From the NCBI GenBank assembly GCA_938091335.1, contig CALLJG010000014.1, positions 1 through 64,000 on the forward strand: a DNA stretch of 64,000 nt, read 5' to 3'. This document shows positions 1 to 64,000 of the stretch, piece by piece. The position numbers and the translations under genes are program-made. Source of the stretch: an uncultured Thermodesulfobacterium sp. Lineage in GTDB: Bacteria; Desulfobacterota; Thermodesulfobacteria; Thermodesulfobacteriales; Thermodesulfobacteriaceae. The notes under the pieces were generated by a model that was not told where the DNA came from, ran no database searches, and saw only the letters and a program-made list of their open reading frames with translations. Each line of letters opens with the position of its first letter. Positions within the stretch are counted from its first letter, which is position 1.

Positions 1-49
1 CCCTCACAGTTGCTACATGATCTACATTTACCGCTAACCTCACAGGCAT
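1..49 (-). CDS. pdxJ: Pyridoxine 5'-phosphate synthase, N-terminal fragment
   Basis: Only the first 16 codons lie in the window; the gene continues past the left edge. They read MPVRLAVNVDHVATVR, the conserved PdxJ opening (L-x-V-N-x-D-H-V-A-T). PdxJ condenses 3-amino-2-oxopropyl phosphate with deoxyxylulose phosphate in vitamin B6 synthesis. I chose the ATG at 47-49 because a strong ribosome-binding site (AGGAGG) sits about 8 bases upstream. The frame stays open to another ATG at 137-139, which would add 30 residues but has no such site. Identity is clear for so short a piece; the start is fairly secure. Confidence 0.8.
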   Translation of the reverse strand, partial: MPVRLAVNVDHVATVR

Positions 50-184
50 ATATTCCCTCCTTTGAATAAATTTTAAAACTTCCTCTTTACCCTCTCTAAA
101 AGCTATTCTCTTAAATAAATTTACCTCATTTTTTATCATGAAAAAAAGTCATAATACTTGTTTGTACTTAAAAATTTACAGTAA

Positions 185-418
185 TCCTCTTGTATAGGAT
201 ATGAGGAGTACATTAAAAATAAAAAAAGAATACAAGGCGTATCAAAATATTTAAAACATTATCTTACTTTGTTTGTGGCAATATATATTTTCAAATCTTT
301 GATTATTTATTATTATTTCTATGTACCTGTAATATTTCTTCAAAAAAAATTTTCCAAGCTCAGACAAAAAATTTCTGGTTCATTTATCCAGGTTAAAAAA
401 ATCCTTTTAAAGTCTTGA
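185..418 (+). pseudogene. Transposase-like C-terminal fragment (decayed)
   Basis: An open stretch of 77 codons with no plausible start codon or ribosome-binding site. The readable part (GVSKYLKHYLTLFVAIYIF, then basic and aromatic residues) resembles the C-terminal end of IS4-like transposases, where a basic loop is followed by H-L-x-L and a hydrophobic helix. It lies between pdxJ and a porin remnant, in a zone of decay. The match is by eye and weak; it may be chance open frame. Confidence 0.28.
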
Positions 419-474
419 GGAGTTTAAAATTTCCAATTTAAACATACCTATAATATTATTCCTATCCCTGGCGT

Positions 475-850
475 TTACCTTTTTTCGAAAGTGTGCTTGT
501 AAGCAAAGTCTACGCCAAAATGAGAAGTAAATTTGTAGCTAAAGCCAAATGTTATATTGATACTAAGTGATAGCTGAAAAAACTCTATTAGATTAAACCA
601 GGCTATATTAAAATCACTGAAACCCTTTGTTAACCTCAGGTATATAATATAGAACTATACTCACACCCTATGGCTATTACCCACTGGTCCTTCTACTGGA
701 ATTCTTTGTATCCCTTTGAATTCTTCCAATTTATCCATCTTATGTCCATTCCTAGTTTTAAGTTTTCCACAAGCTTACCACCTATACCAAAACTAATCTC
801 CTGGGGTTGAGTAAGCTTTAAATCTTCAAAGATTTTGTCACCATTGTTAC
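475..850 (-). pseudogene. FadL/OmpP1-family outer-membrane porin remnant
   Basis: Translating the minus strand in shifting frames gives fragments typical of the C-terminal beta-barrel of FadL-type long-chain fatty acid or hydrocarbon transporters. They are a strand pair around LTQPQEISFGIGGKLVENLK, then W-I-N-W, then KDQWVIAIGCEYS, and finally NITFGFSYKFTSHFGVDFAY ending at a TAA (475-477). Several internal stops and frameshifts separate the pieces, and no N-terminal half is found upstream. Alternating hydrophobic residues and the W-x-x-W and G-x-x-Y patterns fit barrel strands. Clearly non-functional; the family call is moderately sure. Confidence 0.5.
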
Positions 851-873
851 ATTTTTTTCAAAAAAGAAAAGAC

Positions 874-1909
874 TTAATAACCAATTTCTTCTTTTAATAT
901 TTTATATGAGAAAGTTTTGTATGTCCAAAATATGTAAGCTAAATCAATAGGAACAAATATGAGAGCTACAATAGTCATAATTTTTAAGGTAAGAAGACTT
1001 GATGAACTATTAAAAATAGTTAAGCTGTAAGCAGGATTAATGGAGGAAGGTAAAATATTAGGAAATAATCCTATTATACCCCAGGCAGTGAAAAATATAA
1101 TTGTAAGGAAAGACATAAACCAAGCCTTAAAATAAGTGCCTTTATTTAAAAATAGATAAAAATAGATAAACTAAGAGATATAAGACCACAGCTAAAAGAG
1201 GAAACGCAAATAAAAATGGAACTTTAAGATAATTATTCCAAAGATTGGTTACTTCAAAACTAAAAATCCAAAAGGAAATTACTAAAAGAAAAGTAATAAT
1301 CCAAAGCTTTTTAGCAATATTTGCTGCTCTTTCAGCTATATGAGAAGGTGCTTTAAAAGCTATCCAAAGTGCTCCATGAGTTGCAAAACAAAAAACAAAA
1401 AGAATTCCTCCTAAAAGCCCATAAATATTTAATAAACCTAATAAATTAGTTTGAAGAATCCCTTTTTCATTTAAAGGAACCCCCTTAAAAATATTAGCAA
1501 AGGCAATACCTAACAAAAGTGTAGAAGTAAGGCTTCCTAAGAAAAAAATAATATCCCAGATTTTTTTCCAAACAGAACTTTCATATTTACTTCTAAACTC
1601 CACAGCAACTCCTCTAAAAATAAGAGCAAAGAGGAGTAAAAGAAGAGGAGTATAGAGAGCACTAAACATTATAGCATAAGCAGTAGGAAAAGCAGCAAAA
1701 GTTGCTCCACCTGCTGTAATTAGCCAAACCTCGTTTCCGTCCCAAAAAGGACCAATTGCTTGATAAACAACTTTTCTCTCTTTTTCATCTTTCCCTAAAA
1801 AATAAAGAAGACTTCCAGCTCCTAAATCAAAGCCATCTAAGGCAAAATAAAAAGCCCAAAGAACTCCCCATAAAATAAACCAAATTACTTGAAAAATATT
1901 AAACTCCAT
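874..1909 (-). pseudogene. cydB: Cytochrome bd oxidase subunit II, frameshifted
   Basis: CydB is the second membrane subunit of the bd-type quinol:O2 oxidoreductase. The 5' part (1142-1909) encodes 255 residues with the usual opening (LWGVLWAFYFALDGFDLGAG) and the conserved WDGNEVWLI motif. The C-terminal part (874-1116 and a little upstream) encodes PNILPSS and SSSSLLTLKIM, the usual CydB ending, but in another frame. The break coincides with a perfect tandem 10-bp duplication (AAAAATAGAT at 1148-1157 and 1158-1167). Removing one copy restores a continuous reading frame of about 335 residues, the normal family length. It follows cydA by 21 bases and would be co-transcribed with it. Confidence 0.85.
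1148..1167 (-). repeat. 10-bp tandem duplication that breaks cydB
   Basis: Two adjacent perfect copies of AAAAATAGAT, followed by a further AAA. One copy is exactly what is needed to join the two parts of cydB (reading LFLNKGTYFKAWFM across the join). The second copy adds ten bases, giving a +1 shift and an immediate TAA. Confidence 0.85.
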
Positions 1910-1930
1910 TGTCTCACCTCCCTTATAATT

Positions 1931-3267
1931 TTATATAGTTAGTTTCTCTTTAAAAGTTGAAGTAGAAGCTAAAGGTTCAGGACCTTTGCGAGCATAATGA
2001 ACTATAAGCCAGAAACAGATAATACCTAAAATCCCATAAATAATAATAAAAGCAGGTAAACTAAGTCCTACTTGAACCTCAGAAAGAGGTGATACCGCAT
2101 CTTTTGTTTTCATAACCCCATAAACAATCCAAGGCTGCCTTCCTACCTCTGCTACTATCCAACCAGCTTGAACAGCAATATAAGGAAGAGGTATGTTCAA
2201 TACTAAGATTCTCATAAGAAAATGACTCATTTCAGGATTATGTCTTTTTAAGAAAGCAAGAATTGAGAGCAAACCAAAAAGGAAACCAAGTCCAACCATA
2301 ATTCTAAAGCTCCAGAAAGTTAAAGCAACAGGAGGTCTTTCTTCTTTGGGCCACTCTTTAAGACCCTTGATTTCTGCCTCTGGATCATGAAAGGCAAGTA
2401 AACTTAAAATTTTTGGAATCTTAATCTCAAAGGAATTGCTTTCTTTCTCTTTATTAGGAATGGCAAAAAGTGTCCAGCCTGCACCTTTTTCTGTTTCCCA
2501 GTGAGCCTCCATAGCAGCAAGTTTAGTAGGTTGAGTTTTAGCTACTTCAGAACCATGAATATGCCCTTCAATAATTAAGTATAAACTAAAAATTAGAGTC
2601 CAAATAGCAGCAATTCTAAAGCTCTTTTTAAATAAATTAAGCTCATTTTTTCTTAAAAGATGCCAAGCAGAAACTCCCAAAACAAAGAACCCAGAAAGCA
2701 CATAAGCAGAGGGTACAGTATGTAAAAATTCCCACCAAGCAAAATGATTAGTTACTACAGCTGTAAAACTCTCTAACTCTGCTCTCCCATTTCTAATCAC
2801 ATAACCAACAGGGTTTTGCATCCAGCCATTAGCAATGAGAATCCATAGAGCAGAAATATTGGAAGCAATAGCTGTCAACCATATAGCTAAAGTATTTAGC
2901 TTGGGACTAATTCTATTCCAACCAAACCACCAAACTGCAATAAAAGTAGATTCAAGAAAAAAGGCTAAGGTTGCCTCAATAGCTAAGAGTGAGCCAAAAA
3001 TATCACCTACATATTGAGAATAAAAACGCCAATTGGTACCAAACTGAAACTCTAAAGTAATCCCGGTTACTACTCCAAGAGCGAAATTAATTAAAAAAGT
3101 CTTCCCCAGAAATGAGCTGCCCTTTTGTAGTCCTCATCTCCGGTTTTTAACCACTTAGTTTGAAAAATAGCTGTGAGAAAGGATAAACCTAAGGTTAGGG
3201 GAACAAAAAGAAAATGAAACATAGCTGCTGCCGCAAACTGTAACCTTGAAGCTAATAAAACATCCAT
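1931..3267 (-). pseudogene. cydA: Cytochrome bd oxidase subunit I, frameshifted
   Basis: CydA binds quinol and the b558, b595 and d haems. The start at 3267 (MDVLLASRLQFAAAAMFHF) is preceded by a G-rich ribosome-binding site. After 58 codons the frame ends at GRLF followed by TAA. The rest (INFALGVVTG, then EFQFGTNW, LESTF, SALWILIANGWMQNP and GRQPWIVYGVMKT) is intact one base away and runs to 1931. The lesion lies in a run of six A/T pairs at 3093-3098, where seven would keep frame. Total length (about 445 residues) and order match CydA, including the haem-ligand histidines in MFHFLF and EFLHTV. The promoter upstream still looks good. This is true decay, a homopolymer error, or a slippage-rescued gene. 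Confidence 0.85.
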
Positions 3268-3375
3268 AACTTCACCCCCCCTATTTTTAATTTTTATTGA
3301 AATCTTTTTTATCCACAATTTCATTCCTAATTTTATTGGTTATTAACTCGATTTGAATATTATTTAATAATTTTT

Positions 3376-3404
3376 ATTTTAACAAATTTTTTAAAAAATG
3401 TCAA
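3376..3404 (-). promoter_or_regulatory. Promoter for cydAB
   Basis: On the minus strand TTGACA (3399-3404) and TAAAAT (3376-3381) are separated by 17 bases, a near-consensus housekeeping promoter about 110 bases upstream of the cydA start. No operator is recognised, although a rex gene lies nearby. Confidence 0.6.
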
Positions 3405-3786
3405 TAGAAATTTTTTCTATGATTGATTTATATCGTACTTCTTTCTTTTTGCTTTTTGCAATGCATTGGTAAAATAAAATATCTTTTTTAATTGATTTAA
3501 TCACTAGCTATAATAGGGAGTATGACTTATTACTATCTATTATTATTGCTTTTTCTATTTTCCATGGTACCTGTCTTTTACAAAGGCTTTTTTACACTTA
3601 TCTTTTAGTAGTGAAGCTCACCTCTTTTTTATATGATTCTTTGAATCTATAAAGCTATGTTTAATGTAACCAAATCTATTACAAGCTTATGAGATATTTT
3701 CAAGTTTCTTTGCTAATCTTAATAATCCCATTTAATTTTTAGAATTATATAAATTGAACTGAAATTGAACAAAAATGATAAATTTG
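3405..3786. other. Intergenic stretch, no gene recognised
   Basis: About 380 AT-rich bases between the cyd promoter and tmRNA. A few short open pieces on the minus strand (around 3560-3720) are interrupted by stops and match nothing I recognise. They may be old insertion-sequence debris. Confidence 0.4.
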
Positions 3787-4137
3787 TGGAGGCGGCGGGA
3801 ATCGAACCCGCGTCCAGAGATAGTTTAGATTAAACTTCTACAGGCTTAGCCTGTGTTTTGATTTCGTAGAAAGTCAGGCACAGGCACCTAAACTTTCTAC
3901 TAGGTGGATATTTTCTCAGCTGAAAAACTCCCACCAAGTTTTTCAGCCAAAGCCTACTTAATTCACGCACTTAAGGATGCGTAGGCAACATCCTCAAGTA
4001 CGTGGCAGCATTTTAAGCTGCCAAGGCGTAAGAGTAATCTTCGGCGGTTGTGTTTTTGCACCCTATTTTACGTGGTTGGGTGCGACCACGACCTGCAGTT
4101 TAATCCTACCTATCCCTGTCGAACCCTATTCGCCCCC
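3787..4137 (-). ncRNA. ssrA: Transfer-messenger RNA
   Basis: tmRNA rescues stalled ribosomes. The 5' end (GGGGGCG at 4137) pairs with the 3' end (CGCCTCC followed by A), and the T-arm (GGTTCGATTCC) and encoded CCA are present; length about 351 nt. The tag reading frame ends in AEDYSYALAA and TAA, the usual ALAA degradation tag. Upstream is UAGGG. If translation resumes two bases after UAG, as in E. coli, the first codon would be TGC followed by KNTT, an unusual resume codon. A GCA triplet overlaps in another frame, so the exact tag start is uncertain. Confidence 0.95.
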
Positions 4138-4190
4138 ATTTTTCAAAGATCTAAAATTTAAGTTAACTCTTTTTTTATATTTTTCAATAC

Positions 4191-4263
4191 CGAGCCTGAG
4201 GGGATTTGAACCCCCGACCCCCAGCTCCGGAGGCTGGTGCTCTGTCCACTGAGCTACAGGCTC
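4191..4263 (-). tRNA. tRNA-Arg (anticodon CCG)
   Basis: A full cloverleaf: acceptor GAGCCTG/CAGGCTC, D-arm GCTC/GAGC, anticodon stem CCAGC/GCTGG enclosing loop CTCCGGA, T-loop TTCAAAT. The anticodon CCG reads CGG (arginine). CCA is not encoded. It is far richer in GC than its surroundings, as is usual in thermophiles. Confidence 0.95.
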
Positions 4264-4285
4264 ATTTTTTATTTTACTCCAATTT

Positions 4286-4726
4286 TTATCTATATCCACC
4301 TGTAGAACCAAAACCACCTCTTGAGAAGGATTTAGAAGGACTAGATACTTCTTCTATCTCTGGAAATGCTATTTTTATAAACACCGCTTGAGCTATTTTC
4401 TCATGGGCCCTTATGATAACCTTTTCTTTACCTAAATTTATTACTGGAATTTTAATCTCATCTTCTTCTCCACAATAATCAAAATCTATAATACCAGCTG
4501 AATTAGGCATAATTAATTTTTTATTTTTAAAAAGTGAAGACCTTGGAAAAATAAATAAAGCATATGGAGGCTTAGTTTCAATAACTAGCCCAGTTCTAAT
4601 AAGAACAAACTCTCCAGGTTCAATAGGAACTTCTTCTAAAGCAAATAAATCATATCCTATAGATCCTTCGGTGCTTCTTTCTAATAATTTAGCCCTTGGA
4701 TCCTTTTTCCACACCTTAATTTTCAT
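4286..4726 (-). CDS. dut: Deoxyuridine 5'-triphosphate nucleotidohydrolase
   Basis: dUTPase hydrolyses dUTP to dUMP and pyrophosphate, keeping uracil out of DNA and supplying dUMP for thymidylate synthesis. The 146-residue protein shows the family motifs: the nucleotide-binding PRSSLFKNKKLIMPNS, the AGIIDFDYCGE region with the catalytic aspartate, and the C-terminal RGGFGSTGGY lid. Length fits the trimeric family. Its start overlaps the end of rex by 11 bases, making it the last gene of the gatB-mtnA-rex-dut operon. Confidence 0.95.
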   Translation of the reverse strand: MKIKVWKKDPRAKLLERSTEGSIGYDLFALEEVPIEPGEFVLIRTGLVIETKPPYALFIFPRSSLFKNKKLIMPNSAGIIDFDYCGEEDEIKIPVINLGKEKVIIRAHEKIAQAVFIKIAFPEIEEVSSPSKSFSRGGFGSTGGYR

Positions 4727-5354
4727 CTTTTATCTCTTTTAGAAAATATGAAAGTTTTGTTAAGGCTATTAAAAAAGAAAAATTTTCTATTCTTATCTCA
4801 GGATCTTCTAAAAATAGAGGAATTTTACTTAAATTTAAAATAGCTTTTATTTTTTGATCAGTAAAAGCTTTTAAATATAAATGAGGATTCTCATCTGTAG
4901 CAATTACTCCTATGTCTACTTTTATAACATTTAAAATATAAGAAAGCTGATCCAGGCTATACACAGAGATTCCATTATATATTTTACCTATATTTTCTTC
5001 ATTTATATCAAAAGCAGCTAAAAAGTAAAAACCTTCTTTTTGTAAATTTGTATTTTCTAAAAGAAATATTCCTAATGGAGTAACCCCCCCTAAAATGAGA
5101 TTCCATTCTCTAGTACGACCTAAAAAATTTTTAAGCCTAAATTTCAAACTTCTTATACTATAACCCACTCCTTTTGTTCCTAAGGAACCAACAAAACTTA
5201 AATCTTTTCTTAATTGTGCTGAATTTACTCCGCATCTTTTAGCTAGGTCTTCAGAACTTATAAAATCAATATTTTGTTTATCTAAATTCTCAAGAACCTT
5301 TAAATATATGATAAGCCTTTTTAAAGTTTTTTCAGGCAATTCTTTAATTTTCAT
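4716..5354 (-). CDS. rex: Redox-sensing transcriptional repressor Rex
   Basis: Rex senses the NADH/NAD+ ratio and represses respiratory or fermentative genes when NADH is low. The 212-residue protein has an N-terminal winged helix (about residues 1-80, with SAQLRKDLSFVG, the typical Rex recognition helix region) and a Rossmann fold starting at NLILGGVTPLG. Family length is 205-215. It overlaps mtnA by 4 bases (ATGA) and dut by 11. No obvious Rex operator was found near the broken cydAB genes, which would be classic targets. Confidence 0.93.
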   Translation of the reverse strand: MKIKELPEKTLKRLIIYLKVLENLDKQNIDFISSEDLAKRCGVNSAQLRKDLSFVGSLGTKGVGYSIRSLKFRLKNFLGRTREWNLILGGVTPLGIFLLENTNLQKEGFYFLAAFDINEENIGKIYNGISVYSLDQLSYILNVIKVDIGVIATDENPHLYLKAFTDQKIKAILNLSKIPLFLEDPEIRIENFSFLIALTKLSYFLKEIKDEN

Positions 5355-6478
5355 TTTATCAATTGATAAATATTAATTTCAAAAGGTGGATAAATGATTC
5401 CTTTTTCAGTAATTATGGCATTGATCAATTCATTAGGAGTTATATCAAAAGCTAAATTATAAACCTCACTTTTGGGGGGAGCAATTTTATTTTTATAACA
5501 AGTTAAAACTTCTTTAGCAGCACGTGTTTCTATAGGTATTTCTTTTCCAGTTTTTATAGTAAGATCAAAAGTAGATAAAGGTGCAGCTACAAAAAAGGGA
5601 ATTTTATGAAAATTAGCAAGCACAGCTAAAGAATATGTTCCTATTTTATTAGCAGTATCACCATTACTAGCTATTCGATCTGCTCCTACTATAACTGCAG
5701 AAATTTCCCCTTTTTTCATTAGAAAACCTGCACAATTATCAGTAATTAAAATATAAGGAATTTTTAATTTATATAATTCCCAAGCAGTTAATCTTGCACC
5801 TTGTAAAAAAGGACGAGTTTCACTCAAAAAAATTTTGATTTTTTTATTTTCCTCATAAGCTTTTCTTATAACACCTAAAGCTGTTCCATATCCTCCTGTA
5901 GCTAAAGCTCCTGTATTGCAATGTGTAAGAATACCACCTTCAGGAATCAATTTTTCCCCATATTTAGCTATAGCTAAATTTGCTTCTATATCTTCTTCCC
6001 ATATTTTAAAGGCTTCTTTTTCAAGAACTTCAGAAAGATAAAGTAGATCTTCTTTTTTTATTTTATATTCAAAACCTTTTAAAAGCTTAAAACAAACGTT
6101 TTGCATCCTTGAGATAGCCCAAAAAAGATTTACAGCAGTCGGACGAGAGGTGATAAGAAGATCAGCAATTTTTTTTATCTTTTCTTCAATTTTGCGGATA
6201 AGAACTTCTTTACTTTTTAATAAAGATACAAAATTTTTAAATTCTATAGCAAATCCTATGGCGGCACAGATACCAATAGCTGGAGCTCCTCTTATTATCA
6301 TATTTCTTATTGCATATCTTATTTTTAAAACATTATTGCATAATATATAATCTTCCCTAAAAGGAAGTTTTCTTTGGTCTAAAAGATAAAGTCCTTTTTC
6401 AGTCCAAACCCAGGTTTTTATTAAATCAACTTTTTTAGGAGATTTTATAAATTCTTTTTGAAAAAAAAAATTCTTCAT
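5351..6478 (-). CDS. mtnA: S-methyl-5-thioribose-1-phosphate isomerase
   Basis: MtnA isomerises methylthioribose-1-phosphate to methylthioribulose-1-phosphate in methionine salvage; related proteins act on 5-deoxyribose-1-phosphate. The 375-residue sequence contains the active-site segments THCNTGALATGGYGTALGV (catalytic Cys) and IVGADRIASNGDTANKIGTY (catalytic Asp), plus RGAPAIG near the N-terminus. No other methionine-salvage gene is adjacent. It overlaps gatB and rex by 4 bases each, so translation is probably coupled. Confidence 0.93.
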   Translation of the reverse strand: MKNFFFQKEFIKSPKKVDLIKTWVWTEKGLYLLDQRKLPFREDYILCNNVLKIRYAIRNMIIRGAPAIGICAAIGFAIEFKNFVSLLKSKEVLIRKIEEKIKKIADLLITSRPTAVNLFWAISRMQNVCFKLLKGFEYKIKKEDLLYLSEVLEKEAFKIWEEDIEANLAIAKYGEKLIPEGGILTHCNTGALATGGYGTALGVIRKAYEENKKIKIFLSETRPFLQGARLTAWELYKLKIPYILITDNCAGFLMKKGEISAVIVGADRIASNGDTANKIGTYSLAVLANFHKIPFFVAAPLSTFDLTIKTGKEIPIETRAAKEVLTCYKNKIAPPKSEVYNLAFDITPNELINAIITEKGIIYPPFEINIYQLIK

Positions 6479-7911
6479 TTTTCTAAAAGTTCAATCAAAA
6501 TTTGATTAACTATTTTGGGATTGGCTTTTCCCTGAGTTTTTTTCAAAACTTGACCTACAAAAAAGCCAAGAAGACCTTTTTTACCAGCTTTATATTTCTC
6601 GACTTCTCCAGGATTTTCAGATAACACTTCTTGACAAATAATTCTTAATTTTTCTTCAGAACTTTCTTGAACAAGTCCTTTTTCTTCAATAATCTTTTGA
6701 GGATCTACTCCATTTTCATATATTTCAGGAAATATTTGTTTAGCTATAGTAATTGAAATTATTCCTTTTTCAACTAAATTAAGAAGTTGCGCCAATTTTT
6801 CTGGAGTAAGTTTAGTTTGAGTAATATCCTTTCCATCTCGGTTTAAGTATCTCAAAACCTCGCTAAGAATAAAATTAGATATAGCTTTCGGATTAGGATA
6901 AACTTTAACACTATTTTCAAAAAAATCTGCCATAGTTTTTTCTTCTATTAAAATATCCACTTCATAAGGAGTTAGGAAATAGGTTTCCAAAAACCTTTCT
7001 TTCTTTTTCTCAGGCAACTCAGGAAGTTCATTTTTAATTTTTTCTAAAAGACTTTCTTCTATTTGTATTTCAATTAAATCAGGATCAGGAAAATAGCAAT
7101 AATCATGAGCCTCCTCTTTTCCTCGCATAGGATGTGTAGTTTGTGAAGCTTCATCATAAAGTCTAGTTTCTTGAATAATTTCTTTTCCCTCCATAAGAAG
7201 CCCTATTTGTCTTTTAATTTCATAGCTTAAAGCTCTTTCTACATGTTTAAAGGAGTTCATATTTTTAAGCTCTACTTTAGTCCCGAATTTTTCACTTCCT
7301 TTAGGTCTAACAGAAATATTGGCATCACATCTTAAACTTCCTTCTTCCATATTTCCGTCACATATTCCTAAATATCTTAAAATTCTTCTTAAAGTTTTAA
7401 GATATGCTACTGCTTCTTCAGGAGATGTTATTTCCGGAACACTTACAATTTCAAGAAGAGGAATCCCAGCTCTATTAAAATCTACATAAGAATAAGGATT
7501 TTTTTCATCATGTATTAACTTTCCTGCATCCTCTTCTATATGAATTCTAACTAAATTAATTTTTTTCTTTTTTCCATTTACTTCTATTTCTACTTCTCCA
7601 CCTTCAGCAAGAGGTATTTCATATTGAGAAATTTGATAATTTTTAGGAAGATCTGGATAAAAATAGTTTTTTCTAGCCATTATAGATTTTAAATTAATTT
7701 TGCAGTTTAATGCCAAAGCTAACTTTAAAGCATATTCTACAGCCTTTTTATTTATTACGGGAAGAACTCCAGGAAGTCCTGTACAGATAGGACAAATTTG
7801 AGTATTAGGAGAAGCCCCAAATTGAGTAGAACAAGAACAAAACATTTTAGTTTTAGTATTAAGCTGAGCATGAACCTCTAATCCAATAATTGCTTCAAAT
7901 TCCATAAACAA
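6475..7911 (-). CDS. gatB: Aspartyl/glutamyl-tRNA(Asn/Gln) amidotransferase subunit B
   Basis: GatB is the tRNA-binding and kinase subunit of GatCAB, which converts Glu-tRNA(Gln) or Asp-tRNA(Asn) to the amide. The 478-residue protein has the GatB opening (EAIIGLEVHAQLNTKTKMFC), the zinc-site cysteines (CSCSTQFG and CPICTGLPG), DFNRAGIPLLEIVS, and a C-terminal YqeY-like tail. First gene of a four-gene operon, with a promoter directly upstream. gatA and gatC are not here. Confidence 0.96.
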   Translation of the reverse strand: MFMEFEAIIGLEVHAQLNTKTKMFCSCSTQFGASPNTQICPICTGLPGVLPVINKKAVEYALKLALALNCKINLKSIMARKNYFYPDLPKNYQISQYEIPLAEGGEVEIEVNGKKKKINLVRIHIEEDAGKLIHDEKNPYSYVDFNRAGIPLLEIVSVPEITSPEEAVAYLKTLRRILRYLGICDGNMEEGSLRCDANISVRPKGSEKFGTKVELKNMNSFKHVERALSYEIKRQIGLLMEGKEIIQETRLYDEASQTTHPMRGKEEAHDYCYFPDPDLIEIQIEESLLEKIKNELPELPEKKKERFLETYFLTPYEVDILIEEKTMADFFENSVKVYPNPKAISNFILSEVLRYLNRDGKDITQTKLTPEKLAQLLNLVEKGIISITIAKQIFPEIYENGVDPQKIIEEKGLVQESSEEKLRIICQEVLSENPGEVEKYKAGKKGLLGFFVGQVLKKTQGKANPKIVNQILIELLEK

Positions 7912-7929
7912 TCCTTAAATATAAATTAA

Positions 7930-7957
7930 ATCTTACAATTTTTTACTTTTCTGTCAA
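7930..7957 (-). promoter_or_regulatory. Promoter for gatB-mtnA-rex-dut
   Basis: TTGACA (7952-7957) and TAAGAT (7930-7935) on the minus strand, spaced 16 bases. The predicted transcript starts about 12 bases before the gatB ATG, with AAGGA as ribosome-binding site. Confidence 0.55.
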
Positions 7958-8081
7958 TGTTTTATCCATAATTTAAAATAATTCAAAATTTTCCAATAAC
8001 TATTTTTATCTTAATTAGGATCTATACCAGATAAAATTTTTTGTGTATTAAAAATTTATCAAAATAATTATAATTATTTAC

Positions 8082-8110
8082 TTGCATTAAGAATTTAAAT
8101 AAATTATAAT
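8082..8110 (+). promoter_or_regulatory. Promoter for trpB2
   Basis: TTGCAT (8082-8087) and a perfect TATAAT (8105-8110) spaced 17 bases. The predicted start is near 8117, about 37 bases before the ATG. The leader lacks a clear ribosome-binding site. Confidence 0.6.
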
Positions 8111-8153
8111 GATTTCCAATTTAATTAAGGCAGTTTAAAAATGGGTAAAATAA

Positions 8154-9449
8154 ATGAGTAAAATACTTCTTGATGAGAATGAAATTCCTAGAAATTGGTT
8201 TAACATAATTCCTTATCTACCTAAACCTTTAGATCCTCCTTTAGATCCTGAAACAAAAGAACCTATAAGTATAGAAAAACTTTTAGTTATCTTTCCTGAG
8301 CCTTTAATTGAGCAAGAAATAAGTTTTAAAGAGTGGATAAAGATACCAGAAGAAGTTTTAAACATTTATACTTTGTGGAGACCAACTCCTCTTCATAGAG
8401 CCAAAAAGTTAGAAGAATATTTACAAACACCAGCAAAAATTTTCTACAAAAATGAAAGTGTGTCACCCCCTGGCAGCCATAAACCAAATACAGCAGTAGC
8501 TCAAGCTTATTATAATAAAATTTCAGGAGTAAAAAAGCTTACTACTGAAACAGGGGCAGGTCAATGGGGAAGTGCTTTAGCTTTTGCTACCCAGTTTTTT
8601 GGCCTTGAATGTGAAATTTATATGGTAAGAGCAAGTTATAACCAAAAACCTTTTAGAAAAATTATGATAGAAACTTGGGGTGGAAAGGTAATTCCTTCCC
8701 CAAGTAATTATACAAAATCAGGAAGAAAATTCTTAGAAAAAGATCCTGAACATCCAGGAAGTTTAGGTATAGCTATAAGTGAAGCTATAGAGAATGCCTT
8801 AAATTCTCCTAATGCAAAGTATTGTCTTGGAAGCGTACTAAATCATGTTCTCTTGCATCAAACCATTATTGGACTCGAAGCAAAAATTCAGATGGAAAAA
8901 ATTGGAGTGTATCCTGATTATATAGTAGGATGTGTAGGAGGAGGAAGTAATTTTGCAGGTTTGGCTTTTCCTTTTTTAAAAGATAAAATTACAGAAGAAA
9001 AACCAAACACGGAGTTTATAGCAGTAGAACCTAAAGCCTGTCCCACTCTTACTAAAGGAGAATATAAATATGATTTTGGAGATGCTGCTGGTCTTACACC
9101 TCTTATTAAAATGTATACTTTAGGACATGATTTTGTACCTTCTCCTATCCATGCAGGAGGTCTGAGATATCATGGAGATGCTCCGTTATTATGTTTACTA
9201 TATAATGAAGGCTATATTTCAGCTACAGCTTATGAACAAAATGAAGTCTTTAAAGCTTCCATCTTATTTGCAAAAACTGAAGGTATTATTCCAGCACCTG
9301 AATCTGCACATGCTATTAAAAAAGTTATAGATCTTGCTTTAGAATGTAAAGAAATGAAGGAAGAAAAAGTTATTCTTTTTAATCTTTCAGGACATGGGTA
9401 TCTTGATCTCACAGCTTATGAAGCTTATTTAAAGGGAGAAATTAAATGA
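8154..9449 (+). CDS. trpB2: TrpB2-type tryptophan synthase beta chain
   Basis: A PLP enzyme joining indole and serine to tryptophan, of the long TrpB2 class found in thermophiles and archaea (431 residues against about 395 for TrpB1). Seen: the PLP lysine in [22 protein letters not shown], the phosphate loop [12 protein letters not shown], and LSGHGYLDL near the end. No trpA or other trp genes are adjacent. Instead the stop overlaps the start of an AhbB-like gene (ATGA). TrpB2 proteins may act as stand-alone indole scavengers, so the true role could differ from tryptophan operon duty. Confidence 0.93.
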
Positions 9450-9919
9450 TAAATCTATCTGAAAAAGAAAAGAAAGTATTAAAAGCTCTTCTAGAAGGAC
9501 TTCCCATTTCTAAACGCCCTTTTTTAGAAATAGGAAAAAATATAGGAATTACAGAAAAAGAAGTTTTAGAAATAATCAAAAATCTCGTTGAAAAAAAAAT
9601 AATAAGAAGGTTTGGAGTTACGTTAAGACAAAATCTTGTTGGATTTAAAGGAAATGCGATGGTAGTTTGGAAAATCTCAGATGAAAAAATAGAAGAGATC
9701 GGAAATTATATCTCAAAACTTCCTTATATCTCTCATTGCTATGTAAGAAAAACTCATAAAGATTGGGATTACAATTTTTACATAATGATTCATGGAAAAA
9801 ACAAAAAAGAAATAAACAAAAAAATAAAAGAAATCTCAGAAAAATTTGGTATATCCGATTATAAAATATTATTTACTAAAAAAGAGATAGTAAGAAAACA
9901 TGCTTCCTATAATCTTTAA
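9446..9919 (+). CDS. ahbB: Siroheme decarboxylase subunit, AhbB-like (Lrp-type fold)
   Basis: The 157-residue protein has an N-terminal Lrp/AsnC-like helix-turn-helix (about residues 5-60) and an alpha/beta ligand domain. The signature [19 protein letters not shown] and the [17 protein letters not shown] segment match the AhbA/AhbB/NirDLGH family. Those enzymes remove the acetate carboxyls of siroheme on the route to haem d1 or haem b, rather than regulating transcription. Coupled to trpB2 by a 4-base overlap. A partner AhbA is not in view. The alternative is a plain Lrp-family regulator; the HCY motif makes this less likely. Confidence 0.78.
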
Positions 9920-11244
9920 AAATTAGACTTACAGTTTAATAAAATAAAACTTTTTTCAAATTCTTTAGCATCTATGAGTTTAGTACAATTTATAAAAAAT
10001 TTCTCATATTTTTTTTCAGTAATTACAATTCCTTGAACAAGATTTGAGGGAAAAGTTAATTTGGAAATACATCTATTAAGATAAAAAGGTATAGAGGAAA
10101 TTTCCGTTTTGTAAAAATATATTTCACCTTGGTAAAATTTTAAAAAATTTAAAGCCTGGGGTAAAAAACGTTTTTTTTCATACGAATAAATTCCTATTAT
10201 AATAATAAACAAAAAAATCCCCAAAAATACTAAAACTCTTTTTATATAAGTTTGGGAAAGAAAATTACTTAAAAGAACACTTAAAGGAGGGTAAGCAAAT
10301 AAAATATAATGATGAACTTTATTTTTTGAGATACTGTAAAAAAACAAAATAAATAAAAACCAAAAGACAAAAGGAAAAATAGGTTGATTTACTAATTTCT
10401 TAACTTTTTCTTTATTTAGAGGATAAAATGTTTTTAAATAAATTAAAATTTTATAGTAAGCAGGGATATAACAAAAAGATGTTAAAAAAATAAGTATTAA
10501 ATAAAAATAAAAAGGTTGAGGATGATATAATTTTTCTCCAGTATATCGGAAAAGGTTTTCTTTGATAAAAAATTTATAAAAATAAAGATATCCAAATTGA
10601 TAAAGCATATAGATGTACCAAGAACTTGCTATTACTAGAAAAATAAAAATTCCTAATGGATTATAAATCTTAAATTCTTTTCTTGAAATTTTAAAAAAGC
10701 ATAGCACTATAAGAGGCAAAATAAATCCTACTGGTCCTTTAGTAAGTACTGCAAAAGCTAAAAATATCCATCCCCAAACTGCCTTATTTTCTATAAAAAA
10801 ATAAATTCCTCCTATAGAAAAAAAATTTAAAAGCATTTCCGGAACAAAGGATCTTGCTTCTATCCAAAAATGTGGAAAAGACAAAAGCACTAAACTACAT
10901 TTTGAAGCAAATGAAGAATCAAAAAATTTTTTTATTATAAGATAACTAAAAAACAAAAAACCTCCGGCTGAGATTCCAGAAACTAATCTTAAAGAAAATT
11001 CGGTTAAGCCAAAAATTTGGGCATTAATAGCTCCTAACCAATAAAGCATGGGAGGTTTTTCAAAGCGAGGCTCACAATTATAATAAGGAATTAAAAAATT
11101 TTTAGTTTTAAGCATATTAAGAACTGCAAAAGCATTTTTTCCTTCATCTGGAGAGGTAAGGTTTATCATCCAATTTCCAAAAATGACAAAATAAAAATAA
11201 ATTAAAATTATTAAAAAATGTTCTCTCTTACATAACTCTTTCAT
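9916..11244 (-). CDS. GT-C family membrane glycosyltransferase (ArnT/PMT-like, GT39/GT83)
   Basis: A 442-residue polytopic membrane protein that probably transfers a sugar from a polyprenyl-phosphate donor to lipid A, protein or another lipid. The first loop after helix 1 carries the conserved acidic pair (SPDEGKNA) and the second shows EPRFEKPPMLYWLGA, both hallmarks of this family. About 10 hydrophobic segments follow, and the C-terminal soluble domain is short. It ends 4 bases inside the convergent ahbB-like gene. The acceptor cannot be told from sequence. Confidence 0.8.
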   Translation of the reverse strand: MKELCKREHFLIILIYFYFVIFGNWMINLTSPDEGKNAFAVLNMLKTKNFLIPYYNCEPRFEKPPMLYWLGAINAQIFGLTEFSLRLVSGISAGGFLFFSYLIIKKFFDSSFASKCSLVLLSFPHFWIEARSFVPEMLLNFFSIGGIYFFIENKAVWGWIFLAFAVLTKGPVGFILPLIVLCFFKISRKEFKIYNPLGIFIFLVIASSWYIYMLYQFGYLYFYKFFIKENLFRYTGEKLYHPQPFYFYLILIFLTSFCYIPAYYKILIYLKTFYPLNKEKVKKLVNQPIFPFVFWFLFILFFYSISKNKVHHYILFAYPPLSVLLSNFLSQTYIKRVLVFLGIFLFIIIIGIYSYEKKRFLPQALNFLKFYQGEIYFYKTEISSIPFYLNRCISKLTFPSNLVQGIVITEKKYEKFFINCTKLIDAKEFEKSFILLNCKSNF

Positions 11245-11294
11245 TCCTTAGAAATATTATAAAAAAGATAAAAGAAGTCAATTAAAAATTTTAG

Positions 11295-11323
11295 TTGTAT
11301 AACCTTTTAATATGTGATATTAT
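11295..11323 (+). promoter_or_regulatory. Promoter for DUF4390-ntrY
   Basis: TTGTAT (11295-11300) and TATTAT (11318-11323) spaced 17 bases. Transcription would begin near 11330, virtually at the ATG (11332), so the mRNA would be leaderless or nearly so. There is no ribosome-binding site. Confidence 0.45.
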
Positions 11324-11331
11324 TTTCAAAA

Positions 11332-11886
11332 ATGAATCACTTAAAATATTTTTGGTTTTTAATCATTGTTTTTTCTTCTTTTAATTCCTTTGCATTAGAG
11401 ATAAAAAGGGTTCAAGGTTTCTTGTATGGAGAAAATCAAGTTTTAATTAGTATTTATTTTGAAAACTTCCCCTTTCAAGAACTTGTTCTTGCTATTAAGG
11501 CCCAAAAAGATCCTATTTTAATAGAATATAATTTTGAAGTATATAAAAAACGTTTTTTATTGCCAGATATCCTTTTAACTCATGATAGATATTACCAAAA
11601 AATTTTCTATGATCCAGAAAAAAATTTATATTATTTAAAAGATAATTTTGGATTAAAATATTTTGAAAAAGCAGAGGATGCTATTCTTTCTACATTTTTT
11701 TTAGAATCTTATCCTATAAAACTTTCCAACCAGCAAGATAAAAAATCTTTAATTTTGAAATTAAAAGTATCTATAAACTATAAAACTCATCTTTCTGAAC
11801 AACTTAAATATACTAAAAAAATTCATGAGAAAAAATTAAAAGCAGATAAAAAATTTGATTTTGATGAAATTTTGGCAAAATTTTAG
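11332..11886 (+). CDS. DUF4390 exported protein
   Basis: About 184 residues with an N-terminal signal peptide (hydrophobic FWFLIIVFSSFNSFA) and a mostly beta-strand remainder. Proteins of the DUF4390 type typically lie immediately upstream of an NtrY-like sensor kinase, as here; their role is unknown, and a periplasmic accessory to the kinase is an inference. I prefer the ATG at 11332 to a GTG six codons earlier because the promoter -10 overlaps that GTG. The 3' end overlaps the next gene by 32 bases. Confidence 0.7.
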   Translation: MNHLKYFWFLIIVFSSFNSFALEIKRVQGFLYGENQVLISIYFENFPFQELVLAIKAQKDPILIEYNFEVYKKRFLLPDILLTHDRYYQKIFYDPEKNLYYLKDNFGLKYFEKAEDAILSTFFLESYPIKLSNQQDKKSLILKLKVSINYKTHLSEQLKYTKKIHEKKLKADKKFDFDEILAKF

Positions 11887-13951
11887 ACTAATAATCTTAA
11901 AATATAAAATTTTTTTATTAATTCTTTTTTATTTAGCTTTTTCTTTTTGGTTAGAATTTAGAATTTTTGATTTCTCTTTCCTTAGTATTTCTGAAAAAAA
12001 TGTTCTTCTTTTCTTTCTTTTTCATATAAATCTCATTTTTATTTTAATTCTTCTTTATTTTATTTTTAGATATTTATTGAAAATTTTTTGGGAGCTTCAA
12101 ATAAAAAAAATTTCTAAAAGCATTAAAGTAAAACTTTTTATCATTTATTTTGTCTCTATATTATTCCCTTCTTTAATTCTGGTTTTAGGAAGTTTTTTAT
12201 TTTTTAAAAAAACTCTAAATTATTGGGTAAGAGAATTTTTTGAAGAAAAAATAATTTCTCAATTCATGAAAGCACAAGATTATTATAAAGAAGTAGAAAG
12301 AGATCTCTTAGTAAAAGGACAAAAAATAATTAAAGATTATATAAGTAAAACTGAAATTATTAAAAGTAAAGTTTTAAGGGAAAAATACAGATATTTTTAT
12401 GGACTTGATTCTATTGAGGTTTTTACTTTTTCTGGAGAGTTATATAAAAAGACTTATTCTTCAGAAATCTCAAATAAATTAGGAATTCCTCCTTCTCTTT
12501 TAGAAAAAATTATCAAAGAAAATAGACCACAAACTCAAATTTCAGTAATAGATTCCAAATCATTGGTAAGGGTTTTCATACCTTGTAAGGATAAATATCA
12601 AAGAGGTTTAATTTTGTCTTTAGGGAAAATTTTAAATTTTCAAAAATTAGTTGAAGTTTCAACTTATCCAGAAAAAAAATATTTCAATCTCTTTAAAAAA
12701 TTTCTTTTAATGGCAGGAATTTCAACAGTTCTTCTTATTACTTTTGTAGGGATTTGGATAGGAAGTAAGTTAGGTAGGAATCTTACAGAACCACTCAGAA
12801 ATTTAGTTTTAGCTACACAAAAAATATCTAAAAAAGATTATGAATTAAATGATTTTCCCTTAACTTCTATTTCACAAGATGAAATAGGTACTTTAGTAAA
12901 TTCATTTAAAGAAATGGCTCAAAAACTTAAAGAATATGAAGAAGAAATGAAAAGATATAATGAATACCTTATATCTATTTTAAACCATTTACCGGTAGGG
13001 ATTTTAATTATTAACACCAAATTTCAAATAAAATATTTAAATGAAAGTTTAAAAACTTTTATAAAAATTTACCAATTCAAAGATATTGAAGAACTTTTAA
13101 ATTATTTAAATATCTCAAAATATTTACACGCTATAGAAGAGGAAGCGCCTTTTTATAAAATTTTTGAATTTAAAAAGGATGAGAAAGAAATATTTATTGG
13201 ATTAACCATCTTTCAGCTTAAGCTATTTAAAGAGGAAAATTTGATGCTTATTTTAGAAAATTTAGAAGAAAAAGAAAATCTTAAAAAATTATCAATATGG
13301 AAAGAAGTAGCCTTAAGAATAGCACATGAAATAAAAAACCCCTTAACACCTATTAAATTATCAATAGAAAGGATAAAAAAGAAAGTAGAAAATAACTTAG
13401 ATGAAGAAACTAAAAAATTATTTGTTAGAACAACAGAGATAATTGAAAAATATATAGAAGAGCTAAGAAAATTAGCAGAAGATTTTTATTATTTTTCTAA
13501 AAAATCTTCACTTAACCTAGAAAAAGGAAGTCTTCTTGAGAATCTCATAGAGGTAGTTAATCTTTATGAATTAGCTTATCCTGAAATTAAGTTTGTTATT
13601 AAAGCTGAAGATGATGGGGAATGTGTTTTTGATAAATTTCAATTTAAAAGAGTTTGGATTAATTTAATAGATAATGCTATAAAAGCTATTAAAGATAAAG
13701 GAGAAGTTAAAATTTTTTTGAGTAGAGAGGATAATTATATTTTAATAAAAATTTTTGATACAGGTAAAGGAATTCCTTCAGAAATTAAAGATAGAATAAA
13801 TCAAGGAGATTTTATAAAATTAAAAGAATTAGGAACTGGTTTACTAATGGCTTATTCTATTATTCAATCGCATAAAGGAACTCTTGAAGTTGGTGAAGCT
13901 GAACCCAAAGGAACTTGCTTTACAATTAAAATTCCCTATTTACAGATTTAA
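11855..13951 (+). CDS. ntrY: NtrY-family sensor histidine kinase
   Basis: A 698-residue membrane kinase. Order: three or four N-terminal membrane helices (to about residue 120), a periplasmic or extended sensor region, a further helix near 285-305, HAMP (GRNLTEPLRNLVLATQ), a PAS domain (about 370-460), HisKA with the phospho-histidine in RIAHEIKNPLTP, and HATPase_c (NLIDNAIKAI, DTGKGIP, GTGLLMAYSI). NtrY kinases sense nitrogen or redox state and pair with an NtrX regulator, but no ntrX is adjacent. The start could also be the ATG three codons later. Co-transcribed with DUF4390; converges with the pseudouridine synthase, overlapping 12 bases. Confidence 0.85.
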   Translation: MILMKFWQNFRLIILKYKIFLLILFYLAFSFWLEFRIFDFSFLSISEKNVLLFFLFHINLIFILILLYFIFRYLLKIFWELQIKKISKSIKVKLFIIYFVSILFPSLILVLGSFLFFKKTLNYWVREFFEEKIISQFMKAQDYYKEVERDLLVKGQKIIKDYISKTEIIKSKVLREKYRYFYGLDSIEVFTFSGELYKKTYSSEISNKLGIPPSLLEKIIKENRPQTQISVIDSKSLVRVFIPCKDKYQRGLILSLGKILNFQKLVEVSTYPEKKYFNLFKKFLLMAGISTVLLITFVGIWIGSKLGRNLTEPLRNLVLATQKISKKDYELNDFPLTSISQDEIGTLVNSFKEMAQKLKEYEEEMKRYNEYLISILNHLPVGILIINTKFQIKYLNESLKTFIKIYQFKDIEELLNYLNISKYLHAIEEEAPFYKIFEFKKDEKEIFIGLTIFQLKLFKEENLMLILENLEEKENLKKLSIWKEVALRIAHEIKNPLTPIKLSIERIKKKVENNLDEETKKLFVRTTEIIEKYIEELRKLAEDFYYFSKKSSLNLEKGSLLENLIEVVNLYELAYPEIKFVIKAEDDGECVFDKFQFKRVWINLIDNAIKAIKDKGEVKIFLSREDNYILIKIFDTGKGIPSEIKDRINQGDFIKLKELGTGLLMAYSIIQSHKGTLEVGEAEPKGTCFTIKIPYLQI

Positions 13952-14653
13952 ATATTTTCTTAAACACTCCATTTCTTTAGCAGAAAGTTTTCTTATTTCT
14001 CCAGGTGAAAGATTTTCTATACTTATAGGCCCTATACTCACTCGCTTAATGTTTAAAACTTTATAACCTAATTTTTTAAACATTCTTTTTAAAAGATGGT
14101 ATCTTCCTTCATAAACTGTTATTTTTAAAAAATCTTTTTCTTTATTTAATGGGATAATAGTACAAGGAAGAGTCCTACCTTCTTCAAGTTCTATCCCGAT
14201 TTCTAATTGGGTTTTATCTTTTTCTTTTAAAAAGGGGGTTATTTTAATCTCATAGGTTTTTGGAACTTTCCATTTTGGATGGAGAATACGATGAGCAATA
14301 AGTCCGTCACTAGTAAGAATTAAGAGTCCCTCTGCATCTTTATCAAGACGCCCTACAGGAAAAAGTTTTTTATATCCTGGAAGTGTAGGAGGAATCAATT
14401 TCATTATGGTAGAATCAAAATCTATGGTTGAAGTAACAAATCCTTTAGGTTTATAAAATTTGTAATAAAATTTTGTCTCAATTATTGAGAAAGTCCTATT
14501 TTCTAATTCTATATGATCTTTTTGAGGATCTATTTTAAAGGAAGGATCTTTAATAACTTCAGAGTTAACTTTTACTTTGCCGATTCTGATTAGATAACTC
14601 ACTTTTTTTCTGGAACCAAGACCTGCAAAACTTAAAAACTTATCTAATCGCAT
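13940..14653 (-). CDS. RsuA/RluB-family pseudouridine synthase
   Basis: Modifies uridine in ribosomal RNA (16S U516 or 23S U2605, depending on subgroup). The 237-residue protein has an N-terminal S4 domain (MRLDKFLSFAGLGSRKKVSYLI), the catalytic GRLDKDAEGLLILTSDG with the essential aspartate, and the C-terminal YEGRYHLLKRMF. Its start lies 2 bases after the polA stop, so it is in the polA transcript. RluB is slightly favoured, but the sequence alone does not decide. Confidence 0.88.
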   Translation of the reverse strand: MRLDKFLSFAGLGSRKKVSYLIRIGKVKVNSEVIKDPSFKIDPQKDHIELENRTFSIIETKFYYKFYKPKGFVTSTIDFDSTIMKLIPPTLPGYKKLFPVGRLDKDAEGLLILTSDGLIAHRILHPKWKVPKTYEIKITPFLKEKDKTQLEIGIELEEGRTLPCTIIPLNKEKDFLKITVYEGRYHLLKRMFKKLGYKVLNIKRVSIGPISIENLSPGEIRKLSAKEMECLRKYLNL

Positions 14654-14655
14654 TT

Positions 14656-17253
14656 TTACTTACATTCTGCCCAGGTTTTACCAAAAGAAAGGTTCACTTT
14701 TATAGGAACTTTAATTTGATAATCCAATTCTAAATATTTAAATGGATTTTCCATTATTATAGGAGCAATATCTTTAATAATTTCTAATTCATTTTCAGGA
14801 ACTTCTAGAATTAATTCATCATGAATTTGTAAAATTATAGAGGTTTTTAAAGCTCTTTTTTTTAGTTCTTTATATAAAGCTACCATAGCACATTTGATAA
14901 GATCTGCAGCAGAACCCTGTATTGGCGTATTTATCGCTATCCTTTCACCAAGCTCTTTTATTGCTTTGTTAGAACTAAACAATTCAGGGACATATCTTTT
15001 TCTTCCTACTAAAGTTTTCACATATCCATTTTCTTTAGCAAATTCTAATATTTTTTCAATATAGTCTTTTATTTTGGGATATCTATTAAAATATCGATTT
15101 ATAATAACTTCAGCTTCTTTAAGACCGATTTTAAGTTCTTTACTTAATCCATAAGCACTTATTCCATAAGCTATCCCAAAATTGATTATTTTACTTACTC
15201 TTCTCATTTCTGAAGTAACTTTTTCAGGGGGTATACCAAAAATCTCACAGGCTGTGAAGGTATGAATATCTTCACCTCTTTCAAAAGCTCCGATTAAATT
15301 TTCATCTTCTGAAAAATGTCCAAGAATTCTTAGTTCGATTTGAGAATAATCTAAGCTACAAAGTAAATGTCCTTCTTCAGCAATAAACGCTTTTCTAATG
15401 GAAAGACCTTCCTCTCCTTTTATTGGAATATTCTGAAGATTAGGATTTTGCGAACTCAATCTACCAGTAGCTGTACCTGTTTGATTAAATTCTGTATGAA
15501 TCCTCTTATTTTTGGTAGATACAAATTTTAGAAATGGTTCCAAATAAGTACTTTTTATTTTATAAAAAATTCTATATTGCAAAAAATACTGAATGAAAGG
15601 ATGTAATGGTGCAAGTTCTTCTAAAACTTCTGCATCAGTTGAAGGAAGAGCACTTTTAGGAGTTCTTTTGATCTGAGGCAATTTCAACTTTTTAAAAATA
15701 ATATTCCCTACTTCCTGACTTGATCTGGGATTAAACCTAAAACCGACTATTTCAAATAATTTTTCTTCTAATTCTTTTATTTTTTTTTGATATTCCTGAT
15801 TAAGTTCCTTTACATATTCTACATCAATTTTAACCCCTTTCTTTTCCATTTCATAAAGAACCTCACTTAATGGAATTTCTACTTTTTTTAGCCATAAATA
15901 AAGATCCTCTTTTTTAAGTTGCTCTTCTAAAAACTTTCCTAATATATAAAGACCACAAGCTTTAATAGCATATTCACTCTCTTTAGAAGTTTTTAGAGAA
16001 TTTAATCCTATATCCAAATGCTCTTGTAAAAGAAATTCTAAATCATAGTTTTTAAAAGATGGGTTAAGAAGATAACTTGCAAGTTTAGTATCAAAAACTT
16101 TTAAAAGATTTTTATTAAAATTTGTAAGAAAATCTTTGTAATCATGTATAATAAATTCAGTTTCTGGAAATTTGTCAAAAAGGTTCCCCAAATAGGAAAC
16201 TTCAATTTTATAGGCTTCTTTTTCCGAAAAACCAATTACTATTTCTGAAGAAAAATTAAAAAGAAATCCTTTAGATTGTATAGGTAAAATACTGAGATAA
16301 TCTGAAATAGGAGAAGGTAAAGAATCTAAATCTTTTATTTCTATTAAAATGGGATTAAAATAGGAACTAGGGTGCTGTATTTCAGGCAAAAGTTTTCTAA
16401 ATTCAAGCTCTTTAAAAATTTTCTTTAATATATTATAATTGGGCTCTTTTCTTTTATAAAAGGAAATTTCCTCTGAAGGAAGAGGTGCATCAAAATTTAG
16501 AGTAAGAACCTTAACATTATTAAATACCTGATTTTTATATTTTAACAGATTGTCTTTTAATTTAGAGGGAAGTGTATTTATTTTTTTGTAAATAATTTCT
16601 AAATTTTTGAATTTTAAAAGAAGTTCCTTAGCAGTTTTTTCCCCTATTCCTGGTATTCCAGGAATATTATCGCTTTGATCTCCAATAAGAGCTCTAAATT
16701 CTGGAAAAATTTGAGGAGGAAATTGATATTTTTCTAAAAAGCTTTTAAGATCTAGAAACTTTTCTCTAACAGGATCATAGATAACAATTTTTTCATCAAT
16801 TAATGGATATAAATCCCTATCACCTGCTACAATTATAGCACATAGATTGAGTCTTTTAATTATTTTTGTGATAAAAGAAGCAATAAGATCATCACTTTCA
16901 TACCCTGGAGATGAAAGAACAGGAATACCCAAAGTTGAAATAATTTCTTTAATGTAAGGAATTTGGATTTTTAGATCATCTGGCATTTTAGGTCTTGTGG
17001 CTTTATATTCTTTATAAATTTTGTGTCTAAAGGTAGGTTCCTTTTCATCCATAAACCATATTACATATTCTGGATTCCATTCTTTAAGAATTTTTAAAAT
17101 CATTTGAGTTACACCAAAAACTGCTTTAGTAGGAAATCCCTTTGTAGTAGCTAAATATCCTGGTATAGCAAAGTAAGCTCTATAAATAAAAGAAGACCCA
17201 TCTATAAGAACAATCCAGGTTTTGTCAATTTTGTAAGGAATTTTTTTTGACAT
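14656..17253 (-). CDS. polA: DNA polymerase I, proofreading site apparently lost
   Basis: Fills gaps during repair and Okazaki-fragment maturation. The 865-residue protein has an N-terminal 5' nuclease (about 1-295: VLIDGSSFIYRAY, VAGDRDLYPL, GDQSDNIPGIPGIGEKTA), a 3'-5' exonuclease-like middle (about 310-460), and the family A polymerase domain (DYSQIELRILGHF, RRVSKIINFGIAYG, LQIHDEL). The middle domain lacks the D-x-E motif, and the later metal-binding aspartates are replaced (HDYKDFLTNF in place of the H-N-x-K-x-D region; YAIKACGLY in place of the Y-x-x-x-D). It is probably proofreading-negative, as in Taq. Confidence 0.95.
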   Translation of the reverse strand: MSKKIPYKIDKTWIVLIDGSSFIYRAYFAIPGYLATTKGFPTKAVFGVTQMILKILKEWNPEYVIWFMDEKEPTFRHKIYKEYKATRPKMPDDLKIQIPYIKEIISTLGIPVLSSPGYESDDLIASFITKIIKRLNLCAIIVAGDRDLYPLIDEKIVIYDPVREKFLDLKSFLEKYQFPPQIFPEFRALIGDQSDNIPGIPGIGEKTAKELLLKFKNLEIIYKKINTLPSKLKDNLLKYKNQVFNNVKVLTLNFDAPLPSEEISFYKRKEPNYNILKKIFKELEFRKLLPEIQHPSSYFNPILIEIKDLDSLPSPISDYLSILPIQSKGFLFNFSSEIVIGFSEKEAYKIEVSYLGNLFDKFPETEFIIHDYKDFLTNFNKNLLKVFDTKLASYLLNPSFKNYDLEFLLQEHLDIGLNSLKTSKESEYAIKACGLYILGKFLEEQLKKEDLYLWLKKVEIPLSEVLYEMEKKGVKIDVEYVKELNQEYQKKIKELEEKLFEIVGFRFNPRSSQEVGNIIFKKLKLPQIKRTPKSALPSTDAEVLEELAPLHPFIQYFLQYRIFYKIKSTYLEPFLKFVSTKNKRIHTEFNQTGTATGRLSSQNPNLQNIPIKGEEGLSIRKAFIAEEGHLLCSLDYSQIELRILGHFSEDENLIGAFERGEDIHTFTACEIFGIPPEKVTSEMRRVSKIINFGIAYGISAYGLSKELKIGLKEAEVIINRYFNRYPKIKDYIEKILEFAKENGYVKTLVGRKRYVPELFSSNKAIKELGERIAINTPIQGSAADLIKCAMVALYKELKKRALKTSIILQIHDELILEVPENELEIIKDIAPIIMENPFKYLELDYQIKVPIKVNLSFGKTWAECK

Positions 17254-17265
17254 AAATAAATAAAA

Positions 17266-17294
17266 TATATACTATGAAATTTTTAGCTTGACAA
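17266..17294 (-). promoter_or_regulatory. Promoter for polA, sharing its -35 with a divergent tRNA promoter
   Basis: On the minus strand TTGTCA (17289-17294), 17 bases, then TATATA (17266-17271). The start site would be about 5 bases before the polA ATG, and no ribosome-binding site is present. Confidence 0.55.
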
Positions 17295-17316
17295 CATAAT
17301 TTTAAGGGTTAATTTA
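17288..17316 (+). promoter_or_regulatory. Promoter for tRNA-Pro and tRNA-Leu
   Basis: A perfect TTGACA (17288-17293) lies 38 bases before tRNA-Pro; a weak -10 (AATTTA, 17311-17316) follows at 17 bases. The -35 is the reverse face of the polA -35. Confidence 0.4.
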
Positions 17317-17330
17317 TTTTTAAAAAATTA

Positions 17331-17404
17331 CGGGGCGTAGCTCAGTTTGGTAGAGCACCGGTTTCGGGAACCGGAAGTCGCAGGTTCAAATCCTGTCGCC
17401 CCGA
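17331..17404 (+). tRNA. tRNA-Pro (anticodon CGG)
   Basis: Acceptor CGGGGCG/CGCCCCG, D-arm GCTC/GAGC, anticodon stem CCGGT/ACCGG with loop TTCGGGA, T-loop TTCAAAT. CGG reads CCG. CCA is not encoded. Confidence 0.96.
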
Positions 17405-17416
17405 TTTTTTAAAAAA

Positions 17417-17501
17417 GCCGGGGTGGCGGAAATGGTAGACGCGCTGGACTCAGGATCCAGTGGGGATTAACTCCGTGCGGGTTCAAATCCCGTCCCCGGC
17501 A
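17417..17501 (+). tRNA. tRNA-Leu (anticodon CAG)
   Basis: Class II tRNA with a long variable arm. Acceptor GCCGGGG/CCCCGGC, anticodon stem CTGGA/TCCAG with loop CTCAGGA, T-loop TTCAAAT. CAG reads CUG. It lies 12 bases after tRNA-Pro and is probably co-transcribed. Confidence 0.96.
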
Positions 17502-17600
17502 TTTATCAAGTAATGGAAAAAGATGTTGTAGCCTCGAAAATCTTTATGCTCTTTGTTGATAATTCTTATACCAAAATTGAAAATGAAGGTAAATACAAAA

Positions 17601-18230
17601 ATAGCTATCCAACAAAAAAATATTAACCTCATATTTACTAACACCAATTTTCCAGAGCTTTCCACAGGAATTATTCTTTCCTATCTTGGAGCCAGAATTT
17701 GCTATTCCTCATCTCGTCCTTAAGCTTACTTGATGAAGAAAAATTTAGAAACTTTAATTCATTTACAAATTTTTTCTTCATTTAAAACAAATGGAGATTA
17801 CAGCATCTTTGCTCATATTCCCGTCTTTTTAAATAATAATTTAAATCAAAGGAAAAATAATCATTTCCAATGGATGAGTGTGATTACACATAACTTTTCG
17901 AGAATTTTTTCTCATCAATATATAAGACACACTTGGCTTAACTTTAATCAAAGGTCACACAGATACACAAAAGTTGATAGATATGTGTTACTAGAAGAGT
18001 TTAACAAGGAAGATAAAAAATACTATTTAGAATGTAATAAACTTTATCAAAAATTAATCTAAAAAGGACTTAAAAAAGAGGTTGCTAGATTTATCCTATC
18101 TCAAGGATGTAGTACAACCCTAATAGCATCAGGAGCTGCTACTGTTTGGCAAGATTTTATTTTAAAGAAAAATATTCCACAGGCTCAAACCGAAATAAGT
18201 TGGCAAAATTTCTTAAATTTTTATACTTGA
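17601..18230 (+). pseudogene. thyX: Flavin-dependent thymidylate synthase, inactivated
   Basis: ThyX makes dTMP from dUMP using FAD and methylene-THF. One continuous frame reads NFPELS, then LGARICYSSSRP (17670-17720), a TAA at 17721-17723, then FSRIFSHQYIRH and NFNQRSHRYTKVDRYV, a second TAA at 18060-18062, then GLKKEVARFILSQGCSTTLI and AQTEIS, ending at TGA 18228. The order matches ThyX from N-terminus to C-terminus. The second TAA fits a GAA-to-TAA change (LIEKGL is typical). The signature R-H-R-x5-S/N-x3-S-x-R-Y has its second Arg replaced (RHTWLNFNQRSHRY). Two nonsense codons in frame and an altered motif make this a pseudogene. Confidence 0.75.
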
Positions 18231-18272
18231 TCTTTATAAATATTATACTAAAAATAAAATAAAAACTAAAAT

Positions 18273-19571
18273 ATGTTAAAAAATCAAAAATTTCCTTCAA
18301 AAGAACTTTTAAAAAAGGTTTTTATTGCTGATTTACATATTCATTCTAAATATAGTCGAGCATGTAGTAAACAAATGGAAATACCTGTTTTAGCAAAAAC
18401 AGGGAAATTAAAAGGTCTTAATCTTATAGGTACTGGAGACTTCACTCATCCATTATGGTTTAAAGAATTGAAAGAACATTTAGAATTTGATTCTCAATCA
18501 AAGTTATATTTTTTTAAAGAATCTCCAGAAGAACCTAAATTTATCTTAACTTCAGAAATATCTCTTATATTTTCTAGAAATGAAAAATCTAATAGAAGAG
18601 TGCATTTAATTATTATAGCCCCTGATTTTAAAACTGTAGAAGAAATCAATCTTTATCTTTCAAAACTTGGTAATCTTCTTATAGATGGAAGACCTACCTT
18701 TGGGATTAATTGTGAAAAATTAACTTTAGATCTAATTAAGATTTCTGAAAAAATATTAATTATTCCTGCTCATGCTTGGACTCCTTGGTATTCAGTATTT
18801 GGAGCTTTTTCAGGATTTGATTCTTTAGAAGAGGCTTTTGGAGAAGCAACTCCTTTTATTTATGCTATAGAAACAGGGCTTTCTTCAGATCCAGAAATGA
18901 ACTGGAGAATTTCTAAACTAGATAATATCACATTAATTTCTTGCTCAGATGCACATTCTCCTCAAAAGTTAGGTAGAGAAGCTACCGCTTTTTTTAATCC
19001 ATTAACTTATGAAAATATATATAACTCTATTAAAACTGGAAACATTGCTTTCACAATAGAATTTTATCCTGAAGAAGGCAAATATCATTATGACGGACAT
19101 AGAAATTGTAAAGTCCGCCTTTCTCCTAAGGAAACTAGAGCTTTAGGATATAAGTGCCCAAAGTGTGGAAATCCTTTAACTATAGGTGTGCTTCATAGAA
19201 TAGAACTCTTAGCTGATAGAGAAGAAGACTATATTCCTTCTAACAAACCCCTCTCAGTTCATTTAGTTCCTTTTATAGAAATTTTAGCTGAAGTTTTTAA
19301 TTTAAATAAACACACTAGATCATTAGAAAAACTTTATGAGCAATATATCTCTTTAGTGGGAAGTGAATTTGAAATCCTTTTAAATATTGACTTAAAAGAA
19401 TTAGAAAAAGTTTTTCCCTCTAAATTAATACAAGCTATAGAACGAGTAAGAAAAGGCCAAATTTTTGCTAACCCAGGTTATGACGGAGAATACGGATTTA
19501 TAAAAATATTCACCCCTATTGAAGATGAACCCTTTTTAGGTTTAAAGCAACAGAATCTCTTTTCTTTGTAA
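18273..19571 (+). CDS. Endonuclease Q-like PHP-domain DNA repair nuclease
   Basis: EndoQ cuts DNA 5' of deaminated bases (uracil, hypoxanthine, xanthine) and abasic sites, a repair route relevant at high temperature. The 432-residue protein opens with the PHP metal motif FIADLHIHSKYSRACSKQME, followed by LIGTGDFTHP, AHAWTPWYSVFG and SCSDAHSPQKLGREA. A zinc-ribbon with C-P-K-C (YKCPKCGNPLTIGVLHRIE) precedes a C-terminal region, the arrangement of EndoQ (TIGR00375 type). It stands alone, downstream of the thyX remnant. Confidence 0.85.
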   Translation: MLKNQKFPSKELLKKVFIADLHIHSKYSRACSKQMEIPVLAKTGKLKGLNLIGTGDFTHPLWFKELKEHLEFDSQSKLYFFKESPEEPKFILTSEISLIFSRNEKSNRRVHLIIIAPDFKTVEEINLYLSKLGNLLIDGRPTFGINCEKLTLDLIKISEKILIIPAHAWTPWYSVFGAFSGFDSLEEAFGEATPFIYAIETGLSSDPEMNWRISKLDNITLISCSDAHSPQKLGREATAFFNPLTYENIYNSIKTGNIAFTIEFYPEEGKYHYDGHRNCKVRLSPKETRALGYKCPKCGNPLTIGVLHRIELLADREEDYIPSNKPLSVHLVPFIEILAEVFNLNKHTRSLEKLYEQYISLVGSEFEILLNIDLKELEKVFPSKLIQAIERVRKGQIFANPGYDGEYGFIKIFTPIEDEPFLGLKQQNLFSL

Positions 19572-19705
19572 TAATTGCATATTTTTTGAATTTTTTTCAA
19601 AAAGCTCATTTTTTCCCCTTATTTAAATTCTGGTTATTTCCCAAAATTACAATGGCATTTTTTTTGATTATTAAAAATTTAAAAATATCAAATAGGAGGT
19701 AAAAA

Positions 19706-20278
19706 ATGAAAAGATCTAAATTTTTGATGTTATTTTTTTTAATTTTATTTGAATTCAATTTAATTAATCCTTTTCTTTTAAAAGCTAAAGACATAGACGT
19801 AGGGGTATCTATAAATGATGGAAAAATAACTCATTTTTATTTTGCCATAGGTGATTATTATAAAATCCCTACTGAAAAAATTATAATTATTAAAAAAAGA
19901 CATCCTATTATAATAGAAGAAGAACTTCCTGTAATTCTTTTAATAACGAAAGAAAGAGGAATAGAACCAGATATAATTATAAGATTAAGGGAGCGAGGAT
20001 ATTCCTGGTATGACATAATGATTTATTTTGGATTATATCCAGAAGTAATATTTAGACCTATAATTGTCAGTCCTCCTTACGGAAAAGCCTGGGGATATTA
20101 TAAATATTCTCCAAAAAGAGGGAAAATAATCATTTTTAGTGATAGAGACATAATAGAATTAGCTAATATAAAATTTTTAACCGAATATTATCATATAGAT
20201 ATTAAAAATTATAAAAATAAATATCCAAACTTTATTGATTTTAATGAAGAACTTTATAAAAAATATAAAAAAAGATAA
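19706..20278 (+). CDS. Exported protein of unknown function
   Basis: A 190-residue protein with a signal peptide (MKRSKFLMLFFLILFEFNLI, then processing near the LLKAKD stretch), preceded by a strong AGGAGGT ribosome-binding site. The mature part alternates isoleucine and valine strands with charged residues (IIIIKKRHPIIIEEELPVIL), a region ERGYSWYDIMIYFGLYPE, and a basic C-terminus (KKYKKR). I do not recognise the family. Very lysine/isoleucine rich, as are its neighbours. Single gene ending at a shared terminator. Confidence 0.7.
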   Translation: MKRSKFLMLFFLILFEFNLINPFLLKAKDIDVGVSINDGKITHFYFAIGDYYKIPTEKIIIIKKRHPIIIEEELPVILLITKERGIEPDIIIRLRERGYSWYDIMIYFGLYPEVIFRPIIVSPPYGKAWGYYKYSPKRGKIIIFSDRDIIELANIKFLTEYYHIDIKNYKNKYPNFIDFNEELYKKYKKR

Positions 20279-20285
20279 AGAAATA

Positions 20286-20310
20286 ACCCCCCTCTTTAAA
20301 AGAGGGGGGT
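20286..20310. terminator. Bidirectional rho-independent terminator
   Basis: A perfect GC-rich inverted repeat (ACCCCCCTCTT with its mirror around TTAAA) between two convergent genes. On the minus strand it is followed by a T-rich tract; on the plus strand the tail is A-rich, so it works best for the minus-strand lipoprotein gene. Confidence 0.75.
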
Positions 20311-20323
20311 AAAAAAATTTAAA

Positions 20324-20539
20324 TTACTTTTTTTCAGCTGCAGGTTTTTCTTCAGCAGGTTTTTCAGGAGCAGCTTTTTCTGGAGCAGTTACATTTTCAG
20401 CAGGTGCTGGTGCTGTAGGTGCAGGAGCTTCTGTTTTAGGAGCTTCTGGAGGAGCTTCTTCTTTTTTCTTACAACCCGCGGTAACACCAATCATACCAGC
20501 TAAAGCTACACTCAACAGAAAACACAATACCCTCTTCAT
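20324..20539 (-). CDS. Small Ala/Pro/Glu-rich lipoprotein
   Basis: 71 residues: a signal sequence ending in a lipobox (GVTAGC) followed by KKKEE and a low-complexity tail of A, P, E, K and T. The cysteine would be lipid-modified; the tail is probably an extended spacer in the envelope. No family can be named. It has its own strong promoter and a ribosome-binding site (AAAGGAGGGGG). Confidence 0.75.
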   Translation of the reverse strand: MKRVLCFLLSVALAGMIGVTAGCKKKEEAPPEAPKTEAPAPTAPAPAENVTAPEKAAPEKPAEEKPAAEKK

Positions 20540-20574
20540 AAAGCACCCCCTCCTTTAATTTTAATTATTTTAAA

Positions 20575-20602
20575 ATTATTAACTTATGGTTTTTTTTGTC
20601 AA
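20575..20602 (-). promoter_or_regulatory. Promoter for the small lipoprotein
   Basis: TTGACA (20597-20602) and AATAAT (20575-20580) on the minus strand, spaced 16 bases, about 35 bases before the start codon. Confidence 0.6.
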
Positions 20603-20623
20603 GGGGTATTTTTAAAAATTTTT

Positions 20624-21478
20624 TTAAGCAAATTCTCTTTGAATCAAGAGCGATTTATATAAACCTATTTTTAGATACTTGAAAATCTTATCACTTTTTA
20701 TGTTAAGTTCTTTAAGTAAATTTTGTGGAATATTATAATTAAATGAATCTACTCCCCCTCCTATTCCTAAAATATTAGCTAAGATATTAGCTAAACCTAC
20801 AATGCTTGCTATATCACTCTGAAGCATGAGATCAACATCATGATGAGCTCTTACAGCGAAAGATATACTTTTAGGAAATTCCCATCTTTCTAAAAGATGA
20901 GCTCCTACCAAACCATGATCAACTCCCAAAACCATCCATTCAACTTGGATAAAGTCCCGATCAGGATTATTATTTGCTATTTTCTGAAATTCTTTGATTT
21001 CTAATTTAGTATAAAGATCAAGTACTATTTTACCTATATCATGTAAAATTGAAGCAATATAAATTGTGTCTATTTTAGCTGGAGAAAATTTTATATCAAA
21101 AGCGATTTCTTCTGCTATAATCCCACAAACTAAAGAATGCAACCAAATATTTTCTGTACTAAGCCCATATCCTATTAAATCCTTATTAAAATAATTTTTA
21201 GCTACTGAAGCTACTATAATAAATCTAATTTGATTAAGTCCTAAAAACATAAAAGCTTTAAATAAAGAATCTATTTTTTGAGGAAGCCCAAAAGCTGGTG
21301 AATTTACAATTCTTAAAAAATTAGCAGTTATTCCTGGATCACTTTTTACAATTCTTTCTAATTCTTTAAAATCTACATCTTCTTTTTTTAAAATCTCTAA
21401 AGCTTGAAAAGCTACCTTAGGAAAAGTAGGAATGGAATCCACTTTATTAAAAATTCTTTCTAATATCTGTTTTTTCAT
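20624..21478 (-). CDS. HDOD-domain signalling protein
   Basis: 284 residues. The HDOD domain spans about residues 10-205, with IPTFPKVAFQALEIL, IVKSDPGITANFLRIVNSPAFG and SILHDIGKIVLDLY. HDOD proteins are HD-superfamily relatives lacking phosphodiesterase activity in many cases; they take part in signalling, motility and stress responses. It overlaps the CheD-like gene by 4 bases, which hints at a joint signalling role. Last gene of the rplS operon. Confidence 0.85.
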   Translation of the reverse strand: MKKQILERIFNKVDSIPTFPKVAFQALEILKKEDVDFKELERIVKSDPGITANFLRIVNSPAFGLPQKIDSLFKAFMFLGLNQIRFIIVASVAKNYFNKDLIGYGLSTENIWLHSLVCGIIAEEIAFDIKFSPAKIDTIYIASILHDIGKIVLDLYTKLEIKEFQKIANNNPDRDFIQVEWMVLGVDHGLVGAHLLERWEFPKSISFAVRAHHDVDLMLQSDIASIVGLANILANILGIGGGVDSFNYNIPQNLLKELNIKSDKIFKYLKIGLYKSLLIQREFA

Positions 21479-21957
21479 ATTATCTCTTCCTCTCCATTTA
21501 AATTTATCTTAATGACTTTTTCTTTTAAATCTACTTCTAAATAAGTTTGACAATTAAATCCTATTCTTAGAACAATGTTATCAGGATTAATAGGTATTTT
21601 TATTATATAGCTTTGAACTACCTTAAAATTTAATTCACCAATATTTAAATCTTCAGGAGAATTTTTATATTTACTTCCTCCTACAATAGCAATTTTGGCT
21701 AAATTAAAATCCAATCCAGAGTTAGTTAGTTCTTCCAAAAATATAGGGATTAAACTTTGTCCTGACAAAACAACCCCTTCCTCTTCAATTTCTATATCAT
21801 GTTCTTTATAAGGTAACACATAATGACAAAGACCTCCTATTTCATTTTCTTTATCAATTATCCCAACCCCTATTCCACTTCCTAAAAATCCTGTTTTTAA
21901 TATTATTCCTCTTTTTTGAATTATTTGATAAGTACCTTTAGGAACTGTTATAATCAT
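21475..21957 (-). CDS. cheD: CheD-like protein lacking the catalytic cysteine
   Basis: CheD deamidates glutamines of chemoreceptors with a Cys-His-Thr triad. This 160-residue protein keeps the fold pattern (TGFLGSGIGVGIIDKENEIGG, CHYVLP, KIAIVGGSKY, then IGELNFKVVQ). The position of the catalytic Cys in T-x-x-L-G-S-C is glycine (Gly28), while His45 and Thr22 are kept; Cys44 sits next to the His. The C-terminal part lacks the usual glycine-arginine motif. It is probably not an ordinary deamidase and may bind a partner instead. No chemotaxis genes are nearby; it overlaps the HDOD gene. Confidence 0.7.
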   Translation of the reverse strand: MIITVPKGTYQIIQKRGIILKTGFLGSGIGVGIIDKENEIGGLCHYVLPYKEHDIEIEEEGVVLSGQSLIPIFLEELTNSGLDFNLAKIAIVGGSKYKNSPEDLNIGELNFKVVQSYIIKIPINPDNIVLRIGFNCQTYLEVDLKEKVIKINLNGEEEII

Positions 21958-21969
21958 TTTAAACCCCTT

Positions 21970-23268
21970 TTAATCTAAAATTCTAAATTTTTTAGTAGGT
22001 GAGGTAACCACATCTAGCTTATTTATTTCTTGTAAAGCTTTATTCACATTTTTTTCTTTTGTTTCATGGGTAAGCATAACTATAGGAACTGAACCTTTTC
22101 TTTTTTGCCTTCCTATTTGTATTACCGAAGCTATACTTATATTATATTTTCCTAAAATACCTGAAATCTTGGACAAAACTCCTGGTTTATCTATAGCTGA
22201 GAATCTAAAATAATATTTAAACTCTACCTCTTCTATAGGTCTCAATTTAATAAGGTGATTATTTTTTGTTAATGGATATCTTATAAAAGGTCTTTTACCA
22301 AAATAAAAATATTCTATAGCATCTATTATATCACTTACTACGGCACTTGCAGTAGGTTCTTTACCTGCTCCTAATCCATAAATTAAAACATCTCCTATAA
22401 AATCTCCTGTTATATAAAAGGCATTGTAGTTTAAACGAATAGAAGTAAGCACATGATTTTCTGAAATTAAAGTAGGATGAACTCTTATTTCAATTTTATC
22501 TTTTCTTTTTTTAGCAAAAGCTAAAAGTTTAACTATATATCCTAAATCTTTTGCAAATCTTAAATCCATTAATTCTATCTCTTCTATTCCTTCAGTATAC
22601 ACTTCTGAAGCTGGTATATAAATTCCAAAAGCAAGAGAAGCTAAAATTGAAATCTTGTGAGCTGAATCAATTCCTTTAATATCAAGAGAGGGATCTGCTT
22701 CAGCATATCCTTTAGCTTGAGCTTCTTTTAATGCTTCTTTAAAATTCAAATTATTTTCGAGCATACGAGTTAAAATATAATTGGTTGTTCCATTTACTAT
22801 TCCTATAATAGAGTTAATCTCATTCCCAATTAAGGCTTCTTTTAAAGTTTTTATAACTGGTATCCCCCCTCCTACTGAAGCTTCAAATCCTAAAAATCTT
22901 TTTCTTTTAGTACAATTTTCCCATATTTCTTTTCCACAAAGAGCTAAAACTGCTTTATTAGCAGTGACTACTTCTTTGCCTTTTTCGAAAGCTTTTAAAA
23001 TATAATCTTTAGCAGGTTCTATTCCTCCAATCAATTCACATATTATGGAAATCTCTGGATCTTGTAAAATTTCATTTATGTCATTTGTAAATAAATGCGG
23101 ATCTATTATAACATTTCTTTTTTTATTTAAATTTTTTACTAAAATTTTTTTTATAACTGGTCTTAGTCCTACCTTTTCTTCTATTAAATTAATATTTTTT
23201 CTTAAAAGCTCATAAACCCCTGTTCCAACTGTACCAAATCCTAATAGACCTATTTTGACCTCCTTCAT
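21970..23268 (-). CDS. hom: Homoserine dehydrogenase
   Basis: Reduces aspartate semialdehyde to homoserine for threonine, methionine and isoleucine synthesis. 432 residues: N-terminal Rossmann fold (IGLLGFGTVGTGVYELL), the catalytic segment TANKAVLALCGKEIWE, GIVNGTTNYILTRM, EADPSLDIKGIDSAHK, and a C-terminal ACT domain (about 350-432, FSAIDKPGVLSKISGILGKY), which usually gives threonine feedback. In the rplS operon, 9 bases after nrdJ. Confidence 0.96.
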   Translation of the reverse strand: MKEVKIGLLGFGTVGTGVYELLRKNINLIEEKVGLRPVIKKILVKNLNKKRNVIIDPHLFTNDINEILQDPEISIICELIGGIEPAKDYILKAFEKGKEVVTANKAVLALCGKEIWENCTKRKRFLGFEASVGGGIPVIKTLKEALIGNEINSIIGIVNGTTNYILTRMLENNLNFKEALKEAQAKGYAEADPSLDIKGIDSAHKISILASLAFGIYIPASEVYTEGIEEIELMDLRFAKDLGYIVKLLAFAKKRKDKIEIRVHPTLISENHVLTSIRLNYNAFYITGDFIGDVLIYGLGAGKEPTASAVVSDIIDAIEYFYFGKRPFIRYPLTKNNHLIKLRPIEEVEFKYYFRFSAIDKPGVLSKISGILGKYNISIASVIQIGRQKRKGSVPIVMLTHETKEKNVNKALQEINKLDVVTSPTKKFRILD

Positions 23269-23277
23269 TTTTGTCTC

Positions 23278-25050
23278 CTAAATTAGGGAAAAGCTACAAA
23301 TTGGGCATGAAGGTTCTATCTCTTCACTTTTGCCAATATAAATAACCTGTTCTTCTTTAGAACCATATCTAAACACTGTAACACCTTTTAATCCTATTTT
23401 ATAAGCATTTAAATAAATATTTTTTATTTCTTCAACTGTTGCTGTTTTAGGAAGGTTAATAGTTTTAGAAACTGCATTATGTACATATTTTTGAAAGGCA
23501 CTTTGAATAGCCAAGTGTTGATAGGGAGAAATTTCATAAGTAGTGATAAAAAGTTTTTTTATTTTTTTAGAAACTTTTATATCTTTCAAAAGGCCTTTTT
23601 CCTTTACTTCATTTAAGATTTCTTCTATTTCATTTTCGGAATAACCTTCTTTTTCTAAAATTTCAATAAAAAGAGGATGAAATTCTTTTATTATTATATT
23701 ATCTAGCATCCTTCTTTCATAATAAACTCCAAACAGAGGCTCTATTCCAGAAGAAACACCAGCAATCAAAGAGATACTGCCAGTAGGAGCAATAGTAGTA
23801 GTGGTGGCATTGCGCATATAAGGTATCTCTGGTTTATCCCAAATACTTCCGGGATATGCCGGAAAATTGCCTCGCTCCATACCTAATTGTTGAGAAGCTT
23901 TCACAGATTCTTCATTTATAAATTTCATAATTTTTTCACCTAATTCTATAGCTTTTGATTCTGCATAAGAAACATTTAATTTTATAAGAAAATCAGCAAA
24001 TCCCATTACTCCAAGTCCAATCTTTCTATTAAGTCTAGTTATTTTACCTATTTGAGGAACAGGAAATCTGTTAATTTCAATTACATTGTCTAAAAATCTT
24101 ACTGCTAAAAATACAGTTTCTCTAAGTCCATCCCAGTCAATTTTACCATCTTCTACAAAGTTAGCTAAATTAATAGACCCTAAGTTACAAGACTCAAAAG
24201 GAAGTAAAGGTTGTTCTCCACAAGGATTAGTAGCTTCAATTTCTCCTAAATGAGGAGTAGGATTATATCTATTAATGGTATCTATAAAGATAACTCCAGG
24301 ATCTCCACACTCCCAAGCTGATTCAGCAATTAAATCAAATAATTCTTGAGGATCTATATATTTTACTATTTTTTGAGTCCTAGGATTAACTAAGGGAAAT
24401 TTTTCTTTTTTTTCTAAAGCATCCATAAATTGATCAGTTATAGCAACTGAAAGATTAAAATTTCTAAGAACTCCTTTTTCTCTCTTAGCTTTTATAAACT
24501 CTTCTATATCAGGATGGTCAATTCTTAAAATACCCATATTAGCTCCTCGTCTTTTACCTCCTTGTTTGATTGCCTCTGTAGCACTGTCAAATACTTTAAT
24601 GAAAGAAAGAGGCCCGCTTGCTACTCCTTGCGTAGAAGCAACTATATCTCCTTTTGGTCTGATTTTAGAAAAAGAAAATCCTGTTCCTCCTCCTGATTTA
24701 TGAATTAATCCAGCATATTTTAAAGTCTCAAATATGGAATTCAAAGAATCCTCTATAGGAAGAACAAAACATGCTGAAAGTTGTCCCAAAGGGCATCCTG
24801 CATTCATTAAAGTGGGAGAATTGGGTAAAAAATCAAGATTAGCCATTAATTCATAAAATTTCTCTTCATATGTCTCACAAGTATTGGGATTTTTTGAAAA
24901 ATTAGCTTCTGCACTTGCTACAGCTTTAGCAACTCTTTCAAAAAGCTCTTCAGGAGTTTCTATAACTTCATTTTTGTCATTTTTCAAAAGATATCTTTGT
25001 CTTAAAACAGTTAGACCTGATTCCCTGAGTTTTAATTTTTTCTTTTTCAT
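23278..25050 (-). CDS. nrdJ: Adenosylcobalamin-dependent (class II) ribonucleotide reductase
   Basis: Makes deoxyribonucleotides using B12, independent of oxygen. 590 residues with the class II hallmarks: [49 protein letters not shown], the active-site [18 protein letters not shown] (catalytic Cys and Glu), and [20 protein letters not shown]. The C-terminal thiol pair is reduced to a short PSCPICSF tail. No ATP-cone is seen at the N-terminus. Fits an anaerobe with abundant corrinoid. Confidence 0.95.
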
Positions 25051-25053
25051 CTT

Positions 25054-26838
25054 TTAACTTTCTAAATCTATAAGAATTAAAGTTTGATATTGAGGATGTG
25101 GAGGATTTTCTAAATCTACATATTTAAATTCATCTTCCAGTCTTCTTATTGAAAAATTTAAAAAAGAATTAAGTAATTCTGGTTCTAAATACCATTCAGC
25201 TTTAGCATACTTGCTAAAACTTTCAAATAAGAATTTTCTGATCTTTTCTCTCATTTCGCATATACCTTCTTTTTGTTCTAAAATTTCTTTTATAACTTTT
25301 CTCCAAGCACTTTTAGGTAATGCTTTAAACACAAATTCCTTTTTATATACCCAGTTTGCAAGTGCAGTAAGTATTAAGGATGTCCAAGTAAAAAAACTGG
25401 CATCAAAATTTCTTTTTGGTTGATTTATTTCATTTATCCAAAGGATGGGACTACCAAAAATTTTTTTAATTAAAGGAGCTATATAACCAACTTCTTCTAT
25501 ATATCTTCTTACCATATTAATTTCACTAAGTTTTCTAAAATAAGTATACTCTTCAGCTGTTCCTATTTTATCTGGCTGAAATAGTTTTATTTGGTTAAGT
25601 TTTTTTACTAGCACTCCTTGCAAAAATCCTTGATAGGGTTGGTCTAAATAATTTAAAATTGATGAATCAATTTCTTCATTTTTAGTAAGTTGTAAAGCAA
25701 ATTTCCTCAATTCTCTTAGAAGAGTTTGAGAAACTTTAAATATATCTTCTAAAAAATGCTCTTCTAAAAATTTTTTGGCTACTTCTAAATTACTTAATGA
25801 TAAATATTCCAGTCCAATATTTAAAGCACCCCATACTTTATCTAAACTTTTTCTTATCTGATCAAGATCATCTATGACTATGTTATCTCCGATAATTACT
25901 TTATTTGCTATCCAAGCCAACTCTCTTTTGAGCCTTTCTATTTGAAATAAGTCATTAATCATTTCCAAAACTTTAAAAATAAAAAGTTCTTCACTTCCCG
26001 TATATACCATAATATTAACTGAAGGCTTAATATTGGCTTCTATCGGTAAATATTTAGGCTCTATCTTTTTTAAATTTTTAGGATGAACATAAGAATATAT
26101 ATCAAGGGCTTCAAAATATTCTGGTATACCTTCATCTGCAAGCCTTCCGTTTCTCCATCTATATGCTCTTTCTTCTGCTTCAGCAGGTATTTCCCATATT
26201 ATAGACTCCATAAGAGCAAAATAAGTATCTGGCATTTCACTTCTTATAATTTCAATCATTCTTCTAAAATAAAACTCAAGAGAAGGAACTTTAAAATCTA
26301 TAAAATAAAAATCATCTAAAGTATAAGATGGTAAAAAGTCCATTGCTTCTATTAATTCCATTTCATCTGGTTTTTTATAAACCTTTATAAATCTTTGAAA
26401 AATAACAATTAAAAAATCCCAATCTGCTATTTTCAACCATTCCAAGACTTTATCCTCCCCTGCTTGGAAAAGAAGAACAATCCAAGAAGCTACCCTCTCA
26501 GATTTTATTCTGTCTTTATACCAAGTATCTATATCAAACATAAATTGGATTTGAGATGGCTTTGCATAGGAAAGAAGTTCTACTGCTAAATCAAGAGAAG
26601 AAGCTTTTAAAGTGAGAAAAAGTTCTTGCGGAGGTAAGTTTTTTACTACACCTTCTGGATAAGGTGAATATAAAATTATCTTGGCTCTTTCATCCCAAGG
26701 AACACTTAAAACAAGGTCATAAATTTCTTGAAATTTTAAATTTGCTAAAGTAATTTCTAACTCTTTTTCTGAAAGTCTAAAAAGTTCTTCTAATTTAATA
26801 CCTGTTAAAATTTCTTTCTTGATGGAAAGCAGATTCAT
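25054..26838 (-). CDS. DUF6178-type protein of unknown function
   Basis: 594 residues, mostly predicted helical, no signal peptide or membrane helix. I read it as DUF6178, seen in delta-proteobacteria and relatives; features include SVPWDERAKIILYSPYPEGV near the N-terminus and WEIPAEAEERAYRWRNGRLA in the middle. No catalytic motif is apparent. Its start lies 44 bases inside yraN, implying coupled translation; nrdJ follows after 3 bases. The family name is from memory. Confidence 0.65.
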   Translation of the reverse strand: MNLLSIKKEILTGIKLEELFRLSEKELEITLANLKFQEIYDLVLSVPWDERAKIILYSPYPEGVVKNLPPQELFLTLKASSLDLAVELLSYAKPSQIQFMFDIDTWYKDRIKSERVASWIVLLFQAGEDKVLEWLKIADWDFLIVIFQRFIKVYKKPDEMELIEAMDFLPSYTLDDFYFIDFKVPSLEFYFRRMIEIIRSEMPDTYFALMESIIWEIPAEAEERAYRWRNGRLADEGIPEYFEALDIYSYVHPKNLKKIEPKYLPIEANIKPSVNIMVYTGSEELFIFKVLEMINDLFQIERLKRELAWIANKVIIGDNIVIDDLDQIRKSLDKVWGALNIGLEYLSLSNLEVAKKFLEEHFLEDIFKVSQTLLRELRKFALQLTKNEEIDSSILNYLDQPYQGFLQGVLVKKLNQIKLFQPDKIGTAEEYTYFRKLSEINMVRRYIEEVGYIAPLIKKIFGSPILWINEINQPKRNFDASFFTWTSLILTALANWVYKKEFVFKALPKSAWRKVIKEILEQKEGICEMREKIRKFLFESFSKYAKAEWYLEPELLNSFLNFSIRRLEDEFKYVDLENPPHPQYQTLILIDLES

Positions 26839-27190
26839 AATGCCTTATTTCTCCTTTTGAAAATTCATATATTATTACATCAAATCTTATTCCTTCTATT
26901 TTACTAAACTTTCTTAAATTTTTAATCAAAAAATATTCTGCAACCTTTAAAATTTTTTCTCTTTTTTTCCTGTTTATTTTTTCCTCAGATAAAAAACTAA
27001 TCTCTCTAAATAGGCTTTTTACTTCAATAAAAATTAAACAATTGTTTTTTTCTGCAATAATATCTATTTCTCCAAAAGTGGTTTTAAAATTTCTTTCAAT
27101 AATTGTATATCCTTTAGAAATTAAATAATCTGTTATTCTATCTTCTGCTTCTTTTCCTTTTTCTTTAGAGTTTAATTTTTTAAGTTGCAT
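26795..27190 (-). CDS. yraN: YraN/UPF0102 endonuclease-fold protein
   Basis: 131 residues with the UPF0102 pattern: GKEAEDRITDYLISKGYTII, RNFKTTFGEIDIIAEKN and IFIEVKS, equivalent to the G-E-I-D...E-V-K metal site of Holliday-junction-resolvase-like nucleases. A role in DNA repair or recombination is inferred from the fold. Typical genomic partner of rnhB, whose end it overlaps by 11 bases. Confidence 0.88.
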   Translation of the reverse strand: MQLKKLNSKEKGKEAEDRITDYLISKGYTIIERNFKTTFGEIDIIAEKNNCLIFIEVKSLFREISFLSEEKINRKKREKILKVAEYFLIKNLRKFSKIEGIRFDVIIYEFSKGEIRHYESAFHQERNFNRY

Positions 27191-27809
27191 TTTTTAAGCA
27201 TTTAAAATAAGTTCTATGAAAAGGACAAAGACCATATTTTTTTATTTTTTCAAGATGAGACCTAGTAGCATACCCTTTATGTTTTGAAAATTCATATTGA
27301 GGATAATTTTTATCTAATTTTTTCATATATCTATCTCTTGCTACTTTTGCTAAAATTGAGGCTGCTGAAATACTAATACACTTTTTATCCCCATCTATTA
27401 TAGCCTTTTGTAAACCTGGATATTCAGGAATTAACCAAGGTCCATCTATTAACACAAGTTGAGGTTTTATCTTTAAAGAATTCAAAGCTTTTAACATAAC
27501 TTTAAAAACACTTTTGAATATACCTTTTTGATTGATTTCTTTTACTTCTACTAGAGAAATTGCATAATCTACAGCAACTTTACAAATATATTCAAAAAGT
27601 TCTTCTCTTTTTTTAGGGGAAAGAAGTTTTGAATCTTTTATTTCTGAAGATTTAAAATTTGGTGAAAGAATTACCGCTGCAGCAAAAACAGGCCCTGCTA
27701 AGGCACCTCTACCAGCTTCATCTACACCAGCAATAATAGAATAACCTATATTTCTAAAATAATCCTCAAACTCTGAAATTTCTGAGAATTGAAATAACTT
27801 ATTTTTCAA
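27180..27809 (-). CDS. rnhB: Ribonuclease HII
   Basis: Cleaves the RNA strand of RNA-DNA hybrids and removes single ribonucleotides from DNA. 209 residues with IAGVDEAGRGALAGPVFAAAVIL (catalytic D-E), SAASILAKVARDRYM (catalytic Asp region), and HKGYATRSHLEKIKKYGLCPFHR. Sits between rplS (1-base gap) and yraN, the common rplS-rnhB-yraN order. Confidence 0.95.
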   Translation of the reverse strand: MKNKLFQFSEISEFEDYFRNIGYSIIAGVDEAGRGALAGPVFAAAVILSPNFKSSEIKDSKLLSPKKREELFEYICKVAVDYAISLVEVKEINQKGIFKSVFKVMLKALNSLKIKPQLVLIDGPWLIPEYPGLQKAIIDGDKKCISISAASILAKVARDRYMKKLDKNYPQYEFSKHKGYATRSHLEKIKKYGLCPFHRTYFKCLKNAT

Positions 27810-27810
27810 A

Positions 27811-28176
27811 TTATTCCATTATTTTGTTATCAAATCTTTCTTTAATACGAGCTGATTTACCATGCCGCTTTCTAAGATAATAAAGTCTTGCTCTTCTTAC
27901 TTTACCTCTTTTTACAATTTCTATTTTTTCAATTCTTGGTGAATGAAGAGGAAAAGTTCTTTCTACTCCTATACTATAAGAAACTTTTCTTACAGTAAAA
28001 GTAGTATTTATTCCAGAACCTCTTCTTCTTATAACAACTCCTTCAAAAACTTGAACTCTTTCTTTTTCTTCTCCTTCTTTTAGTTTAAAGTATACTTTTA
28101 TTGTATCTCCTGGGTTAAATCTTGGAAGATCAGTTCTCATATACTTTTTTTCTAATTCTCTAATTATAGATAGCAT
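27811..28176 (-). CDS. rplS: Ribosomal protein L19
   Basis: 121-residue large-subunit protein at the 30S-50S interface. Seen: [27 protein letters not shown], then [31 protein letters not shown] and [21 protein letters not shown]. First gene of an eight-gene operon with a strong promoter and an AGGAGG ribosome-binding site. Confidence 0.97.
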
Positions 28177-28222
28177 AAACTTTTATTCCTCCTTTTAAAA
28201 TTTAATTTAAAGATACACTCAA

Positions 28223-28251
28223 ATTATAGCATAATAAATTAAGATTGTAAA
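28223..28251 (-). promoter_or_regulatory. Promoter for the rplS operon
   Basis: TTTACA (28246-28251) and a perfect TATAAT (28223-28228) on the minus strand, spaced 17 bases, about 40 bases before the rplS start. Confidence 0.7.
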
Positions 28252-28279
28252 CAAAAGAAAATTTAAATAAAAGACTTAG

Positions 28280-28355
28280 TGGGGAGGCCGACGGGATTCG
28301 AACCCGCAACACCCGGGGCCACAGCCCGGTGCTCTACCATTGAGCTACGGCCTCC
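28280..28355 (-). tRNA. tRNA-His (anticodon GTG)
   Basis: Acceptor stem has eight pairs including the histidine-specific extra G(-1) opposite C73. Anticodon stem CCGGG/CCCGG with loop CTGTGGC, T-loop TTCGAAT. CCA is encoded (28280-28282), unlike the other tRNAs here. Confidence 0.96.
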
Positions 28356-28464
28356 AAATCAATCTTTTTTAAAATTTAATATATTTTATCAAAAAGACAA
28401 CTTGAATATTTTAACTAAAGTTTTAAATTTTTATTCAACTTTTAAGTTTATTCACCAACTAAAA

Positions 28465-30834
28465 ATGAAAGAGGAATTAGAACTTTCTATCCCTGAAGTT
28501 TCTGAAGGAGAAATTATAGACGTTCCTGAAATTCTTCCTCTTATGCCTATAAGAGATACGGTACTTTTCCCTTCTATGGTGGTTCCTTTATTTGTAGGAA
28601 GAAGTAAATCTTTAAAAGCTATAGAAGAATCCTTAAGTAAGGATAAACTTATAGTTCTTTCTACACAAAAAAATTCCCGAATTGAAAATCCTAAACCTGA
28701 TGACATTTATAAAATAGGAACTATTGCCTTAATTATAAAAACATTCACTCTTTCTGAAAATAGACTAAAGGTGGTGGTTCAGGTATTATCAAGGGTAGAA
28801 ATAAAAGAATTCATAGAAACAGAGCCTTATTTTAAAGTTAAAATTGAACCTTGTAAAGAAAAAGAGCCAGAAATAATTTCACCGGAGATAGAAGCTTTAA
28901 TAAGATCCACAAAAGAAAATATTGAAAAATTTTTATCTTTAAAAGGAGCCTTAAATCCAGAAATTTCTAATGTAATTCAGTCTATAGAAGAACCAGGAAG
29001 ACTTGCTGATCTTATTACAATTTATTTAAAATTAAAGGTTAAAAATGCCCAAGATCTTCTTGAAACTCTAGATGGTACAGAAAGGCTTCAAAAACTCTCA
29101 GAAATACTTATTCAAGAGATAGAAATTACTACCTTACAAAATAAAATACAAGCTGAAGCTCAAGAAGAAATAGGAAGATCTCAAAGAGAATTCTTCTTGA
29201 GAGAACAACTTAGAGCTATCAAAAAAGAATTGGGAGAATTTGAGGATGTAGAAAATGAAATAGAAGAATTAAGAAAAAAAATTAAAAAAATTAAAATGCC
29301 TAAAAATGTTGAAAAAGAAGCATTAAAACAACTTAAAAGACTTGAATTCATGCATCCTGATTCTTCTGAGGCAGGTGTAATAAGAAATTATTTAGAATGG
29401 CTAATTGAGCTTCCTTGGAACAAATCTACAAAAGATAATTTAAATTTAAAGCATGTTAAAAAAATATTAGATAGAAATCATTATAATCTTGAAAAAGTAA
29501 AGGATAGAATTCTTGAGTTTTTAGCAGTAAAAAAGATAAATCCTAAAGCAAAAGGCGCTATTCTTTGTTTTGTAGGACCACCAGGGGTTGGCAAAACAAG
29601 TCTTGGAAAATCTATAGCTATTGCTCTTGGTAGAAAATTTGTAAGGGTTTCTCTTGGAGGAATAAGGGATGAAGCTGAGATAAGAGGACATAGAAGAACT
29701 TATGTTGGGTCCTTGCCTGGTAGAATAATTCAAGGAATTAAACAAGCAGGAGTCAATAATCCAGTATTTGTACTTGATGAAGTAGATAAACTTTGTAATG
29801 ATTTTCATGGAGATCCAGCAGCAGCTCTTTTAGAAGTTCTTGATCCAGAACAAAATAAAGAGTTTGTGGATCATTTCTTAGATGTGCCTTTTGATCTGTC
29901 TAAAGTTTTATTTATTGCCACTGCTAATATGACTGAACCAATACCAAAAGTGTTACTGGACCGCATGGAAGTAATTTATATTTCTGGATATACTTTTAAA
30001 GAAAAACTTGAAATTGCTAAAAATCATATTTTACCTAAACTTATAAAAGAACATGGACTTGAAAAAAGAAAAATAATTATTAGTGATGAGATTATTTTAA
30101 AAATTATAGAGGAATATACTTCTGAATCTGGAGTAAGAGAGTTAGAAAGAAAATTAGCTACCATTTGTAGAAAGATAGCTAGAAAATTAGCAGAAGGAGA
30201 AAAAGATCTTTTTGAAATAACAGAGAAGAACCTTTCAGAATATCTTGGTCCTCCAGAATACATAGAGGAACTTAAACAAGAAAAAGATGAAATAGGTGTA
30301 GCCACTGGTCTTGCATGGACTCCTTCTGGAGGAGAGGTATTATATGTAGAAAGTGTAATTATGCCTGGAAAGGGTAATCTTATATTAACAGGACAATTAG
30401 GAGAAGTTATGAAAGAAAGTGCCCAAGCAGCCCTTTCTTATATAAGATCAAGATGTAAAGAATGGAATCTTGATCCCAAATTTCATACTAAATATGATAT
30501 TCATATTCATGTACCTTCAGGTGCTATTCCTAAAGATGGCCCTAGTGCAGGTATAACCATTGCAGTAGCTCTAGTTTCTGCTCTTACTCAAAAGCCAGTC
30601 TCTAAAGATTATGCAATGACAGGAGAAATTACTTTAAGAGGTAAGATACTTCCTGTTGGAGGAATTAAAGAAAAATCCTTAGCAGCCTTAAGGAAAGGCA
30701 TTAAAAAAGTTTTATTACCATCTCAAAATATAAAAGACTTAGAAGAGATTCCAAAAGATCTAAGAGAGCAAATAGAATTTATCTTTGTTTCTCATTTAGA
30801 CGAAGTTATTACCTTAGTGATTAAAAATAATTAG
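28465..30834 (+). CDS. lon: Lon ATP-dependent protease
   Basis: Degrades misfolded and short-lived proteins. 789 residues: N-terminal LON substrate domain (LPLMPIRDTVLFPSMVVPLFVG), AAA+ module (Walker A GPPGVGKTSLGKS, Walker B PVFVLDEVDKL, VPFDLSKVLFIATANM), and the serine-lysine protease domain (catalytic Ser in PKDGPSAGITIA, Lys in GGIKEKSLAALRKG). I start it at the ATG at 28465; the open frame runs 62 codons further upstream through tRNA-His and cannot be coding there. Confidence 0.96.
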   Translation: MKEELELSIPEVSEGEIIDVPEILPLMPIRDTVLFPSMVVPLFVGRSKSLKAIEESLSKDKLIVLSTQKNSRIENPKPDDIYKIGTIALIIKTFTLSENRLKVVVQVLSRVEIKEFIETEPYFKVKIEPCKEKEPEIISPEIEALIRSTKENIEKFLSLKGALNPEISNVIQSIEEPGRLADLITIYLKLKVKNAQDLLETLDGTERLQKLSEILIQEIEITTLQNKIQAEAQEEIGRSQREFFLREQLRAIKKELGEFEDVENEIEELRKKIKKIKMPKNVEKEALKQLKRLEFMHPDSSEAGVIRNYLEWLIELPWNKSTKDNLNLKHVKKILDRNHYNLEKVKDRILEFLAVKKINPKAKGAILCFVGPPGVGKTSLGKSIAIALGRKFVRVSLGGIRDEAEIRGHRRTYVGSLPGRIIQGIKQAGVNNPVFVLDEVDKLCNDFHGDPAAALLEVLDPEQNKEFVDHFLDVPFDLSKVLFIATANMTEPIPKVLLDRMEVIYISGYTFKEKLEIAKNHILPKLIKEHGLEKRKIIISDEIILKIIEEYTSESGVRELERKLATICRKIARKLAEGEKDLFEITEKNLSEYLGPPEYIEELKQEKDEIGVATGLAWTPSGGEVLYVESVIMPGKGNLILTGQLGEVMKESAQAALSYIRSRCKEWNLDPKFHTKYDIHIHVPSGAIPKDGPSAGITIAVALVSALTQKPVSKDYAMTGEITLRGKILPVGGIKEKSLAALRKGIKKVLLPSQNIKDLEEIPKDLREQIEFIFVSHLDEVITLVIKNN

Positions 30835-30873
30835 ATCTTTTCAATTTTTAATTTTCTGATAATAATATCTTAA

Positions 30874-31440
30874 ATGCCTGAGGAAATAAAGAAAAGGGGT
30901 AGAAAACCTAAAGAAACTCCAGAAAGTAGAAAAAAAGAAATTTTGGAAGTTGTGGATGAAAAATGTGATCCAGTAAGTATTATAAGTAGAGAAGAAGTTC
31001 ATAAAAAGAAGCTTTTTCATAAAATAGTTCATATTTTTATTTTTAATGAAAAACAAGAAATATATTTGCAGAAAAAGTCTCAAGCAGCTGACCAAAATCC
31101 AGGACTATGGACTTCCTCTGCATCTGGTCATGTATTATCTGGAGAAAGTTTTTTAGTAGCTGCTCAAAGAGAATTAAAAGAGGAATTATCAATAAAAATA
31201 AAATTAGAGGAAATTTTAAGATTTCCTCCTTCTGAAGAAACTGGAAATGAGTGTGTATCTTTATTTGTAGGATATACTAAAAAATTTCCTAAACCCAATA
31301 TTTTAGAAATAGAAGAAGGAAAATTCTTTTCTATAGAAGAAGTCAATAAATTGGTGGAAACAAAACCAGAGTCTTTTTCACCTATATTTAGATTTCTTTG
31401 GAAAAAATATCAGGAAAATATTTCTCAAAAAGCTCCTTAG
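30874..31440 (+). CDS. Nudix hydrolase
   Basis: 188 residues. The Nudix box GHVLSGESFLVAAQRELKEEL fits G-x5-E-x7-R-E-U-x-E-E, with the following glycine replaced. Upstream HKIVHIFIFNEKQEIYLQKKS and GLWTSSASGHV resemble the IDI-like/YfcD subgroup. Substrate unknown; a pyrophosphate-containing metabolite is expected. The first 40 residues are charged and may be a family extension. Its 3' end overlaps the convergent precorrin-2 dehydrogenase gene by about 53 bases. Confidence 0.85.
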   Translation: MPEEIKKRGRKPKETPESRKKEILEVVDEKCDPVSIISREEVHKKKLFHKIVHIFIFNEKQEIYLQKKSQAADQNPGLWTSSASGHVLSGESFLVAAQRELKEELSIKIKLEEILRFPPSEETGNECVSLFVGYTKKFPKPNILEIEEGKFFSIEEVNKLVETKPESFSPIFRFLWKKYQENISQKAP

Positions 31441-32077
31441 GAAATAAAAGATTTTCTTTTTCTATAAGAGTTTTTAAAAAATCTAAATCTTTATTTTTAA
31501 TATAAATAAAGATAGGTGCCAAAGCTAATTTTTGTAATTTTTTTTCTTTTTCTTCTTGAGAAAGCTTTGACATAAGAATTTGGTCTCTTAAGTTTTTCAT
31601 AAGCTCTAAATAAAATTCATATTCTTCTCCAATCAAGTTTTCCAAAATTTCTCTTATTCTCTTTGCTACCGCTGGGCTTGCACCTGAAGTGGAAATAGCA
31701 ATAGTTAGAGCACCTCTTCTTATAACAGAAGGCACTATAAAACTACAAAGCTCAGGAACATCAACTATATTACAAAAAATATGTCTTTTTTCTGCTTCTT
31801 CATATACTTGCTTCTGAACTTCTGGATTATCAGTAGCAGCAATTACTAACCAAGCTGAATCTAAATCCCCTTTTTGATAAGTTCTTCTTTCCCAATAAAT
31901 TTTTCCTTCTTGAGCTAATTTTTTAAGCCTGGGAGAAAGATCAGGAGAAATTATTTTTATTTCTGCTTGAACCTTAAGTAGATTTTCTACTTTTCTTTCA
32001 GCAACTTTCCCACCTCCTATAACTACACATAGTTTGTTTTTTAAATATAAATTCACTGGGAAATAATTTTTAATCAA
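31388..32077 (-). CDS. Precorrin-2 dehydrogenase / sirohydrochlorin ferrochelatase (CysG N-terminal type)
   Basis: Makes siroheme from precorrin-2 by NAD+-dependent oxidation and iron insertion (Met8/SirC family). 229 residues: Rossmann motif CVVIGGGKVAERKVENLL, LVIAATDNPEVQ, NIVDVPELCSFIVPSVIRRG, and AISTSGASPAVAKRIRE. Siroheme is needed by dissimilatory sulfite reductase and by the Ahb route, which fits the AhbB-like gene at 9.4 kb. Last gene of the RNA-repair operon, overlapping the RNA ligase by 8 bases. Confidence 0.92.
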   Translation of the reverse strand: MIKNYFPVNLYLKNKLCVVIGGGKVAERKVENLLKVQAEIKIISPDLSPRLKKLAQEGKIYWERRTYQKGDLDSAWLVIAATDNPEVQKQVYEEAEKRHIFCNIVDVPELCSFIVPSVIRRGALTIAISTSGASPAVAKRIREILENLIGEEYEFYLELMKNLRDQILMSKLSQEEKEKKLQKLALAPIFIYIKNKDLDFLKTLIEKENLLFPKELFEKYFPDIFSKEI

Positions 32078-33224
32078 CTTCTCCCCACCCCTCTAATTTG
32101 GTTTTCCAAAATTGAGTTGCTCTGGGATATATTTTAACAAATTCCACATTAAAATATCCATTTTTCCATTCAGTTTTTTTAATTTCTATATTTATTTTTG
32201 CAATTCTGAAATGAGCAAGCATTGAAAGAAAATTACTCTCTTTTTTAAATTTTATCTTAAAAGTTTCTTGAAAAGGCTTTTCCATTTTGAAAAATTTAAG
32301 AGCCTCTTCAAAAATATTTTGCCCTAAAACTTTATAAACTTCTTCTTTAAATTCTTCAAATTCATATAAATTTAAAGCAAGTCTTATAAGTCTTAAAGAA
32401 ATAAAATGGGGATCTATTTCTCCTAAATAGGGAAAAACAACTTTTAAGTCCGCAAGATTTGAAAAGGGAGTTACATATTTTACTCTTGAACCATTATAAT
32501 CTGGTTTAAAAACTATCCCCTCTCTTTTTTCAATATGGTATCTTTTAATAAGTTCTCTTATTTTAATGTAGTCTCTTTCCGGATCAAAGGGACCATTAAT
32601 CTCTGGACAATTCAATTTATACTTTTCTAAAAGTTTAATTTTTTCAGAAACACTTAAAAATTCTCCTGTCCCTTCCTTTATAAAATCAAATACAAAAAAA
32701 TTTACATCTTCCTTTATATAAGAAGGATATTCACTAACAAAAGGATTGCCTGGACCTGCAACCTCCGCACAAATTATCAAATCTTTATGATTATTAAAAA
32801 AATCAGGTAATTGTGGCAAAAAATCCTCCCATCTATCAGTAGCAAAGGGACAAATATATCCTCTTCTTGTAAAAGCAAGAATTTCATCATCTATTTTAAT
32901 TAATCGTACATTATATCCTTCTATTTTTTCTTCTGCATAAAAGGGGTATTTTAAATACCTTTTAAGGCCTGTTTTTAAAATATAAATTCTGGGTATATGG
33001 GGATAACCAGGAATAAAAAGTTTATTATTAAAAAAAGTACCTATAGGATAAGTTTTAAAATCTTTATTTAGTCTAAAAAAATTTTTGTTTTTCCAATTAA
33101 AAAAAACCAATTTTCCTTTATAAAAAGCTGATTCCCATTCTTCTAAAGGATATTTCTTTAAGTAAGGAACATTTTGCCAACAGTGTCTTAAATATATTAA
33201 AATCTCTTTTTCATTTTCTTTCAA
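32070..33224 (-). CDS. ATP-dependent RNA ligase, Pab1020 (Rnl3) family
   Basis: 384 residues. Nucleotidyltransferase motif I is EEKIEGYNVRL (Lys becomes adenylylated), followed by FTRRGYICPFATDRW, ICAEVAGPGNPF (motif III region), FFVFDF, REGIVFKPDYNGSRVKYVTP (motifs IV and V). The archaeal-type C-terminal domain (about 270-384) follows, as in Pab1020 and MthRnl. These enzymes ligate or circularise single-stranded RNA. It overlaps rtcA by 14 bases, giving an end-healing and sealing pair. RNA targets are unknown. Confidence 0.88.
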   Translation of the reverse strand: MKENEKEILIYLRHCWQNVPYLKKYPLEEWESAFYKGKLVFFNWKNKNFFRLNKDFKTYPIGTFFNNKLFIPGYPHIPRIYILKTGLKRYLKYPFYAEEKIEGYNVRLIKIDDEILAFTRRGYICPFATDRWEDFLPQLPDFFNNHKDLIICAEVAGPGNPFVSEYPSYIKEDVNFFVFDFIKEGTGEFLSVSEKIKLLEKYKLNCPEINGPFDPERDYIKIRELIKRYHIEKREGIVFKPDYNGSRVKYVTPFSNLADLKVVFPYLGEIDPHFISLRLIRLALNLYEFEEFKEEVYKVLGQNIFEEALKFFKMEKPFQETFKIKFKKESNFLSMLAHFRIAKINIEIKKTEWKNGYFNVEFVKIYPRATQFWKTKLEGWGEVD

Positions 33225-34266
33225 TTTTTACCTCCCCAGGCTCATTTTCTTTTCCTAAAATTTCAATTTTTATATCCTCTATAAATTTGGGAATCAACCA
33301 GGCTTGAGTAATAAGGTGCTTATTTATTTTTGAAGTTGTGTAATTATATTTTTTTATTTTTCCTTTTATAATTGCAAAAACTGCAGGAAGTAAAATTTGA
33401 TCAGCCAGATGCTCTTCTATTTGAGCTTTTGTTTCTAAAAATTTCAAAAACTGGATAGCTGCATTTTCACCTACTTTCTCAGCAGGATAACCTTTTTTAC
33501 CTAATTCCATAAAGCCTGCTCTTTTAATTTCATCTTTATCTATAGAAAATATAAAAACTACTGTGCCAGCAGAATCACTTTTTACTATTTCCAATATTTT
33601 TTCACTCCTAAATCCATGAGCTAAAAGTTTTTCCTGTGCTGAAGTCAACTGTCTTTCCAAAATATGCGAAGGTAAATCTTCTGAAATCATACTCAAAACA
33701 TATATTTCTTTTGGAATAAATTCAGGAGAAAATTTTGGCAATTCAAAATTTTCCCAAGTAAAAACTTTAGCTTTAATTATTCCTCCACCCTTTGGATAAA
33801 ATCCTACTTTTTCTATTTCAATTTCTGCTTTCAATCCAAAAAATTTTAAAACAGGCAAAAATACATATCTAAGATAGTGATAAGATGGACTAAAAGATAC
33901 ATGAGTACCTCCTCTAAGAACTAAACTACCCCCTTCAGAAAAAGCTAAAGGATAAATAAGGGTTTGAAAAAGTAAAGAAGTTGACCCTGCTGTTTTTATA
34001 TCAAAAAAGTAATTTTTATTAGTGGGTTTTTTCTTAGGAATAAATAAAAGCTCTTTTGACCCTAATTCTCTACCTATCACCTCAGCTTGAGAAATTTCTT
34101 CACATGCCTTTACACACATTAGATGTTGAGGTTGAAGACCAGGCTTTGGTCTGCGCGCTCTTAAATTAAAAATTTTAAAAGGTTTTTCAAATATTATAGA
34201 AAGAGAAAGAGAAGTCCTTAAAATCTGCCCACCACCTTCCCCATAAGAACCATCTATTAAAAGCAT
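33211..34266 (-). CDS. rtcA: RNA 3'-terminal phosphate cyclase
   Basis: Converts RNA 3'-phosphate to 2',3'-cyclic phosphate using ATP. 351 residues: SYGEGGGQILRTSLSLS at the start, ARRPKPGLQPQHLMCVKA, LRGGTHVSFSPSYHYL, FYPKGGG, and the C-terminal EEHLADQILLPA with the histidine that carries AMP. Length matches the archaeal and bacterial enzyme (about 340). Two bases separate it from the creatininase-like gene; it overlaps the RNA ligase. No rtcB or rtcR is nearby. Confidence 0.93.
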   Translation of the reverse strand: MLLIDGSYGEGGGQILRTSLSLSIIFEKPFKIFNLRARRPKPGLQPQHLMCVKACEEISQAEVIGRELGSKELLFIPKKKPTNKNYFFDIKTAGSTSLLFQTLIYPLAFSEGGSLVLRGGTHVSFSPSYHYLRYVFLPVLKFFGLKAEIEIEKVGFYPKGGGIIKAKVFTWENFELPKFSPEFIPKEIYVLSMISEDLPSHILERQLTSAQEKLLAHGFRSEKILEIVKSDSAGTVVFIFSIDKDEIKRAGFMELGKKGYPAEKVGENAAIQFLKFLETKAQIEEHLADQILLPAVFAIIKGKIKKYNYTTSKINKHLITQAWLIPKFIEDIKIEILGKENEPGEVKIERK

Positions 34267-34268
34267 CT

Positions 34269-34982
34269 TTATTCTTTTTCTAAAGCTTTAATATAATTTA
34301 TCAAAATTCCTGCCAATTTTTCAGCAAGTATCTTCCCTTTATTTTTGCTTGCCTTTAAAGGATTTCCCCATATTCCTGAAGACCAATATTTTTCTTTTTC
34401 AGCAACTACTCTGAATTTAGGAAAATTTGGATAATCTTCAAAAGCTTCATTTTTCACTAATTCCGGTTTAAAGTAAAGAATAAGAGAAGTCTCCCATTCT
34501 CCTGCATGAGAATCTTTTTCTGAAATAGAAATCTCTCTTAAAATAGGAACTAAAAGCTCGTAAATATTGGCTACAAAAAATTTGGCATCCCTATGTTTTT
34601 CAATAAATATCTCTGCAGCATCAATTAAATAAGCATGATGTGTTATACCAGCATGTCCAGAAAGAATAAAAAAGTTTTTAAAATCTTGTCTATAAAATTC
34701 TGAAATTATGTTTAAAAGAAAAATTTTAAGCACTTCTCCTTTTATACTAATAGTTCCTGGCATATCTTTAGTGCTTCTACATAATCCATAATAAATCGGG
34801 GGAGCTATTAATACCTTTATTTCCTTAGCTACAAGTTTACAGATTTCATAAATAGTATAAAGATCTGTAGCTAAAGGCAAATGAGGACCATGAGCTTCAA
34901 TTGAACCTACGGGAATGATAACTGTTTTAATGGTATGTTTTAATTCATTGAATTCTTTTGTAGTAATTTCTTCCATTAGCAT
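34269..34982 (-). CDS. Creatininase/MftE-family amidohydrolase
   Basis: 237 residues with the metal-binding signature of the family: IPVGSIEAHGPHLPLATDLYT (Glu, His, Asp ligands), LSGHAGITHH and DSHAGEWETSLIL. Members hydrolyse cyclic amides or peptide products (creatininase, FAPy deformylase ArfB, mycofactocin MftE). Its place at the head of an RNA-repair operon does not suggest a substrate. A short SD-like stretch precedes an in-frame pair of ATGs. Confidence 0.85.
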   Translation of the reverse strand: MLMEEITTKEFNELKHTIKTVIIPVGSIEAHGPHLPLATDLYTIYEICKLVAKEIKVLIAPPIYYGLCRSTKDMPGTISIKGEVLKIFLLNIISEFYRQDFKNFFILSGHAGITHHAYLIDAAEIFIEKHRDAKFFVANIYELLVPILREISISEKDSHAGEWETSLILYFKPELVKNEAFEDYPNFPKFRVVAEKEKYWSSGIWGNPLKASKNKGKILAEKLAGILINYIKALEKE

Positions 34983-34997
34983 CTTCTTACTCCTTAT

Positions 34998-35026
34998 TTG
35001 AAAAGTGATTTAATTTGAATTATATT
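34998..35026 (+). promoter_or_regulatory. Promoter for miaB
   Basis: TTGAAA (34998-35003) and TATATT (35021-35026) spaced 17 bases. The predicted start (about 35033) is only a few bases before the ATG at 35037; no ribosome-binding site exists. Confidence 0.55.
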
Positions 35027-35036
35027 TATTTTTGCT

Positions 35037-36380
35037 ATGAAAAAAAGGGTTTACATCAAAACTTTTGGATGCCAAATGAATGAAAATGACACTGAAAAAA
35101 TGTATATCTTACTTAGTAATGAATATGAACCCACTTCTAATCCTGAAAATGCAGATTTAATTTTAATTAATACTTGTTCTGTAAGGGAAAAACCAGAACA
35201 TAAAGTTTATAGTGAAGTAGGAAGATATAAAGAGTTGAAAAGAAAAAAACCAGATTTAATAATTGGAATAACAGGATGTGTAGCTCAACAAGAAGGAGAA
35301 AATTTAATAAAGAGATTACCTTATGTAGATCTAGTCTTAGGCACACAGGGATTTTATTTTATCAGAGATATCCTAAAAGAATTTCAACAAAAAAGAAAAC
35401 CTATTGTTTTTGTAGAATTAAAACCAGATTTCAAACCTCCCCTTTTAATAAGAGAAAACTTAACTTTGTTTGATCAAAAAAAAGTTACAGCTTTTGTAAC
35501 TATAATGCAAGGATGCGATAATTTTTGTACTTATTGTATTGTTCCTTATGTAAGAGGAAGAGAAATAAGTAGACCACCTAAAGATATTCTTAGAGAAATT
35601 GAAGAATTAGTTAAAAAAGGTGTAAGAGAGGTTACCCTCTTGGGTCAGAATGTTAATTCTTATGGTCTAAAAGAAAGAAATTACCCTACTTTCCCTGAAC
35701 TTTTAAATATGGTATCTCAAATAGATGGACTTTGGAGAATAAGATTTACTACTAATCATCCTAAAGATTTTTCAGATAAACTTATAGAAACTATAGCAAC
35801 AAATCCAAAACTTTGTAAACATATTCATCTACCTTTACAAGCAGGATCAAATAAAATTTTAAAAAAAATGAATAGAAAATATACAAAAGAAGAATATCTT
35901 GAAAAGGTTGAAAAATTAAAAAAAGCTGTTCCAGATATTGCAATCACTTCTGATATAATAGTGGGATTCCCAGAAGAAACCGAAAAAGATTTTGAAGAAA
36001 CTTTGGATATGCTTAAAAAAGTAAGGTATCATGAGATATTTTCTTTTAAATATTCTGATAGACCTTTTACTGCCGCTAAAAATTTAAAAGACAAAGTTCC
36101 AGAAGAAGAAAAAGAAAAAAGATTGAAAAAACTTCATGAGGAGCAACAAAAAATAACTCAAGAAATTTATAATTCTTACATAGATAAAGTTGTAGAAATC
36201 TTGGTAGAAGGTCCAAGTCCCAAAAATCCCAATATGCTTACTGGAAGAACTACCACTAACGTAGTTGTAAATTTTAAATCACCTAGATTAGATATTAAAG
36301 GCGCTTTAGTTAATGTAAAAATAACTGAAGCTGGCAAACATTCATTAAAAGGAGAATATTTGGAAATTTTAAAAATTTAA
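35037..36380 (+). CDS. miaB: tRNA-2-methylthio-N6-dimethylallyladenosine synthase
   Basis: Radical SAM enzyme adding a methylthio group to i6A37 of tRNA. 447 residues: the N-terminal UPF0004 domain with three cluster cysteines (FGCQMNENDTEKM, INTCSVREKPEHK, GCVAQQEG), radical SAM motif C-x3-C-x2-C (GCDNFCTYCIVPYVRGRE), and a C-terminal TRAM domain. Length and motifs favour MiaB over MtaB or RimO. Confidence 0.95.
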   Translation: MKKRVYIKTFGCQMNENDTEKMYILLSNEYEPTSNPENADLILINTCSVREKPEHKVYSEVGRYKELKRKKPDLIIGITGCVAQQEGENLIKRLPYVDLVLGTQGFYFIRDILKEFQQKRKPIVFVELKPDFKPPLLIRENLTLFDQKKVTAFVTIMQGCDNFCTYCIVPYVRGREISRPPKDILREIEELVKKGVREVTLLGQNVNSYGLKERNYPTFPELLNMVSQIDGLWRIRFTTNHPKDFSDKLIETIATNPKLCKHIHLPLQAGSNKILKKMNRKYTKEEYLEKVEKLKKAVPDIAITSDIIVGFPEETEKDFEETLDMLKKVRYHEIFSFKYSDRPFTAAKNLKDKVPEEEKEKRLKKLHEEQQKITQEIYNSYIDKVVEILVEGPSPKNPNMLTGRTTTNVVVNFKSPRLDIKGALVNVKITEAGKHSLKGEYLEILKI

Positions 36381-36402
36381 AGCTTTGCAAAATTTGCTAA
36401 TA

Positions 36403-36423
36403 TTTTTGCAATAATTGCAAAAA
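36403..36423. promoter_or_regulatory. Candidate activator site upstream of the Spy-like gene
   Basis: A perfect palindrome with 9-bp arms TTTTTGCAA and TTGCAAAAA around TAA. A related half-site (TTTGCAAAATTTGC) lies at 36384-36397. It is about 60-80 bases upstream of the predicted sigma-54 start, a position suitable for an enhancer-binding protein. It is not a terminator for miaB, as no T-tract follows. Confidence 0.4.
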
Positions 36424-36460
36424 AAATTAGTTTTATTCTAAGATTTTCCTATAAAATTTT

Positions 36461-36476
36461 AGGCATACTTTTTGTT
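36461..36476 (+). promoter_or_regulatory. Candidate sigma-54 promoter
   Basis: AGGCATACTTTTTGTT resembles TGGCACG-N4-TTGCW: the GG and TTG are present with correct spacing, while the first T and the -12 C differ. It lies 34 bases before the Spy-like gene, whose neighbour is a sigma-54 activator. Confidence 0.4.
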
Positions 36477-36509
36477 TTAATTTTAGTTAAAAATATAAAG
36501 GGGGGAAAG

Positions 36510-36854
36510 ATGAAAAAAAGAATAGGAAAAGTAGTGGCGGCTTTAGGAATGATAAATTTATTATGCATAGGTGTTATTTTTGCTCAAAATCAAAGGAATC
36601 AATACAGCTCTATGGAGCCTGCTAAATTAGAGGCTTTTTGTAAAGATATTCAACCTCAATGGCAAAGGTGGTGGCAAATTAGAAATGAACTTCGTGAACT
36701 TTGGAGTAAAAAACCTCCAGATTGGGATGCTATTGAAAAGAAAGAACAAGAACTAGTTAAAACCAGACTTGAAATTCAAAAGAAGGCTCAAGAAAAAGGT
36801 TTACCTTACGGACCAAGAGGAGGACTTAGATTAAAAAGGATATGTGGATGGTAA
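36510..36854 (+). CDS. Spy/ZraP-like small periplasmic protein
   Basis: 114 residues with a signal peptide ending at VIFAQ. The mature part is helical and tryptophan-rich (QPQWQRWWQIRNELRELWSKKPPDW), then a charged helix (EKKEQELVKTRLEIQKKAQEKG). This resembles the Spy/CpxP/ZraP group of envelope-stress chaperones, often controlled by a ZraSR-type two-component system such as the one that follows. It lacks the metal-binding histidines of ZraP. Family call is by pattern only. Confidence 0.55.
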   Translation: MKKRIGKVVAALGMINLLCIGVIFAQNQRNQYSSMEPAKLEAFCKDIQPQWQRWWQIRNELRELWSKKPPDWDAIEKKEQELVKTRLEIQKKAQEKGLPYGPRGGLRLKRICGW

Positions 36855-36866
36855 TTTTTATAAAAT

Positions 36867-37253
36867 ATGAAAAAATTTAGTTTTATTGTATTTTTAAGCA
36901 TTTTTTTAATTTTGGGAATCTATTTAGAAGGGCAAGCTCGAAAAATAAAAGAACATAGATTTTATAAAAACTATGACCCCAATACTGAACTTTTAATGCG
37001 GGGTAAAATAAAAAATGTTTGGATCTCTCCTGATAATAAAGAGGTAATTATTGAAATTAAAAGGGATAATAAAATTTACAAATCAATCCTCGGTTCAGAA
37101 GAGGTATTAAAAAAACAAAATTTCAAATTAACACCAGAAAAGGAAGTAATTATAAAAGGATCTAAATTTCTCTCAGAAAAAGGTGAAATTTTTATTATTC
37201 CAGATTCTTTATTTATAATTGAAGAAAACCAAACTTATCATTTTAGACATTAA
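36867..37253 (+). CDS. Exported protein, possible OB-fold
   Basis: 128 residues: signal peptide (to about residue 24), then a mainly beta domain (ELLMRGKIKNVWISPDNKEV, EVIIKGSKFLSEKGEIFIIP) reminiscent of small OB-fold or DUF5666-like proteins. Twelve bases after the Spy-like gene, so probably co-expressed with it. Its stop overlaps the convergent response-regulator gene by 4 bases. Function not recognised. Confidence 0.6.
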   Translation: MKKFSFIVFLSIFLILGIYLEGQARKIKEHRFYKNYDPNTELLMRGKIKNVWISPDNKEVIIEIKRDNKIYKSILGSEEVLKKQNFKLTPEKEVIIKGSKFLSEKGEIFIIPDSLFIIEENQTYHFRH

Positions 37254-38575
37254 AGGATATCTTCTAATTTATATTCTTTAATTTTGTTATAAAGGGTTCT
37301 TAGAGAAATACCTAATAATTCAGCAGCCTTTTTTTTATTACCTTTTGTTTTTTCCAATGCCTCTAATATAGCCCTTTTTTCTAAAGTTTTAAGATCAATT
37401 TCTGATTTTGGCTCTTTTCTTATTTTTTCATAAAAAAAATCTATTTGAATTTCTAATTTATTACCTTTACTTAAAATAAGACTTCTTTCTAATACATTTT
37501 CTAATTCTCTAATATTTCCTGGCCAAGAATAAGAAAGCAAAATTTTTTCAACATCTTTATCTAATTTTGGAGGTTCTTTACCTAGTTTATCCGAAATCTT
37601 TTGGATCAAATATTTTGTGATTTCTAAGATAACTTTTTTTCTTTCTCTTAAAGGAGGAAGATAAATAGGGAAAACATTTATTCTAAAATAAAGATCTTCT
37701 CTAAATTTTCCTTGTTTTACAAGTTCTAAAAGATCTTTATTGGTTGCTACTATGAATCTGGCATTAGTTTTAATGGAAGTAAGAGCTCCTAATCTTTCAA
37801 AAACTTTATCTTGTAATATTCTTAAAAATTTAGCCTGAACATTAGGAGTCATTTCACTTATTTCATCTAAAAATAAGGTTCCATCTTTTGCAAGCTCAAT
37901 TTTACCAGGTTTTGATGTTATAGCTCCAGAAAAAGCACCTCTTTCATAACCAAATAGTTCTGACTCTATAAGAGTTTCAGGGATAGCAGCACAGTTTATT
38001 TCAACAAATTTCCCTTTTTTTCCACTTACCAAATGAATAGCCTTAGCAATAGCAGACTTCCCTACCCCAGTTTCTCCATAAAGAATGATTGTAGTATCTG
38101 TTGGAGCTACATGTAACACTTTTTCATAAACATCTTCTATCCCAGCAAACAAAATTTCAAAAGATGGAATTTCCATAATTTCTTCTTCTGAGATTTGCCT
38201 TTTTTCTTTAGATAAAAGTTTGGAGACAAGTAAAATAAAACTTTCTGGACTTGAAAGAGGTTTGGTAATGTAATCTACTGCCCCTTTTTTCATAGCTTCT
38301 ACTGCTGATTCTATGCTTCCATAAGCAGTAATTACTATAAATGGGACCTCTGGTAAAATCTTTTTAATTTTTTCTAAAAGGGTTATTCCATCTATTTTAG
38401 GCATTTTTAAATCAGTTATTATTAAATCAGGTTTAAAATCAGGTATTTTTTTTAAAGCTATCTCTGGATCATAATAAACTTCAACTTTATATGGCTGTTC
38501 TTCTAATATTGTTTTTAAAAAAGAAGCAAAGGAGGAATCATCTTCAACTATGACAATTTTGGGATAGTGAGACAT
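37250..38575 (-). CDS. Sigma-54-dependent response regulator (NtrC/ZraR family)
   Basis: 441 residues: receiver (about 1-125; phospho-acceptor Asp in DLIITDLKMP, Lys in DYITKPL), AAA+ activator domain (Walker A GETGVGKSAIAKAIH, sigma-54 contact GAFSGA, GTLFLDEISEM, R-finger region GNIRELENVLERS), and a Fis-type HTH at the end (KKKAAELLGISLRTLYNKI). It activates transcription from sigma-54 promoters when phosphorylated by the kinase encoded just upstream (28-base overlap). The Spy-like operon is a likely target. Confidence 0.9.
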   Translation of the reverse strand: MSHYPKIVIVEDDSSFASFLKTILEEQPYKVEVYYDPEIALKKIPDFKPDLIITDLKMPKIDGITLLEKIKKILPEVPFIVITAYGSIESAVEAMKKGAVDYITKPLSSPESFILLVSKLLSKEKRQISEEEIMEIPSFEILFAGIEDVYEKVLHVAPTDTTIILYGETGVGKSAIAKAIHLVSGKKGKFVEINCAAIPETLIESELFGYERGAFSGAITSKPGKIELAKDGTLFLDEISEMTPNVQAKFLRILQDKVFERLGALTSIKTNARFIVATNKDLLELVKQGKFREDLYFRINVFPIYLPPLRERKKVILEITKYLIQKISDKLGKEPPKLDKDVEKILLSYSWPGNIRELENVLERSLILSKGNKLEIQIDFFYEKIRKEPKSEIDLKTLEKRAILEALEKTKGNKKKAAELLGISLRTLYNKIKEYKLEDIL

Positions 38576-39825
38576 ACTTTTGTTCCTTCTCCCTTTTTAC
38601 TTTTTATTTCCAATCTTATATTTAAAGCTTCACAAAACTTATTAACTATAGCCAGCCCAAGACCAGAACCTTTGGATTTAGTAGTAAAAAAGGGATTTAT
38701 AGCTTTACTTAAAACCTCTTCATCCATTCCTATCCCATTATCTATAATTTCAAATTTAACTTCTTTTTGCTTTTTTTCCATTTTCAAGATTATCAATTTC
38801 TCTACTTTGGAAGATTCATAGACAGCATCAATTGCATTTTGAATAATATTAACAATTATTTCTTTAAGCTTATCCCTATCACTAATTAGTTTAATATCTT
38901 CATTTAAAAAAAATTGAAAATTTATGTCATTATAATCTCTTTGAAAACTCAACAGTATTTCTTCTAATAATTCTTTTAAAGAAATTTCTGTAAAAATCAA
39001 TTTTACAGGATTTGAATATAAAATTAATTCATCTGTAAGCCTTTCTATTCTTAGTGATTCCCTTAAAATAATTTTAAGTGGTATTTGCAAGTCATCACCT
39101 ATTTTATTTATTAAATATTGAGAGAACCCTTTAATACTTCCTAAAGGATTTCTTATTTCATGAGCTAAAATTTTTGTCATCAAAGAGATATTTTCTAATT
39201 CTTTTAGTTTTAATTGCATAATTTGAACCTTCCTTAATAAAGCAGTTCCTAAGAAACCTAAAAAAATTAAAGATAAAGATATTACCAATTTTATAGTAGC
39301 ATAAATCTGAGCTCTTTGTATAATCTTTTTGACAGAATAAGTATGTAAGGCTACTCTTAAAATATAAGGATTATCTACGAATATTTTAAAATCTCCGATA
39401 AATACTCTTTCTGAAGTTTTTAAGGTTAAATAAGAATAATAAGGATAATCTTTAACTTTTGGTAATTGTATTTTTGTTCCTATAAGACTAGGATTTGAAT
39501 GAAGAATCACATATCCATCAAGATTATAAAGAGATACAAAAGCTATTTCCTCCCATTTTTCATTAAGTATAAGATCAGAAAACATTCCATAATCTAAATC
39601 TGCTATATCCCCCCATTCAGATTGTAAAAAACTTTGAATAGTTATAGCTATTCCCATAGCTTGCATTTTTAAAGCATCTTCAGTTGCTAATTTAGCATTT
39701 TTATAAGTAAAAATAGCACTAAAAATTAAAGTAACTAAAGAAAAAATGATAATGTACCATAAAATTATTAAAGGAAGAATATTTCTATATTTAGAAACTA
39801 TTTCAGAAATTTTTATCCATCTCAT
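38548..39825 (-). CDS. Sensor histidine kinase (ZraS/HydH-like)
   Basis: 425 residues: two membrane helices (about 17-38 and 180-200) around a periplasmic domain of roughly 140 residues, HisKA with the phospho-histidine in LAHEIRNPLGSIKGF, and HATPase_c (NIIQNAIDAVYE, DNGIGM, GSGLGLAIV). The periplasmic region has the dCache/PAS-like pattern VSLYNLDGYVILHSNPSLIG. Partner of the sigma-54 regulator; together they probably sense envelope or metal stress. Confidence 0.88.
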   Translation of the reverse strand: MRWIKISEIVSKYRNILPLIILWYIIIFSLVTLIFSAIFTYKNAKLATEDALKMQAMGIAITIQSFLQSEWGDIADLDYGMFSDLILNEKWEEIAFVSLYNLDGYVILHSNPSLIGTKIQLPKVKDYPYYSYLTLKTSERVFIGDFKIFVDNPYILRVALHTYSVKKIIQRAQIYATIKLVISLSLIFLGFLGTALLRKVQIMQLKLKELENISLMTKILAHEIRNPLGSIKGFSQYLINKIGDDLQIPLKIILRESLRIERLTDELILYSNPVKLIFTEISLKELLEEILLSFQRDYNDINFQFFLNEDIKLISDRDKLKEIIVNIIQNAIDAVYESSKVEKLIILKMEKKQKEVKFEIIDNGIGMDEEVLSKAINPFFTTKSKGSGLGLAIVNKFCEALNIRLEIKSKKGEGTKVCLTIPKLS

Positions 39826-39844
39826 TCAAAAAAAACTAAAGACT

Positions 39845-41350
39845 TCAATCTTTAAAAGCTTGGTCAAAAATTTTTCTAAAATGATACCCATTTACAATAT
39901 GAGCAAGTAAAATTAAAAAGGCACGAGGTTTTTTAATTAAGGTATAGCTTAAAATTTCCCAAAATTTCATTCTATTTTTCTCTATAAAACCAAATTTAAA
40001 AAAAATCTTAGGAAGACCAAAAATATATCCATAATGAATTTTAAAATAGTTTTTATCTAACTTAAATTTAAATCTAGGATGGAAATCTTCTAAAAAAGTT
40101 TTAATTCTTTTATAGTAATTTTTAGTTTCATACAATTCTTCAATTATTTTTTTATAACCTTGGATAAGTGTGTGATAATTCATTTTAGGTATTATATTAG
40201 TTGAAAAATCGGTATTATTGCCTTTAAACACAGGTCTAATCCTACCTTCTTTTTCGAGTCTTTTATAAAGACGTGTACCAGGTGGGGCATTAAGTAAGCC
40301 TACCATAGCTATAACAATCCTACTTTCTTTGATAAATTTTATAGTAAGATCAAAAATATTTGTAGGATCACTATCAAATCCCACAATAAATCCTCCCATT
40401 ACTTCCAGACCAGATTTTTGAATTTTTCTTATATCCTTAACTAAATCTCTATTCATGTTTTGAACCTTATTAGCTTCTGTTAAACTTGCCTGGTAAGGAG
40501 TTTCTATTCCTATAAATACGGAATTAAATCCGGCCTTAACCATAAGATCTATTAGCTCTTTATCATCAGCTAAGTTAATTGAGACTTGAGTATAAAAATA
40601 AAAAGGATAATTATGAGTTTTTTGCCATTCTATTAAACTTGGTAAAATTTCTTCTTTTAATTTTCTTTTACTTCCAATAAAATTATCATCTACAAAGAAT
40701 ACAGAACCTCTCCATCCCAATTTATATAAATTTTCAAGTTCCTTTAAAATTTGATCTTTTGTTTTAGTCCTCACTTTATGACCAAATAGACTAGTAACAT
40801 CACAAAATTCACAATTAAATGGACATCCTCTTGAATATTGAATACATACGCTTGTATAATCAGACAGGTCAATTAAGCTATATGCTGGAGAGGGACTTTT
40901 ACTCATATCTACAAATTCTTTTGTTTGATAAATTCTCTTGAGATTTCCTTTTTCGAAATCTTGAAAAAATAAAGGTAAGGTTATTTCAGCCTCATTAAGA
41001 ACTAAATGATCTATTTTATTTACAAAATCTTGCCAAAAGGCAGTAAAAAGAGGACCTCCTGCTATTATTTTTTTATTAAATTTTTTACTTAAAGTTATTA
41101 TTTCCTCTGCTGAATCTCTCTGCACAGACATAGCACTTATTAAAATAACATCTGCCCATTCAATCATTTCAGTCTTTAAAGGTTTAACATTTAAATCAAT
41201 GAGTTTTATTTCCCAATCTGAAGGAAGAAGGCTTGCAACTGTAAGAAGCCCTAAAGGTGGATGAGTAGCTTTTTTATTCAAAAATTTAAGTGCATGACGA
41301 AAACTCCAAAAAGTTTCAGGATAACGAGGATAAACTAAAAGTGCTTTCAT
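39845..41350 (-). CDS. B12-binding radical SAM protein (DUF4070, HpnP/HpnJ-like)
   Basis: 501 residues: N-terminal cobalamin-binding domain (about 1-135; PPLGLLTVASLLP, ILISAMSVQ, IIAGGP), radical SAM core with Cys176, Cys180 and Cys183 (YSRGCPFNCEFCDV), FFVDDNFIGSKRKLKEEILP, and a C-terminal DUF4070 region. This architecture includes hopanoid 2-methylase HpnP and related methylases or cyclases. The substrate is not identifiable here; no hopanoid genes are adjacent, although a prenyltransferase-repeat gene lies 0.8 kb away on the other strand. Confidence 0.82.
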   Translation of the reverse strand: MKALLVYPRYPETFWSFRHALKFLNKKATHPPLGLLTVASLLPSDWEIKLIDLNVKPLKTEMIEWADVILISAMSVQRDSAEEIITLSKKFNKKIIAGGPLFTAFWQDFVNKIDHLVLNEAEITLPLFFQDFEKGNLKRIYQTKEFVDMSKSPSPAYSLIDLSDYTSVCIQYSRGCPFNCEFCDVTSLFGHKVRTKTKDQILKELENLYKLGWRGSVFFVDDNFIGSKRKLKEEILPSLIEWQKTHNYPFYFYTQVSINLADDKELIDLMVKAGFNSVFIGIETPYQASLTEANKVQNMNRDLVKDIRKIQKSGLEVMGGFIVGFDSDPTNIFDLTIKFIKESRIVIAMVGLLNAPPGTRLYKRLEKEGRIRPVFKGNNTDFSTNIIPKMNYHTLIQGYKKIIEELYETKNYYKRIKTFLEDFHPRFKFKLDKNYFKIHYGYIFGLPKIFFKFGFIEKNRMKFWEILSYTLIKKPRAFLILLAHIVNGYHFRKIFDQAFKD

Positions 41351-41456
41351 AATTAACTCCTTTTAATTTAATAAACTCCCAAAACTCAAAAATACAACAT
41401 TTTTTCCTCTTGTTTTTTATAATATTTTAAATTATATTATTTTTTATAAAAAATAA

Positions 41457-41530
41457 GCGCCCGTAGCTCAATTGGATAGAGCATTGGACTACGAATCCAA
41501 AGGTTGCAGGTTCGAGTCCTGCCGGGCGCG
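41457..41530 (+). tRNA. tRNA-Arg (anticodon ACG)
   Basis: Acceptor GCGCCCG/CGGGCGC, D-arm GCTC/GAGC, anticodon stem TTGGA/TCCAA with loop CTACGAA, T-loop TTCGAGT. ACG (inosine at the first position) reads CGU, CGC and CGA. CCA not encoded. A TTGTTT/TATATT promoter (about 41410-41439) precedes it. Confidence 0.96.
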
Positions 41531-42160
41531 ATTTTTAATATCTTTCTCAAAAATTTCTCTTCTTTTCCTTACAAAAATTTTTTCTTACAAAAAATCTTTT
41601 TTACCATTTCAGCTATAGTTATAAATTTACCTATTGTATTAATATCCAAATGATATAAGGGATTAATCCAATCTTTATTCACATTGTTGTCACAACTGCC
41701 ATCTCCTAGAAACTTACATACTGTAGAAAAACACCCAACTCAACTTAAACATTTTTACTTTCTAAAGTTTCTATATTCTACTGTGTTCTTTAAGTCTTTA
41801 AATTTCTATATGATTGTTCTATTATCCCAAAGTATGGAATTTTTCGAATAAAATTTTCAATTATAATTCCACATATTTTACTTCCTTACTATGAAAAAAA
41901 ACAATATTTTGCATCAGTTAAGTATCATAATCGCTTTTAAAGGATTTTCATAAAGTTGAAAAATTAACTGGAGACATCATTCTTTCAATAATATATTATA
42001 CAATTTTTTTAACTGCTTTTTTCTTAGAGCATAATACCAAAAAAGCAGACAAAAGTTCTTAGAAAAAATTTTTCTCTCCAAATCTTAAACATTATTAGAT
42101 ATTATTAGAATAATTTAATTGCTTTTAAAAATAAAATATGTAATATAAAATTTTAATTTT
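41531..42160. other. Intergenic stretch with a possible decayed gene
   Basis: About 630 bases without an intact gene. On the minus strand 41569-41721 is open for 50 codons without a start (KFLGDGSCDNNVNKDWINPL, then GKFITIAEMVKKIFC), and around 41800-41870 another frame reads ENFIRKIPYFGIIEQSYRNL. Stops separate them. This looks like an eroded gene I cannot name. An inverted repeat, CTGCTTTTTT (42013-42022) with AAAAAAGCAG (42039-42048), is also present. Confidence 0.35.
42119..42146 (+). promoter_or_regulatory. Promoter for the prenyltransferase-like gene and MFS
   Basis: TTGCTT (42119-42124) and TAATAT (42141-42146) spaced 16 bases, giving a leader of about 8 bases with no ribosome-binding site. 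Confidence 0.4.
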
Positions 42161-42937
42161 ATGAAATTAAAAGAAATACTTTATGATTGCTATAACTTTG
42201 TGATATGCAGAAAAAAGCGGGAAGGAGGCTTTGCAGCAACTGAACTGCTTCCTGCCACAGTTGAAGATACCTATTATGCATTGAAAATAATAGAAAATCT
42301 TAGAAATTTAAATTTAAATATTGATTACAATCCCCAAAAAGATGAAGCTTTAATAGCTTGGCTTTCTCAAAATAAGGAATGGAAAGAGCCTAAGGTTTTT
42401 TATCAGTTTCTCAGAATTTCTATAATGTGTAATTTCAAAATAGAAAAAAAGTTTATAATACAATATTTGAACAATCGGGGTTCAAGAATTATCACATTAG
42501 AAAGAATGTTTTATTTAACAAAAATTTCAGAACTGGTAAATTTTTCACCCTTATATATAAAGAAATTGCCACTGCCAAAAATAGCAAAAGATTGGTGGAT
42601 GTTTATTTATCTTGTAGGAAAAGGCATTATTAAACAAAGATTGGAAAAGCAGAAAATAATTGAATATTTTAGGAATTGTCAAAATCCTGATGGGGGGTTT
42701 GGATTTTTTCCAGGTACTACTTCTTATATGGATAATACTTATTTTTGCCTTAAAGCATTAAAATTTCTAGGTTCTAAACCTAAGGAACCAGAAGAGGCTT
42801 TAAATTTTATTTTGTTTTGTCAGAAAGAATCAGGAGGTTTTGCAAGGACTCCTGGTGCTGCAGCTTTTTTAGAGTCTACTTTTTATGCAATTGAAAGTTT
42901 ACAAATTCTTTGGTCTTTAGAAAATGCATCAAAATAA
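42161..42937 (+). CDS. Prenyltransferase/squalene-cyclase repeat protein
   Basis: 258 residues of predicted alpha-alpha barrel, with three related repeats: EGGFAATELLPATVEDTYYA near the start, then DGGFGFFPGTTSYMDNTYFC and SGGFARTPGAAAFLESTFYA. These resemble the beta-subunit of protein prenyltransferases and terpene cyclases. It is shorter than either enzyme and lacks a clear DXDD or zinc-binding set, so it may be a binding or structural protein. It overlaps the MFS gene by 14 bases. Confidence 0.7.
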   Translation: MKLKEILYDCYNFVICRKKREGGFAATELLPATVEDTYYALKIIENLRNLNLNIDYNPQKDEALIAWLSQNKEWKEPKVFYQFLRISIMCNFKIEKKFIIQYLNNRGSRIITLERMFYLTKISELVNFSPLYIKKLPLPKIAKDWWMFIYLVGKGIIKQRLEKQKIIEYFRNCQNPDGGFGFFPGTTSYMDNTYFCLKALKFLGSKPKEPEEALNFILFCQKESGGFARTPGAAAFLESTFYAIESLQILWSLENASK

Positions 42938-44093
42938 AATGAGATCTGCTATTTTATTTGTTATTTTACTTGGTCTTGTAAGTCTTTTTGCAGATATGAC
43001 CTATGAAGCTGCAAGAAGTATCACAGGTCCTTATCTTGCTTTTTTGGGTGCAACTGCTACTATTGTAGGATTTGTAGCAGGGTTTGGAGAATTTTTGGGT
43101 TATGCCTTAAGACTTCTTTCAGGCTGGTTTGCTGATAAAACAGGTAAATACTGGAGTGTTACAATTGCTGGGTATTTAATAAATCTTTTAAGCGTTCCTG
43201 CCCTTGCTTTAGTAGGACAGTGGGAGTTAGCAGCTTTTTTAATCATGGCAGAAAGAATTGGTAAAGCAATAAGAACTCCTTCTAGAGATGCCATGCTAAG
43301 CCATGCAACAACAGAGCTTGGTCGTGGATGGGGATTCGGACTTCATGAAGCAATGGATCAGATTGGAGCAGTAATTGGACCATTGATAGTTGCAGGAGTT
43401 TTTTATTTTCATAGAGGATATAAAGTAGCCTTCGCAGTTTTGTTTATACCTGCAATTATTGCTATTGTAATTCTTCTTTTTGCAAGATTTTTATATCCTT
43501 CACCGAAAGATCTAGAAATAATAAAGCTTCAGATTGAAACAAAAGGATTAAGTAAGGCTTACTGGCTCTATTTATTTGCTATAGCTTTAAATGGTGCTGG
43601 ATATGTTGATTTTCCACTCATTGCTTATCATTTCAAAAAAGTAGCTGTCGTAAGTGAAAAATGGATACCAATTTTTTATTCACTAGCAATGGGAGTAGAT
43701 GCATTAGCAGCTTTGTTTTTTGGCTTCCTTTTTGATAAAAAGGGACTACCCGTTCTTATCATATCCATTATTCTTTCAGCAGGATTTGCACCTCTTTGTT
43801 TTCTTGGAGGATTTTATTTTGCTTTTTTAGGAATGATTTTATGGGGAATAGGAATGGGTGCTCAAGAGTCCATAATAAGAGCAACAGTTGCCTTTTTGGT
43901 TCCAATAGAAAAAAGAGGAATTGGATACGGTATTTTTAATACTGGATATGGATTATTTTGGTTTTTAGGTAGTCTCACCTTAGGAACACTATATGATTTT
44001 TCAATCTCAGCTTTAATAGCTTTTTCAGTAATTCTACAACTTTCAGCAATCCCATTTCTTCTGAAATTAATGAAACTATTACGCAGTATCTGA
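42924..44093 (+). CDS. Major facilitator superfamily transporter
   Basis: 389 residues, about 12 membrane helices. The loop between helices 2 and 3 carries GWFADKTGKYW (MFS motif A, G-x3-D-x-T/R-x-x-R/K), and a second copy FGFLFDKKGLP follows helix 8. AERIGKAIRTPSRDAMLSHA is typical of a bacterial subgroup annotated only as MFS. Cargo unknown. Translationally coupled to the preceding gene. Confidence 0.85.
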   Translation: MHQNKMRSAILFVILLGLVSLFADMTYEAARSITGPYLAFLGATATIVGFVAGFGEFLGYALRLLSGWFADKTGKYWSVTIAGYLINLLSVPALALVGQWELAAFLIMAERIGKAIRTPSRDAMLSHATTELGRGWGFGLHEAMDQIGAVIGPLIVAGVFYFHRGYKVAFAVLFIPAIIAIVILLFARFLYPSPKDLEIIKLQIETKGLSKAYWLYLFAIALNGAGYVDFPLIAYHFKKVAVVSEKWIPIFYSLAMGVDALAALFFGFLFDKKGLPVLIISIILSAGFAPLCFLGGFYFAFLGMILWGIGMGAQESIIRATVAFLVPIEKRGIGYGIFNTGYGLFWFLGSLTLGTLYDFSISALIAFSVILQLSAIPFLLKLMKLLRSI

Positions 44094-44113
44094 AAGGAAA
44101 TTAAAATAATTTT

Positions 44114-45907
44114 TCAAAACTTGATAAACTGCTTTTTTTTATCATGCATCACATGTAAAGAGACAATTTTTATCCATACTCTTATTGAATCTAGAAGAAT
44201 TAATCCAACCATTATTATCATAATTGCAGAAATTACTGCCAAGAGATAGTTATTTTTTGGTAAGTAATTATTAAAAATGTTTTGATAACCGGCTACAACA
44301 GTAGTAATCAAAACAAATGTCATAGGAATTCCAGTAACCCAAATATACTTTGTTTTACCCATTTTTAAAAGGAAGGTAGTAGTAATTGCAAGAGCCATAC
44401 CTGCAAGAAGTTGATTGTTTACACCCAAAAGAGGCCATATAGTGGAAATAGTTCCAGTATAAAGTAGATAACCCCAACAGAAAGTAAAGACCCCACTTGT
44501 AAGAATTATTCCAGGCATCCATCCATGATCTCTAAACTTGGGATATAAAATACCTCCAATTTCTTGCATTAAATATCTTCCAACTCTTGTTCCTGCATCA
44601 ATTACTGTAAGAATAAATAAAGCTTCAAACATTATAGCAAAGTGATACCAATAATTCATTAAATGTCTAAGCCCTCCAATTCTTGAAAATATGTCTGCCA
44701 TACCAACTGCTAAGGATACTGCTCCCCCAGGTCGACCTGCAAGCTCTTCTCCTACAAGTGCTGATAAATATGGAAGATCTTGTACCTGCATGCCAAGTTT
44801 TTGAAATAACTCTGGAGGAGTATTTATTGCAAAGTAATCTGCTGTTGGAAGTACTGTTGCAGCAATTAAAGCCATAAGTGCTACAAAACTTTCTGCAAGC
44901 ATGGCACCATACCCAATAAGTCTTATATCTTTTTCATTGGCAACCATTTTAGGTGTGGTACCAGAAGAGATAAGAGAATGAAATCCAGATATTGCACCAC
45001 AAGCAATAGTTATAAACATAAAAGGCCATACTTTTCCTGGAATTATAGGACCTCCTCCATTAATAAATACTGTTATTGGAGGCATCTTAATTATTGGATT
45101 CACAACAATGACTCCAATTGCAAGCAAAACCATTGTTCCAATTTTCATATAAGAACTAAGATAATCTCTTGGAACAAGCAAAAGCCATATTGGTAAAACT
45201 GCAGCCAAAAATCCATAAAGAGGAATTAAAATAGAAAGCTCTTTTTTATTAAGCGTAAAAATTGGAGCAAGAGGAGATTCCTTTATGATAGGACCAAGAA
45301 ATACTGCTAAAATTACCAGAGCAACTCCAATTATAGTTGCCTCAACAATTTTACCAGGCCTTAACCATTTTAGATATATTCCTATAAAAAAAGCTATAGG
45401 AATAGTAAGTCCCACTGTAAATGTTCCCCATGGACTATTAAAAAGAGCATTTACAACTACGATTGAAAGCCCAGCTAAAGCAATTATTAATAAAAATAAG
45501 ATTGTAACAAGTACAAGCCAATAAGAATACGGGCTAACATAAGCTTTTGCAATTTCTGCAAGAGATTTACCATCATGTCTTACTGATGCAAATAATACCA
45601 CCATATCATGAACCGCTCCAGCAAGAACTCCTCCAATTACAATCCATAAAAACCCAGGCAAATATCCAAATTGAGCAGCAAGAACAGGACCTACCAATGG
45701 ACCTGCACCAGCTATTGCTGCAAAATGATGCCCTAAAACAAGCCATCTATTGGTAGGAACATAATCTTTTCCATCATTAAATAAATTTGCAGGAGTAATA
45801 CGATTTGGATTAAGAGATAAAACTTTAGCAGCAATAAAGGCACTGTAAAATCGATAGGCAATTACAAATACACAAGCAGCTATAATTACTAAGACCAAAG
45901 CATGCAT
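44114..45907 (-). CDS. cstA: Carbon starvation protein CstA
   Basis: 597-residue membrane protein with about 16 helices; CstA and BtsT take up pyruvate or peptides. Seen: NRWLVLGHHFAAIAGAGPLVGPVLAAQFG, AGAVHDMVVLFASVRHDGKSLAEIA, GFHSLISSGTTPKMV, and DAGTRVGRYLMQE. Pyruvate uptake would feed acetyl-CoA metabolism, but that link is inference. Single gene converging with the MFS gene. Confidence 0.93.
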   Translation of the reverse strand: MHALVLVIIAACVFVIAYRFYSAFIAAKVLSLNPNRITPANLFNDGKDYVPTNRWLVLGHHFAAIAGAGPLVGPVLAAQFGYLPGFLWIVIGGVLAGAVHDMVVLFASVRHDGKSLAEIAKAYVSPYSYWLVLVTILFLLIIALAGLSIVVVNALFNSPWGTFTVGLTIPIAFFIGIYLKWLRPGKIVEATIIGVALVILAVFLGPIIKESPLAPIFTLNKKELSILIPLYGFLAAVLPIWLLLVPRDYLSSYMKIGTMVLLAIGVIVVNPIIKMPPITVFINGGGPIIPGKVWPFMFITIACGAISGFHSLISSGTTPKMVANEKDIRLIGYGAMLAESFVALMALIAATVLPTADYFAINTPPELFQKLGMQVQDLPYLSALVGEELAGRPGGAVSLAVGMADIFSRIGGLRHLMNYWYHFAIMFEALFILTVIDAGTRVGRYLMQEIGGILYPKFRDHGWMPGIILTSGVFTFCWGYLLYTGTISTIWPLLGVNNQLLAGMALAITTTFLLKMGKTKYIWVTGIPMTFVLITTVVAGYQNIFNNYLPKNNYLLAVISAIMIIMVGLILLDSIRVWIKIVSLHVMHDKKKQFIKF

Positions 45908-45976
45908 AAAAATTCTTTCTTAATTCATATTTTTATTTCTTAACTCAAAATAATAAATTTTTTAATCCCAAAAATT

Positions 45977-46555
45977 TTATTTAAGCCTCTTTTCTACTTC
46001 TTGCCAATTAATATTTTTAAAAAAAGCCTCTATATAATCAGCACGTTTAAGTCCATAGTCAATCATAAAAGCATGTTCAAACACATCCATTACCAGTAAA
46101 GGATTTGCTCCTGACGGATGTCCTACATCATGTTCATTAATCCAAAAATTAATAAGGCTTCCTGTAAAAAGATCTTGATAAAGAATTACCCATCCTATAC
46201 CACGCATTGTGCCTGTAGCTTTGAAATCTTTCACCCAGTTCTCAAAACTTCCAAAATTTTCATTTATTAATTTTGCTAATCTTCCATTTTCAGGAAATAT
46301 CCCATCTCCACCAAGATTTTCAAAATAATATTCATGAAGTCTCACCCCATTCCATTCCCATCCAAACCTTCTTTTTATTTCAGCATACTCAGGAGTCGTA
46401 ACTTTACCTTCCCTAATCATAGTATTAAGAATCTCAAGAAGTTTGTTCATATTACTCACATACCCTTGATAAAGAAAAAAATGATTTTTAAGTAAAACTT
46501 CACTAAATCCTGACATCCCAATTAAATTTGAATAATCTTTAGCTTGATAAAACAT
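45977..46555 (-). CDS. sod: Superoxide dismutase (Fe/Mn)
   Basis: 192 residues. Metal ligands are in NHFFLYQGYV (His), LHEYYFENLGG (His), and MDVFEHAFMIDYG (Asp and His), equivalent to D-V-W-E-H-A-Y in other members; GSLINFW resembles the G-W-x-W region. Protects against oxygen exposure. Of interest next to the decay of the oxygen-reducing cytochrome bd in the same window. Preceded by an AAGGAGG ribosome-binding site. Confidence 0.9.
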   Translation of the reverse strand: MFYQAKDYSNLIGMSGFSEVLLKNHFFLYQGYVSNMNKLLEILNTMIREGKVTTPEYAEIKRRFGWEWNGVRLHEYYFENLGGDGIFPENGRLAKLINENFGSFENWVKDFKATGTMRGIGWVILYQDLFTGSLINFWINEHDVGHPSGANPLLVMDVFEHAFMIDYGLKRADYIEAFFKNINWQEVEKRLK

Positions 46556-46638
46556 AGCTAACCTCCTTAATTTTATTATTTTTTTATTATTTTAAAGTAT
46601 TATTTTGTTTTTAAAATTTGCTAAAAATATTTTATAAC

Positions 46639-47115
46639 ATGAAAAAATTAAAGATCCTATTTATTATCTCATTCCTATCTCCTATTTGAAAAAAGAGGTA
46701 AAAAGGTTAAAATTAAACAAATATGGGTACCTTTAAACAAAATATCTCCTTATTTAAAAAAGGCAGTTCTTATTGCAGAAGATGACAAATTCATCAACTT
46801 GAAGGTTTTGATATTGATGGAATAATGATCTTACTCCTTGGGAATCCGCTCTTTTAGCTGCTATTTTGCCTAATCCAATAAAGTATAATCCTTTAAAACC
46901 AACTTCATATGTTCAAAAAAGTTTACTATATAATGAAAAAAGAAAAATTTATAAAAGAAGAATAGGAAGAGGTAGAAATGGAAGGAAAACCTATATTAAA
47001 TGAAGAAAATAAACTAACTGAAATACCTTTAACAGATTTTCACCAAAATGAAACATCCTCTGAAAATCAAACTACTCCATCCTATATAAATAACCCAAAT
47101 AAAAACAATTTTTAA
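46639..47115 (+). pseudogene. mtgA: Monofunctional peptidoglycan transglycosylase, decayed
   Basis: MtgA polymerises lipid II into glycan strands. The fragments in order are MKKLKILFIISFLSPI (membrane anchor), QIWVPLNKISPYLKKAVLIA with the catalytic region EDDKF, then EGFDIDGI. A jump follows to LTPWESALLAAILPNPIKYN with PLKPTSYVQ, and a charged tail ending at 47113-47115. Several frameshifts occur and about 90 residues between EGFDIDGI and LTPWE are missing. The family call rests on the conserved WVPL..ISP..K.A....ED..F and LTPWE.ALLAA.LPNP patterns. Confidence 0.75.
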
Positions 47116-47204
47116 ATATTCTTTTAAAATTTTTGGTAAATTATTTCCATCTAAAAGTTTTATATTAATTTAAATATAAATATAAAGTTAAAGGAGAAGA
47201 ACCT

Positions 47205-47723
47205 ATGAAATTTTATAGAACTCTTCATCCAAGACCTGTAGTTATTATAGGAAGTGGGGATGTAGAAAAGGGAGAAATAAATTTTATGGCTTGTTCCTGG
47301 ATTACTCCCATTGCAGAAGAGATACCTACAATAGGTTTTGCCTGTGATAAAGAGCACTTTACTCATCAACTAATTCAAAAATATAAACAATTTTCAGTAA
47401 ATATAATAGAAGATTTTGAATTAATATGGAAAGTGGGCTCCTCAAGTGGGAAAAAAATCAATAAAGTAAAAACTTTTAATATAGAGTTTAAACCAGGAAA
47501 AACCTTAAAAATTCCATTATTAAAAAATACTTTGGCAAATTTGGAATGTAAAGTAATTAAAGAGATAGAAATAGGAGAAGTATGTTTTTATATAGGAGAA
47601 GTTAAAAATTGGGAAGCTACAAATTTTGATGAATACGGATATCAGGAATTTTGGAAACTTCCTCTTCATAAAGGAGGAAAAGCTTTTACTTTTTCTTCTA
47701 AAAAACTATATTTCCCTAAATAA
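47205..47723 (+). CDS. Flavin reductase-like FMN-binding protein
   Basis: 172 residues. RTLHPRPVVIIGSG, NFMACSWITPIAEEIPTIGF and HFTHQLIQKYKQFSVNI match the flavin reductase-like domain (split-barrel FMN binding). Such proteins in anaerobes reduce flavins or act in redox and oxygen defence; the partner is unknown. Strong ribosome-binding site (AAAGGAG). It is 3 bases before the DUF488 gene. Confidence 0.85.
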   Translation: MKFYRTLHPRPVVIIGSGDVEKGEINFMACSWITPIAEEIPTIGFACDKEHFTHQLIQKYKQFSVNIIEDFELIWKVGSSSGKKINKVKTFNIEFKPGKTLKIPLLKNTLANLECKVIKEIEIGEVCFYIGEVKNWEATNFDEYGYQEFWKLPLHKGGKAFTFSSKKLYFPK

Positions 47724-47726
47724 AAA

Positions 47727-48155
47727 TTGATTATATATACTTTGGGAACTTCTAATAGAACCCAAGAACAATTTATAGAAATTTTGAAATTTTATAAAAT
47801 TTCTGCTGTTGCTGATGTAAGAAGATGGCCTGTCTCTCAAAGATTCCCTCACTTTAAAAAAGAGAATCTTCAAAAACTTCTTAAAAACCATAACATTTTT
47901 TACTATCATTTTGAAAATTTAGGTGGTTATAGAATAGAAAAATATGAAAATTATATGGAAACTCAGAGTTTTAAAAGTGCTTTTAAAAAGTTAATAAAGG
48001 TAGCTAAAAAGAATTTAACTTGTATTATATGTGCTGAAAAATTTCCTTGGAAGTGTCATAGAAGATTTATATCAAAAGCTTTAAAAGAAATAGGATTTGA
48101 AGTTTTACATATTATTGAAAAAGAAAAAATATGGAAATCCAAATCTTCTTATTAA
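47727..48155 (+). CDS. DUF488 family protein
   Basis: 142 residues: IYTLGTSNRTQEQFIEILK, AVADVRRWPVSQRFPHF and CAEKFPWKCHRRFI are typical DUF488 motifs (G-x-S at the start, D-V-R, and C-x-E....C-H-R). Function is unknown. Starts with TTG directly after the flavin reductase gene. Confidence 0.85.
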   Translation: MIIYTLGTSNRTQEQFIEILKFYKISAVADVRRWPVSQRFPHFKKENLQKLLKNHNIFYYHFENLGGYRIEKYENYMETQSFKSAFKKLIKVAKKNLTCIICAEKFPWKCHRRFISKALKEIGFEVLHIIEKEKIWKSKSSY

Positions 48156-48529
48156 CTTCCAAAAATGGTGGGTGCAACATAAGGATGGCCTCCTTCTATT
48201 ACTTCAATTCCTGCTTTTTCTTTAATAGCTTCTATAAGATCATCTTTTTTCTTACAGAATTTCATAATACAAGTTCCTATATGAATTACATCAGGCTTTT
48301 CATTTAAAGTAGCTAATTGTGTCTTGAGATGCACTAAACTTATTACAACTCTATTTTTATTTCCTTCACACCCTCCGCAATCAACAATTCCAATTATAGA
48401 AGCTTCCTCATTCTTATATCTTTCAAATTCTCCTTCCTTACGAGCGAAAGCAACTAAACATCTAAAATCTCCTGCACAAAAATTTTGATCACTTATCATT
48501 TGACATTTAACAAGTACAATTTTTTTCAT
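48152..48529 (-). CDS. CGGC-domain putative metal-binding protein
   Basis: 125 residues. Cysteines at CQMISDQNFCAGDFRC, the name-giving IVDCGGCEG, and HIGTCIMKFCKKK. CGGC proteins are small, widely found in anaerobes and thought to bind metal; no activity is established. Preceded by GGAGG. Converges with DUF488 over 4 bases. Confidence 0.85.
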   Translation of the reverse strand: MKKIVLVKCQMISDQNFCAGDFRCLVAFARKEGEFERYKNEEASIIGIVDCGGCEGNKNRVVISLVHLKTQLATLNEKPDVIHIGTCIMKFCKKKDDLIEAIKEKAGIEVIEGGHPYVAPTIFGS

Positions 48530-48702
48530 ATTTTATACCTCCAAACCTAATTTTAAAAAATTTTATTTAAAAATTTGATAAAGTCAATAAAAGATATCCA
48601 AATGTCAGGAAGCAATTGTTTCTCCCAGAGACCAAAGAAAAGCTTTACCCTAATTGATGTTTCAACCTTTATTTTAGCGAAAGTTACTCTAAAAGATTTT
48701 GA

Positions 48703-49116
48703 AGGGCTGGCACCAAAATAAGAAATATTTTTTATCAAATTTTATTTCTTTTCTTGTTTTTCTTTTTCTTTTGCTTTTGATTTAAGAATTTTTTGGATAA
48801 TTAAATCTTCTCCACTTTTTGTGTATAATACTTCAACTTTATCTCCTACTTTTAAATTTTTCAGCATTGCTTGAGTTTTTTCAGTAGTCGCTTTTAAAGT
48901 TAATTCTGCCCCATCTTTTTTTCTAATTGTGATTGTATTCTTCATTAGATCTATTGCAGTTATTTGTCCGTGGACAGATAGAATCATTGGTTTTGTTTTT
49001 TCAGTACCTGCATAAGTAAAAAGATAGGTTGAAACAATTAAAAAACCCCTATTAAAGATACTAAAAGTTTTTTCATTTTTTCACCTACTTTCTTAATATT
49101 TTTTGGTGCCAGCCCT
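48703..49116. repeat. 16-bp inverted repeats flanking a small gene
   Basis: AGGGCTGGCACCAAAA (48703-48718) is found as its exact reverse complement at 49101-49116, bracketing the small frameshifted gene. They could be ends of a small mobile element or two scattered copies of an interspersed repeat. Target-site duplications are not evident. Confidence 0.6.
48742..49076 (-). pseudogene. Small exported beta-domain protein, frameshifted in its signal peptide
   Basis: From an ATG at 49076 the frame reads MKKLLVSLIGVF and stops. One base away it continues LIVSTYLFTYAG, completing a signal peptide. An 81-residue mature domain follows (HGQITAIDLMKNTITIRKKD, KVGDKVEVLY), similar to small OB-like or DUF5666-like proteins, and a lysine-rich tail. 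The lesion is in a run of six A/T pairs (49040-49045), where seven would keep frame, the same context as in cydA. An alternative start inside (48987) would give a cytoplasmic protein. Confidence 0.6.
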
Positions 49117-49619
49117 TTTATGTAAATGTTTCAATTCTTGTTTTAATAAAATTTAATCTATAATTATAGCTCAAATATTTTTAGTAAAGTTTAATAAGCT
49201 AACGGTGCAATCAAATGGAATAATATTTTGTTTTTGTGTTTCTTCCACGATATCCTAATTGCTTCATCCAAAAAATATTAAATGCCTCTATTAATAAAGC
49301 TTTTCCTTTTCTTTCATTACATTTTGCAATTTTTCGATAAATATTGTAATTTCCGAAGAACGATTCTAAGACACCCTCAAGAGGTGGCTTATTTTTACAA
49401 GCTTTATAAACATAAAAAAAGGGAAAATCTATTGTTATATAAAAAATTTGCTTTAAAATAGAATTTAAGTAAAATAAATTTTAAAAAGGAGGAATTGAAG
49501 ATTTTATCTTTTAGCTGGAATTATTTGGTTTGTTTATGGTTGTGTAAATTTTCTCCTATTAAGATTGTTAATCATGGAGGATTGAATTAGTCTTTTTATA
49601 ATATCTAAAAGGAGGGAGT
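49117..49619. other. Intergenic stretch with transposase-like debris
   Basis: About 500 bases without an intact gene. The middle carries a decayed fragment on the minus strand (listed separately). 49490-49588 on the plus strand holds a hydrophobic open stretch (LLAGIIWFVYGCVNFLLL) without a usable start. Confidence 0.4.
49211..49480 (-). pseudogene. Transposase-like fragment (decayed)
   Basis: Ninety codons open without a start codon, ending at TGA 49211-49213. The segment PPLEGVLESFFGNYNIYRK, then KGKALLIEAFNIFWMKQLGY, resembles the C-terminal end of DDE transposases, where I/L-E-S-x-F-G-x-Y/F follows the catalytic core. The family is not determined, and no inverted repeats are found at its ends. 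Confidence 0.35.
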
Positions 49620-50381
49620 ATGTTAGTAAAATATTGGATGTCAGAACGTGTAATAACACTTGATGAAAATACATCTATCATGAAAGCCATTCAAGTTTTA
49701 AAGGAACACAAGATTAGAAGAATTCCCGTAACTAGTGAAAACAAATTAGTAGGGATTGTAACTGATAGAGATATTAAAGAAGCTATGCCTTCAAAAACAA
49801 CTACCTTTGAAGTGCATGAACTTTATTACCTTCTTTCAGAATTAAAATTAAAAGATATCATGACTAAAGACCCCATAACAGTATATCCAGATGATACTGT
49901 AGAATATGCTGCAGTGCTTATGCTTGAAAATAAAATTTCAGGGCTTCCTGTAATTAATAAAGAAGGATATGTAGTAGGAATCATAACTCAAACAGATATT
50001 TTTAAACTCTTCGTTTATATTACAGGAATTTACTATAGTCCTTATCAAATTGGACTCCTTATTAGCCATCCAAACGAATTGATTAATCTTTTTGAGATTT
50101 TTAAAAAATATGAGATAACTCCATATAGTCTCCTTACTTGGAAGGAAGAAATAACTTTCCCATTGGAAGATGATAAGAAAGAAATAAAATCTAAACATAA
50201 AAGAATGGTCTTTCTGCGTATAGAAGAATTGCCAGAAAAAACTATGCAAGAGATTCTTGAAATTTTAGAAAAAAATTTTAAAGTACTATACACATTGAAG
50301 AAAGACATCTCTAAACTGCCTCGTAAGGAAATTCCTGAAAAAGAAAAGATTTTTTTTTTAAAATTCATCAATAAATCATAG
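49620..50381 (+). CDS. CBS-domain pair protein
   Basis: 253 residues: two CBS domains (about 1-60 and 78-135; EHKIRRIPVTSENKLVGIVTDRDI and ENKISGLPVINKEGYVVGIITQTDI), which bind adenine nucleotides. A C-terminal region (about 145-253) follows with an ACT-like alternation (KRMVFLRIEELPEKTMQEIL). Possibly an AcuB-type regulator; AcuB proteins have CBS plus ACT and are linked to acetate or acetoin metabolism. Strong ribosome-binding site (AAAGGAGGG). It stands next to the Wood-Ljungdahl genes. Confidence 0.85.
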   Translation: MLVKYWMSERVITLDENTSIMKAIQVLKEHKIRRIPVTSENKLVGIVTDRDIKEAMPSKTTTFEVHELYYLLSELKLKDIMTKDPITVYPDDTVEYAAVLMLENKISGLPVINKEGYVVGIITQTDIFKLFVYITGIYYSPYQIGLLISHPNELINLFEIFKKYEITPYSLLTWKEEITFPLEDDKKEIKSKHKRMVFLRIEELPEKTMQEILEILEKNFKVLYTLKKDISKLPRKEIPEKEKIFFLKFINKS

Positions 50382-50563
50382 AGTCCAAGTACTGCATAGG
50401 GTTGGGAAATTTTATTCCTGTAATACTATCCCAATGTTGGTTATTGACTAAAGCTATGAATGAAAATTATCTTTATATCTTGCAACATAACCTCTAAGGA
50501 TTATATTATTAATTCCACAAACATTTTAAACTACTCTTATTAAGAACACTTAGCAAAAAACTA

Positions 50564-52198
50564 ATGAGTATAAATTTTAGAGAACTCCTTTCTAAGGAGG
50601 ATTTTCTTTTTACCTTTGAATTGGTGCCAGGAAGAAGTGTTCGTACTAGGCAATATCAAGAAATCCTAAGATTTCTTCAGGAAAGTGTAGAAAAAAGGAT
50701 TTTTCAGATTTTTTCCATCACAGATAATGCAGGAGGGCATCCTGCTCTTTCTCCTATACCTCTTGGTAAAACTATTAAAAAACTTGGCTTAGAGGTAATT
50801 ATACATTTTTCTTGCAAAGATAAAAATAGAAATCAAATTGAAAGCGATCTTCTTGCTTTGGATAGAGAGGGTTTGTATAATCTTTTAGTTTTAACTGGAG
50901 ATTATCCCTTCTATGGATATTTGGGGAAGGCTAAACCAGTCTTTGATTTAGATTCAGTGCTTCTTCTTCAAATGATTAGTGAAATGGAAAAGGGGATAGA
51001 ACTTCCTAAAGGATCTCCAGAAGGAAGAATAAAACTTCCAGAAATTCCCTTTTTTAAAGGAGCTGTAATTAATCCCTTTAAAATGACTTATGAAGAATTA
51101 TTTTGGCAGTACTTAAAAGGTTATAAAAAATTAAAATCTGGAGCTAAATTCATTATAACTCAAGTTGGATTTTATCCACTGAAATGGAAAGAACTAAAGC
51201 TCATTCAAGAGATAGGCTTTTCTAAGATTTTTTCAAGCTTTTTAGAAGAAATAAAGGAGGATGAAAAGGAGGATGAAGTTTTCAAAAATATTCCATTTAT
51301 TGGAAGTATCCTTTATTTAACTCCCTCTTTGGTAAAATTACTCAAAAAGGGAGGAATTCCTGGTATTCTTATAACAGAGACTATTTTAAGAGAATTAGAA
51401 AATGCTCCTGACTTTGAAAAGAAAAACATAGAAATTTTAGCTAAATTTACCTCTATTTTAAAAGCCTTAGGATATAGAGGGGTTCATCTTTGTGGATTTC
51501 CCTTAGATTATCAAAAAATTTTCCTTTTTTTAGAAACTTTTTACAAATATGAAAATAAAGGTGAGGACTTTATAGAGGAGTTTGGAAATAAAGTAAAGCT
51601 TGAGTTACCAAATGAGACTTTAAAAGGTGAGCTTCCTACTCTTTTGACAAATGGCTTTACCTTTCCTCTAAAAAATAAATTTAGTCCTACTTACATAATT
51701 AACGAACTTATCCACAAGATTTTTTTTAATCCCTCTAACTTTCTATTTCCTCTTATAAAAAAAATCATTTTAAGGATAGATAAAAGTTCACGCCTGAAAA
51801 AAGCTTTTACTTTCTTTGAATATTTTATAAAAAAGATTCTTTTTAATTGTGAGGAATGTGGTGATTGCACCCTTTGGGAGTTCAATTATCATTGTCCTCA
51901 GAGTGGGTGCGCCAAATATTTATTAAATGGACCTTGTGGAGGAAGTATAGCTGGTTATTGTGAAGTCTACCCTTTTTTAAAAAAGTGTCATTATGTAAGT
52001 GCCCTTGAAAGGGCAACCTCTAAAAAAGCTTTAAAAAAGTTTTTTTATCCCTATAAAAATTTTTATCTGCCCCCAAGAAATTGGGAACTTTATAAGAGCT
52101 CTTCTTGGCTTAATTTTTATTTAGAAAGAGAACATCATAAAGATGAGAAAAGGAATACTATAAAGGAGTTCCTTAAAGAAAAAGATCCCCAATGTTAA
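50564..52198 (+). CDS. metF: Methylenetetrahydrofolate reductase fused to a MetV-like C-terminal domain
   Basis: 544 residues. The MTHFR barrel spans about 1-320: FTFELVPGRS, FSITDNAGGHPALSPI, LLVLTGDYPFYGYLGKAKPVFDLDSV. The C-terminal domain carries eight cysteines (429, 432, 435, 444, 449, 458, 466, 475), including CEECGDC and YLLNGPCGGSIAGYCE. These match the metal or Fe-S site of MetV (MTHFR_C). MetF reduces methylene-THF to methyl-THF; with MetV it may use electron donors other than NADH. Converges on the formate dehydrogenase gene with a 15-base gap. It is a paralogue of the MetF-AcsD fusion. Confidence 0.88.
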   Translation: MSINFRELLSKEDFLFTFELVPGRSVRTRQYQEILRFLQESVEKRIFQIFSITDNAGGHPALSPIPLGKTIKKLGLEVIIHFSCKDKNRNQIESDLLALDREGLYNLLVLTGDYPFYGYLGKAKPVFDLDSVLLLQMISEMEKGIELPKGSPEGRIKLPEIPFFKGAVINPFKMTYEELFWQYLKGYKKLKSGAKFIITQVGFYPLKWKELKLIQEIGFSKIFSSFLEEIKEDEKEDEVFKNIPFIGSILYLTPSLVKLLKKGGIPGILITETILRELENAPDFEKKNIEILAKFTSILKALGYRGVHLCGFPLDYQKIFLFLETFYKYENKGEDFIEEFGNKVKLELPNETLKGELPTLLTNGFTFPLKNKFSPTYIINELIHKIFFNPSNFLFPLIKKIILRIDKSSRLKKAFTFFEYFIKKILFNCEECGDCTLWEFNYHCPQSGCAKYLLNGPCGGSIAGYCEVYPFLKKCHYVSALERATSKKALKKFFYPYKNFYLPPRNWELYKSSSWLNFYLEREHHKDEKRNTIKEFLKEKDPQC

Positions 52199-52213
52199 GA
52201 GCTAAAATTAAAC

Positions 52214-55200
52214 TTATTCTGCCAATTTGATATTTACAGCTGAGACTTTATATTCTGGAGTTTCCATAAGTTCATCTAAGCCCGGACTTATAAGAAGATT
52301 AGTAAGAGCACTCTCAAAGTGAAAATTAGTAAAAAGTAGTCCTTGAGGTACTCTTGAATTTAGTTTTACTCTAAAAAACACTTCTCCTCTCTTATTCCAA
52401 ACCTTTACTAAAGCACCTTCTAAAAATTTTAGCCTTTTTGCATCCTCAGGATTAAGTTCTATAATTGGGTGTGAATAAACTCTTGTAAGAGCTTTGCTTC
52501 TTTTTGTCATACTACCTACATTATAATGTTCCAATTTACGAGCAGTTACAAGAATAAAGGGAAATTCAGGGGTTGGTTCTTCAAAAGGTGGAACATATTT
52601 AACTATAGCCAAATGGACTTTGCCTTTAGGGAAGCCTGAAGTAAAAAGTATAGGTGTACCAGGATGATTCTCATCAAAACAAGGCCATTGAATACCAATT
52701 TTAGATAATCTCTCATAAGAAAGCCCTCGCCAAGCCTGCCAAACTTTCCCTATCTCTTTTAAAATTTCTTCAGGTGAGTTGTAATTCCATTTAACTCCTA
52801 ATGTTTCTGCTAACTTGGTTAAAATTAACCAATCTGGAAGTGCCTCTCCCGGAGGTACAACTGCTTTCTCAAAGAGCTGAACTCTTCTTTCAGTATTAGT
52901 AAAGGTGCCACATTTTTCAAAATGACAAGCTGCTGGCAAAATAACATGCGCATATTTTGCTGAAAAAGGCATAAAAATATCTTGAACTACTAAAAACTCC
53001 AGATTTGAAAGAGCTTTCCAAACTTGCCCTAGATCTCCATGACTCCGAGCTATATCATAACCCATAGCGTAAAGTGCCTTTAATTTTCCAGAAAGAGCAT
53101 CTCTTAGCATAGTTGAAAGAGTTTTTCCTTCTTGAGTAGGAAGATCTGTTCCCCAAACCTCTTGAAATTTAAGCCTTACAGACTCATCTAAGTAATTCTG
53201 ATATCCAGGAAGAACATGGGGTAAACCTCCTATATCACAGGCACCTTGGACATTATTCTGACCTCTAAGAGGCATGGCTCCACATCCAGGTTTTCCCCAA
53301 AAACCACAAAGTGTAGCCAAATTAGCAGCTGCCATAGCTGCATAAGTTCCTGAACGATGCTGAGAGACTCCTAAACCCCATAAAATTAAAGCACTCTTAG
53401 CTCCTGCATATAAATAAGCTGCCTCTTCAATTAAAAAAGGTTTTAGACCCGTATATATGCTTGCCTTTGCTAAATTCCATTCATTGAGAATATAATGTTT
53501 ATAAGCCTCAAAGTTCTTTACATATTTTTCAATAAACTCCTCATTATAGAGTTTATCTCTTATTATTACATAAGCCATGCCATTTAAGAGTGGTACATTA
53601 CTTCCAGGACGAAGAGGTAAAAAGATATTAGCCTTATCTGCAAAATAAATTCTTCGAGGATCTGCTACAATGCATTTTGCACCATTATTTAAGGCTTGAA
53701 TTACTTTTTGGGAAACAATGGGATGAGTTTCAAAAGAATTTGTACCAATGAGAAAAAGAAGTTCAGCCCTTAAGATTTCATCAAAATTCACACAAGCAGC
53801 TCCTATTCCTACTGTAGCTGCAAGACCCATGGCTGAAGGAGCATGGCAGACACGAGCTGAATTATCAATATTATTCGTCTTAAAAATACTACGAGCTATC
53901 TTTTGCATTAAATAATTTTCTTCATTACTCACTTTAGATGAACAAAGAAATCCTAAAGCTTGTGGTCCATACTTATTCTTAATGTTTAAAAATCTTTCAG
54001 CCACAAATTTTAAAGCAAAATCCCATGAGACTTCTTTAAATTCCTCTGAAGTACTTTCTCTTAAAAGTGGCTTGGTTAACCTGTCAGGGCTTTTATAATA
54101 TTCAAAACCAAACATACCCTTTACACAAAGAAAACCATAATTAGGAGGAAGATCTCTACCCGTAATCTCTAAAATAGTTCCATTTTTTACCCAAATTGTT
54201 ATATTACAACCTGTCCCACAATAAGAACATACAGATTTCACTGCTTTTGCTTTCTTTCTGTTATAAGGCACCAAAAGATCTTTTTTTATTAAAGCACCTG
54301 TTGGACAAACATCTACACAGACTCCACAATTAATACAAGCCTCTGTAAATCTAAAGGTTATGTATTCAGTAGATTTTCCTTTGTTTACCACCTTAAAAAA
54401 GATAGCTGAATAAGGACAAATTCTTACACATCTCTCACAAGCAATACATTTATTTAAATCTACTTCAATCAAAAGATGCTCTTTTTGAATAGGATACTTC
54501 ATCCTTTTTCTTGCTTTGGTAACATTAATATCCTCTTTAATGATAATTTCTCTAAATTCACACTTATGAATACCCAAACAACCACATCTAAGACATCTAT
54601 TGGCCTCTTTTACAGCCTCTTCAGGAGTTAACCCTATTAACACCTCTTCAAAATCTTTTATTCTAAGCTCTGGATCTCTCTCTTTGAGTTTAGCCCTTTC
54701 TTCTGGTGCAAAAAGATCAAGAAAATTTGAATCAAATTCCTCTGCCCTTTTTCCTCTGGTAAAATCATATTTAATTGAAAAAGGTGCCTTATCAATAGCT
54801 TTTCCCTCTAAAAAAGCAGAAATACTCTGAGCAGCTTTTCTTCCTGATGCAACAGCCTGAATAACTGTCCTAGAACCATAAATAAAGTCGCCTCCTGCAA
54901 AAATACCTTCTAAATTTGTTTGTAGAGTTTGAGAATCAACTTTAATATTACCTTCAGGAGTAATTTCTAATTTTGCCTCTAATTCACCATATTTTATAAA
55001 TTCCTCTGATGGAATTTCTCCCCAAGCTCTAAAAACAAAATCAAAGGTTTCTTCAAAGGCTGTGTCAAAAAGAAACTTAATCTCTCTTTTCTCTGTGAGA
55101 GAGGTTCTAACTAAAATAAGCCGATATTTCTCATTACTTTTAGTTAAATCCCAAGGAGCTGTTACATATACAAACTTTACTCCTTCTCTTTCAGCATATC

Positions 55201-56308
55201 CTATTTCTCTTAAAGGAACAGGAACCTCCATACGAGAACGAGGATAATAAACACTTACCTCAGCTCCTAATCTTCTTAAAACCCTTGCAAGCTCAACTGC
55301 AGTATAACTACAACCAAGTATGGCGCATCTCTTTTTTTGATAATTTTGATAATAAGAAGGCTTTTCTTCTCCCTTATTAAACCGATAAAGAAATTCTAAC
55401 CCACTTTCTGCTAATTCTTCCCCCCTAAAACCAAAAAATTTTTCCTTTCTTGCCCCAACAGCAAGAAAAATAGCTTTAAACCCTTCCTTTTTTAAATCTT
55501 TAAGAGTAAAATCTTTACCCCAAACTTTTCTACCTTGAAATTTAATTCCCATCTTAAATATATTTTCTGTCTCTCTTCTTAGCACCTCTTTTGGCAATTT
55601 ATAAGTAGGAATACCGTATCTAAGTAATCCTCCAGGTTCCTCTTCTTTATCAAAGATAGTAACCTCATATCCTTTGAGTCTCAAAAAATAAGCACAACTT
55701 AACCCAGCTGGACCAGCTCCAACTATAGCTACCTTTATCCCGTTTAATTCTGGAAGATCTATAGGAAGCTCTCCAAACTCATAACAATAATCAGCAACAA
55801 ATCTTTTTAAATTATTGATAGCAACTGCTTGATCAACTAAAGCTCTTCTACAAACAGGCTCACAAAATCTGGGACAAACTCTTCCCACCGAAGCTGGAAG
55901 TGGAAGCTTTTCCTTTATCAAAGCCAAAGCAGCTTTAAAATCTCCTTTGGCTATAAAACCAATATAACCTTGAATATTTAAACCACCTGGGCAAGGAGTA
56001 TGACAAGGCGCCTTACAATCTCCATAATGATTGGCAATTAAATTTTCTAAAATTTTCCTTCTTATTTCCTTTAATTCAGGGGTAGTTGTCTCAACAAAAA
56101 TTTCCTTTTCAATTCTATATTCACAACTTCTAACAATACCTTCACCTTCAATCTTAACTACACATAAACCACAAGAATGAATAGGGGGGATCTTATCTCT
56201 TAAATAACATAAGGCAGGAATATAAATGCCTTCTTTTTTAGCTACTTCAAGTAAATTAGCCCCTTTCTCAACTAAAAGCTCTTTATTATCAACTTTAATT
56301 CTAATCAT
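52214..56308 (-). CDS. fdhA: Formate dehydrogenase fused to an NAD(P)H/FAD oxidoreductase
   Basis: 1364 residues in one chain. Order: 2Fe-2S ferredoxin (Cys34, 46, 49, 62); GltD-type Fe-S helical domain (CKAPCHTPCPGG and VCPRFCEPVC, residues 98-153); FAD/NAD(P)H domain (GAGPAG at 197, second nucleotide fold near 328, AGGDFIYGS near 471); two 4Fe-4S clusters (621-631 and 658-668); and the molybdopterin FdhA domain (Cys694, 697, 701, 728). The catalytic position is Cys821 (ARVCHAPSAMGLA), not selenocysteine. It would interconvert CO2 and formate with NAD(P)H and perhaps ferredoxin, the first step of the methyl branch. Downstream end of the acs cluster. Confidence 0.9.
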   Translation of the reverse strand: MIRIKVDNKELLVEKGANLLEVAKKEGIYIPALCYLRDKIPPIHSCGLCVVKIEGEGIVRSCEYRIEKEIFVETTTPELKEIRRKILENLIANHYGDCKAPCHTPCPGGLNIQGYIGFIAKGDFKAALALIKEKLPLPASVGRVCPRFCEPVCRRALVDQAVAINNLKRFVADYCYEFGELPIDLPELNGIKVAIVGAGPAGLSCAYFLRLKGYEVTIFDKEEEPGGLLRYGIPTYKLPKEVLRRETENIFKMGIKFQGRKVWGKDFTLKDLKKEGFKAIFLAVGARKEKFFGFRGEELAESGLEFLYRFNKGEEKPSYYQNYQKKRCAILGCSYTAVELARVLRRLGAEVSVYYPRSRMEVPVPLREIGYAEREGVKFVYVTAPWDLTKSNEKYRLILVRTSLTEKREIKFLFDTAFEETFDFVFRAWGEIPSEEFIKYGELEAKLEITPEGNIKVDSQTLQTNLEGIFAGGDFIYGSRTVIQAVASGRKAAQSISAFLEGKAIDKAPFSIKYDFTRGKRAEEFDSNFLDLFAPEERAKLKERDPELRIKDFEEVLIGLTPEEAVKEANRCLRCGCLGIHKCEFREIIIKEDINVTKARKRMKYPIQKEHLLIEVDLNKCIACERCVRICPYSAIFFKVVNKGKSTEYITFRFTEACINCGVCVDVCPTGALIKKDLLVPYNRKKAKAVKSVCSYCGTGCNITIWVKNGTILEITGRDLPPNYGFLCVKGMFGFEYYKSPDRLTKPLLRESTSEEFKEVSWDFALKFVAERFLNIKNKYGPQALGFLCSSKVSNEENYLMQKIARSIFKTNNIDNSARVCHAPSAMGLAATVGIGAACVNFDEILRAELLFLIGTNSFETHPIVSQKVIQALNNGAKCIVADPRRIYFADKANIFLPLRPGSNVPLLNGMAYVIIRDKLYNEEFIEKYVKNFEAYKHYILNEWNLAKASIYTGLKPFLIEEAAYLYAGAKSALILWGLGVSQHRSGTYAAMAAANLATLCGFWGKPGCGAMPLRGQNNVQGACDIGGLPHVLPGYQNYLDESVRLKFQEVWGTDLPTQEGKTLSTMLRDALSGKLKALYAMGYDIARSHGDLGQVWKALSNLEFLVVQDIFMPFSAKYAHVILPAACHFEKCGTFTNTERRVQLFEKAVVPPGEALPDWLILTKLAETLGVKWNYNSPEEILKEIGKVWQAWRGLSYERLSKIGIQWPCFDENHPGTPILFTSGFPKGKVHLAIVKYVPPFEEPTPEFPFILVTARKLEHYNVGSMTKRSKALTRVYSHPIIELNPEDAKRLKFLEGALVKVWNKRGEVFFRVKLNSRVPQGLLFTNFHFESALTNLLISPGLDELMETPEYKVSAVNIKLAE

Positions 56309-56332
56309 AATTAAATTCTTACTTTAATATAG

Positions 56333-57229
56333 CTATAAGTCAAGCCAAGATTCAGAGAATATGGTCTGCCCAGTTAAAACTTTAACAGTTTTATAAATTT
56401 CGAGTTCTTTGGGAGTGAGACTTTTAGGATCAGGATCATCTCCATCCATTATACGATGAACTAATGCTACCCAATTAGGATGTTGCCCTTTTGCAATTTC
56501 TACTAATTCTTTGTCATAGATATCAAGAATAGCACTATAAATATTGTATTTCATTAACATCATAAGTAAGACCCTATTTAAATAGGGTCTTAAACGGCTT
56601 GAAACCCCGTTTGAAACATTAGAAAGACCCACTATACTCTTTGCCCCAGGAGCAATATCTTCTAACATAGAAAGAAAAAGAAGACTCTCCTTGATTTGCT
56701 CAGCACCTAAAGTAATAGGAGTAATAATAGGATCAACCCAAATTTTTTCATTAGGAATTCCATATTCATTTAATCTCATAATTAAATCCACAGCTAAAGC
56801 TGCTCTTTCATTAGCATCTCTAGGTAAACCCTCAAGTCCCCAAAGTAAAGCTACTACTTCACAGCCCTTTTCTGCAGCAAAGGGACCAAGTTTTTCAAGT
56901 CGCTCTGGTTGAATAGAAACAGAATTTATCAAAATTTTGGAAGGATTTTTAGAGGCATTAACACCTGCTATAATAGCCTCTGGATTCGTTGTATCAAGAG
57001 AGATAGGGGTATCTACTATCTCTTCTACTATTTTTATAATCCAACTTGCAAGTTCTGGTCCGTCCTTTTTGGCAGGTCCTATATTTAAATCCAAATAATC
57101 TGCTCCAAGTGCTGTTTCTTCCTTTGCCATCTTTTGGATTGGTACAGGATTACGCTCTTTCATAGCCTGACCAGCCCTTTTACCCATAATATTTATACTT
57201 TCTGCTATACAAATTACTGTCTGAGCCAT
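56333..57229 (-). CDS. acsE: Methyl-THF:corrinoid iron-sulfur protein methyltransferase
   Basis: Moves the methyl group of methyl-THF to the cobalt of AcsCD. 298 residues with the pterin-binding TIM barrel: ESINIMGKRAGQAMKERNP, GADYLDLNIGPAKKDGPE, ISLDTTNPEAIIAG, ILINSVS, WVDPIITPITLG, and SIVGLSNVSNGVSSRL. It lies between the formate dehydrogenase (24-base gap) and acsC. Confidence 0.92.
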   Translation of the reverse strand: MAQTVICIAESINIMGKRAGQAMKERNPVPIQKMAKEETALGADYLDLNIGPAKKDGPELASWIIKIVEEIVDTPISLDTTNPEAIIAGVNASKNPSKILINSVSIQPERLEKLGPFAAEKGCEVVALLWGLEGLPRDANERAALAVDLIMRLNEYGIPNEKIWVDPIITPITLGAEQIKESLLFLSMLEDIAPGAKSIVGLSNVSNGVSSRLRPYLNRVLLMMLMKYNIYSAILDIYDKELVEIAKGQHPNWVALVHRIMDGDDPDPKSLTPKELEIYKTVKVLTGQTIFSESWLDL

Positions 57230-57252
57230 TCCATCCCCCTTTAATCAAAATT

Positions 57253-58623
57253 TTATGAAGCCTTCTTTAATTCTTGCAATTCTGCATATAATTTCCTTAA
57301 AGAAACAGATAAACCACTTGCCTCCCTTGGTCCAACTATAATTTCCCAGCCTGGTAACTCCTCTTCTAATTCCCCTTTAATCCCTGCTAAATATCCTGGA
57401 ATCTTAAGTTTTCTATGCTTTATCTTATTTTCTATCCCACATCTTTTAACAAATTCTGCAATACTATCAGCACCAAATTTCCCTGCTGCCCAAGCTGTAA
57501 GAACTGAAAGCCCATCAGTATTTTGAATAAGTAACCAGGTTGGAACCCTACTTCCCTCTATTTCTCCCTTCACAATAAAATAGGTTAAAGCAAAATTACA
57601 AGTAATAGCAACAGGAGAATATTCATCAGGCCCATTAATTGGATAAATTCCTTCCTCTACAACTAAGGGCTTCTGTGGATCAGTAAAAATATTCATTCTC
57701 TCAACCAATAAGTTAAATAAACTCTCAGCCCTAAGATCTGAAAAGATAATTATACTTGCATATTTAGCAATTAATAATCCTCCTAAGACACTCTCTAAAA
57801 GATAATCTTCTGTATATCTATAAGGAAAGGTTATCACAGGAAATCCAAAAGGTTTAAATCTCTTTTTTATGGCAGCTCTTCTAATAATTATTAAATCTTC
57901 AAAAAGCTCCTTCACCCCCAAAGCCCCTGAATCCAAAACCAAATCCTTTAAACCACTTTGAATACCTTTCTCAGCAAGTTCAATTAATTCATCTAAAGAG
58001 TTCGCAACCAGAGTTAAAGGGACGTTTTTTTCTTTAGCTAATTTAAACATTTCTTCATAGTTTTCTATACTCGCTCCATAAAGCAAAGGTTTAAAATCTT
58101 CACAAAAAGAGAGGACTTTTTCTAAAGATGGCACATCTGCAGAAAGAATAAGAGCCTTCTGAGGAAGTTCTTCTCTAACCCTCTTTACTAAATCTATAAA
58201 TTTTGATCCATCTACTTTTCCTTGTATAAAAATAACTTCTGGTTGAAGTTTTATCCCTATTCTATCCCAAATTAATCTCTTATAAAGCTCTATTCTTCTA
58301 GCTATTTCTGTCTCATCCATGTTTGTACTAATATAAGTTCCAATTAAAGGAGGATTTTCAAAACGCTTCTCATGTCTAAAAAGAACTGTCTCTCCTCCCA
58401 AGGAGTAAATATAGTCTCCTCCTCCAAGCTTTACAGTTCTAATAGGTGGAGCTGTGGCCTCAGCAATTTCTTCCACTACCTTAGGATCCACATAAGGACA
58501 AGCTGTAATTTCCGCTTGCCCAGCAGCTACTTTCATAGCAAAAGCTAAACAGGTAGGATAGCCACATTCATTACAGTTTTTTTTGGGTAGCTTAGCCAGA
58601 ATCTGAATTCCTGTAAGACCCAT
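57253..58623 (-). CDS. acsC: Corrinoid iron-sulfur protein, large subunit
   Basis: 456 residues. The N-terminal 4Fe-4S domain has Cys17, Cys20, Cys25 and Cys42 (NCNECGYPTC), followed by a TIM barrel (about 60-310) and a C-terminal B12-binding domain (about 320-456). It forms the CFeSP with AcsD, carrying the methyl group between AcsE and AcsB. Gaps of about 23 bases separate it from acsE and acsB, indicating one operon. Confidence 0.94.
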   Translation of the reverse strand: MGLTGIQILAKLPKKNCNECGYPTCLAFAMKVAAGQAEITACPYVDPKVVEEIAEATAPPIRTVKLGGGDYIYSLGGETVLFRHEKRFENPPLIGTYISTNMDETEIARRIELYKRLIWDRIGIKLQPEVIFIQGKVDGSKFIDLVKRVREELPQKALILSADVPSLEKVLSFCEDFKPLLYGASIENYEEMFKLAKEKNVPLTLVANSLDELIELAEKGIQSGLKDLVLDSGALGVKELFEDLIIIRRAAIKKRFKPFGFPVITFPYRYTEDYLLESVLGGLLIAKYASIIIFSDLRAESLFNLLVERMNIFTDPQKPLVVEEGIYPINGPDEYSPVAITCNFALTYFIVKGEIEGSRVPTWLLIQNTDGLSVLTAWAAGKFGADSIAEFVKRCGIENKIKHRKLKIPGYLAGIKGELEEELPGWEIIVGPREASGLSVSLRKLYAELQELKKAS

Positions 58624-58646
58624 CCCTTAATCCCTCTTCAAAAAAT

Positions 58647-60869
58647 TTATATTAAAGGTGGTAATTTTAACATAGGATGCTTTACCTTTTGTATCCAAGC
58701 TTTTACTTCTTCCTCAGTAACTGCAACAGTTTCGTCAGCGATTTTATCAATTAAATCAGAAACTCCAAGTTCTTCTGCTCTTTTCTGTAATTTCTCCCTC
58801 AATTCTTCTTTTAGCATCTTAGGCATCCAAACAACTCTAAGAAGTCCTTCCTCTGCAGATAAAAATTTAGGAGAAGTTATATAATGTTTTGAAATTCCCA
58901 CAAAACCAGGAGTTATTCGTCCTCCTCCTATCATACCTGCTAAAGTTGAAAATTTCATCCCGCTAGGTGTCATCTCCGTATATTCTCTATTTACTATCAT
59001 AATACCATTAATAGAAGGAAGTAAAGCTGCAATACCTTCCATACATCCACAAACTGTCATAGGATCAATTAAAATACTATATAGACTAACTCTCTCTATT
59101 GTTCCTCGAGAAGCCTGCTTAATAAATTCATTTATACCAGAAAACTGTCCTAACCTTTTATCAATTACCTTATCTTTAGAAATAGGCTGATTAGGTCCTA
59201 TGGGCTTGATCTGATAACAAGCCTTGGCATCAAGCCAATTATAAGCACCACATGGACCTATTCTCTCAGGTGTAATTATACACACATGGTTAGGAGCAAA
59301 ACTCTGACACAAAGTACAAGAATAAAAAACATCTACAGTTTCATCAGTAAGACCAGCAAGTTTTGCATCCCTTCTTTCATAAATACCTTTAGCTAATTCG
59401 ATAATTTCTCTTACCTTATCCTCTATGGTATAAATAATTACTTGACATTTATCTACAATAGCACCATATTCTTGCTTTAACTTAGCATAAAGAATACGAC
59501 CAATATGTTCAAACTTAAAACCTTTCCCCACAGCTTGTTTACTAATTCTTAACCACATAATATTTCTCTGACCAATATGCATAATCCCCTGAGCATAGTT
59601 TATTAAGTGATGGAACTGTCTCTCTAAAATAGCCTCAAAATCTTCCTGCATATTAACTCCTGCAACTTTCACTACTACTGCAAAGGGAAGAACATAAGGA
59701 GGTCCTTTGAGACCAAGTTTTTCTACATCACTTATTTCAGGTCCTATAACCTCAATCTTGCCATCCTCAACTTCCTCCAAAGGAGCAGAAACTAAAAACT
59801 CAACTGCAGGAGATCTTCCACCACCACACTCTAAATAAAGATCATCTTTTCTTACCCTTTCTCCCTCAAAAGCTGGAGCATAAGCTACTGGTATGTCAAG
59901 CTTGACAGCTGTAACTTTTAATCCTCTTACTTCAATGGCTCTATCTACAATTTCTGAATGAGATACTTTAGAAACTACATGCTCATATGTACAAACACCA
60001 AAGGGTTTAATCTCAGGAATATCCCAATCAGAAATTACAGGAAATCCCCAATTTATAGCTCCAGCTCCATTAGCATACCACTCATCAGATACAGAACCAA
60101 AGGTAATAACAAAAGCAAAAGTTCTATCTTTATTATAAAGAAGATTCCCTAAATAATCTCCAGGTTTAATTCCACCAAAAGACATAGCCACTCTACAAGC
60201 AAACCCAATAGCAAAAACAACTGAGGTATAATCTGGACCAAAGGGAATTAAGCGTGTAGGCCAACCCAGCTGAACACCAGCCTCTTTAAGTAGATAGGGC
60301 ATATAAATACCATTGGTTTGATCATGCATAAAGACATATAGATTCTTCTCTAATAGCTCTTGAGCAATTTTTTGGGCTATCTCTTTATTAGGAGGTGCTC
60401 CAAGAATAGCTGCAAAACCAGGTGCTGTCCCGTCCACAAACTCAACTCCCCTTTTCCTGAAAATTGTATCATCTGCAGCTCCAAGCCAAATATTATTTTC
60501 TAAAGGTTCTTCAGTTTTGGTGTATACATTGGGATTTTCTAAGTATTTTATAGCCTCTATTATTTCCTCTGCAAAAAATGTTGCCATCCCAGCATCAAGT
60601 ACAGGCCCTAAATAAGGAAGCCAAGTCCTCTCAGAAGGTATATCAGGTAGTAATCTCTTGGCTTCTTGAAGTACTTCTTCACAATCTCCTAAGCGCTTCA
60701 CAGGATATCCTAAGATTGCATAAATAATAGGTAAATAATAAGCAGTATTGGGGAAACCAATTTCAGCCTCTTTTCCAAACTTTTTTACAGCCTCCTCATA
60801 TTTTTCAAAAGCCCTCTCTACAATCTTATAAGCTCCTTTTATAGCAGCTGTTGCTATAATTTTAGACAT
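58647..60869 (-). CDS. acsB: Acetyl-CoA synthase (CODH/ACS alpha subunit)
   Basis: Joins CO, the methyl group from CFeSP and CoA into acetyl-CoA at the Ni-Ni-[4Fe4S] A-cluster. 740 residues, full-length bacterial type including the N-terminal CODH-contact domain. A-cluster ligands are seen at Cys518, Cys521, Cys530 and Cys540 (SCTLCQSFAPNHVC, GPCGAYNW) and the C-G-C motif Cys607/Cys609. Spacing is identical to the Moorella enzyme (offset 12). The CO dehydrogenase subunit is not in the window, so it must be encoded elsewhere. Confidence 0.96.
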   Translation of the reverse strand: MSKIIATAAIKGAYKIVERAFEKYEEAVKKFGKEAEIGFPNTAYYLPIIYAILGYPVKRLGDCEEVLQEAKRLLPDIPSERTWLPYLGPVLDAGMATFFAEEIIEAIKYLENPNVYTKTEEPLENNIWLGAADDTIFRKRGVEFVDGTAPGFAAILGAPPNKEIAQKIAQELLEKNLYVFMHDQTNGIYMPYLLKEAGVQLGWPTRLIPFGPDYTSVVFAIGFACRVAMSFGGIKPGDYLGNLLYNKDRTFAFVITFGSVSDEWYANGAGAINWGFPVISDWDIPEIKPFGVCTYEHVVSKVSHSEIVDRAIEVRGLKVTAVKLDIPVAYAPAFEGERVRKDDLYLECGGGRSPAVEFLVSAPLEEVEDGKIEVIGPEISDVEKLGLKGPPYVLPFAVVVKVAGVNMQEDFEAILERQFHHLINYAQGIMHIGQRNIMWLRISKQAVGKGFKFEHIGRILYAKLKQEYGAIVDKCQVIIYTIEDKVREIIELAKGIYERRDAKLAGLTDETVDVFYSCTLCQSFAPNHVCIITPERIGPCGAYNWLDAKACYQIKPIGPNQPISKDKVIDKRLGQFSGINEFIKQASRGTIERVSLYSILIDPMTVCGCMEGIAALLPSINGIMIVNREYTEMTPSGMKFSTLAGMIGGGRITPGFVGISKHYITSPKFLSAEEGLLRVVWMPKMLKEELREKLQKRAEELGVSDLIDKIADETVAVTEEEVKAWIQKVKHPMLKLPPLI

Positions 60870-60886
60870 ATCTCTATCACCTCTCT

Positions 60887-63355
60887 TTAACTTGAATTTA
60901 AGGCTGCAAAAAGCTTTTTACAAAGCTCTACAGATTTAGGATGCCTCATAATAAGTAAATCCCCACCTGCCAAAGCCAAAGTCACTCCTGTTAATGCTTC
61001 CATTAAAATACCCCTTCTTTCTGAATCACCCATTAAATCATCACTAGGAAGCCCTGCCTCTTTAGTTTTCCAAACCTCCTTTCCAATACTACAAATAAAA
61101 GGGACTTGAAGCTTTGTATCCTGTGCAAAAAGAGCTGCAAGCCTAATCCTTTCCATAACAGAATAAGTATACTCCAATCCATATCCTAAAGCTCCGATAG
61201 AAGGATCCATAAGAATTTTATCTAAAGATAGTCCCATATTTTCAATAAGAATGTTTAATTGTTTAGCTAAATTCACATCAATAGGAGTTGAGGCAATCAC
61301 AGGAGTATTATAGCCCATAGCAACAGCAGCTAAAGTCTTATAATTTGCCTCAACAACAGGCCCTAAAACTACCCCTCTTCCCCCAACTATATCTGCCAAA
61401 TCTCTCAAAACTTCTACATCTTTTTCTGCATTCCCAGAGCCCCAAACAATTAAAGGAACATCTACTGCTGAAAGTACCTTCTCTACTACTTTCTTTGCAT
61501 GATCTGCTGAAAGATCTAAATAATTAGGATCTGTTCCCAAAAGATATAAACATATAGCTTCTGCATCATATTCCTCTACACACTTCTTTGCCCATAGCCC
61601 AGGATCATAAAAAACATCACTAAAATACTTAGCTAAGCTCTCAGGCCAATCCTCAGGTTTTACATCAAGGATTTCCAAAGCAAACTTTACCCCATTTCTC
61701 ATCTCCCCCTCAAAATAATGAAAATTAAGTGCTGAAACCCCTCCTACCTTAATAACTTTCTCACCTTTCCCAATAACTACTTCTTTGATCTCAGCTGTAG
61801 ATTTTTCTATATATAAATCCTCTGCAATCTTTGAAGCTCTCTCCTTTAATGGCCTATAATCCCTCTTAAATTCTCCAATCTTAATTTCAACACCTTCTTT
61901 TTCTATAACAACAGGTTTCTCTTCTGCCTTTATCTCTGTAATAATCTCTTTTTCTACTTCAACTTTAGCCTCTTCTTTTACCTCTGCCTTAAACTCTTTT
62001 ATTATCTCTTCCTTTACTTCTTTCTCTTTATAGATAACAGGTTTTTCTTCAAGCCTTTCTTCAGGTCTTATCTCAGGAGACACTTCAGGTTTAGGCTCTT
62101 TTTCTATTTCTTCAACTTTTCTAACCTCTCTCATAACAGAAACTCTTCCTTTTTTCCCTAAAAACTCCTCTTCCAGCTTAGCAAGTGCCTCTTCCAAGGA
62201 TTCCATTCCTGCCTTTATATTTTTTAAACTTGCCTTTAAATCTGAAAGCACTTCAATCATAGTAGCTTGAGAAAACTTTTCTTGAGCCATTTCTGTCTCC
62301 AAAGGTATTTCTTTCTCAACTACTTTTTCAACTACTACTTCTATAGGTTTTTCAACAATTTTTTCAACCACTTTTTCTACTACTACTTCAACAGGCTTTT
62401 CTATCACCTTTTCCACCACAAAAGGTGGCTGAATCTCAGCAATCATCTCTCTAGGATATAGCCCTGCTCTTTTTACAATCTCAGGCACTGACTCTTCCCA
62501 TTCAATAGCCATTATGTGCACCCCTTTTACCCCAGGAATCTCCTTAAGCTGCTCAATTATATCTACTGCAATCCGAATTCCCTCTTCCCTTTTATCCTTA
62601 GCAGATTCAAGTCTTTTAATAATTTCATCAGGTACCTCCAAACCTGGTACATTGTATTTCATGTACTTAGCCATCCCTAAAGATTTAGGAGGTGTAACCC
62701 CTCCTAAAATATAGACTTGATCAAGAAGCCCTAAATCTCTACATCTCTCTATGAATTTTCTAAATTTCTCAACATTATAAATTATTTGAGTTTGAATAAA
62801 ACGAGCCCCAGCCTTTACTTTTTTTCCTAAACGATATGGTCTAAATTCAAAGGGATCTGCAAAGGGATTTTCCGCTGCTCCTAAAAAGAAATAAGGTCTT
62901 TTCCCTTTTATCTCTTCAGAATTATCAAATCTTCCTTCTATCAGACCCTTTACTAAATTTAAAAGCTGAATAGAATCTAAATCAAAAACTGGTTTTGCTT
63001 GGGGATGATTACCAAACTTAGGATGATCCCCTGTTAGACATAATAAGTTTTTAATTCCAAGTGCACTTGCCCCTAACAAATCTGCTTGAATGCCAATTCT
63101 ATTTCTATCTCTGCAAGTCATCTGTATAACTGGTTCTAATCCTTCAGACATAACCAAAATTGCTGAAGCCATACTGGAAACCCTAACTACTGCTGTCTGA
63201 CAATCTGTAATATTTACTGCATCTACATAACCTTTAAGGAGTTGAGCTTTTTTTCTTATAACTTCTCCATCTGCATTTCTTGGTGGCCCGATCTCAGCAG
63301 TTACAGCAAATTTCCCAGACTCTAAAATCTTCTGAAGTTGACTTTTTGTCTCCAA
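60887..63355 (-). CDS. acsD: MetF-AcsD fusion: methylene-THF reductase joined to the corrinoid protein small subunit
   Basis: 822 residues in one frame. Residues 1-305 are a complete MTHFR barrel (FAVTAEIGPPRNADGE, VNITDCQTAVVR, NLLCLTGDHPKFGNHPQAKP, VYILGGVTPPKS). Residues about 311-350 hold a V/E/K repeat (EKPVEVVVEKVVEK at 319 and EKPIEVVVEKVVEK at 335), about 355-400 a likely coiled coil, and 405-500 a Glu/Lys-rich spacer. Residues about 500-822 are AcsD (VSALNFHYFEGEMRN, LLGTDPNYLD, SAVDVPLIVWGSGN, LMDPSIGALGYGLEYTYSVMERIR). It would make methyl-THF and form half of the corrinoid protein. Between metV and acsB in the operon. No frameshift is needed. Confidence 0.92.
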   Translation of the reverse strand: METKSQLQKILESGKFAVTAEIGPPRNADGEVIRKKAQLLKGYVDAVNITDCQTAVVRVSSMASAILVMSEGLEPVIQMTCRDRNRIGIQADLLGASALGIKNLLCLTGDHPKFGNHPQAKPVFDLDSIQLLNLVKGLIEGRFDNSEEIKGKRPYFFLGAAENPFADPFEFRPYRLGKKVKAGARFIQTQIIYNVEKFRKFIERCRDLGLLDQVYILGGVTPPKSLGMAKYMKYNVPGLEVPDEIIKRLESAKDKREEGIRIAVDIIEQLKEIPGVKGVHIMAIEWEESVPEIVKRAGLYPREMIAEIQPPFVVEKVIEKPVEVVVEKVVEKIVEKPIEVVVEKVVEKEIPLETEMAQEKFSQATMIEVLSDLKASLKNIKAGMESLEEALAKLEEEFLGKKGRVSVMREVRKVEEIEKEPKPEVSPEIRPEERLEEKPVIYKEKEVKEEIIKEFKAEVKEEAKVEVEKEIITEIKAEEKPVVIEKEGVEIKIGEFKRDYRPLKERASKIAEDLYIEKSTAEIKEVVIGKGEKVIKVGGVSALNFHYFEGEMRNGVKFALEILDVKPEDWPESLAKYFSDVFYDPGLWAKKCVEEYDAEAICLYLLGTDPNYLDLSADHAKKVVEKVLSAVDVPLIVWGSGNAEKDVEVLRDLADIVGGRGVVLGPVVEANYKTLAAVAMGYNTPVIASTPIDVNLAKQLNILIENMGLSLDKILMDPSIGALGYGLEYTYSVMERIRLAALFAQDTKLQVPFICSIGKEVWKTKEAGLPSDDLMGDSERRGILMEALTGVTLALAGGDLLIMRHPKSVELCKKLFAALNSS

Positions 63356-63368
63356 AATAACCCTCCTC

Positions 63369-64000
63369 CTATATTTCTAGATCTTCTCTCACTCTAATTC
63401 TTAACCCCTCTCCACCTGCTGGTCTCCAATCCTTTGGTTTCCATATTTCTAAAAGTTTCTCCATCTCTCCTCTACTCTTAAGCCTTTCTACAATTTCATG
63501 CCAAATACAACTCATATCCTTTCTTACCTCACATTTTCCACCTTTGGAACCCCCACAAGGGCCATTTAACAAATTTTTGGCACATCGAGCAATTGGACAA
63601 AGCCCTGCAGTCTTATCAATAATACAATCTCCACATCCTCTACACTTCTCTACCCACTCTCCCAGAGCAATATTTGCTCCATAAAAGGAGGTATCAACCC
63701 CTGGATAAACCCTTAACTCTGGATAAAGATCCGCAATTAAATTAACCCCCACTCCACAGGCAAGACTAACCACTGCTTCAACCTTTTTTCCTAACTCTTT
63801 CAAAGGTTCCAAATATTCTGGATCACATTGTCTGATAAAAGTTGTCTCTATTATTTCTATCTCTTTACCCTGTCTACTTCTTGCTAATCTTAAAGCTTCA
63901 GCCAAAATAGCAACTTCTCTATCCCCACCTGCAGAACAAACAGCTACACATCCTCTACATCCAAGCAATAAAACTTTTTTATAAGGCTCAATATTTTCTA
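63369..64000 (-). CDS. metV: Methylene-THF reductase partner MetV, N-terminus outside the window
   Basis: At least 210 residues; the frame is open to the right edge (ENIEPYKKVLLLGCRGCVAV), so the true start lies beyond 64000. MetV binds Fe-S or zinc and pairs with MetF in Wood-Ljungdahl bacteria. Cysteines: GCRGCVAVC near the visible start, KCRGCGDCIIDKTAGLCPIA, then KNLLNGPCGGSKGGKCEV and CIWH. It ends 13 bases before the MetF-AcsD gene, whose MetF domain is its presumed partner. Confidence 0.9.
   Translation of the reverse strand, partial: ENIEPYKKVLLLGCRGCVAVCSAGGDREVAILAEALRLARSRQGKEIEIIETTFIRQCDPEYLEPLKELGKKVEAVVSLACGVGVNLIADLYPELRVYPGVDTSFYGANIALGEWVEKCRGCGDCIIDKTAGLCPIARCAKNLLNGPCGGSKGGKCEVRKDMSCIWHEIVERLKSRGEMEKLLEIWKPKDWRPAGGEGLRIRVREDLEI

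Follow-up and report, generated by a model that had tools for sequence, protein, structure and literature searches.

In an ancient CO2-fixation pathway the corrinoid protein has several partners to meet. How it does so is a structural question on which natural tethers can shed light, as they mark the partners whose association evolution has favoured. In the solved complexes of the corrinoid iron-sulfur protein AcsC/AcsD with AcsE (4djd) and with CODH/ACS (9fzy), the small subunit AcsD is a separate chain of about 307–323 amino acids. The Hdr-type MetVF of Moorella and Sporomusa is described, in the available portions of two reports (PMC9430772, PMC5736913), with MetV beside MetF and with HdrA-, HdrC- and MvhD-like genes just upstream; MetF is a free subunit there, of 35 kDa in Sporomusa. 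For Sporomusa ovata, the available part of PMC9430772 gives a MetVF complex of 140 kDa without other proteins, AcsC and AcsD being among the inconsistent contaminants.

The window studied here, by which we mean the whole analysed stretch of 64,000 nucleotides from an uncultured Thermodesulfobacterium sp., resembles both systems. Over its length, the window's AcsD domain corresponds to the small subunit, with 45% identity to 4djd_D, and the window's MetF lies beside MetV and behind the same kind of Hdr- and Mvh-like genes. Unlike in the described systems, MetF is fused to AcsD, which thereby carries an N-terminal MetF and a long tether that are absent from the solved subunits.

The fusion gene and its surroundings

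The first-pass annotation read one gene of 822 residues as joining MetF and AcsD in a single polypeptide, and this fusion is confirmed as real. The frame at 60887–63355 on the minus strand runs for 822 residues without an internal stop and starts with a TTG, 5 nt ahead of which lies the strong Shine-Dalgarno stretch GGAGGAGGG; both Pfam domains are recognised near E 1e-42. An assembly error or chimera is rejected because many other genomes, those of isolates among them, show such a fused frame. The gene, its two domains and the genes around it are located as follows.

60887..63355, minus strand: metF~acsD fusion gene (822 aa, 91.8 kDa calculated, TTG start)
62450..63355, minus strand: MetF (MTHFR) domain, residues 1–302 (PF02219 at 7–298, E 4.9e-42; the AlphaFold2 model resembles solved MTHFRs)
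60890..61813, minus strand: AcsD (CdhD) part (PF03599 E 7.3e-43; 4djd_D E 1.8e-78, TM-score to target 0.88)
63369..63998, minus strand: MetV (PF12225 E 1.3e-35; 5' end outside the window, whole ORF of 222 aa in locus L170)
58647..60869, minus strand: AcsB, acetyl-CoA synthase, between the fusion and AcsC (NF040764, 1052 bits)
57253..58623, minus strand: AcsC (NF003195, 540 bits)
56333..57229, minus strand: AcsE, methyl-THF:corrinoid methyltransferase (PF00809; NF005719 195 bits, under its cut-off of 259)
52214..56308, minus strand: large formate dehydrogenase fusion with 2Fe-2S, GltD-like and FdhA parts, after AcsE

The broad domain models score well above their thresholds on the fusion protein (PF02219, 144.7 bits against a gathering score of 24; PF03599, spanning residues 525–766, 147 bits against 24.8), and so does the delta-subunit subfamily model NF003376 on the AcsD part (376.7 bits against 280). 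The AcsD part falls below the cut-offs of the exception model NF040759 (WLP_AcsD; 291 bits against 430) and of the cdhD equivalog TIGR00381 (232.5 against 252.9), and the MetF part below that of the NAD(P)H-dependent MTHFR equivalog TIGR00676 (76.9 against 293.7). The adjoining metV suggests that the MetF part is of the MetVF type. Searched against the PDB by sequence and by fold, the AcsD part matched the small subunit of the corrinoid protein (4djd_D, 2h9a_B, 9fzy_E) and the MetF part several MTHFRs. In the AlphaFold2 model of the fusion (mean pLDDT 72.5, pTM 0.47) both domains are mostly well predicted apart from a few weak loops, and the linker lies mostly below pLDDT 50.

Across the window and beyond it, the genes follow in the order Fhs, FolD, CODH, HdrA-like, FlpD/MvhD, HdrC-like, FlpD/MvhD, MetV, MetF~AcsD, AcsB, AcsC, AcsE and Fdh. 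The order MetV, MetF~AcsD, AcsC, AcsE given in the first-pass annotation leaves out AcsB. Pfam recognised the genes before MetV as two FlpD/MvhD proteins (212 and 131 aa), a 179-aa 4Fe-4S protein and a 954-aa 4Fe-4S/Pyr_redox protein, the last two of which were named HdrC and HdrA by reading. Locus L170 thus holds the genes that define an Hdr-type MetVF, with metV and hdrA-, hdrC- and mvhD-like genes in one cluster around metF; an HdrB was not identified. The formate dehydrogenase fusion occupies the same cluster position in many relatives. At 50564–52198 on the plus strand lies a gene for another MetF, which is more distant and has a MetV-like end.

A repetitive linker with a coiled coil

The linker had been described as V-E-K-V repeats, a coiled coil and a Glu/Lys-rich spacer of together 190 residues. 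Its composition was recovered; its length is nearer 210, with 209 residues separating the MetF and AcsD domain alignments.

62300..62434, minus strand: V-E-K repeat of the linker, residues 308–352
62159..62269, minus strand: coiled-coil helix of the linker, residues 363–399 (helix in the AlphaFold2 model, pLDDT about 55–67)
61841..62149, minus strand: E/K-rich spacer, residues 403–505 (mostly low-confidence in the model)

The V-E-K repeat is visible in the DNA too, as tandem units of 12, 24 and 48 nt. In the coil, every a/d position of the tested 35-residue stretch is hydrophobic, a value reached by none of 5000 shuffles. When the window was compared with seven relatives, synonymous differences were proportionally more frequent (pS 0.49–0.91) than non-synonymous ones (pN 0.14–0.49, a value lowered by aligning low-complexity parts by protein likeness) in the repeat, the coil and the spacer alike, and pN was 0.09–0.20 in the MetF and AcsD domains. 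Many dN/dS ratios were not computable in the linker because pS was saturated. Conservation against the nearer relatives is lowest in the spacer. Judged by these comparisons, the linker looks constrained at the protein level, as expected of translated sequence.

Among the fused lineages linkers are very divergent in length and letters, ranging from 104 to 465 aa between the domain alignments. No coil match was found in the linkers of four short-linker genomes (G028, G065, G227, G311), and both scanned linkers of about 440 aa (L044, L045) contain TPR repeats. Homology between the Thermodesulfobacterial coil and the helical core in other classes is unsupported (hhalign probability 29%), and the one such core tested (L055) has no canonical heptad (p 0.52).

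Distribution, origin and fission

Read directly, fused loci occur in at least 27 of 297 genomes of the phylum, in 12 families. In a scan of genome contigs, from which the best 80 loci were kept, those closest to the window belong to Caldimicrobium and Thermosulfurimonas. Both domains share one frame in 59 of 111 loci, a count that includes the window's own locus and some duplicates. AcsD is present in 38 of 41 genomes of the class; it lies in a frame of 722–895 aa in 31 of these (28 read directly and found to hold MetF; G298, G300 and G311 assigned by frame length only), is split from MetF in four (G100, G310, G313, G317) and fragmentary in three (645- and 649-aa frames in G307 and G309; cut by the contig end in G297). 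A sample of 218 genomes from the phylum yielded AcsD at E 1e-30 or better in 142, sharing one frame with MetF in 16 and with CODH in two; the remaining AcsD frames are shorter than 700 aa, except a read-through in G179. Long AcsD frames in G064, G154 and G179 were dismissed as fusions, as they overlap AcsB or AcsC frames and lack a second tested domain. Outside the Desulfobacterota, no AcsD was seen fused to MetF in 36 genomes, a non-systematic sample of loci chosen by MetF (36 of 37 loci, L075 being left out). AcsD was found in 32 of these genomes and only as fragments in G331, G338, G345 and G351; it is fused to AcsB in G354 and G357, is the only domain recognised in a 528-aa frame of G356 and otherwise occupies frames of 295–371 aa.

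Phylogenies favour one origin of the fusion. In an AcsD tree of 48 rows (among them 26 fused, 4 split and 14 unfused), the fused and split rows form one clade at 100/100, with the split rows nested inside the class, and in a concatenated AcsD and AcsB tree of 37 rows a 100/100 branch parts the 33 fused and split rows from the four unfused ones. The rows of the fused and split clade span 11 numbered families. A topology in which the 21 fused rows of the class form a clade without the four split rows was rejected (AU test, p-AU 0.005); the trees do not fix the exact position of the split clade inside the class. Given these topologies, one origin of the fusion followed by one fission is the simplest account. 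Since metF lies directly upstream of acsD in the unfused loci L046 and L051, loss of the metF stop codon is a likely origin.

A stop codon in the linker of relatives, named beforehand as a sign that the true gene is two, does occur in four of the 38 AcsD-bearing genomes of the class, but the split is derived (AU p 0.005). Covalent linkage is therefore not essential; the fusion is dispensable and was lost once, in four genomes of the window's own genus. In each of the four, the end of MetF is followed by a Shine-Dalgarno-like signal and then by AcsD, which starts from an ATG and has an N-terminal coil. A profile built from ten fused linkers, searched against 7780 ORFs from loci of 6 kb and more, detected the N-termini of these genomes' CODH at E 1.4e-8 to 1.2e-4, the next match other than AcsD being at E 0.97. 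A coil profile (A2) that included two split AcsD coils and no CODH gave 38 matches below 1e-5 over the 41 genomes of the class. Of these, 34 are linked to AcsD (that in G297 by way of an unread 441-aa fragment) and four are CODH N-termini, which fall in exactly the four split genomes; further matches are at E 0.003 and worse. In the CODH coil of G100, 90% of the a/d positions are hydrophobic (p 0.0004). We infer that AcsD and CODH may be in coiled-coil contact in the split clade.

Proteins of the same pathway are also joined in other combinations. AcsC and AcsE share one frame in G100, G180 and G317 (read directly; confirmed by Pfam in G100 and G180), and frame length implies the same in G313 and G310 (579 aa, cut by the contig end), which gives five of the 37 genomes with AcsE at E 1e-40. 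This fusion has no simple history, because its carriers are not seen as a clade in the AcsD tree: G180 groups with G028 (98/96), whose AcsE is free. AcsD is in frame with CODH in G026 and G102, which are not sisters in the tree, and AcsB with AcsD in two Chloroflexi genomes, by a linker with a short helical stretch by eye. Where examined, the linkers of these fusions are long and charged or A/P-rich. Long charged tails are also found at the C-termini of the unfused Desulfobacterial AcsDs L162, L164 and L166, and a different tail in L158.

A proposed tethered assembly and its alternatives

We regard it as somewhat probable, on the strength of comparative sequence analysis, that the MetF~AcsD chain of about 92 kDa forms part of a tethered Wood-Ljungdahl assembly in which AcsD serves as the anchoring hub. 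Between MetF and AcsD would run a long and largely unfolded tether, its middle occupied by a coiled-coil helix. AcsD would pair with AcsC to form the corrinoid protein, and MetF with MetV and, to judge from gene order, with the HdrA-, HdrC- and MvhD-like proteins. By oligomerising or docking, the coil may gather MetF, the corrinoid protein, AcsE and CODH/ACS in one loose cluster, where the tethered corrinoid protein could swing between partners at higher local concentrations and fixed subunit ratios; from a Gaussian-chain estimate we would expect the tether to bring the local concentration to roughly 1 mM. AcsD may be a recurrent hub, as it is tethered to CODH or AcsB in other lineages and its partner AcsC to AcsE. 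In G180, a member of the window's genus, the MetF~AcsD and AcsC~AcsE chains together cover the proteins of the proposed assembly except MetV, which has a gene of its own next to them.

The physical assembly of pathway enzymes put forward in the first-pass annotation is thus supported by comparison, through the probably single origin, the spread over 12 families and the AcsC~AcsE chain of G180. The full partner set is not universal, because the clusters of the fused loci L048–L065 and L089 hold no MetV or AcsE like those of the window. Moreover, being close together does not in itself have to speed up an intermediate that diffuses freely. The tether would speak for co-location of MetF and AcsD, not for the channelling of the methyl group suggested in the first-pass annotation, in which methyl-THF would pass without release.

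A different account, compatible with the tether, is that one gene gives two products, an internal ATG before the coil also yielding a free, coil-bearing AcsD of about 52 kDa, so that the amount of corrinoid protein would not be locked to that of MetF. The window holds a candidate site, close to where the split relatives begin AcsD.

62288..62300, minus strand: possible internal start, suggestive only (GGAG at 62297–62300, 6 nt, ATG at 62288–62290, residue 356)

We hold a second product to be unlikely on balance, even if several observations speak for it. A core is present in 58 of 61 representative linkers and an ATG lies near it in 40 of the 58 (the window entered with its residue-366 ATG, that at residue 356 being scored separately). 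The Shine-Dalgarno energy at this ATG is among the best 10% of the linker in 31 of the 40 and among the best 5% in 25; as the rows are related, the binomial p of this analysis overstates. In the four split relatives AcsD begins at the corresponding position, preceded by GGAGG- or GGGGG-like signals. On the other hand, 18 of the 58 linkers have no ATG near the core, and the control by synonymous codons is weak, with a median p of 0.26 for all 40 genes (nine under 0.1), a median of 0.11 for the 12 Thermodesulfobacterial genes and a p of 0.085 for the window. At residue 356 the window's own signal has modest strength (-6.4, within the top 11% of positions in its linker). That the fusion is neutral, two operon neighbours having been joined by loss of the metF stop with a linker that is tolerated and has no role, seems improbable to us. 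It would fit the adjacency of metF and acsD in L046 and L051, the varying letters and length (104 to 465 aa) of the linker and a fission without loss of pathway genes, yet it sits poorly with retention of the fusion in a 100/100 clade of 11 numbered families, with protein-level constraint on the linker, with a coil that is kept after fission and occurs also on CODH, and with the other fusions among proteins of the same pathway.

We give very little weight to the idea that the tether serves electron delivery by bringing AcsD/AcsC to Fe-S partners (MetV/Hdr or CODH) that would re-reduce the inactive Co(II) corrinoid. The fusion partners do sit with Fe-S proteins, and the genes ahead of MetV in the window's genome include HdrA-, HdrC- and MvhD-like ones. 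However, no Hdr genes occur in the stretch read of L039, L233 and the L048–L065/L089 group, so that a general rule linking the fusion with electron supply of the Hdr type is rejected. The RACo-type activator family PF14574 is present in 40 of the 41 genomes of the class, that of the window included; a dedicated activator therefore probably exists, and lack of one as the reason for the tether is unsupported. It is equally improbable that the chain is always cut after translation and the fusion a mere precursor. A long linker that lies mostly below pLDDT 50 in the window's model may be easily cut, but retention of the coil on AcsD in the split genomes favours its use in the mature protein.

Returning to the tethered assembly, we offer tentatively, as possible rather than probable, a reading that joins these elements. 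AcsD would be a hub to which MetF, CODH or AcsB is attached, depending on the lineage, through long linkers that contain a helix midway, and AcsC could be fused to AcsE. After loss of the MetF tether, a like coil on CODH would form a handshake that replaces the covalent bond, and in some species free AcsD made from an internal start would set the ratio of tethered to free protein. Fission together with the coil on CODH supplies a ready-made test pair inside one genus. The bacteria of the fused clade fix CO2 and come from hot springs and sediments, and because the clade includes the cultured isolates Thermosulfurimonas dismutans and Thermodesulfobacterium hveragerdense (L034, L039), the claim is testable.

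In the portions available of the openly licensed PMC literature (including PMC4911364, PMC8780430, PMC7117923, PMC10553843, PMC12827605, PMC5736913, PMC11508158, PMC9430772, PMC6895022, PMC9012536, PMC9982363 and PMC3584212) we found no description of a MetF-AcsD fusion. A genome paper on T. dismutans, which belongs to the clade, names genes for MTHFR and for CODH/ACS in the part available and makes no remark there on a fusion (PMC4911364). According to the available text of a 2026 study of the pathway in Desulfobacterota, sequences with large insertions or a domain structure unlike the queries were dropped (PMC12827605). Surveys that discard odd domain architectures would miss fusion proteins of this kind.

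Three known systems invite comparison. The bifunctional homocysteine S-methyltransferase/MTHFR (NF006396) likewise couples an MTHFR to a protein of a methyl-transfer step, and the window's MetF aligns to its MTHFR half with 230 bits; the window stays below the cut-off of 453 bits, lacks the homocysteine methyltransferase domain and has MetF first, with AcsD as its partner. In archaeal ACDS, CODH, ACS and the corrinoid protein are united in one large assembly, which is held by subunit contacts of separate chains and is not known to include MetF. Between the folded parts of the flexible E2 component of pyruvate dehydrogenase lie linkers rich in Ala, Pro and charged residues, together with a small helical element for docking. 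The window's chain is alike in outline, by analogy only, as Pfam at E 0.001 finds just MTHFR and CdhD in it and neither a lipoyl nor a peripheral-subunit-binding domain. We therefore file the locus as a case in which the enzymes and the idea of tethering them are known, and the combination of MetF with AcsD is new and its history unusual.

Fusions of AcsD and AcsE with other partners

AcsD is fused to CODH in two other Desulfobacterota (loci L228 and L229), through a linker of about 185-210 residues rich in A, P, E and K, and is joined to AcsB in two Chloroflexi genomes (L234 and L235). AcsE is joined to AcsC in L171, L172 and L175, the linkers of L171 and L172 being K/E-rich.

L228:3316-6684 (+), AcsD~CODH
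L229:925-4374 (-), AcsD~CODH
L234:3274-6885 (-), AcsB~AcsD
L235:2965-6651 (-), AcsB~AcsD
L172:10111-12561 (+), AcsC~AcsE
L171:6461-8863 (-), AcsC~AcsE

AcsD tails, linker contents and a second MetF-like protein

Among Desulfobacterota with unfused AcsD, the protein carries a long, charged and Ala-rich C-terminal tail in L162, L164 and L166, and a tail of another kind in L158. The MetF~AcsD linker contains TPR repeats in L044 and L045. The window encodes a second MetF-like protein:

50564-52198 (+), C-terminal part MetV-like (PF12225)

CODH and CODH-like proteins

Between FolD and MetV, the clusters of L233 (genome G028) and L039 hold a CODH-similar ORF of 474-493 aa; in L233 the similarity is partial and weak, and a CODH search at E 1e-60 gave no match in G028 or G065. 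An N-terminal coil resembling that of the AcsD linker is present on CODH of all four split genomes:

L171:13991-16219 (-), CODH with this coil; counterparts in L175, L176 and L177
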